Program-made: the position numbers and the translations under genes | Source: a virus | IMG/VR virus record: IMGVR_UViG_3300040751_004981 | Coordinates: 1 to 32,103 of that record | Direction: 5' to 3' (one strand) | Length of the DNA stretch: 32,103 nt | Notes under the pieces: model-generated | Seen by the model: the letters and a program-made list of their open reading frames with translations, nothing else | Told to the model about the DNA's origin: nothing | The model's database searches: none | Shown here: positions 1 through 32,103 of the stretch, one piece after another | Numbering within the stretch: the stretch's first letter is position 1 | How the letters are laid out: the number at the start of each line of letters is the position of its first letter

Positions 1-171
1 CTACCAGAAAATTTAGTATCAATAGCATCAGCTGATGATGATTTTACTAGGGTATATAGTAATAACGTTATTAATCTTAAAAACAATATAAAAGATGGCG
101 TTTTATATCCTCCTGAAGGAAGCATTTTTGAATTGAAATATCCTTCATTTGACATTAGCGTAAATACTTAA
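1..171 (+). CDS. 3' end of an unidentified phage protein, probably structural (partial)
   Basis: Frame 1 is open from the left edge to a TAA at 169-171 and gives the last 56 residues of a protein whose start lies outside the window. The tail contains a PPEGSIFELKYP stretch followed by DIS. Similar 'proline-glycine, IFEL, aromatic-P, DI' endings occur in some baseplate wedge proteins of T4-like phages, but the fragment is too short to assign. The next gene starts 11 bases later behind an AAGAGG ribosome binding site, so this is very likely the upstream member of the same structural operon. There is no membrane segment or cysteine motif in the visible part. Confidence 0.6.
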   Translation, partial: LPENLVSIASADDDFTRVYSNNVINLKNNIKDGVLYPPEGSIFELKYPSFDISVNT

Positions 172-182
172 GAGGTTTTATA

Positions 183-1988
183 ATGTATTTGATTTTAACA
201 GCAAGCAAGGACACCTATGTTACAAATAGAAAACTTAGCTCAAATGATGGTAGATATGCTAATGTAGGCAAAGCCTCTTCTTTAGACTTATTTAAGTTGC
301 AGTCGGAAAATAAATTAGTTAAACCTCAAACTGAACTACTAGTTAAAAGTATTCCTTCTAATGGAGATGACTTTGTTCTAACTGATACAAACGGGAATAC
401 ACAAACATATACATATACAAATGGTGCTACTGACGCATCAAACAAATTAATTGGTTTAGGATTAGCACCAACCATTTCAGATATTGTTAACGAAACGTAT
501 ACAGTAATAAATAACTCTGCACAAACTTTTGAAGCAGTTGAAAAGTCTAATAATAAAATAATTCTAGAACAAAAAACAGCAGGTTTTAACTCAGAAACAT
601 CAGCATCTTCAAACACTTCAGCAATTGAACTATCTAATTTTAGTATCAAAGAGTTTTCTAAAATATTGTTAAAGTTTGACTACGATAAGATTACACAAAA
701 TTTTGATATAACACAGGGTGAAGACTTCGGCGCTAAACTTAAACTTTTTGATATTTCAACAGGGCAAGTTAAGCCTAAAAACTTTTCCTTAAGTGTTTAT
801 CCACTTTCAAAGTCTTTTGATGAAGGAATCGGAAGAGATATTTATTCTTTTGGTCAAGCAGGTTGGTCTAACTTTATAACTTCTTCTAGAGATGAAAATA
901 CATTAAGTTTTAACAAATGGTCTCTAAGTGGACTTAGATCAAAAGGATCGAATGGTGACCTGAACATTGATATTATTACAGGGTCAAATAATATTAGTTA
1001 TTCTAATGAACAATTATTTGTTAATGGGGATGAAGACTTATCAATAGACATAACAAATTTTGTCTCTGCGACACTTTCTAATCAACTACATAATAATGGT
1101 TTAGTGGTTGAATTTAGTAGTGTTATAGATCAAAATAGTAATACATATTTTGTCAAAAGATTTGGTTCAAAACATCTTAAAGACAAGTTTTTGTCTCCTC
1201 GTTTAGACTTCTTCTGTGATGATACATTTACAAAGCCTGATAACATTATCTACACAAATAATTCTACAAGAATATTTTTAGAAAATAAGCAAGGAAATTT
1301 TTATAAGAATCTTTATTTTACAGGAAGTAATATCCTGGATGCTTCCAAAAATCAATTAAGTGCTTCTTTGAGTTATCAAAACTTTAAGACAAGTTTATAT
1401 GCAACACAGTCAATAGATTCAGCTGGTCAACAAAAACCTGGAATGTATTATGTAGACTTTAACTTAGACATGTTCTCTCAACCTTTGCACGGATATTTAA
1501 CAGGATCAGGTGAATTAGAAGCTGATCTTAAGTGGCATATTTTAGTTGACGAAGATAATAGCTTAAACACCCTCATAAAAGATACAAAGATAAAAATATC
1601 TACAGGTAGCAATATTCCAACAACTGAAAAGTTCTTAATATCAGACATTAGATATAATCATAATAAGAAAGGTACTAAAGATGAAAAAATGTTTTTAGTT
1701 TCTTTTGTTGATACAATTGCTAATCTTGATGCAATTAAAATTCCTTATAGGCGAAAAGGAGAGAATTTAGGAGAAGTTTACTATTCAGTTTACGATGTAA
1801 ACACTAATAAAGAATTAATTCCTTTTGAGTCTTCTATAAAAGGAACGAAAATGTCTTATGAAGACGGCGACTATTATTTTACTTTATATAAGTCTAGTTT
1901 GTTTACTGATAGACAAATCAAGTTTAAGTTTTATCTTAAAGACTATAATAATTTAATAATAGAAAATGACAAAATCTTTAGGTTCTAA
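183..1988 (+). CDS. Virion structural protein with DNRLRE-like N-terminal domain and an inserted module
   Basis: This is a 601-residue protein starting at ATG behind AAGAGG (170-175). Residues 1-40 (SKDTYVTN, then ANVGKASSLDLFKL) and residues 158-170 (SKILLKFDYDKI) look like the two halves of a DNRLRE/CBM96-type beta-sandwich. That fold is frequent in large phage tail and decoration proteins. Between the halves lies an extra stretch of about 100 residues (roughly 51-150) with the pattern LTDTNGNTQTYTY followed by a second half ending near KIILEQKTAGFNSE. This resembles small beta modules that recur in phage tail proteins. The C-terminal half (residues ~340-601) is beta-rich and I do not recognise it with confidence. 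There is no signal peptide or transmembrane segment. Gene context (a run of tail genes) supports a baseplate, fibre or surface role, possibly carbohydrate binding. The domain call is from pattern memory, not a search. Confidence 0.7.
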   Translation: MYLILTASKDTYVTNRKLSSNDGRYANVGKASSLDLFKLQSENKLVKPQTELLVKSIPSNGDDFVLTDTNGNTQTYTYTNGATDASNKLIGLGLAPTISDIVNETYTVINNSAQTFEAVEKSNNKIILEQKTAGFNSETSASSNTSAIELSNFSIKEFSKILLKFDYDKITQNFDITQGEDFGAKLKLFDISTGQVKPKNFSLSVYPLSKSFDEGIGRDIYSFGQAGWSNFITSSRDENTLSFNKWSLSGLRSKGSNGDLNIDIITGSNNISYSNEQLFVNGDEDLSIDITNFVSATLSNQLHNNGLVVEFSSVIDQNSNTYFVKRFGSKHLKDKFLSPRLDFFCDDTFTKPDNIIYTNNSTRIFLENKQGNFYKNLYFTGSNILDASKNQLSASLSYQNFKTSLYATQSIDSAGQQKPGMYYVDFNLDMFSQPLHGYLTGSGELEADLKWHILVDEDNSLNTLIKDTKIKISTGSNIPTTEKFLISDIRYNHNKKGTKDEKMFLVSFVDTIANLDAIKIPYRRKGENLGEVYYSVYDVNTNKELIPFESSIKGTKMSYEDGDYYFTLYKSSLFTDRQIKFKFYLKDYNNLIIENDKIFRF

Positions 1989-1990
1989 AT

Positions 1991-4900
1991 ATGATTAAAA
2001 ATCATGGTTCTACATTTCTAAAGGCATCATTAAAAAACAAAGATGCTATAAAAAGATCTTTATCCACAAATGTTGAGAAAAAAAGCAATGTAAACTTAGA
2101 CTCGCTCGGGTTTGTTGCAAATAACTTAGAAGACAAGCTAACATTTGACGACTATTTTGGCATTTACAGTACTTCACAGCTTAAAGATTCAGTAGACTTT
2201 TCTAAATTTGAAAATCATACTTTTTATGATTCAGCAGAAGCAAAAGTCAATTATGCTTTTAGTAGAATAATTAATAATTTTCCTTTTGAAGGAACTTATG
2301 AAGATTACGAAACTTTTAAGAGAAACTTGGATGGTTTTACAGACTATGTCTTAGACAATATAGATAAAAATCTTGGTTATCTAAAGTTTGAAGGTGAAAC
2401 CTATATTGAAGTAAAAGATCAAAGTGGAGCATTATTTACAACAGGCGATCAAGATACAGGTAAAAACGTTTTAGATCCTAAAAATAGCCAGTTTTCTTTT
2501 GACTTTTGGGCTTATATACCTGAAACATCGTCTACTGAAAATCAAATAATCTTTCAAAAAAAGTCAAATACTAATAATGGCTTTACTTGTTTTGTTGAAA
2601 ATCAGCAATCTGATACAGCTGATATTTCATTATTAATTTCTAATTTAAGTAGTACTTCTACGCAAGCATACCATAACTTTATTAAAACATCTACTTCTGT
2701 AGAGAAAAATAAATTTAATCATTTGTGTTTTAATGTTAAACATAAACTTGGAAGAAGAGAAATTGATGTTTATCTTAACGGAGAAAAGCAAAGTAATGTA
2801 TTAACAGGTAGCGGTCTTAATATAGAGAATATTGAGTTTAGAAACGATTCGTTACTCTTTGGGTCTGGTTCTGACCATGTTATAGACACAGGTTCTACAT
2901 ATAGCGGATTAAGTATTAATAATACATTAATGTTTTCAGGCGCTTTGGATGATTTTAGAGTTTTTCATGATGTTAGAAATCAAGAAACTATTAAAAAAGA
3001 GTTAAATACAAATATCTTTAAGAGGAATAATCTTAAGCTATATTATAAGTTTAATGAACCGTCTGGAAACTATCAAAATGTTAATGTTGTAATGGATCAT
3101 AGCGGTAATTCTTTGCACGCTAGAATATCTTCAGCAGGAGTTGAGCAAGATTACTCGAGTTTAAGGGAAAATTATACTAATGTTAGTGTTCCCCTAATTT
3201 ATGAGGATAACAACTTAAGCCCGGTATTATTTCCAGACTATTCTAGTACCATTAGTTTACGTAATAGTTTATTTAAGAATGCTCATATTTATGATCAAAA
3301 TAACCCTAATTTAATATTTAACCTATTTCCGAAGCAATATTTTGATGGTCAATCACAAAAAGAAGGTTTTGACTCTCTTTACGGTAATATTAACAAGCCG
3401 CTTTCTTATAGAGAGGCTTTAGCAGGATCAGTTACATCACCTGCAGTAGGCAACTTTGTTTCTTTGCTGCTTATTTGGGCAAGATATTTTGACACTCTAA
3501 AACTATATGTTGACAATTATACTGAAGTTATAAATGTAGATTATGATAGTCTTCAAAACGATAAACCAGGATCAAGTGTTTTCTTACCTAAGATGGCAAA
3601 ATTCTTAGGATTTAATTTTACTCAAATCTTAAATAGTCCAACACTAAGAAATTTAGAAGGTAAAGACTTACAATACAATAACTCAGAAGCAGAGTTTAGA
3701 ATTAGAAAAGTTCAAAATGAAATTTGGAAAAGATTGTTAATTAACAGTCAAGACTTCTTAAGGCAGAAAGGTACTGCAGATAGTGCAAAGTCAATTATAA
3801 GAGCAGCTGGTTTAGATCCTGATATCTTCTATGTAATTAAAGAAAAGTCAGGAATTTCAACCATTAACTTAAACGAAAATTACAACAATAAAAAAGTTCT
3901 TCTTAAGTCATTTGATTTTAGTAGCAGGATAAATGATCCTGTTGAATTAGATAACTTAAATGAGCCTTCAACAAACAAGATGTTTCTAAGAATTGATAAC
4001 TTAGTTAATACAACATTTGGAAATTATCCTGAAACTTTCTTGTCATCAAGTGAGGCAAATGCTCTAAACGATAGTGCTTTAAGCGGATCATGGGAATTAG
4101 AAGGATACTATAGATTCCCTATAAAAAATAATTTTCAATATGAATTAAGTCAAAGCTTAGGAAGAATCGTATCAGAAAACAATGCAGGAACAATAACGTA
4201 TCCTATTTCTAATATTGTTATAAATAAAGAAAGTGCATTAAGTAAAAACGGTACTGTTCATTTTGTTTCAAGACCGTATGACGACTCAGATGCAGAAACA
4301 ATTTATCTTTCTTCTAGTAATATTCCTATTTTCGATGGTAACATATATAGACTTTCTATAGGAAGAAAGAAAATAGAAAAAGGAATAAGAAACAAGTCAG
4401 AATACTTCTTAAACGTTCATAGATGTGGAAGTGACTTTAAGGAAGAATTTGTATTAAGTAAAGACTACTATGTTTTTGATGATACTACGAATACCCCTTA
4501 TGATGACTTACAGCAAAAACATAATGCAACTTATAATAAAACTAACAAAAACTTTTCATTTCATGTAGGAAGTTATAAGTTCCACACTTCAGTAGGAAAT
4601 CTTTCTGATACTACGTTGGGACAAACAGACAGGCTTGGCGAAATAAGTGGTTTAGATACACTTGCTACAAACTTCCAAGGTGAAGTATTTAATGTTAACT
4701 TATTCACAAAAAATTTAGAAGTTTCTGAAAGAGAAAATCACGCAAAACATATAAACTCTGTAGGTACAAGTTTACCTCACATAAACTATAATTTTAATGA
4801 TTATGTAACAGGATCAAATCAGCGCCTCAATATTCAAATTTCTCCAATGTTATCAGATATTAGTTCGTCTTTCGATGGAACATACAATAGTGCAAAGATT

Positions 4901-5545
4901 TCAGATCGAACTCAGAACTTATATACTACAGCGTCTTTTGAAATCAAAAATTCTAGTTATGATCCGGAAAACGAGATATCTTCAAATTATTATCTCATGA
5001 GACAGCTGGATACAGTAATAGACTCAATGTCAGAAAACAATAAAGTTAGAATACTATCTGACTATTCAAATGAAACTTATACGTATGAAAGACCGTTTAA
5101 TTTTAGTGCCGAGGAAGATAATAGATTTGTTGTAGAAATGTCAAATGTTTTAGTTCTTAATAGAGATATTACAACAATTATGTCTTCGTTAGATGAATTT
5201 AATAATTCTTTGGGCGACTCTGCTTCACTATTTGATGTTCAGTATCGTGATATCGTCTCTTTGCGAAACATTTATTTTAACAACTTAATTACACATATTG
5301 ACAATAGAGCATTCTATTATTTATATAAATACATGGACAATCTAATAAGCGACCTTATTGGTCAAATGATTCCTGATAAGGCATACTATACAGGTCACAA
5401 TTACACAATTGAGTCACATATATTAGAAAGACATAAAATACAATACAAATATTCACAAAATAGAATTCCTACAACATTTAGAAGCGGTCTAAATATTGCT
5501 AGAAATAGAGATAAAAATTTAGAACAAATTTTAGAGCAAAGATAG
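1991..5545 (+). CDS. Large baseplate/tail protein with LamG-like (concanavalin A-type) domain
   Basis: This is a 1184-residue protein whose ATG lies two bases after the previous stop, with only a weak SD, so coupled translation is likely. Residues ~130-355 form a LamG/concanavalin A-like sandwich: FSFDFWAYIP near 168, a HLCFNVKHKLGRREIDVYLNGEK strand pair around 250, then GALDDFRVFHD and LYYKFNEPSGNY. Such domains bind glycans. Around residues 560-610 comes an IWKRLLIN...DFLRQKGTADSAKSIIRAAG segment. It matches the 'long helix, KGT, helix' motif found in very large structural proteins of marine myovirus-like phages. The C-terminal third is beta-rich with a helical end (FYYLYKYMDNLISDLIGQMIP). 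It is probably part of the baseplate or a fibre base; the exact T4 equivalent is not clear. Confidence 0.75.
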   Translation: MIKNHGSTFLKASLKNKDAIKRSLSTNVEKKSNVNLDSLGFVANNLEDKLTFDDYFGIYSTSQLKDSVDFSKFENHTFYDSAEAKVNYAFSRIINNFPFEGTYEDYETFKRNLDGFTDYVLDNIDKNLGYLKFEGETYIEVKDQSGALFTTGDQDTGKNVLDPKNSQFSFDFWAYIPETSSTENQIIFQKKSNTNNGFTCFVENQQSDTADISLLISNLSSTSTQAYHNFIKTSTSVEKNKFNHLCFNVKHKLGRREIDVYLNGEKQSNVLTGSGLNIENIEFRNDSLLFGSGSDHVIDTGSTYSGLSINNTLMFSGALDDFRVFHDVRNQETIKKELNTNIFKRNNLKLYYKFNEPSGNYQNVNVVMDHSGNSLHARISSAGVEQDYSSLRENYTNVSVPLIYEDNNLSPVLFPDYSSTISLRNSLFKNAHIYDQNNPNLIFNLFPKQYFDGQSQKEGFDSLYGNINKPLSYREALAGSVTSPAVGNFVSLLLIWARYFDTLKLYVDNYTEVINVDYDSLQNDKPGSSVFLPKMAKFLGFNFTQILNSPTLRNLEGKDLQYNNSEAEFRIRKVQNEIWKRLLINSQDFLRQKGTADSAKSIIRAAGLDPDIFYVIKEKSGISTINLNENYNNKKVLLKSFDFSSRINDPVELDNLNEPSTNKMFLRIDNLVNTTFGNYPETFLSSSEANALNDSALSGSWELEGYYRFPIKNNFQYELSQSLGRIVSENNAGTITYPISNIVINKESALSKNGTVHFVSRPYDDSDAETIYLSSSNIPIFDGNIYRLSIGRKKIEKGIRNKSEYFLNVHRCGSDFKEEFVLSKDYYVFDDTTNTPYDDLQQKHNATYNKTNKNFSFHVGSYKFHTSVGNLSDTTLGQTDRLGEISGLDTLATNFQGEVFNVNLFTKNLEVSERENHAKHINSVGTSLPHINYNFNDYVTGSNQRLNIQISPMLSDISSSFDGTYNSAKISDRTQNLYTTASFEIKNSSYDPENEISSNYYLMRQLDTVIDSMSENNKVRILSDYSNETYTYERPFNFSAEEDNRFVVEMSNVLVLNRDITTIMSSLDEFNNSLGDSASLFDVQYRDIVSLRNIYFNNLITHIDNRAFYYLYKYMDNLISDLIGQMIPDKAYYTGHNYTIESHILERHKIQYKYSQNRIPTTFRSGLNIARNRDKNLEQILEQR

Positions 5546-5557
5546 ACAAGGAAGTAT

Positions 5558-6676
5558 ATGTCAAATTCATGCGAAATCATAAGTCCATCTAGAAGTTCAA
5601 AAGTTATTAGAGTCGAAGGGACACCACCTCACAACCAAGGATCTAATGATAAAATTGAAACAAGGCGAGAGAGTCTAAGAAGAACTGGTGATCTTGTCGC
5701 AATGATGTTTATAGGTCCTGCAGTATCAGAAAAAAAGACGTCTATTCCACTTGCTGATAGGACAATTAATTCTAGGTTTGATACTAAAGTTCCAGAAGTA
5801 ATACAGCAATTTGTCTTAGAAGAGTCAAAGTTTAGTGATAAAGAACAAAAAAACGTTCTTAATAAAAAAGTAGAAAAAACAAATACTAAATTAGAAATTA
5901 GAAAAGGTGTAATTAAAACATCACAGTTGAACGATATTACAAGCTTTGGTATAAGTAATACAATTTCTGCTGTAGAAGTAGATATGTCTTTACTAGATAA
6001 AGGCAAGTATAAAGAAACACCTTCTATTTTTAAGTCACCGCCTGATCTAAATTTATTAGATGAAATGTATCTAAACGACAATGTTTCAGTTGAATATTAT
6101 AGTAGTCCTAATAAAATATCTAAAAACGGTTTAATTGAGCCTCTCTACATAAGAGAAACATCTACATTTGAGTTTAGCGAAAAATCATTCAAATCTTCTT
6201 TAACGATTAATGATGTTAGAATGAGATCGTTTTCTATTAAAGAAACTATACATTATAGTGACAAAGGAATAGAATTTTACGAAGACAATATAGATGCTTT
6301 TGCTTCTCAAGGTAATACAGTAATAAATAATACTTTTATTGAAAGTTACAATAAGACAACACAAAAATTTACAGCAACAGCGTCTCCTGGAAAAACTCAT
6401 AATAATAAAATTCTAGATATGTCATGGGTTTCTAATGACAATACTGCTATTGTTCCGTACGAACAGAAATTTAATACATTAAGTTCAGAAGAAGATTTCT
6501 CAGACTATGTTACGTTAAACAATGACGGAATAATGGAATACTATACAGAAAATAATGTAACAATAAGCAATCAATATCCAAAAATATTTGAAGACAAATT
6601 TAGCACCGGCTATACATATGATAGATCAAAAGTTCAAGGATTAAACTCAATTGCTTTTAATGACTATTTGGAGTAA
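5558..6676 (+). CDS. Unknown phage protein in the tail gene cluster
   Basis: This is a 372-residue protein starting at ATG behind AAGGAAG about 5 bases upstream, 12 bases after the preceding stop. It has no cysteine cluster, no signal peptide and no membrane segment. The N-terminal ~60 residues are basic and polar, residues 80-120 are Lys/Glu-rich and probably helical, and the rest is polar and beta-like. It ends with a short YTYDRSKVQGLNSIAFNDYLE tail. Its position between two large structural genes, and the tight spacing on both sides (12 and 3 bases), make a virion or assembly role the best guess. I do not recognise a family. Confidence 0.6.
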   Translation: MSNSCEIISPSRSSKVIRVEGTPPHNQGSNDKIETRRESLRRTGDLVAMMFIGPAVSEKKTSIPLADRTINSRFDTKVPEVIQQFVLEESKFSDKEQKNVLNKKVEKTNTKLEIRKGVIKTSQLNDITSFGISNTISAVEVDMSLLDKGKYKETPSIFKSPPDLNLLDEMYLNDNVSVEYYSSPNKISKNGLIEPLYIRETSTFEFSEKSFKSSLTINDVRMRSFSIKETIHYSDKGIEFYEDNIDAFASQGNTVINNTFIESYNKTTQKFTATASPGKTHNNKILDMSWVSNDNTAIVPYEQKFNTLSSEEDFSDYVTLNNDGIMEYYTENNVTISNQYPKIFEDKFSTGYTYDRSKVQGLNSIAFNDYLE

Positions 6677-6679
6677 GAG

Positions 6680-8932
6680 ATGCCTGTAATTAGACAGAAA
6701 AGAAGCGGTAAAATAACTAAATCAGGTGCAATAACTATACTTCCTAAAAATCAAATAAAAGAAATAGACAATAAACAAGGAACAATTCCAGTCGATTTAT
6801 CAATAAATGGTCACAAGCTAATAAATACAAATATAAAATTTGACGACTCGTTTAGAAATTATAACTTTGGTCAGCAGTATGAAATCAGTAATATATGTGA
6901 AGGATTACCAGAAGGTGACAGCTATGTTAATGATATTATTTCTTCTCCAAATACGATAGGAACTGATTCATCTTTTTCAAAAGTAGCAAATTTATCAAAA
7001 GTTTTTTTTAAAGACGCTAGACAAAGAGACAATACGCAAGTAGAGTTTAAGCCTTATAAAGAAGAAAATCAAATACAGATAAACAATAGCAGCGACTTTT
7101 ATGTAAGTGGAACAAGCCCTTTAGTAGCTAATAATTTTCAGCAAAGTTTACAGTCAAGAGAGTTGATATCGATTCCTATAAGCGGTACTAACTATAGTAG
7201 TATTCTTAATTTTGATGACGCAATTATTGCAACGTATTACAAGCAAAGTGTAAGTACTGATGTAAATCTAAATTTTTTCAGCTATTATGATTTTGCTGAA
7301 AATACTTGGACGAGATTTAAAGGTTATATTGATAATGTCAACGACAGGACAGGATCGTTGACTACTGACTTTTCTGTTAGTAAAAATAATTTATATACAA
7401 ATTTATCAAAGCTTTCAATACCTTTTTCTCCGAGTACTTGGGCAAAACCATCGCTTACAAAAGATGCAAGATTTGTATCTGGATCTTTGTCTTCGCCTAT
7501 ATCAAATTTTGGTTTTCCTTTTTCTAAAAAATTTAAACCTTTTGAAAATAACTTGCTTTCTATGAAAAACTACATAAACAAACCTTTCTTTTTAGAAAAA
7601 GTTATTTTCAAGTGTGTTTTATCACATTATTCAATTTTAATTAGAGACCCCTCGGAGTCTAATCAGCGAATACCTATTCCTTATACACATGGCATTAATT
7701 TATTTTTATTAAACGACAAAAAGATAAAGTCAAATAGAAAAATAAACCCAATAGTTAACGATACTTTAGAGACAAAATACTATGTAAGTGCAACAAGTAA
7801 ATTTAGCACAGCAGATTTTACTGGTGAAAAAGATGAAGAAAGTATTAGGGAACTAGTAACATATGGTAAAGTTTTACTTACCACGACAGGTAGTGTTACT
7901 CTTCCTGATGATAGATCGACAGCTTCTATTGAAAACATTAAAAATCAAGCAGACTTATATGCTTATGTTGACTCAGTTAGCGATACATCTTCAATAGAAC
8001 TGTCTAGAGAAGATATTGAAGTTGACATAGAAGTTCCAATTAGAACTGCTTTTAAAGATAATATAACTAGTTACATTCATAGAAATTTAAATAATGCTTT
8101 TTATAACGAAGATGATACAGTTTTTGTTGGCAACCCATATGGTGGCAAAACTCTTCTTGGAAAAGATCTAAATAAAAATTATATTACAAATAATGAAAAC
8201 TACTCTAATATTCTAGAGTCAAAAAATGAAAATTGGCTGTTTGGTTCGAGTTTACTAACTGATAAACTAAATTTGTATGAAAGCGATAGCAGAAGTGTAC
8301 CGTATATACTTCGTCCAGAAGATAATTTAGTTTTAGGGTTTTCATCATTTACTAATCTGTTTTATGAAAATGATACATATTCACTTACGTTTTTCAAAGA
8401 TAATGCTGAACTAGTTCTTGTTGGGACGCCTATTAATGATGATAAGCCTAGATTTGAGTTTGACAAAAGATTCTTGACAAGCAAGAATTTAAGATCAGGC
8501 ATTATAGGTGACAAATTTTTTACTGATCGTTTTGATACTGCACCTATTCATTTATATGCTAGCAGCTCAATTGATAAAATTATTGAATCTACAGGTAACA
8601 GAATTATCGACAGAGCTGTCTCCGGATATTATTCGAATGGCAATAGGGGTACTCACTTAAAAGCTGTAGAATTGCAAAATAGTGATATTTCTTTAACTGG
8701 ATCTTTATTATCTGAAAAGGCTCATTTTAATTACAATAGTTTTGGTAATTTTTCTGATCTTTATTCGCAGAGAAAGTATACCAGTTATTTTAAGACAGGT
8801 GATAATGTTGTAATTTATCCTGTTGAGAAAAAGTTTTATGATGCAGATGGTAATAAGCTTCATCAAACAGGAACTTTATCTTTTAATAGTGACTTTAATG
8901 CTAAAATATCAACCTGGTTTGAGGAATCGTAA
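6680..8932 (+). CDS. Large tail-cluster structural protein of a conserved phage family, function unknown
   Basis: This is a 750-residue protein three bases downstream of the previous stop; a GGAG at the end of the upstream gene acts as SD. It has no transmembrane helix. Residues ~270-350 carry a pattern I associate with very large structural proteins of marine phages: SPISNFGFPFSKKFKP, then YINKPFFLEKVIFK, then an INLFLLNDKK strand. A LVTYGKVLL strand follows near residue 390. These suggest a conserved beta-rich core, but I know of no biochemical role for the family. The stop codon overlaps the next ATG (TAATG at 8930-8934), implying stoichiometric coupled synthesis with the downstream protein. 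A T8 run at 7002-7009 lies in frame and is not needed for any frameshift. Confidence 0.65.
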   Translation: MPVIRQKRSGKITKSGAITILPKNQIKEIDNKQGTIPVDLSINGHKLINTNIKFDDSFRNYNFGQQYEISNICEGLPEGDSYVNDIISSPNTIGTDSSFSKVANLSKVFFKDARQRDNTQVEFKPYKEENQIQINNSSDFYVSGTSPLVANNFQQSLQSRELISIPISGTNYSSILNFDDAIIATYYKQSVSTDVNLNFFSYYDFAENTWTRFKGYIDNVNDRTGSLTTDFSVSKNNLYTNLSKLSIPFSPSTWAKPSLTKDARFVSGSLSSPISNFGFPFSKKFKPFENNLLSMKNYINKPFFLEKVIFKCVLSHYSILIRDPSESNQRIPIPYTHGINLFLLNDKKIKSNRKINPIVNDTLETKYYVSATSKFSTADFTGEKDEESIRELVTYGKVLLTTTGSVTLPDDRSTASIENIKNQADLYAYVDSVSDTSSIELSREDIEVDIEVPIRTAFKDNITSYIHRNLNNAFYNEDDTVFVGNPYGGKTLLGKDLNKNYITNNENYSNILESKNENWLFGSSLLTDKLNLYESDSRSVPYILRPEDNLVLGFSSFTNLFYENDTYSLTFFKDNAELVLVGTPINDDKPRFEFDKRFLTSKNLRSGIIGDKFFTDRFDTAPIHLYASSSIDKIIESTGNRIIDRAVSGYYSNGNRGTHLKAVELQNSDISLTGSLLSEKAHFNYNSFGNFSDLYSQRKYTSYFKTGDNVVIYPVEKKFYDADGNKLHQTGTLSFNSDFNAKISTWFEES

Positions 8933-9969
8933 TGGCAGGAATACTTGATAGAAAAAATAGAGTAATTGACTTTATTTTAACACCTGAAGGTTATAAGCAA
9001 ATGTCATTGCATGATATTCGCTTCAAATATGCAACATTTTCAGACAGCAGCACAATCTATCACAGTGATAATAATAATGTTTTCTTGAGTGGCGCACATA
9101 ATTTTCGCTTTGAAACTTCACATAATGTTAAAGATCTAGTTAATCCTGAGATAGACTTAAATAGAGGTGGTTTTTACAATATTGATTTAACTACTGAAGA
9201 TAACTCTAGTTTTTATGCATATGATTTATTAGATGAAGACGGGCAAACATTTCTAACAGCTTCAGCAGAACTTTATAAAAGAATTGAAGACAACTTAAAA
9301 GAAAAAGATATTTTACTTACAACAGGAACTTTAGATTTGCAAAATATGCAAATATATTCTGAAAGTCCTGAAGCATTGTCACAATTTTATTTAGAAAGAA
9401 AAGACTTTAATTTTGAACTTCCTCCTACAATGTTAAAGCAAGATGTTTTTCTTTCTGAGTTTGAACTTATAAAAGATGATGCTAGATTTAGTAATAAAAC
9501 AAATTTTCTTTATTTACCTCCAGAAAACTTAAATGGATCACAACTAGGTGTTTATACAAATACACAGCAAAGACTTAGTAAAATACTGGTTAAAAATAGC
9601 GTTAATGATTTAGAAAACATAGAAACAGCAATTAATGATTCTATAGAGAGTATTGACAGCAACCCGAAAATACAGAAAAAGTATTTTAACTTTACTAAGA
9701 AAAAGCTAGATCCAAAGTATCTTTTTCAAATTTACAGTGTAGATTCTGTTAAGAGCAAGATAGAAAAACTTGCAATTATTGATCATGGTGATAATCAATA
9801 CATTGATAGACAAGGAAGAAGAAAGTTTAGAAGAGTATTTTCAGCAGGGAAACTATATAGAATTGAAAAGAACACCATAGAGCCCGGATATTTACAATCA
9901 GATCAGCAAATTAAAATTCAGTCTTATTTTGGTTTTGCTAATATTTTTACTATATCTTTTGAGGAATAA
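8932..9969 (+). CDS. Tail-cluster protein with 'ILTPEGYKQM' N-terminal module
   Basis: This is a 345-residue protein starting at the TAATG overlap with the upstream gene, with GAGGA about 7 bases upstream. The first ~40 residues read VIDFILTPEGYKQMS, then FKYATFSDSSTIY. This is the same module that opens the protein at 18536 (IIDAVLTEKGRALLA, then TSFTFADDEVDY). Such an N-terminus (ID..LT..G...., then aromatic-rich strand, then DD/DS.Y) recurs in tail proteins of marine phages and may be a docking element. The remainder is charged and mixed, with a basic patch near residues 285-305 (QGRRKFRRVFSAGKLYRIEK). It has no cysteine motif or membrane segment. It is probably a baseplate or fibre component. 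Confidence 0.6.
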   Translation: MAGILDRKNRVIDFILTPEGYKQMSLHDIRFKYATFSDSSTIYHSDNNNVFLSGAHNFRFETSHNVKDLVNPEIDLNRGGFYNIDLTTEDNSSFYAYDLLDEDGQTFLTASAELYKRIEDNLKEKDILLTTGTLDLQNMQIYSESPEALSQFYLERKDFNFELPPTMLKQDVFLSEFELIKDDARFSNKTNFLYLPPENLNGSQLGVYTNTQQRLSKILVKNSVNDLENIETAINDSIESIDSNPKIQKKYFNFTKKKLDPKYLFQIYSVDSVKSKIEKLAIIDHGDNQYIDRQGRRKFRRVFSAGKLYRIEKNTIEPGYLQSDQQIKIQSYFGFANIFTISFEE

Positions 9970-9971
9970 CA

Positions 9972-10736
9972 ATGGTATTTTTTGATTATAGCTTAATAGC
10001 CGGTAGCACTCAAGATAACGAACAAGATAGCAATGAAAATACAAATAATAACGCTGGAACTTTGTCTGAGGAACAAACAGCTAATGTTTTAAGAAATGCC
10101 TGGACGCAAGGCGGAAATATTGCCAATAATCCCTATTCTGTTTTTAGCAGAGATCAAATAAATGAAATTCTTATAATGATTAGTAATGAAAGAGAAAGAA
10201 GAGAAAATTTTCTAAGAACACTTTCAGCTAATATAGGAATTTTTACTGAAAACAAGCAAAGTATTTCTATTTCAAAAAATTCAGTTATTTTTGACCTTAT
10301 TGATTTGGAAAATACTACAGTCAAATACAATAAAGTCTTGAATGATGAAGGTATCATAACAACTATTAACAATATTAGACTAGAATTTGATACTTTAATT
10401 TCACTTAGAAATCGTTACTCAAGTACATATGGTTTCTTTTTTAATCTTCTTGCTGATGCAAAAAACGTTAACAAAAATAATAAAATAAAGATCTTAATGG
10501 AAGCAAATACAAATGATAATAGAATTATTAATACATTTGAGTTTGGCTTTAATAGCCTGGCAAGCTCAACAATATTAGATCTAAATAGCGAATTAACCTT
10601 AAACATTCCAAATAATGCTGAGTTTACTAGAAACATATATGTATATGAAGTAAATAGTATCGAAGAGGTTATCGGCGAAGCAAAAATTAGCTTTGGTAAC
10701 AGAAGACTTAATATAAACACAAATCCTTTGTTTTAG
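9972..10736 (+). CDS. Unknown tail-cluster protein
   Basis: This is a 254-residue protein with ATG two bases after the previous stop and GAGG about 7 bases upstream. Residues 13-32 are an Asn/Gln/Glu-rich low-complexity linker. Residues ~33-90 look helical (Glu/Arg-rich), and residues ~90-254 alternate short beta strands typical of phage structural domains, including a strand-rich end with EFGFNSLASSTILDLNSELTLNIP. It contains no catalytic motif, no cysteines and no membrane segment. Flanking genes are spaced by 2 and 8 bases, placing it in the same transcription unit as its neighbours. I do not recognise the family; a structural or assembly role is inferred from position only. Confidence 0.55.
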   Translation: MVFFDYSLIAGSTQDNEQDSNENTNNNAGTLSEEQTANVLRNAWTQGGNIANNPYSVFSRDQINEILIMISNERERRENFLRTLSANIGIFTENKQSISISKNSVIFDLIDLENTTVKYNKVLNDEGIITTINNIRLEFDTLISLRNRYSSTYGFFFNLLADAKNVNKNNKIKILMEANTNDNRIINTFEFGFNSLASSTILDLNSELTLNIPNNAEFTRNIYVYEVNSIEEVIGEAKISFGNRRLNINTNPLF

Positions 10737-10744
10737 AGTAAACT

Positions 10745-11704
10745 ATGAGCAATATTTTATTAAATTTGAATAGTATAAATAACATACCTGAACTTACAGT
10801 TACTGTTAATAAAAACGATTCTCTTAAAGATACTATTTTTAAGGCACAAACTAAAAATAATTTAAGTGATGTTTTCTTAGACGATGCAAAAAAAGTAAAA
10901 AATGATATTTCATTTTTGCATGGTCTTGTAATAGAAAGGCAGCTAATAACTAAAGATGAGTCTTTTAGAAATTATTTTGTCGTTACGCTAGAAGATAATG
11001 ACAAAGAAATGACTTTTAGGTTTAGAGATAGCGAAAACTCAATTAAATATAATATTCCGACAATTAAGACTTTAGCAGGCAATAAAAAGTCTAGTGTATC
11101 ATATAATGTAAAATACTTTTCATTTCAGACAAATCTTGTAAACTTATCAGATATAAAAATTGAAGAAACATTAATCTATAAACATTACAGCAAGTATAAA
11201 ACAAATCTAAGTTCTGGAAAGTTAAAAAAATTAGTCTCTCAAATAAAAAAAAGTAAAAGCTTTCAAAGTCTAGATCCAGTTTTTTATAACATTTATGAAG
11301 TCAATAGAGATGCTACAAGGCCTGTAAAAATTAATAATTCAGTTGAACAAGTCATTAATATAAAGTCTAACTTAGTATCTAATAAAAACAGTATGCTACT
11401 TGAAGTTGATTTTCTAAATAGTTCAATTCTAAGATATGATATTGATATTAAAAGTATTAAGTTTATATCGTCTAAAAAAAGTATTGAGTATGTTATTAAA
11501 GAAGCAGACTTTAACAAAAAAGAAGTTAAGTATGACTTAAATAAAAAGAAAGCTTATTTTAATTTACTTAAGAAAGAAACATATGATTTTTACTTAAATA
11601 ACTATAAATTTCTTAAGTTAAAGGTAGATTTAAGAGTTTATGCTAAAAATAATGACAGTATAATTAAAAATAAAACTGAAACATTTATATTGCAGGACGA
11701 ATAA
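10745..11704 (+). CDS. Unknown lysine-rich tail-cluster protein
   Basis: This is a 319-residue protein starting at ATG 8 bases after the preceding stop; SD is weak (TAGAG). The protein is rich in Lys, Asn and Ser and strongly beta-like throughout, with a Lys-rich helical stretch near residues 155-175 (SSGKLKKLVSQIKKSKS). It shows no recognised motif, cysteine pair, signal peptide or membrane segment. Its stop overlaps the ATG of the 1618-residue gene downstream (TAATG at 11702-11706), so the two are probably co-translated and may interact. Several strand pairs suggest stacked small beta domains such as those in baseplate proteins, but this is inference. Confidence 0.55.
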   Translation: MSNILLNLNSINNIPELTVTVNKNDSLKDTIFKAQTKNNLSDVFLDDAKKVKNDISFLHGLVIERQLITKDESFRNYFVVTLEDNDKEMTFRFRDSENSIKYNIPTIKTLAGNKKSSVSYNVKYFSFQTNLVNLSDIKIEETLIYKHYSKYKTNLSSGKLKKLVSQIKKSKSFQSLDPVFYNIYEVNRDATRPVKINNSVEQVINIKSNLVSNKNSMLLEVDFLNSSILRYDIDIKSIKFISSKKSIEYVIKEADFNKKEVKYDLNKKKAYFNLLKKETYDFYLNNYKFLKLKVDLRVYAKNNDSIIKNKTETFILQDE

Positions 11705-14700
11705 TGCCAATATTAATATTACCAAATACAGACTCTTTAGCATCAGCGCATTTAGCTGACTTAAGCAGCTATTCAAGCTCAAAAGCAGATTTTACTGTAA
11801 TTTCTCTACACGATGCTTCACCTGACTATGTTAGTTTTAATCAAGACTACTTGTCATTTTTAAGTAAAAGTAGTTTATGCCAAGATGCTATAATTAATAA
11901 GTTTTATAAAAGTTACGATCAAGAAAACTTTCAAAGTAATATTGAAAATACGATAAATGAAACTAATGAAATTCTAAACCAATTTGAAAATAATATTCTT
12001 TACGGAGATAGAAAAAGATTTTCATTTTTCATTTCATTACTTAAAAACTCACAAAACTACTTTTCAGGTTTAGAAACTAGTTTTGGCTACGCATTAAATA
12101 AACTAAGTTTAGATACAAGACAGCTTAGACAATTTTTTTCTGCCAATACAAATGAAGAAACTTTCAAAATATTCTATAGAAACTGCTTAGGTTTTAATCA
12201 TAGAGATGATGTAATTACAAATCAAATAGATGACATTGAAAGTATTGACGATGAAGAAGTTTATTCAATAACAGAAAACACTGCTGTTTTGTCGTTAACA
12301 CAGCTACTAAATACAACCTTGTTTCATGGTAATAATAAGTCCTTGACACACAGTACAAATTTATTTAATCAAACAAGGTATAATGACGACAATAAGTACT
12401 TAACTTTTAATAAAAGAGACTCTAAGTTTATTAATACAGTTGTAGGAAGTGTATTTAACTCTGTAATTCACTTAAATTATTTTGATAGTGATATTCTTAA
12501 TAATGAACTAAATGAATCATTTAATATAGAGAGAACTAGAAACGCTTTAAGCGAAAATGTATATTCAAATGAAGTATTAAAAACAAACTATAGTTTTCAG
12601 CAAAATACATTTTCAAGTGATAGCCTTACAAATAGACATGATGATTTTATTTCTTTTGACATCTTAAATCAAGATGTTCCTGAAAATTATCAAAGATTTA
12701 TGAAGCCAGTCTTGCAGGCAAATTCTGCAATTACTTCACTAGGAATTGTAAGTGAAGAAAATGATTTTCAAGATAGAGTACCTAACTATAGAGGTCAATC
12801 TGCAAAAACATTTATTCAAAACTCTAATATAGAAATCAATAATATTCTGTTTGGTACAAATGTTTCTGAAGAAAATGACAACTTGTCGCGTTTTATTCAA
12901 CTAACAAAAAAGAAAATATCTGGTGCCAGAAGAAACTTATCAAAAATATTCTTTAATAGTCTGGATAATAATAGTTCTTTGCTCAATTTTATTTTTGAAA
13001 AGTCTACGGTAAACAACGGTATTAAGTCAAAACTTGGTGTTGCTCACACTGATACTAATAATAGTTTAATTAGCAGACAAGAAGAAAGTACTGCTAAGAA
13101 TTTATTTATTTATGATAATACAGATGTTTTTGAATCAAATAATTTATTATCATCTAATGGATTTACATATTTTACTAGAGGAAATCTTGAAGATCTTCAA
13201 AATGTAGTTGATATTCACAACGAAGAAAAGATTAATATTGAAAGTCTAATTGATAACTATTATCAACAAGAAATTAATAATTCAGAGATATATAAAGATA
13301 TTCTAAACTTTGCTTCTGAAGGTGTTGGTAATAGTTTAATTCGACACAATGAATCAAATAAGTTTAGTTATGGTAATTTACCTGTTCACTTACTAGAAGA
13401 AGTTGCGTTTATAACTAGATTTACAGGAAATACAAATCATAATCTAGAAACACTTACTGATAATCAAGAAGAATTTAAGAGCAACTTTGTTAATTTGCTT
13501 TATGCCGGCGTCAATAATAAAGATGCAATTAATTCTTTACTTAATAGAATTCCTGAAAGCTTTAGAAGTAAAGTAAGAGTTGAGAATGAAGCAATATTAG
13601 ACTTTAAGGACTTAGCAGATAAAATAGAAAGTAAAGACATATTTGATTTGCTAAATATTAATACACCCTTCACAAACACATTTGGTCGATCAACAAGAGT
13701 TAACCTTAAAAACTTTATACCTACAATTGATAATAGTCAAAGACAGATTCCAAGAGGTTTTACTAGGGCTGAAGTTGATTTTAGAAGATATGCAAAGGAC
13801 TTAAATTCTAGCGAAAGAAATTCAGATCAACTAATAAGCCCAAGATATTTTACAGTTTGTGGTATTCCTTTTCCAGATGTTTACTCTTCTAATAGATCAT
13901 ATATTAGAGATATTAGAATTATAAATGATCAAGATGATCTAGATAGAGTTTCTAAAAGCTTTGAAATTTTTTATAAACCTTTTGTAGGATTTTTGCTCAA
14001 ACATGAAGGTGACTTTTGTGAAGTTAATACTTTTCATGAAATCGACAAGGAAAGAGGAATACTATCACAAATATCTCAGGAAGAAAATGGAATTATAAAA
14101 TCATTTATAGACTTTTTGCAAAAATATTTTATTAAACTTAACATTAATCAAGTAAAAACAAGCGATCAAAATATTTTATCTTTTATAAGTAATAGTTTTG
14201 AAGCATACTGTAATATTGTTATTGCAAAGTTATCACAAACTTTTGAATATTCAACTGCAATGAATGCAGTAAAAATATTTTCTGAAGCTCCGGTTGACTT
14301 TATAACAGGAATAGATCCAAAAGATTTTTCTGAACAAATTATTGATATTTTGTCAACGTCAAATGAAAGTGATGGCACTGTATATTCATCCAATGGTTTC
14401 TTAGGAGGCGACGACTTTAATCTTACATCATCCGGGAGAGATGTTTACAAAGATGTAGGACCTTCACAAATACAAAGAGCAAGATCTCTTGCACAGGGTG
14501 GCTACTCAAATTTTCTTAAAACACCAGTGATTTGGTCTGCTCCGGCTGGAACAAATATTGGTCCTTTTGATATACAATCTTATCGAAATGCGCCTCTTTC
14601 TGAAATTAGAGGATTTAGACTATATCGTTATGAAAATTTTGGCGGCGATGATTTTAATATTGAAAGACATTTTATTCGTGCAAATAGAAGATGGTTGTAC

Positions 14701-16560
14701 CCTTTTAGAGGACAAGATGGTGAACAAGGTCTTAATGGTAAAGTACCTAGGTATCAAATTTCTATAAACTATTTTAATAAATCAAATAATCAGAGATTTG
14801 TTAACGGTTGGAATGATAATGACAACCAAAGATCAGCTATACCTGCATCAATTGATAATATTTTAAGTACATTATACTATCAAAATGAAAATGCAAAACA
14901 GCAATTTCTAAGTTTTTATAGACAAAATGATTTTACAGATGAAATTTTGTCCTTAGACGATGCAAATAAAAATTTTGTTAGAGCTACTGGGACTAAATTT
15001 ACAGGAGGGGCTTTTCATAAAGAAATATTTACTTGGAATTCAATAGAAGCAAATAATTCAGGAATAAATGATCAAGAAAATAATGACAATGAATACACAG
15101 AAGATTTAATTCAAGAAGCAGACCAGTTTCTTTATGCAAATAATATCAAAATCGACTCTATTCTTGAAGAAGTGCAAAGTATGAGATTTTTTGATGAAGA
15201 AGTCTATATTTCTTATTGGTCGCAATATAATACAAATTATCCTCTAATTCACAAAAAGAATTACATCTTTAATGTTTATAAGGGCTTGGTTGAAAAGTCT
15301 TACAGGAGTTTAGCAGATAAACTAGAATCAACGTTTTTACCAGAGGTTACTAGTGAAGAAAACAAAGATGCTATTTTTAATGTATTAAATAAAATTCATG
15401 CAGGCGTTCTAGCTGAAGATATTTCGATTTCTTATTTGTTTGATGCATATCGGTATGCTTTTTTGCACTTAAATTCATATAAAAACTATTTAGAAAGCGA
15501 AATCGTAAACGAAGAAACTGGTGAAGTAGAATTTAACAGTGAAGAACTTCAAGAAGTTATTGATAATATAACAGACTTAGTATCTAAGCACTATGATAAT
15601 CCAGAACAGTTTGAATTTAACGATTATATTACAAGAATTAATTCTGCACAAAATTCTTTAATTAAATTTTACTCAAATAACAAAATAGAAAGTCTACAAA
15701 ATGCATTAAGTCTTAGTCGAAGGCCATTAAATAATAGTAAACACTTTAATGACGCTAATATTTTCTATAATGCAAAAGATATAAACAAAAAACCGTTATC
15801 TATTTTATGTGTAGGTTTAAGAGAAAACTCTGTAAGTACGTTAAATAAAATAGTTAAATTTCAAATATCTAAATACGACAGCATCGAAAAGAAGTATTCT
15901 TTACCTTATGAAGTTAAATTTAACTTTAATTATTTTGTTTCTGACAGTACTGGTTTTGAAAGTGATGTATCAAATTATATTGTTAAAGAATATAATGTTA
16001 TAGACAAGAATTTTATAGAAATTGGCAATGAAAATTTAGCTATACAATATAATCATATTTACAGCTTTTTGGCAAAAAAATATTTATCAATAATATCGGG
16101 TTTTGGTGTTGATGAAACATCTTTGAAGCTAGACTTAGATAAGACAACAGCGAGAAAAGCAGAGTCGCCAAGAGTATTTACTAGTGACTTAGAAAATATA
16201 AATAATCATCTACAAACATTAAATGATGACTATATTGAAATGCTAGATGTTTCAGAAAATGTAACATCAGAAGATGGAGAATTTACTAATATTCTTGACA
16301 ATATAGACTATAACGTTGAGAATGACGTCTATACAGACATAATTGATACTAACATTAAAAACAAACAAGACATTTATAAAAGATTAATACAATTTGACTA
16401 CCAAAATATATCTAAAGAGTCTTTAGGCGAGATCTTTATGCCTAAGGAATTTACTAGAGTTTATTATATTCCTATTAGCAATGAGAATTTTAATTTTGAA
16501 GATGGTTTACCAAGACAAAGTAATAATTATAGTTTGAAAGTTAATGTTATTTTTGAATAA
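11704..16560 (+). CDS. Giant (1618-residue) structural protein of unknown family
   Basis: This is the longest gene in the window, starting at a TAATG overlap with AGGA about 7 bases upstream. The sequence is Asn/Ser/Asp-rich, has no hydrophobic segment long enough to cross a membrane, and lacks the long uninterrupted heptads or hydrophobic patches expected of a tape-measure protein. The N-terminal ~150 residues are helix-prone (IINKFYKSYDQENFQSNIENTINETNEI...). The middle is mixed, with a glycine/aromatic-rich region around residues 930-1030 that includes paired GGDDFN segments. The C-terminal ~250 residues are beta-rich and end in SLKVNVIFE. It may form a baseplate hub, a long fibre or a side structure. 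I do not recognise a homologous family, and the structural assignment rests on size and context. Confidence 0.6.
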   Translation: MPILILPNTDSLASAHLADLSSYSSSKADFTVISLHDASPDYVSFNQDYLSFLSKSSLCQDAIINKFYKSYDQENFQSNIENTINETNEILNQFENNILYGDRKRFSFFISLLKNSQNYFSGLETSFGYALNKLSLDTRQLRQFFSANTNEETFKIFYRNCLGFNHRDDVITNQIDDIESIDDEEVYSITENTAVLSLTQLLNTTLFHGNNKSLTHSTNLFNQTRYNDDNKYLTFNKRDSKFINTVVGSVFNSVIHLNYFDSDILNNELNESFNIERTRNALSENVYSNEVLKTNYSFQQNTFSSDSLTNRHDDFISFDILNQDVPENYQRFMKPVLQANSAITSLGIVSEENDFQDRVPNYRGQSAKTFIQNSNIEINNILFGTNVSEENDNLSRFIQLTKKKISGARRNLSKIFFNSLDNNSSLLNFIFEKSTVNNGIKSKLGVAHTDTNNSLISRQEESTAKNLFIYDNTDVFESNNLLSSNGFTYFTRGNLEDLQNVVDIHNEEKINIESLIDNYYQQEINNSEIYKDILNFASEGVGNSLIRHNESNKFSYGNLPVHLLEEVAFITRFTGNTNHNLETLTDNQEEFKSNFVNLLYAGVNNKDAINSLLNRIPESFRSKVRVENEAILDFKDLADKIESKDIFDLLNINTPFTNTFGRSTRVNLKNFIPTIDNSQRQIPRGFTRAEVDFRRYAKDLNSSERNSDQLISPRYFTVCGIPFPDVYSSNRSYIRDIRIINDQDDLDRVSKSFEIFYKPFVGFLLKHEGDFCEVNTFHEIDKERGILSQISQEENGIIKSFIDFLQKYFIKLNINQVKTSDQNILSFISNSFEAYCNIVIAKLSQTFEYSTAMNAVKIFSEAPVDFITGIDPKDFSEQIIDILSTSNESDGTVYSSNGFLGGDDFNLTSSGRDVYKDVGPSQIQRARSLAQGGYSNFLKTPVIWSAPAGTNIGPFDIQSYRNAPLSEIRGFRLYRYENFGGDDFNIERHFIRANRRWLYPFRGQDGEQGLNGKVPRYQISINYFNKSNNQRFVNGWNDNDNQRSAIPASIDNILSTLYYQNENAKQQFLSFYRQNDFTDEILSLDDANKNFVRATGTKFTGGAFHKEIFTWNSIEANNSGINDQENNDNEYTEDLIQEADQFLYANNIKIDSILEEVQSMRFFDEEVYISYWSQYNTNYPLIHKKNYIFNVYKGLVEKSYRSLADKLESTFLPEVTSEENKDAIFNVLNKIHAGVLAEDISISYLFDAYRYAFLHLNSYKNYLESEIVNEETGEVEFNSEELQEVIDNITDLVSKHYDNPEQFEFNDYITRINSAQNSLIKFYSNNKIESLQNALSLSRRPLNNSKHFNDANIFYNAKDINKKPLSILCVGLRENSVSTLNKIVKFQISKYDSIEKKYSLPYEVKFNFNYFVSDSTGFESDVSNYIVKEYNVIDKNFIEIGNENLAIQYNHIYSFLAKKYLSIISGFGVDETSLKLDLDKTTARKAESPRVFTSDLENINNHLQTLNDDYIEMLDVSENVTSEDGEFTNILDNIDYNVENDVYTDIIDTNIKNKQDIYKRLIQFDYQNISKESLGEIFMPKEFTRVYYIPISNENFNFEDGLPRQSNNYSLKVNVIFE

Positions 16561-16568
16561 GAGAATAA

Positions 16569-18536
16569 ATGAAAACAATTACAGTCTTAAAAACTCCTAA
16601 AGTCTCTATATCACAAGAGAATTTTATCTATAATTACTATTCTGAAAAAGAAGAGTCTATTAATGATAAAAAATTTATTGTTTTCGAAGGAGAAGAAGAC
16701 TACTACTCTATTAGAACTATTGATGCTAGAGAAATTACTGAACCTCGTTTTGTTACTTTTAACTTAGACTTAAGCAGTATTGAACAATATAATTTATTTG
16801 AAACAATCAATGGAAATATAAATCTAGCAGGTCTTCCTGCTGTAGTAAACCAACTTCAAAAAATAAGTAATTTTGGTAGTTCTTTAGATAATCTATTTGA
16901 TAAGAATAAAAGAAAAAAATATTTCAATGATATTACATTCTTAAAACAAAATCAGATTTCTGATAATGAAATAGATCTTACTTTACCAGAAGATAGTTCA
17001 GAACCTTATAGACAATTAGTCTCGTTTTATGATGAAGAAGACCCAGAATTAGTTATTCCAACTTCTGAGAATTCTAGATATATTAATTCTTCTAATCGAA
17101 GTAAAGAAGGCGAATTTAGTCTTTTCAAACAAAGACAGAAAAATGGCGATTCTACAATAATTGATAGAAGTATATTTAGAAGAATTAAAAATTCAAATAA
17201 GAAAATTATTTATTCGTATTTAGAAGATAAACAGTCTGAGTCAAATAAAAACTTTGGAACAATATTAAAGCAAAACGGTATAGGCACACTTCAAGAATCA
17301 GTAGAAGATTTTATACAAGACTTAAATCAGAATGAAATTGAGATTACCAATAGAATTTTTGACGCCGCAAGAAATCCCGGAAATTTTATTTTAGGATTAG
17401 GAAATATTCTAAACGATGAAATTCCTGAAATTCCTGAAATATCTGAGGAAAACTTGGGTATTGTCCTTAGAAGCGCAAATTTGTCTAGAAAACAAATTTT
17501 TAAAACAAACCCGAAAATTTTAATAAGAACGCTTGATAACTTAGAAGGTGAAGGTAATAATTTTAGAGAACTAAACGAGTTTGTCGTAGGAATACTAATC
17601 GATAAATACCGTTTAGAAAATAACAATAAGAAGTACTTATGCTCTAGATTTATTTCAGGATTAAAGCAGAGTAGCTATGAATTAAAAGATCTAGCAGTTA
17701 ATTATGGTAAGACTTATATTTATGAAGTTAGACCTGTTTTACTACAAAGTTTTGTTGATGCGCCTGAGGATACGGGTATTCCTGCTAGAATTTTTTATCT
17801 TATACTAGGTAATAGAACCAGCTCATATGCAATAAAATGTGTTGAAAGAGAAAGTCCACTTCCGCCATCACATTTAGAACTATATTATAATCAAAATCAA
17901 AAAGGAATAGAGTTAAAATGGGGTATTCCTGCTAATAGACAAAGAGATATAACAAACTTTCAAGTATTCAGAAGAGAAAGTCCTTTTGAACCATTTAAGT
18001 TAGTCAAAGAGTATCGAAAAAAAGACGTCAATGTAGTTGATAACTCTGATTCTGGTACAGAAACACCTGAAAATACTTTAATTGAAAAAACTGACTTTAT
18101 GAAATTTAACTACTTAGACAAAAATATAAAAAATAATAAAATTTATATTTATGCTGTTTGTTGCGTTGACGCGCATGGATTAAGTTCGGCATATTCCGCT
18201 CAAGTAGCAGGTAGATTTAATGGTTTAACATCTCGTTTAGAAGTGGATACAATATCTTTGGCAGGAGCACTAAAGCAGTATCCTAATCAACTTTTTCCTA
18301 GAAAAACTAAGTTTTATAACTTTGAAAACGATGTTATTTCTAATACACCTATAATTAGAAACAAAAGTAAGATGAATATATATTTTACGCCTGATTATCA
18401 GACAATCGACAAAGGTAGCGAAAAGATAAGTATATTTGATCCAAACTTATTAAATTACTTTTCAATAAGTTTAACTGACATGAATACACTTAGCACATCA
18501 AGACAAAATATCTATATAAGAAACAGGGAAGCATAA
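16569..18536 (+). CDS. Structural protein with FN3-like domain near the C-terminus
   Basis: This is a 655-residue protein with ATG 8 bases after the previous stop behind AAGAGA. Residues ~432-548 have the layout of a fibronectin type III (Ig-like) domain: PPSHLELYYN, then GIELKWGIP, then ITNFQVFRRES, and finally NKIYIYAVCCVDAHGLSSAYSAQV. FN3-like domains are common on phage virion surfaces, where they mediate weak contacts or glycan binding. Residues ~280-295 contain a short EIPEIPEIS repeat encoded by a 9-base tandem repeat (17418-17444). The N-terminal 400 residues are not recognised. The stop overlaps the next ATG (TAATG at 18534-18538). Probable tail or baseplate component. Confidence 0.65.
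   Translation: MKTITVLKTPKVSISQENFIYNYYSEKEESINDKKFIVFEGEEDYYSIRTIDAREITEPRFVTFNLDLSSIEQYNLFETINGNINLAGLPAVVNQLQKISNFGSSLDNLFDKNKRKKYFNDITFLKQNQISDNEIDLTLPEDSSEPYRQLVSFYDEEDPELVIPTSENSRYINSSNRSKEGEFSLFKQRQKNGDSTIIDRSIFRRIKNSNKKIIYSYLEDKQSESNKNFGTILKQNGIGTLQESVEDFIQDLNQNEIEITNRIFDAARNPGNFILGLGNILNDEIPEIPEISEENLGIVLRSANLSRKQIFKTNPKILIRTLDNLEGEGNNFRELNEFVVGILIDKYRLENNNKKYLCSRFISGLKQSSYELKDLAVNYGKTYIYEVRPVLLQSFVDAPEDTGIPARIFYLILGNRTSSYAIKCVERESPLPPSHLELYYNQNQKGIELKWGIPANRQRDITNFQVFRRESPFEPFKLVKEYRKKDVNVVDNSDSGTETPENTLIEKTDFMKFNYLDKNIKNNKIYIYAVCCVDAHGLSSAYSAQVAGRFNGLTSRLEVDTISLAGALKQYPNQLFPRKTKFYNFENDVISNTPIIRNKSKMNIYFTPDYQTIDKGSEKISIFDPNLLNYFSISLTDMNTLSTSRQNIYIRNREA
17418..17444 (+). repeat. Three 9-base tandem copies (GAAATTCCT), coding for EIPEIPEIS
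   Basis: Two identical copies of GAAATTCCT at 17418-17426 and 17427-17435 are followed by a variant GAAATATCT at 17436-17444. They are in frame inside the FN3-like gene and produce an EIP repeat in a probable linker between the N-terminal region and the rest. Copy number changes would keep the frame, so this could vary between strains. Confidence 0.75.
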
Positions 18537-19285
18537 TGGGATTTCTAAATCACTCAACATCAAATATTATTATTGATGCAGTTTTAACCGAAAAAGGTCG
18601 CGCATTATTAGCAAGAAATGATGGATCATTTCAAATTACTAGCTTTACCTTTGCCGACGACGAAGTAGACTATACTGCAATAACAAAATACGGCAACGTA
18701 ACAGGTAAAGATAAAATTGAAAAGAATACTCCTGTCATGGAAGCTATAACAAATGATAAATACGCAATTAAACATCATTTAATTTCCATCGCAGGTAATG
18801 CTGCAGACGATAGGATTCTTTATATTCCAAACATAGTTTTAACTTCTCCAGCGACAACACCTATTAATTTATCTACTGCAGCTTCTCAAATTTCCAATGA
18901 GTCAACCTTGACCGTTAGAAGTCGACTATCAGAAAACTCTGAGAGAACTATTCCAGAGTCTGTCCAAGATACTTCATTTGAAATTATTTATAATAGTAGA
19001 TTTTTAAGACTCTTAGATAGTAACAGTAATGTCCAAAGTGGAACATCTTTCAATGACAATTCTGGTAATGTTTATACATCATTAAGTTCTACTTCCACTG
19101 TTGCAAATACAGGTGTAACAGAGCTGATTTTTAAGCTTCTTCCTGAAAACATTAGCAATGAAACATATACAGAATATGGTAGCCCAGATGATAAAACTGT
19201 TATTTATACGCAGATAACAGTTTCTGGTTTAAGTTCTGGAAGAAGCTTAGTAATTCCTGTAACTATTAATAAAAACGAAATTTAA
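18536..19285 (+). CDS. Tail-cluster protein with 'VLTEKGRALLA' N-terminal module
   Basis: This is a 249-residue protein starting at a TAATG overlap with AGGGA about 6 bases upstream. The first ~45 residues (NIIIDAVLTEKGRALLARND, then FQITSFTFADDEVDY) match the module that opens the 345-residue protein at 8932, and a type of N-terminus seen in many tail proteins of marine phages. The rest is Ser/Thr/Asn-rich and beta-like, ending in a strand-rich ITVSGLSSGRSLVIPVTINKNEI. This is consistent with a small fibre-tip or adaptor domain. There are no cysteines and no membrane segment. The following gene starts 12 bases downstream behind GAGG. Confidence 0.6.
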   Translation: MGFLNHSTSNIIIDAVLTEKGRALLARNDGSFQITSFTFADDEVDYTAITKYGNVTGKDKIEKNTPVMEAITNDKYAIKHHLISIAGNAADDRILYIPNIVLTSPATTPINLSTAASQISNESTLTVRSRLSENSERTIPESVQDTSFEIIYNSRFLRLLDSNSNVQSGTSFNDNSGNVYTSLSSTSTVANTGVTELIFKLLPENISNETYTEYGSPDDKTVIYTQITVSGLSSGRSLVIPVTINKNEI

Positions 19286-19297
19286 TTGAGGTAAATA

Positions 19298-20515
19298 ATG
19301 TATAATGCACCACAGTTTGCAAAATCTACAATAGGTCCATCTGACATTACGACTAACAAGTCCAATCTATATCAGCTCATTGATGTTATTTCAGGCGACA
19401 TTAGCGGATCTGATACTAGAAAGAAATATGAAGTTTTCGTTACAGGCGGTCTAAGTATAAGCTCAGTAACATCATCATTATTTCAAACTGTATTTGATCA
19501 AAATTACAGCTTTCAAACGTCTAACCCTATTCTAGACTTGACAGTTGGTGTATTTAGTGGAAGTGATACGGTTGCTAGTTCATCAACTGGTCAAGATTCA
19601 TCTGGAAAGATTTTATTTCCTTCGCAGTCTCTAATGATGAGAGAAAAAATCAATATTTATAAGCAACATGCACAAATTCTTTTAGGCGATCCAGAATCAT
19701 ACTTTGTTTCTCCTTTTGGAAGCACAGTTACCTCTAATAATGTTGAAAGAATTGATGAAGCAGTTTTCTTAAATGTCAAGCGCCTTTTTGTTAGAGACGG
19801 AATTAGAAAAGAAACTTTTGCTATGCGTGTTTACGCAACAGGTTCTACTGAAGCGAACAAGACAAACATTCTTTCAGCATCACTCAATAGCAGCGATGAA
19901 ATTATCTTAACAGACAAGGCTTCTTTATCTAATAGAAGAATTTCGGTTTGCGGTGAAGTAGGTAACTTAGTTTATACATCTGGTGCAACTGATGTTAATG
20001 CGGGACTTATCTTCTACGATAAGGGTATTGTTGTTTTGGATGCCAAAAGATGTTTTAAGTCAGATCAAGCTATTTCTGGAGCAATTGATTCTGTAAATCC
20101 AAATGCTGAGGCAGAATTCTCTAGTGGAAAATCTGTAATTTCTGCGTCATTTATTCCTGATCTTTTTGTTTCTGCGTCAGTTGATGATGTTGTTGACCAT
20201 TTAGCTATGTCAAGATTTGGTAATAGTGATTTAACAACTGCCGTTGCATATCAGAATAAGACATCAATTAACTCTACTCTTTATTTCTGTAGAGCAGCAC
20301 CAGGACAATTTAATTATTCAACAAACCCGACATATACAGATAGTGATGGCAAGATTCGTGTTGTTGACGATGAAGATGATATGCCGTTTTCATATGTTAC
20401 TACTATTGGACTTTATAATAGTGCTGGCGAACTTCTTGCAGTAGCAAAAACAAGTAGACCTATTGAGAAAAACCCTGAAACTGATCTTACAATTAGAGTT
20501 AGACTAGACTACTAA
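19298..20515 (+). CDS. Tail structural protein with C-terminal 'RLDY' module
   Basis: This is a 405-residue protein starting at ATG behind GAGG about 7 bases upstream. It belongs, as far as I can recall, to a conserved structural family of large marine phages ending in a pattern TNPTYTD..GKIRV, then TTIGLYN..GELLAVAK...P..K, and a final RVRLDY. The last ~70 residues are clearly related to the end of the 919-residue protein downstream (FVFIDTINLHDENLNIVAK, then FRLKLDY), so the C-terminus is a shared module. The middle (residues ~100-330) is Ser/Ala-rich with mixed strands and a cysteine at RRISVCGEV. It has no signal peptide or membrane segment. Likely a multi-copy baseplate or tail component. 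Confidence 0.65.
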   Translation: MYNAPQFAKSTIGPSDITTNKSNLYQLIDVISGDISGSDTRKKYEVFVTGGLSISSVTSSLFQTVFDQNYSFQTSNPILDLTVGVFSGSDTVASSSTGQDSSGKILFPSQSLMMREKINIYKQHAQILLGDPESYFVSPFGSTVTSNNVERIDEAVFLNVKRLFVRDGIRKETFAMRVYATGSTEANKTNILSASLNSSDEIILTDKASLSNRRISVCGEVGNLVYTSGATDVNAGLIFYDKGIVVLDAKRCFKSDQAISGAIDSVNPNAEAEFSSGKSVISASFIPDLFVSASVDDVVDHLAMSRFGNSDLTTAVAYQNKTSINSTLYFCRAAPGQFNYSTNPTYTDSDGKIRVVDDEDDMPFSYVTTIGLYNSAGELLAVAKTSRPIEKNPETDLTIRVRLDY

Positions 20516-20523
20516 GGTTTAAC

Positions 20524-23283
20524 ATGACATTTGTTGAGCTAAATAAAACAAACTTTGATAACACGAGAATAAAAGTATTTCCGCAACAAAATTATGTTAG
20601 CGGTTCTTCGTTGTGCTTAAATACTAGTATTGGAGAATACGGGTGTGTTCCAGCTGTAAGAACTAGATCTAAGTCTATAAAAGAATTTGATAATAACTCA
20701 AACTTAAAGTCTACAATAAATGGTTACGAAGAAATCGAAGAAAATAAAAAAAGAAATAGAGGAACGCACCAACAAAGAAATCCGTCGCTAAATTACCTTT
20801 TAAGTCAGATAATTGGTCAAGGTGAGGTTATAAATAAATCACAATCAGACAATTATTTTTTTAAGATTAAAAGATCTACACTTACACATCGAAGACCTGA
20901 AGCATCAACAGATCTATTAGGAATAGAACTCGCAGATGACAATAAAAATCAAACATATAATAAAAATATTGTAATTAAAAATAATCTTTATAATAAATAT
21001 AAAAAAATATCTAGCAGAGCTGAATCGTATAATCGTGGTTTTTGTAACTATAATACATTGAATTTTTTTACTTTAGGTGCTCACCCGGATCATATAGCAG
21101 ACGGTACGACAGAGAAAAAAACGCATAAAACTTGTGTAGTTTATCCAAACCCAAATAACAATACATACACACCTTCTTCGATGACAGGAAATGAAGCAGA
21201 GTATACAATTTCATTTTGGTTAAATCCTAGAAGAACAAACGTCAATGGTTATGCATATAATCCAGGAACTATCATTAGCATTCCTGGATTGATTAATGTA
21301 TATTTGGTTAAAGGAACGTCACTAGATGAATTTGGCTATACAGACAAGTTTAGACTACTTCTTGATACAAATGTTGCTTCATATAGAGATCCAACTGTTT
21401 CTTTGCTTTCTAATAGTAGTGCAACAGTTTCAAACTTTACTAGTATAGTAACAGACGATAACTTGCTTGATAAAAATAAATGGTATCATATTAGCATTGT
21501 CAGAAAAAATAGTTTAATAAGATTATATGTCGATGGAGAATCAGTTCTAGATGATGCTGATGATATAGAAAATATGTCATCTATTAGCTCTACTATTTCT
21601 CCGATTATTTATATTGGTAACAAACACGATTATAATTCAACTTCAGACTGGACAACTAACTATTCAGATTTATATGACTACTACTTTGGATCAGATGCTG
21701 CTTTAGAATTTTCTTCATTTGATAATGGAAATGCTACGGGTCGAGAAGATGCAATAGCTTCTTTTGGAGGAACACTTCCAGACTTTGAAGATGGCTTAGA
21801 TGTTTCAACATCAGACTCTTTAGCGCTAAATGCTGAATTAGCAGATATTAGAATATATTCTTCAGCAAGGCTACAACAACAAGTCTTATTAGATATGAAG
21901 AACTATGTAGACAGTTTAACTAATGAACTGCATTTAGACTTAGTTTTTTATGTTCCGATATATTTTATTCCTGAACTAAGAAAAAGAAAAATTGATGTTA
22001 TTTATGGGACAAAAGAAACTTTAACTATTGATGGTCCAGTAAATCCGTATTTGTCGCATAGAGTTTTAGGACACGAAGTATCTGTAGAACATTTCTTAAA
22101 TGAATTTGTTCAAAAGTCAAGACCTTTTATTGAAGGCGTTGGTTCTGCTGATTTAGAAGGAACAACGGCAGATGCAGTTATAAATGTAGATGAAACAATT
22201 CAGCAAAAGATTAATAAATCATTTTTGTCTGATGTTGCTACTAAGACTTTACGTCAAAATAATCACATCTTACGTAATCATCTTTTATTACCTAATGATA
22301 ACGGGAAAACATTACCAAGTTGGAAACTAATTGATGAAGTTTATCCTGATGCAAAAACTTTTGTATTCTATAAAGACATTTTTGGTAATCATGTCAAAGG
22401 TTTGGTTTCTGTTAATGAAATAGTAGATATAAGTAAAATAGAAAATACATCAGGATTGTTTAGTATTGGACCTAGAATTAGTAATTTCCCAAATGGAAGC
22501 TTATATAGAAAGAATAGAAAACCAGATAGCGATAACTTAAAAGAAAAAATATCACTAACAGGAAACATAAATCCAGACAATGAAGATATTAATAGTATTT
22601 TAGCATCTTTAACACTAAACAGTTCACTGATGAGAACTCCTAGTATATTACAATCAGCTAGCCCTATTAATGTATATAGTTATAATAATTTTTCATTACT
22701 TGAAAGACGTATTTTAGTACTCTATGAAATGACTTCTTATTTAGGTGAAACTTATAGTCCTATTTTTGAAATACCGAATGCTTTTTATAACGAAAAAGTT
22801 AGAGAAGAAACAATTGAACTAGAAGATAGAGATATAGCAGGAACTGCAGGTGCTCTTCAAATTAAGTTAAAAGATAATCAAAGTGGTGGAATGTATAGAG
22901 CTGATTGTTTGACGCCACATGCAAAGTGGAATTATGTCGGCAATGTATTTAGAAACGAAGGTTTTATTAGTCTTTTACATCCATCTTTAGCATCTTTTGG
23001 CGAATTATCTTTTGACATAAAATTTAAGGGTGAACATGGCCTTAATGTTTTTGAAATAAATGTTCCTTGTGAAGCTGGTGAACATAATGTTTCAATAAAT
23101 AGTTCTTATAAAAAGATTAAACCTACAGACTATAATGCAGATCATAATGCTGACTTTGTTTTTATAGATACTATTAACTTGCATGATGAAAATCTTAATA
23201 TAGTAGCTAAAGCTAATTTATCACAACCTCTATCTAAGAGAATAACTGATAAATATAACTTTAGACTTAAATTGGATTATTAA
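20524..23283 (+). CDS. Large LamG-domain tail protein with C-terminal 'KLDY' module
   Basis: This is a 919-residue protein starting at ATG behind AAGG, 8 bases after the previous stop. Residues 1-200 are basic and polar. Residues ~215-460 form a LamG/concanavalin A-like domain: EYTISFWLNPRR near 223, NKWYHISIVRK and SLIRLYVDGES near 318-340, IIYIGNKH near 360, and AELADIRIYSSARLQQQVL near 437. The core has a long acidic insertion between strands. Residues ~500-830 are unrecognised. The last ~70 residues share their layout with the upstream 405-residue protein. Glycan-binding surface or fibre role is likely. It is the last structural gene of the cluster, and its stop overlaps the resolvase start (TAATG at 23281-23285). 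Confidence 0.7.
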   Translation: MTFVELNKTNFDNTRIKVFPQQNYVSGSSLCLNTSIGEYGCVPAVRTRSKSIKEFDNNSNLKSTINGYEEIEENKKRNRGTHQQRNPSLNYLLSQIIGQGEVINKSQSDNYFFKIKRSTLTHRRPEASTDLLGIELADDNKNQTYNKNIVIKNNLYNKYKKISSRAESYNRGFCNYNTLNFFTLGAHPDHIADGTTEKKTHKTCVVYPNPNNNTYTPSSMTGNEAEYTISFWLNPRRTNVNGYAYNPGTIISIPGLINVYLVKGTSLDEFGYTDKFRLLLDTNVASYRDPTVSLLSNSSATVSNFTSIVTDDNLLDKNKWYHISIVRKNSLIRLYVDGESVLDDADDIENMSSISSTISPIIYIGNKHDYNSTSDWTTNYSDLYDYYFGSDAALEFSSFDNGNATGREDAIASFGGTLPDFEDGLDVSTSDSLALNAELADIRIYSSARLQQQVLLDMKNYVDSLTNELHLDLVFYVPIYFIPELRKRKIDVIYGTKETLTIDGPVNPYLSHRVLGHEVSVEHFLNEFVQKSRPFIEGVGSADLEGTTADAVINVDETIQQKINKSFLSDVATKTLRQNNHILRNHLLLPNDNGKTLPSWKLIDEVYPDAKTFVFYKDIFGNHVKGLVSVNEIVDISKIENTSGLFSIGPRISNFPNGSLYRKNRKPDSDNLKEKISLTGNINPDNEDINSILASLTLNSSLMRTPSILQSASPINVYSYNNFSLLERRILVLYEMTSYLGETYSPIFEIPNAFYNEKVREETIELEDRDIAGTAGALQIKLKDNQSGGMYRADCLTPHAKWNYVGNVFRNEGFISLLHPSLASFGELSFDIKFKGEHGLNVFEINVPCEAGEHNVSINSSYKKIKPTDYNADHNADFVFIDTINLHDENLNIVAKANLSQPLSKRITDKYNFRLKLDY

Positions 23284-23870
23284 TGCAGTATTATTTAGGG
23301 TTAGATATTTCTACTAGTTGCACAGGCATAACAATTTTGAATTCTGCAGGTATTTTAGAAGAAATGCTATATGTAGATACCAAGAAAGAAAAAAGTTTAT
23401 TCTGCAAGGCTAGAATGATTAAAAATAAACTTTTAGAAGTATCGTCTGCTTGGAAGATTAGCGAAGTATTTGTAGAAGAAAACCTTCAAAGTTTTTCAAC
23501 AGGAATGTCATCAGCAAGAACATTGTTACAGTTGGCTAGGATTAATGGTATCGTTTCTTTTTGTTGCTTTGAGATCTTTGGTTTAGAACCACAGTTTCTT
23601 AATGTTAACTCTGTTAGAAAAGAATGTCAGATGCCAATTGATAGAAAAAGCGGTGTCAAAATAAAAGAACAAGTTTTTCAATGGGTTAAACAACAATTAC
23701 CAACATTTGATTGGCCAACAAAAATATTAAAAAGCGGGCCAAATAAAGGAAATGTAAAATTGATGGAATGTTGTTATGATATGTCTGACTCTTATGTGAT
23801 AGCTTATGGTGGATATATTATAAAGAACAAAAGGAATCTGCTTGACTCTTCTACTGGAAAAAAGACTTAA
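23283..23870 (+). CDS. RuvC-like Holliday junction resolvase (RNase H fold)
   Basis: This is a 195-residue protein, close to RuvC length. Visible signatures of the RuvC/RNase H-like fold are an opening YLGLDISTSCTGITIL strand-turn with Asp8, a VEENLQSF segment with Glu65/Glu66, and a C-terminal YDMSDSYVIAYGGY helix with Asp166 and Asp169. Together they supply the acidic residues that bind two metal ions. The enzyme would cleave four-way and branched DNA. In tailed phages such nucleases trim recombination intermediates and branched concatemers before packaging, the role of T4 gp49. A stretch near residues 118-150 is Lys-rich and may contact DNA. Start is at a TAATG overlap with weak SD, so synthesis is probably coupled to the LamG gene. 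The 3' end overlaps the primase gene by 29 bases. Confidence 0.82.
   Translation: MQYYLGLDISTSCTGITILNSAGILEEMLYVDTKKEKSLFCKARMIKNKLLEVSSAWKISEVFVEENLQSFSTGMSSARTLLQLARINGIVSFCCFEIFGLEPQFLNVNSVRKECQMPIDRKSGVKIKEQVFQWVKQQLPTFDWPTKILKSGPNKGNVKLMECCYDMSDSYVIAYGGYIIKNKRNLLDSSTGKKT
23831..23835 (+). promoter_or_regulatory. Ribosome binding site (AAGGA) that supports a TTG start for the primase
   Basis: AAGGA lies 6 bases upstream of the TTG at 23842, inside the end of the resolvase gene. No ATG or GTG in the same frame precedes the zinc-binding region, so TTG with this SD is the best start. Confidence 0.6.
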
Positions 23871-24792
23871 TCTAATTGAAAAAGCATGCGGTTTATCTAG
23901 AAGGTCTAAAGACGGCATTAACATCAATATTCAGTGTCCGTTTTGTAATAAAAAAAATGGTAAAACAAAACTAGTTATTCGCGTCGACAACCCTGTATAT
24001 CATTGTTGGGTATGTAATAAAAGTGGTAAAGACGTTACTTATCTCTTTTCACGATTTTTTAAGAGGTATCTAAGTGAAGCAAAAGCTATCTTTACCAGTA
24101 AAAAAATTGTTCTAGACGAAGAAGAACAAAAAGCAGCTGAAATTTGTCTTCCAGAAGACTTTGAGCTATGCCCTAATATCACCAAAGGATTTAATCCAAA
24201 TAAGCTGGCAGTAAAAAAATACGCTGCTTTTCGAGGCGCCTCCGTTCATAAACAATGGATGCTTAAAATTGGTGCTTCCGATACAGGTGACTTTAAGCGG
24301 GCACTTATTATTCCTTCGTTTGACGCTGATGGTGATCTTAACTTTTATACATGTAGAAAAATTGATGCTCTAACTGATAGCGGTAGAAAATATGTTAATG
24401 CTGAAGTTTCAAAAAGTGAGATAATTTTTAACGAATATCTAATTGACTGGTCAAAGCCACTAACACTTGTCGAAGGCCCGCTAGATCTTCTAAAGACAAA
24501 TGACAATGCAACATGTTTATTAGGATCGCATTTAGGTGAAAACTTCAAGTTATTTCAGCAAATTGTTAAGTATAAAACAGACGTTTATTTAGCACTTGAT
24601 TATGATGCTTATTGGAAAGCACAAGAAATAGCTAAATTACTAGCGTCATATGATATTAACGTTTGGCTTGTCAAAGCAGATAGAAATAAAGATGTTGGTG
24701 ACATGTCAGAAGAAGAATTCTTAGACCGCTTAAAGAAAGCTGAACAGTGGTATGAAGATGACTTTTTGTTAAGAAAAATAAGAAGCCTTTAG
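23842..24792 (+). CDS. DnaG-type DNA primase (zinc ribbon plus TOPRIM), no helicase domain
   Basis: This is a 316-residue protein. The N-terminus carries a CHC2-type zinc ribbon: CPFC (Cys32, Cys35), then HCWVC (Cys55, Cys58). The TOPRIM core is visible as LVEGPLDLLK with Glu211, LALDYDAYWKAQEIAKLLA with Asp253/Asp255, and a following KADRNKDVGDM segment. This is the layout of the primase of T4 (gp61) or the primase half of T7 gp4, making RNA primers for lagging-strand synthesis. No DnaB-like helicase domain is attached, so the helicase must be encoded elsewhere or supplied by the host. The start is TTG at 23842, overlapping the resolvase gene by 29 bases. An A8 run at 23950-23957 is in frame just after Cys35. 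Confidence 0.85.
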   Translation: MTLLLEKRLNLIEKACGLSRRSKDGININIQCPFCNKKNGKTKLVIRVDNPVYHCWVCNKSGKDVTYLFSRFFKRYLSEAKAIFTSKKIVLDEEEQKAAEICLPEDFELCPNITKGFNPNKLAVKKYAAFRGASVHKQWMLKIGASDTGDFKRALIIPSFDADGDLNFYTCRKIDALTDSGRKYVNAEVSKSEIIFNEYLIDWSKPLTLVEGPLDLLKTNDNATCLLGSHLGENFKLFQQIVKYKTDVYLALDYDAYWKAQEIAKLLASYDINVWLVKADRNKDVGDMSEEEFLDRLKKAEQWYEDDFLLRKIRSL

Positions 24793-24813
24793 ATATTTAT
24801 TATTAAATAGATT

Positions 24814-24817
24814 GAGG
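24814..24817 (+). promoter_or_regulatory. Ribosome binding site (GAGG) for the small charged protein
   Basis: GAGG lies 6 bases upstream of ATG 24824 and decides that start over the upstream in-frame TTG at 24812, which would overlap the SD itself. Confidence 0.65.
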
Positions 24818-24823
24818 TTTTAT

Positions 24824-25039
24824 ATGCTAAATGAAAAGTTTAGTAGGTCTGAAGAAGCTGCGATAAGACGTATTATAAGAAAAGAGCTTGAGCGCAGTGA
24901 AAAAGATATTCAGCAGAAAATGCTTAAAAGTAAAGAACTTGATAAGACAATTGAAGAAGTCATAAGAGACATGCTCCAGAATTATCATAACATGTTTTAC
25001 CGAGAAAAGCAGATAATATCTAGAAAGTTAAAGCGATAA
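24824..25039 (+). CDS. Small, highly charged helical protein of unknown function
   Basis: This is a 71-residue protein. I place the start at ATG 24824, 6 bases after GAGG; an in-frame TTG at 24812 is less likely. The sequence is almost entirely Lys/Arg/Glu-rich with heptad-like spacing (SRSEEAAIRRIIRKELERSEKDIQQKML...), so it should be one or two long amphipathic helices that could form a coiled coil. The end YREKQIISRKLKR is basic. Small charged helical proteins near the packaging genes of large phages include scaffold or prohead-core proteins and DNA-binding accessory proteins, but nothing here decides between these. It follows the primase gene by 31 bases and precedes the tandem paralogue pair. 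Confidence 0.6.
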   Translation: MLNEKFSRSEEAAIRRIIRKELERSEKDIQQKMLKSKELDKTIEEVIRDMLQNYHNMFYREKQIISRKLKR

Positions 25040-25056
25040 TAAGTTTTAATGATAGA

Positions 25057-25070
25057 TATATAGCTATATA
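25057..25070. promoter_or_regulatory. 14-base perfect palindrome in an intergenic gap (possible operator)
   Basis: TATATAGCTATATA is a perfect palindrome in the 54-base gap before the gene at 25094. It could be a dimeric repressor site, or could contribute a -10-like TATATA element. In such AT-rich DNA a palindrome of this kind can occur by chance, and no second copy was noticed. Confidence 0.25.
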
Positions 25071-25093
25071 CGATAAAAGATAGGAGCATATAA

Positions 25094-25654
25094 ATGTCTA
25101 GAAGATATGCAACAACAGTAAATGAGCAAGCTGATGGTGGAGACGGCGCTGTAGGTCAAAGAAATGCTTTTGCTAGTGATATTCCAGGTCGATCAGACGC
25201 CGACTCAAAGCTCGGAGCTAGCGGACCAAGTATTTTTAATGCTGATATAGAGTCTCCAGAAGAAATTGAAAGAATATTTAAAAATCAACTTCAAAGCGTT
25301 GCTGCTACAGACCACCCAGACTTTAGCAATGGCGTCGATCTAAATTACGGTAAAGCAAAAATTGACAGTCCTTTGCTTAAAGGTGAAAAGTCACTTAAAG
25401 ACTATGCAGCAACTGATGATAAGCCGCAATATGGTGCACCGAATATTACAACTGGAGATATGAATGCGCCTAGCGAACGAACTGATTCTTCTGACCTGCC
25501 AAGAAGAAATGCTGGATATGGTAGTAGAATACCTGGCGAATTACATGAACATGTCCCAGCAGTTACTAGAGATAGAATAGGATCTTATTTTAGCAACAAT
25601 GATAGAAGATCATCAAATGGGCTTGGTGTAAGTCATCCAACAAGAAGATCTTAA
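25094..25654 (+). CDS. Unknown protein, first of a tandem paralogue pair
   Basis: This is a 186-residue protein starting at ATG behind a strong AGGAG about 7 bases upstream. It is polar, Gly/Asp/Asn/Arg-rich and probably largely disordered, with no hydrophobic core segment, cysteine motif or membrane segment. It is clearly related to the next gene: both share RYAT..N.QA at the start, GQR, PDFS..V.LNY, DKPQYGAPNI and AYG/GYG.R in the same order, plus LG...P at the end. No enzyme motif is visible. In T4-like genomes, small proteins of this style may belong to baseplate, neck or head completion, but the location between primase and recombination genes gives no direct hint. I do not recognise a family. 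Confidence 0.6.
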   Translation: MSRRYATTVNEQADGGDGAVGQRNAFASDIPGRSDADSKLGASGPSIFNADIESPEEIERIFKNQLQSVAATDHPDFSNGVDLNYGKAKIDSPLLKGEKSLKDYAATDDKPQYGAPNITTGDMNAPSERTDSSDLPRRNAGYGSRIPGELHEHVPAVTRDRIGSYFSNNDRRSSNGLGVSHPTRRS

Positions 25655-25660
25655 TAAAAA

Positions 25661-26245
25661 ATGCAAAGATATGCAACAGCTAAAAATTCTCAGGCAGCTT
25701 TTCCTTTTGAAGGGCAACGTGATAAGATTAAATTTAGAAATAGAAATAATCAAGTTAGTGAAGATCTAGGTGTTTCAAACATTTCTAGATTAAGAACTCA
25801 ATTTGATAATGAATTCCTAGATAGTTATGACCCTTTAGATGCATTTGAAGTTGACGCTGGAAACCTTAAAGGGAACCCAGACTTTTCTTCAAGTGAAGGG
25901 GTAAGTCTAAACTATGACAAAGATTTAGAAAAAAGAACTTATAATCTTGTGGATGTTGTCAATAGTGTAACAGATAAACCACAGTATGGTGCTCCAAATA
26001 TAAAAGTATCTAAAGAGGCTACAATCGATCCAAATAGAAATAGAGATCCTAACGTGCTAGGAAAACGAAGTACTGCTTATGGTATTCGCTATAGAACAAA
26101 CTTTAACAATAATGCAGGTGTTGAAGCAAAAGAAGACATGAGAAAGTATATTACCAGCGGCGAGTCAATTCATAATGGAGGAAGTATAAACAGATTAGGC
26201 ATAGCAAATCCTTCAGGTGAAAGTTATAATATTGTAGATAACTAA
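25661..26245 (+). CDS. Unknown protein, second of a tandem paralogue pair
   Basis: This is a 194-residue protein starting at ATG 6 bases after its paralogue's stop. There is no clear SD (AATAAAAA immediately upstream), so reinitiation after the first gene is likely. Shared landmarks with the upstream protein are RYAT..N.QA (residues 3-12), PDFS..V.LNY near 74-87, the near-identical DKPQYGAPNI near residue 106, and a YG.R segment near 136. Outside these islands the two diverge strongly, so the duplication is old or evolution is fast. The sequence is polar, with many Asn and Arg, no cysteines and no membrane segment. It is followed by a 67-base gap, one of the longest in the window, before the recombination gene. 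Confidence 0.6.
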   Translation: MQRYATAKNSQAAFPFEGQRDKIKFRNRNNQVSEDLGVSNISRLRTQFDNEFLDSYDPLDAFEVDAGNLKGNPDFSSSEGVSLNYDKDLEKRTYNLVDVVNSVTDKPQYGAPNIKVSKEATIDPNRNRDPNVLGKRSTAYGIRYRTNFNNNAGVEAKEDMRKYITSGESIHNGGSINRLGIANPSGESYNIVDN

Positions 26246-26280
26246 ATTTTTATTTACTTATAAAATAGAATATAAAGTAA

Positions 26281-26286
26281 TATAAT
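26281..26286 (+). promoter_or_regulatory. Candidate promoter -10 element (TATAAT)
   Basis: A consensus TATAAT sits in the 67-base gap before the SbcD-SbcC fusion gene. A transcript from it would begin around 26293, which is inside or past the left arm of the downstream hairpin. No good -35 TTGACA is present at 16-18 bases (TTTACT at 26253-26258 is too far), so the call is tentative. A phage-modified RNA polymerase might not need one. Confidence 0.3.
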
Positions 26287-26309
26287 ATCCTCATAAGCAG
26301 AATGAGGAT
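26287..26309 (+). promoter_or_regulatory. Hairpin covering the ribosome binding site of the SbcD-SbcC fusion gene
   Basis: ATCCTCAT (26287-26294) and ATGAGGAT (26302-26309) form a perfect 8-base-pair stem with a 7-base loop. The right arm contains the GAGG (26304-26307) that is the SD for ATG 26313. In RNA read through from upstream genes the SD would be paired. In RNA that starts within the hairpin it would be free. This resembles the T4 mechanism known for genes such as e and 49, where long early transcripts hide the SD. Confidence 0.55.
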
Positions 26310-26312
26310 TTA

Positions 26313-29300
26313 ATGACATTTAGATGTGCCCATATAGCAGATGTTCATTTTAGAGGTCTTAAGCGACATGATGAATATCGTGCTGTTTTCAATACATTTT
26401 TTGAGAAGTGTAGAGAATTAAAACCAGATGCTATTTTTATTGGTGGAGATATAGTTCATTCAAAAACTCAAGGAATATCTCCTGAAGTTATTGATATTCT
26501 TCACTGGTGGTTTAAATCAATGGCAGAAATTGCACCTGTGCACGTTGTATTAGGTAATCACGATGGCCTTATTTTAAACCATGACAGACAAGATGCTATT
26601 ACCCCTATAGTAAATGCAATTGGGTCTCCAAATATTCATCTGTATAAAAATAGTGGTGTCTATCCTATTAAAGATGGGTATAATTGGTGTGTATTTTCTT
26701 GTTTTGATGAAGAAGGATGGAAAGATGTCAAGCCTGTAGAAGGTGACATTAATATTGCAACTTTTCATGGTGGAGTTCTAGGAAGCAAGACAGACTCTGA
26801 TTGGGATATTAGTGGCGAAGTTGCTGAAAGTTTCTTTGATGGATATGACTTTACTTTTCTAGGTGATATTCACAAGTTTCAGTATATTGATCATGAAAAA
26901 AGAATTGCTTATCCTGGATCAACTATACAGCAGAATTATGGTGAAGATGTTAAAAAAGGATTCTTATTTTGGGAGATTAATAGCAAATGGGATTACAAAA
27001 GCACATTCCATCAGCTTAAGAATTTACGTCCGTTTATTACTATTGACTGGAAAGATGATTACGATACAACAGTATCTTCTTTAAGGAATAAACCTAAAGG
27101 CGCTAGGTTTAGAGTTAGATCTGACGTAGCATTGACGCAAGCAGAAATTAGACTTATTTATTCGTATCTTAAAGAGAGTAAAGAAGCAGCTGAAATTGTT
27201 TTTAAGATTGACGCTAAAAAAGATTTTGCAAAAAACCAGTCTGCAAAGGTCAAGAGCTTAAATCTTTGGGATGAAAGCCAAAGAAATAGAATTGTAGAAA
27301 ACTATTTTCAAGAAAGTTTAGATGAAGAAGTCTTAGATGAAGTAAAAGGTTTATTTGCTAAAACAATCGATGAAATTCCAGAAGATAGTGTTAAAAAACC
27401 TACATCTTGGTCCTTAAAAAAGCTTAATTTTGAAAATACTTTTGCATACGGCAAGAATAATGAAATTAACTTTGATAATATGAATGGAATTGTTGGTATT
27501 TTTGCTAAAAACGCTAGTGGAAAGTCATCAATTCCAGGGACAATTATGTATAACTTGTTTAATGGCACTGATCGTGGATCATTAAAAAATCTACATGTTG
27601 TTAATTCTAGAAAAGGTAACTGTAAATCAACAGCAGTTATTGAAACAAATAGTAAACAATATTCTATTGAGAGAAAAACAGTTAAAAAGCAAAATAAAAA
27701 TGGCTCCGTTTCAGCTACAACTTACCTTGACCTTAAGAGACAAATTGATGGTATTACTGTTGACGAGTCTGAAGAGCAGCGCAGAGAAACAGAAAAAATT
27801 TTACGTGAACTTGTAGGAACTTCTGAAGACTTTCTTATGACATCCTTTGCTTCACAAGGTAGCATTAATTCTTTTATTAAAGAAAAAGCTACAAGTCGAA
27901 AGACAATTCTTACAAAGTTTATTGGTCTTGATATCTTCGAAGATCTTTATAAGCTGTCAAGAGATCATTACAATCTTCTTAAAGGACAACTTATGTCCAA
28001 AAAGCAAAGAGACTGGTCTAAAGAAATTGATAATGCTTATAATGAAATACAAGAGTTAGAAGAGAAAAAGAAAGCTTTCAAAGAAAAAGAGCTTGAACTA
28101 AAAGAGAAAGAAAGCAAGTTAAGATATCAAATCTCACAAGCACAAAATCAATTTGAAGGTATTGATATTCAGACTCTTGAAAATAAAAAGAATACGTTAA
28201 ACCTTTCTATTAAGACGACAAGAAGTAATATTGAAGACCTTAATGATTTAATTGAGTCTAATAAAGCTACAATTCAAAAGCTTGACTCTGCTTTGTCTAA
28301 AATTAATATCGATGAATTAAATGCTGATAAAGAACGATTTGACGAAGCTAAGATCAAGCTAAATACTTTATTAAACGAACTAAGTAATAACAAGAAAGAC
28401 CTTAAAAACTCAGAAGAAAGTCTAAAAATTCTTAATTCTGTCCCTTGCACTTCACCTTGCGTTAAAAATCCTGCTTTAGACGCTGGAATTGACCTTTCAA
28501 GTTGCAAGTTTATTTCTAGAGCACATAAAAGTGCAGAGCAAAAAAGCAGTTATGAAACCAACATTAGTAAACTAACTAGTTCTGTTAATGAAATCAAAGA
28601 CTTTGTTAAGGACTTTGAAAAGATTCAAATTACTAAAAAAATTAAGATTTATAATGATAATGTTCTTAAGCTTAAAAACCTTAAGTCAAAAGATCAAAAC
28701 TTTACAGAAAAACTAAGTCTTTTAACTGAAAATCTTTCTTCCAAAGAAAAGGACTATAATAGAGTTGTAGAGGAATATGATAATGCTGTAAAACTAATGT
28801 CTGCAACTGATCAAGAAAGACTCGAAGCATTAAGTAATTCTCTAAAAGATTTAGAATTTAGTATCAATAACGTAAGTGCAAAGTGGTCAAAGTCTGAAGG
28901 ACGTATTTCTTATCTGCAAGACACAATTCTAAGATATGAAGAAGAACGAGAAGAATTTGAAGAGCTTAACGAGAAGAATAAAATTTATGACATATTTTCA
29001 TCTGCAATGTCCAAGAAAGGTATCCCAGTAACATTGATCAAAGACATGCTTCCTGTCTTAAATAATGAAATTAAAGATATCCTTTCAGCTGTTGTTCCAT
29101 TCACTGTAGAACTAGAGATTGAAGATGGAAGTAACTCAATGGATGTTTATATTAATTACGGTGATTCTAGAAGAATTATTGAGTGTGGCAGCGGAATGGA
29201 AAAAATGATCTCATCTATTGCTATTCGTGTAGCACTAATTAATATAAGTTCTTTACCTAAGTCAGACATCTTTATTATTGACGAAGGATTTGGTGCTTTA

Positions 29301-29459
29301 GACGACTCAAATCTAGAAGCATGTAGTAGACTATTACAGTCTCTTAAGAAGTGGTTTAAGACAATTCTTATTATCTCACACGTTGATGCTGTCAAAGATA
29401 TTGTAGACGATACTATAGAGATTATGTCTAATGGAAAGGATGCATATGTCAAGTATTAA
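26313..29459 (+). CDS. Fused Mre11-Rad50 type nuclease-ATPase (SbcD-SbcC, T4 gp47-gp46 homologue)
   Basis: This 1048-residue protein joins two enzymes normally made separately. Residues 1-~330 are a calcineurin-like phosphoesterase nuclease of the SbcD/Mre11 type: Asp10 and His12 (ADVH), Asp46 and His49 (GGDIVH), GNHD 81-84, His152 (FHGG), and Asp185/His187 (GDIH). After a short linker, residues ~365-1048 are an SbcC/Rad50 ATPase. Its Walker A is AKNASGKSS with Lys404, its signature-like segment is GSGMEK near 959-964, Walker B is IFIIDE with Asp990/Glu991, GALD follows as D-loop, and His1023 is the switch histidine. Residues ~560-930 are a coiled coil whose apex carries Cys712, Cys716 and Cys731. 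The protein would process DNA ends for recombination-dependent replication and repair. SD is GAGG, held in a hairpin. Confidence 0.92.
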   Translation: MTFRCAHIADVHFRGLKRHDEYRAVFNTFFEKCRELKPDAIFIGGDIVHSKTQGISPEVIDILHWWFKSMAEIAPVHVVLGNHDGLILNHDRQDAITPIVNAIGSPNIHLYKNSGVYPIKDGYNWCVFSCFDEEGWKDVKPVEGDINIATFHGGVLGSKTDSDWDISGEVAESFFDGYDFTFLGDIHKFQYIDHEKRIAYPGSTIQQNYGEDVKKGFLFWEINSKWDYKSTFHQLKNLRPFITIDWKDDYDTTVSSLRNKPKGARFRVRSDVALTQAEIRLIYSYLKESKEAAEIVFKIDAKKDFAKNQSAKVKSLNLWDESQRNRIVENYFQESLDEEVLDEVKGLFAKTIDEIPEDSVKKPTSWSLKKLNFENTFAYGKNNEINFDNMNGIVGIFAKNASGKSSIPGTIMYNLFNGTDRGSLKNLHVVNSRKGNCKSTAVIETNSKQYSIERKTVKKQNKNGSVSATTYLDLKRQIDGITVDESEEQRRETEKILRELVGTSEDFLMTSFASQGSINSFIKEKATSRKTILTKFIGLDIFEDLYKLSRDHYNLLKGQLMSKKQRDWSKEIDNAYNEIQELEEKKKAFKEKELELKEKESKLRYQISQAQNQFEGIDIQTLENKKNTLNLSIKTTRSNIEDLNDLIESNKATIQKLDSALSKINIDELNADKERFDEAKIKLNTLLNELSNNKKDLKNSEESLKILNSVPCTSPCVKNPALDAGIDLSSCKFISRAHKSAEQKSSYETNISKLTSSVNEIKDFVKDFEKIQITKKIKIYNDNVLKLKNLKSKDQNFTEKLSLLTENLSSKEKDYNRVVEEYDNAVKLMSATDQERLEALSNSLKDLEFSINNVSAKWSKSEGRISYLQDTILRYEEEREEFEELNEKNKIYDIFSSAMSKKGIPVTLIKDMLPVLNNEIKDILSAVVPFTVELEIEDGSNSMDVYINYGDSRRIIECGSGMEKMISSIAIRVALINISSLPKSDIFIIDEGFGALDDSNLEACSRLLQSLKKWFKTILIISHVDAVKDIVDDTIEIMSNGKDAYVKY
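29435..29440 (+). promoter_or_regulatory. Ribosome binding site (AAAGGA) that decides the start of the zinc-ribbon gene
   Basis: AAAGGA lies 5 bases upstream of ATG 29446. In-frame ATGs at 29431 and 29440 would start before or within the SD, so 29446 is preferred. Confidence 0.65.
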
Positions 29460-29655
29460 GTTTGAATGGATAAACGAGTCTGATGAAAAGACTTTGCCTA
29501 TCGATTGTCCTGTTTGTCATAATATGATAGTAACTGTTGAAGATGTTAATTCTTTAAGAGAAAAAGAGTGTTGCGCTGACTGTGATATAACATATTATTA
29601 TCCTAACAAAGAAAAGTGGGATAAAGGATGGCGTCCGGACATAGTTAGAGATTGA
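29446..29655 (+). CDS. Small zinc-ribbon protein
   Basis: This is a 69-residue protein. Two cysteine knuckles, CPVC (Cys21, Cys24) and CCADC (Cys42/43, Cys46), 18 residues apart, form a likely zinc ribbon. A Tyr/Trp-rich C-terminus follows (ITYYYPNKEKWDKGW). Tiny zinc-ribbon proteins of this kind occur near replication and packaging genes in many large phages, and their targets are mostly unknown. The start at 29446 overlaps the SbcD-SbcC gene by 14 bases, so it is probably translationally coupled. It is not a full transcription factor or HNH nuclease: no His-Asn-His pattern is visible. Confidence 0.7.
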   Translation: MSSIKFEWINESDEKTLPIDCPVCHNMIVTVEDVNSLREKECCADCDITYYYPNKEKWDKGWRPDIVRD

Positions 29656-29680
29656 TAATTATATATTAAAGAGGTATAGT

Positions 29681-30052
29681 ATGACTTACGAAGAGATTCA
29701 TGCATTAGGCAATTGCATCGATGGTGTTTACAATAACTACTCTGACAATGGAATGAGAAAAGTAACAGCTAAACTAGAAGATTGCTGCTTAACTTTAACA
29801 TATCAGACTGTAGTTCATATTGCTCGTGATCAAGGAATGCATTTGCAAACTCCAAGACTAAAAGATGAGTCTAGTCAAATGATTAGAAGCAGACTTAATA
29901 TGATTAAAAAGACTTTTAGAGAGTGTTGTGATAGAACTCTCAAGACAAGCAAGTTAAACGAAAGTGACTTCTTTGAAACTATTTCAACAAATCCTTATAC
30001 TCCTAAAAGAGTTGTTAAGTATTCAATGTCTGTATCATATGAAATAAGCTAA
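29681..30052 (+). CDS. Small protein of unknown function between recombination and packaging genes
   Basis: This is a 123-residue protein starting at ATG behind AAAGAGG about 6 bases upstream. It begins with MTYEEIHALGNCIDGVYNNYS and contains a short strand pair (KVTAKLEDCCLTLTYQTVV) followed by a helical middle (SQMIRSRLNMIKKTFRECCDRTLKTSKL). It closes with a PKRVVKYSMSVSYEI strand. This overall layout is familiar to me from small conserved proteins next to the terminase in marine myovirus-like phages, where no function is known. A small-terminase role is conceivable by position, but no HTH is visible. The terminase gene starts one base after its stop. Confidence 0.6.
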   Translation: MTYEEIHALGNCIDGVYNNYSDNGMRKVTAKLEDCCLTLTYQTVVHIARDQGMHLQTPRLKDESSQMIRSRLNMIKKTFRECCDRTLKTSKLNESDFFETISTNPYTPKRVVKYSMSVSYEIS

Positions 30053-30053
30053 T

Positions 30054-31670
30054 ATGTCAAAGTCAAAGCAGCATCAAATAAGTGAAATAATTAAATGTGG
30101 CAAAGACCCGGTTTATTTCATGAATAAATACTTAAAAATACAACATCCTGTTAAAGGTTTAATACCTTTTAAGACGTATTCTTTCCAGGATGATTGTGTT
30201 AAAGACTTTAACGATCATAGATTTAATATAATTCTAAAATCTAGGCAGTTAGGTTTATCAACACTTGTTGCTGCATATTCTGTTTGGCAAGCGATATTTT
30301 ATAAAGAAAAAAACATACTGATTATTGCAACAAAGCTAGCAGTTGCGCAAAATTTTATTAGAAAAGTAAAAACAGCTATAAAAAGTCTTCCTTCTTGGCT
30401 GGTTCTACCAGAAATATCAGCAAATAATAAGCAGCAAGTTGAGTTTACTAATGGTTCTCAAATAAAAGCTGTCCCGACAAGCGAAGATGCAGGACGTTCT
30501 GAAGCACTTTCGCTTCTTATTGTGGATGAGGCAGCTTTCGTTAGAAACTTTGACGAGCTCTGGATGGGTCTCTATCCTACATTGTCTACTGGTGGACGTG
30601 CAATTATATTAAGCACACCTAACGGTATGGGTGGTCAATACTATCAACTATATACACAAGCTGAAAAGAAAAAGAATAAGTTTAATCCTATAAAACTTAT
30701 GTGGGATGTCCACCCTGAAAGAGACCAGAATTGGTTTGATACAGAAACCAACAACATGTCTGCAAGGCAGATAGCTCAAGAGCTTCTTTGTGACTTTGCG
30801 ACAAGTGGCGAAACATTTTTTACTAGCGAGTTTATGATGGAACTTAAGATGCAGCAAGTTCCTCCAATTGAAATGAGTGGTCCTAACAATGCAGTTTGGT
30901 ATTGGGATTATCCAAAAGAAGGAGTTAAGTATCTAGTATCAGCTGACGTTGCTCGTGGAGATGGCAAAGACTATTCAACATTTCATGTTTATAACTGTAA
31001 AGACTTTACTATAGACTGTGAGTTTAAGAGTAAGATACCTCCAGATCATTTTGCTTCTCTTTTATATGATGTTGCAAGAAGATATAATAAAGCTACAATA
31101 TGCCCAGAGCAAAATGCTTATGGTTATACAGTTTTAATGAAGCTTCGTGATATGGAATATCATAATCTTTATTTTGAAAGCACAAAAGAAAAAAATAAGT
31201 ATCTTTTTGGTGACAAGAACAATATAGGTAAAGCAGGTTATATAACGCGTGCTGATACGAGACCTAAAATGCTTTCAAATTTTGAAGATCTTGTAAGAAA
31301 TAAAAGACTTAAGATAAAGTCTGTTAGACTATATGATGAGCTTAAGACTTTTGTCTATAAAAACAATAAACCTCAAGCAATGAAAGGCAAGAATGATGAT
31401 TTAGTAATGTCATCAGCTATCGGTGCTTGGATTGCACACACAATGACAGACAGTTACTCGAAGAATGATAACGAAATGTCTGCAGCATTGCTCAAAGGAA
31501 TGAATCGAAATTCTCATAAAATTAGTGAAACAAATATAAGTCCTTTCTATAATAATAGTATGACATCAGTTAATCCAAACGTTCCTATTGTAATGACAGA
31601 TGGTCTTAAACAAAAGCTTAATGGAACAGGTTTGATAGGTAAAAAATCAGAATTTGATTGGTTATTTTAA
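30054..31670 (+). CDS. terL: Terminase large subunit (T4 gp17-type packaging motor)
   Basis: This is a 538-residue protein of the usual length. The N-terminal ATPase has an adenine-binding FQ (Gln45), a P-loop KSRQLGLST (62-70), Walker B LLIVDE with Asp158/Glu159, and coupling motif STP at 187-189. The C-terminal RNase H-like nuclease has Asp298 (VSADVARGDGKDYS), Glu352 (CPEQNAYG) and Asp448/Asp449 (KGKNDDLVMSSAIG). It pumps DNA into the prohead through the portal and cuts the concatemer, as a membrane-free cytoplasmic motor docked on the portal. The P-loop has Leu68 in place of the usual lysine after the glycine. This variant is known in other phage terminases with SRQLG-x-ST, where Arg64 may substitute. 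SD is weak; the start is one base after the previous stop. Confidence 0.95.
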   Translation: MSKSKQHQISEIIKCGKDPVYFMNKYLKIQHPVKGLIPFKTYSFQDDCVKDFNDHRFNIILKSRQLGLSTLVAAYSVWQAIFYKEKNILIIATKLAVAQNFIRKVKTAIKSLPSWLVLPEISANNKQQVEFTNGSQIKAVPTSEDAGRSEALSLLIVDEAAFVRNFDELWMGLYPTLSTGGRAIILSTPNGMGGQYYQLYTQAEKKKNKFNPIKLMWDVHPERDQNWFDTETNNMSARQIAQELLCDFATSGETFFTSEFMMELKMQQVPPIEMSGPNNAVWYWDYPKEGVKYLVSADVARGDGKDYSTFHVYNCKDFTIDCEFKSKIPPDHFASLLYDVARRYNKATICPEQNAYGYTVLMKLRDMEYHNLYFESTKEKNKYLFGDKNNIGKAGYITRADTRPKMLSNFEDLVRNKRLKIKSVRLYDELKTFVYKNNKPQAMKGKNDDLVMSSAIGAWIAHTMTDSYSKNDNEMSAALLKGMNRNSHKISETNISPFYNNSMTSVNPNVPIVMTDGLKQKLNGTGLIGKKSEFDWLF

Positions 31671-32103
31671 TGGCAGAAGAAAATTTATTCAAAAAGTTAA
31701 CGACACTCTTTAGGTCTGGTCCAACAATAAAAAGAAAAGTTAAGCAGTTCAAAGGAAGTTCTGCTCCTTCATCTTTAGAAATGTTTAAGAAGGCGCATAG
31801 TGATGTTTATAATAGTACAATTAGCGCTTACGGATCTTACGATAGAATGGCAAGATACTCTGACTTTAGCGAAATGGAGTCAACACCTGAGATCTGCAGT
31901 GCATTGGACATTTACTCTGAAGAATGTGTAGCTGCTGATTCTGAAGGAAAAGTTCTTCATATTTTTACAGAGAATAGAAAAATTAAAGGTCTTTTAGAAA
32001 ATCTTTTCTATGATACACTAAACATTGAATTTAACTTATCGATGTGGGTTAGAAACCTATGTAAATATGGCGATTTTTTTCTTTTCAATGACATTTCACC
32101 TGA
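31670..32103 (+). CDS. Portal protein, N-terminal 144 residues (partial, runs off the window)
   Basis: The ATG overlaps the terminase stop (TAATG at 31668-31672), and the reading frame is open to the right edge. The visible part has a T4 gp20-like layout: a basic N-terminal helix (LFKKLTTLFRSGPTIKRKVKQF), then SAYGSYDRMARYSDFSEMESTPEICSALDIYSEE, then a helical stretch with MWVRNLCKYGDFFLF. The 'RY.D...M...PEI..AL' pattern is characteristic of portal proteins next to terL. It would form the dodecameric ring at one capsid vertex. Further capsid genes (prohead protease, major capsid) are expected just downstream. Confidence 0.9.
   Translation, partial: MAEENLFKKLTTLFRSGPTIKRKVKQFKGSSAPSSLEMFKKAHSDVYNSTISAYGSYDRMARYSDFSEMESTPEICSALDIYSEECVAADSEGKVLHIFTENRKIKGLLENLFYDTLNIEFNLSMWVRNLCKYGDFFLFNDISP

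Follow-up and report, generated by a model that had tools for sequence, protein, structure and literature searches.

In phage T4, gp46 and gp47 process DNA ends for recombination-dependent replication and packaging and act in host DNA degradation. The SbcD and SbcC proteins of the Herelleviridae, encoded in tandem in that order, are the same two enzymes (Mre11 and Rad50) with the same presumed role. Fusions of the two into one chain were described in 2011 by Yoshida, Claverie and Ogata, whose set comprised Mimivirus R555 and twelve others, among them a Bacillus phage, plasmid-borne cases, bacteria and several eukaryotes (PMC3175470). These authors argued that abundant R555-like genes in marine metagenomes are phage-derived, and they reported that R555 has Asp for P. 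furiosus His206 and His for the last Asp of GDxxD; the hook is not discussed (PMC3175470). Elsewhere, the CxxC zinc hook is described as conserved in Rad50 homologues from every branch of life and from viruses (PMC5093744). Our literature search for fused SbcCD in phages or for non-CxxC hooks returned nothing beyond the 2011 study.

Here we analyze a fusion encoded in the window, the whole 32,103-nucleotide stretch of viral DNA under study (IMG/VR record IMGVR_UViG_3300040751_004981). The T4 and Herelleviridae systems differ from it in having two genes, a GHxH metal site, a SEGEK or SAGEK signature and a CxxC hook. Two single-chain proteins are closer in form. Microcystis phage Mel-JY01 encodes a full-length fusion (WWT39521.1, named 'AAA domain containing protein') that is about 30% identical to the window protein, carries GDIH and SGMEK and has a primase nearby; its hook, in contrast, is CxxC, and it falls in a separate subclade. 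The fusion on Deferribacter desulfuricans plasmid pDF308 (WP_013008908.1) is of similar length but has GHYH, SSGEK and CxxC and lies outside the phage clade. The initial annotation had set the window protein against the separate proteins of other organisms, eukaryotes included, yet Mre11/Rad50 fusions have been known since 2011, in eukaryotes as well (PMC3175470). Because of that description, and because the phage fusions are a large family of environmental phages with hundreds of members, we regard the fusion as real and useful as a model, and not as new in kind.

A single frame predicted to encode an intact nuclease and an intact ATPase

The gene is one open frame of 1048 codons from ATG to TAA, as initially annotated. 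Its features are as follows.

26304..26308, + strand: Shine-Dalgarno-like GAGGA, 4 nt upstream of the start codon, within the 3' arm of an 8-bp hairpin (from the sequence)
26313..29459, + strand: fused Mre11-Rad50 (SbcD-SbcC) gene, 1048 aa (single frame; Pfam, PHROG and PDB matches to both halves; full-length in contig L001)
26313..27272, + strand: Mre11 phosphodiesterase and capping region, residues 1-320, with D10, H12, D46, H49, GNHD 81-84, H152, D185 and H187 (PF00149; AlphaFold2 model matches SbcD 7dog)
27273..27368, + strand: helix-loop-helix, residues 321-352, predicted to bind the root of the Rad50 coiled coil (two AlphaFold2 helices, pLDDT about 87-92; alignment)
27369..27404, + strand: tether between the halves, residues 353-364 (conserved Y331-W366 spacing; no indel relative to L001)
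27405..27932, + strand: Rad50 N-lobe with Walker A (N400-xx-GKSS), residues 365-540 (alignments; fold match to Rad50 3qku)
27933..28439, + strand: ascending coiled-coil arm, residues 541-709 (AlphaFold2 helices)
28440..28505, + strand: hook apex around VPCTSPCVKNPALDAGIDLSSC, residues 710-731, Cys spacing CX3CX14C (comparison of Cys spacing with relatives)
28506..29012, + strand: descending coiled-coil arm, residues 732-900 (AlphaFold2 helices)
29013..29456, + strand: Rad50 C-lobe, residues 901-1048, with signature SGMEK 960-964, Walker B D990 E991 and switch H1023 (PDB matches; conservation)

Residues 4-188 match the calcineurin-like phosphoesterase family Metallophos (PF00149, 2.8e-12), and residues 247-1039 match the SbcC-like PHROG 77 (5.3e-51). 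Among solved structures, the N-terminal half finds Mre11/SbcD and the C-terminal half Rad50/SbcC, with C-lobe residues 957-1035 matching Rad50/SbcC structures. An AlphaFold2 (AF2) model built with 51 sequences (mean pLDDT 84, pTM 0.50) finds its closest structural matches among SbcD and Rad50/SbcC entries, with a TM of 0.71 to SbcD 7dog and of 0.75 to Rad50 3qku, both by target length; in this model the Rad50 N-lobe opens with a strand at 365-374. Walker A, signature, Walker B and switch His are all present, in ABC lobes split around an antiparallel coiled coil, as in Rad50/SbcC ATPases. The gene is thus predicted to encode, in a single polypeptide, first an intact Mre11/SbcD nuclease and then an intact Rad50/SbcC ATPase, which is the domain order of the fusions of Yoshida et al. 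and agrees with the domain calls of the initial annotation.

A profile search of viral contigs yielded at least 598 confirmed relatives, and 113 loci were examined in detail. Each residue to which the initial annotation had assigned a catalytic role (D10, H12, D46, GNHD 81-84, H152, H187, K404, SGMEK 960-964, D990/E991 and H1023) is in place, and in an alignment of 96 fusions these positions are invariant or nearly so, save for gaps in truncated contigs.

Upstream of the gene, a perfect 8-bp inverted repeat (26287-26309) folds at -9.7 kcal/mol and holds the ribosome-binding site in its 3' arm. The arms are identical in L001, and the hairpin was not found in ten other relatives checked; translational control is a possible function.

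Departures at the metal site and the hook

Two features overlooked by the initial annotation set this protein apart from canonical Mre11-Rad50 (MR). The first is in the nuclease. The ligand set D, H, D, N, H, H, H is present on a matched calcineurin-like fold except that one His, at the second metal site, is replaced by Asp185 (GDIH), a change found in 95 of the 96 aligned fusions. In addition, the final residue of GDxxD is His (H49), a substitution that, on its own, is seen in the Herelleviridae too. Since D185 and H49 match the changes reported for R555, which we compare through its published description, the window protein belongs to the known class of fusions and probably to the R555-like branch. 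The fusions of Yoshida et al. share its domain order, retain the helix-loop-helix and have a predicted tether of 9-12 residues; R555 itself, in contrast, is a 1351-aa protein of a giant virus. In one relative (L075:2085-5282), the catalytic GNHD reads GQHD, and the nuclease there may therefore be altered.

The second departure is at the hook. The two coiled-coil arms are equal in length, and the cysteines at their apex are spaced CX3CX14C instead of the CxxC of a zinc hook. Among the fusions, 68 of 96 carry CX6C at the coiled-coil tip, typically as VPCGDxFPxCKFIK, and 3 more carry CxCX6C; in the window and L001, an insertion gives CX3CX14C. The CxxC form is kept in the Mel-JY01 group and in deep branches. 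Across 41 aligned tips, the two Cys and the VP are invariant, while the identity of the surrounding 129-residue segments to the first is only 19-43%. When viral contigs were scanned with a degenerate DNA pattern for the CX6C tip, 118 frames were recovered, every one of them kin of the window protein (118/118); the 34 that have no Mre11 part all run off the locus end. The predicted fold of one CX6C tip (L010) is a confident loop between two helices (pLDDT 92), a result that says nothing on metal binding or dimerisation.

An initial view of the wide hook as exclusive to the phage-fusion clade was abandoned on finding CX7C in the split SbcC of Moorella phage MTATph1 and CX8C in that of a Paraburkholderia plasmid. 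The conserved wide hook calls into question the stated universality of CxxC (PMC5093744). With D185 in the metal site and a hook other than CxxC, the protein may depart from canonical MR in its nuclease chemistry and in how the hook dimerises. We put forward, as a tentative reading that we hold to be rather doubtful, that single-chain Mre11-Rad50 has, in a widespread phage lineage, been altered at both ends, through Asp in the second metal site and a wide hook (CX6C in the main subclade, CX3CX14C in the window), and that arm pairing may use another metal geometry, a disulfide or no zinc.

Docking helices and tether

The AF2 model, of a single chain, places two helices at 321-332 and 338-352, within the interval (about 290-370) that had been singled out for a helix-loop-helix check. 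They are separate elements, and in the alignment they correspond to the C-termini of Mre11 proteins from phages with two genes. Of 51 relatives, 48 have Y331 and W366 spaced by 35-39 residues, and 50 retain Trp366, the residue at the start of the Rad50 part. From this alignment, the steady spacing and the retention of Trp366, we place the tether at about 12 residues. The initial annotation's claim that the Rad50-contact helices must fit within a linker of about 35 residues therefore falls away: the helices are distinct from the tether at 353-364, so nothing has to fit inside such a linker. A retained helix-loop-helix followed by a short extra tether is also what Yoshida et al. described for fusions, and the observed length agrees with their estimate of 9-12 extra residues, drawn from the T. 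maritima complex (PMC3175470). Docking of Mre11 would be onto the Rad50 root of the same chain; the AF2 pTM of 0.50 is too low to fix the placement of the halves.

Phage fusions form one clade

For a tree, we aligned three structured regions separately and compared the fusions with the pairs of T4, P-TIM40, Herelleviridae, Moorella phage and E. coli; the published fusions R555, Bacillus phage 0305phi8-36 and those of Clostridium kluyveri plasmids are not part of it. All phage fusions in this tree form one clade against the split pairs (SH-aLRT 100), with the Deferribacter plasmid fusion standing outside. Members share GDxH (Asp185), where all split proteins compared have GHxH. They also share an SGM/AE signature; SEGEK or SAGEK is the usual form in the split proteins of phages, and Moorella phage has SGAEK.

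Could the fusion have arisen several times in phages, with the grouping an artefact of joint alignment and long branches? Independent origins do seem to occur, since the Deferribacter plasmid fusion lies outside the clade (AU p 0.039), keeps GHYH and is thus probably independent, although its branch is long and the point is not to be pressed. Within phages, however, clade support is 100, and the derived D185 and SGM/AE are shared across the phage fusions, including the deep-branching L007, L008 and L009. We therefore consider repeated origin in phages very unlikely; the lineage probably descends from one fusion event within phages.

Genomic context and proposed role

With its T4-like terminase and portal, the window virus is, as far as its genes tell, a tailed phage. 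Around the fusion, a primase, a RuvC-like resolvase and the large terminase are conserved; in most loci the primase precedes the fusion, which has the terminase, the portal and a small zinc-ribbon ORF on its downstream side. Fifteen large related contigs (123-284 kb, possibly incomplete) show no SbcC-like match other than the fusion, and 14 of them no other metallophosphoesterase match; the exception, G013, has two more, both small. All 15, as well as Mel-JY01, encode a RecA-family recombinase. As the sole SbcC-like gene in these large relatives, the fusion would have to do the whole job.

Several other features of these genomes are recorded here. The 735-kb phage LR756501.1 (669500-675500, L127) has a fused copy and a separate SbcC-like match, a 618-aa frame near 671-672.7 kb. 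In the window, a small CxxC...CxxC zinc-ribbon ORF (29431-29655) overlaps the 3' end of the fusion, to which it is possibly translationally coupled, and has relatives in 81 examined loci. Between primase and fusion lie two paralogous ORFs (25094-25654 and 25661-26245), 31% identical over 119 aa and both with KPQYGAPNI; among relatives, this pair occurs only in L001. Positions 183-20515 hold a run of large ORFs with no Pfam or PHROG match where tested, and next comes a protein (20524-23283) that has laminin-G-like matches and weak ones to baseplate wedge; this is probably a structural module.

We think it very likely that the gene gives this tailed phage an SbcCD nuclease in the form of a single-chain Mre11-Rad50, and that the enzyme assembles and acts as follows. 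Within each chain, Mre11 would fold onto the coiled-coil root of the Rad50 part to which it is joined. Two such chains would pair through Mre11, through the hook and through Rad50 heads with ATP sandwiched between them, so that a single gene product would yield the usual 2:2 stoichiometry. DNA ends would reach the Mn-dependent nuclease through a gate worked by ATP binding and hydrolysis. By analogy with T4 gp46/gp47, the enzyme would process DNA ends for recombination-dependent phage replication and packaging, with host DNA degradation a possible further role; the RecA-family recombinase and the conserved replication and packaging neighbours fit such a function.

It is highly improbable that the fusion has instead moved off DNA-end processing, for example to become an SMC-like defence or counter-defence ATPase resembling Lamassu LmuB, with a metallophosphoesterase acting on another substrate. 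The PADLOC LmuB model matches residues 366-1029 at 2e-26, and the Asp at the metal site and the wide hook could be read the same way. LmuB proteins are themselves Rad50-like, however, so that such a match is expected, and the PHROG SbcC match is far stronger (5e-51). The nuclease motifs are conserved throughout, and the gene is the only SbcC-like one of the large relatives, in a conserved replication and packaging neighbourhood. No LmuA or LmuC partner was seen near the fusion, where the neighbours are primase, RuvC-like resolvase, terminase and portal.

Authenticity of the junction

An independent IMG/VR contig, L001, encodes the whole protein at 96.9% identity over residues 1-1048. The two genes differ at 253 nucleotides, 211 of them synonymous, with zero indels across 3144 nt; the overall pN/pS of 0.05 indicates strong purifying selection, which is seen in both halves. 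In the tether region there is one synonymous change and no indel. A further contig, L002, backs residues 610-1048 only, at 96% identity. Full-length single-frame fusions were found in 95 of the 113 loci, and in 14 the single frame is cut by the contig end or matched only in part. L008 and L009 have one annotated gene each and are too distant for the single-sequence test used on the 113 loci. Genuinely two-gene versions belong to other phage families (T4, Herelleviridae, Moorella phage). At the linker, where the initial annotation had allowed for a stop, a frameshift or two genes, none of the sampled close relatives has a stop or a gene boundary. That two adjacent genes were read as one through a lost stop or frameshift is scarcely conceivable, and we rejected it: split tandem SbcD-SbcC genes do occur in related phage families, and those of Bacillus phage 043JT007 even share a frame, but the independent contig has the identical junction without an indel, nearly all loci outside the roughly 95 full-length ones are cut by a contig end, and tether length is conserved.

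Two of the 113 loci are broken, both inside the Mre11 domain. In L006 (2944-7169; LR756508.1, a 484 kb phage), a 305-aa ORF interrupts the gene just past the metal-site motif GDIHK. This ORF carries zinc-ribbon motifs and a TnsA-like endonuclease domain (PF08722, 5.8e-6), in the style of a homing endonuclease. The N-terminal fragment gains a novel tail and the C-terminal one has its own start; Rfam found no intron that might account for the break. The fusion of L113 (3304-6544) breaks at this site too, after residue ~194; its two frames overlap, some 60 nt of sequence are added, and there is no endonuclease gene. As L113 and L006 stand well apart in the tree, the site may have been targeted repeatedly.

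Significance for large tailed phages

A naturally tethered MR complex of about 1050 residues and fixed stoichiometry would suit structural and mechanistic work from a single gene. Yoshida et al. inferred a phage origin from short metagenomic reads, and the present search fills in that picture. Among the R555-type fusion genes of water samples, many are probably carried by large tailed phages, in which the fusion seems to be the sole Mre11-Rad50.
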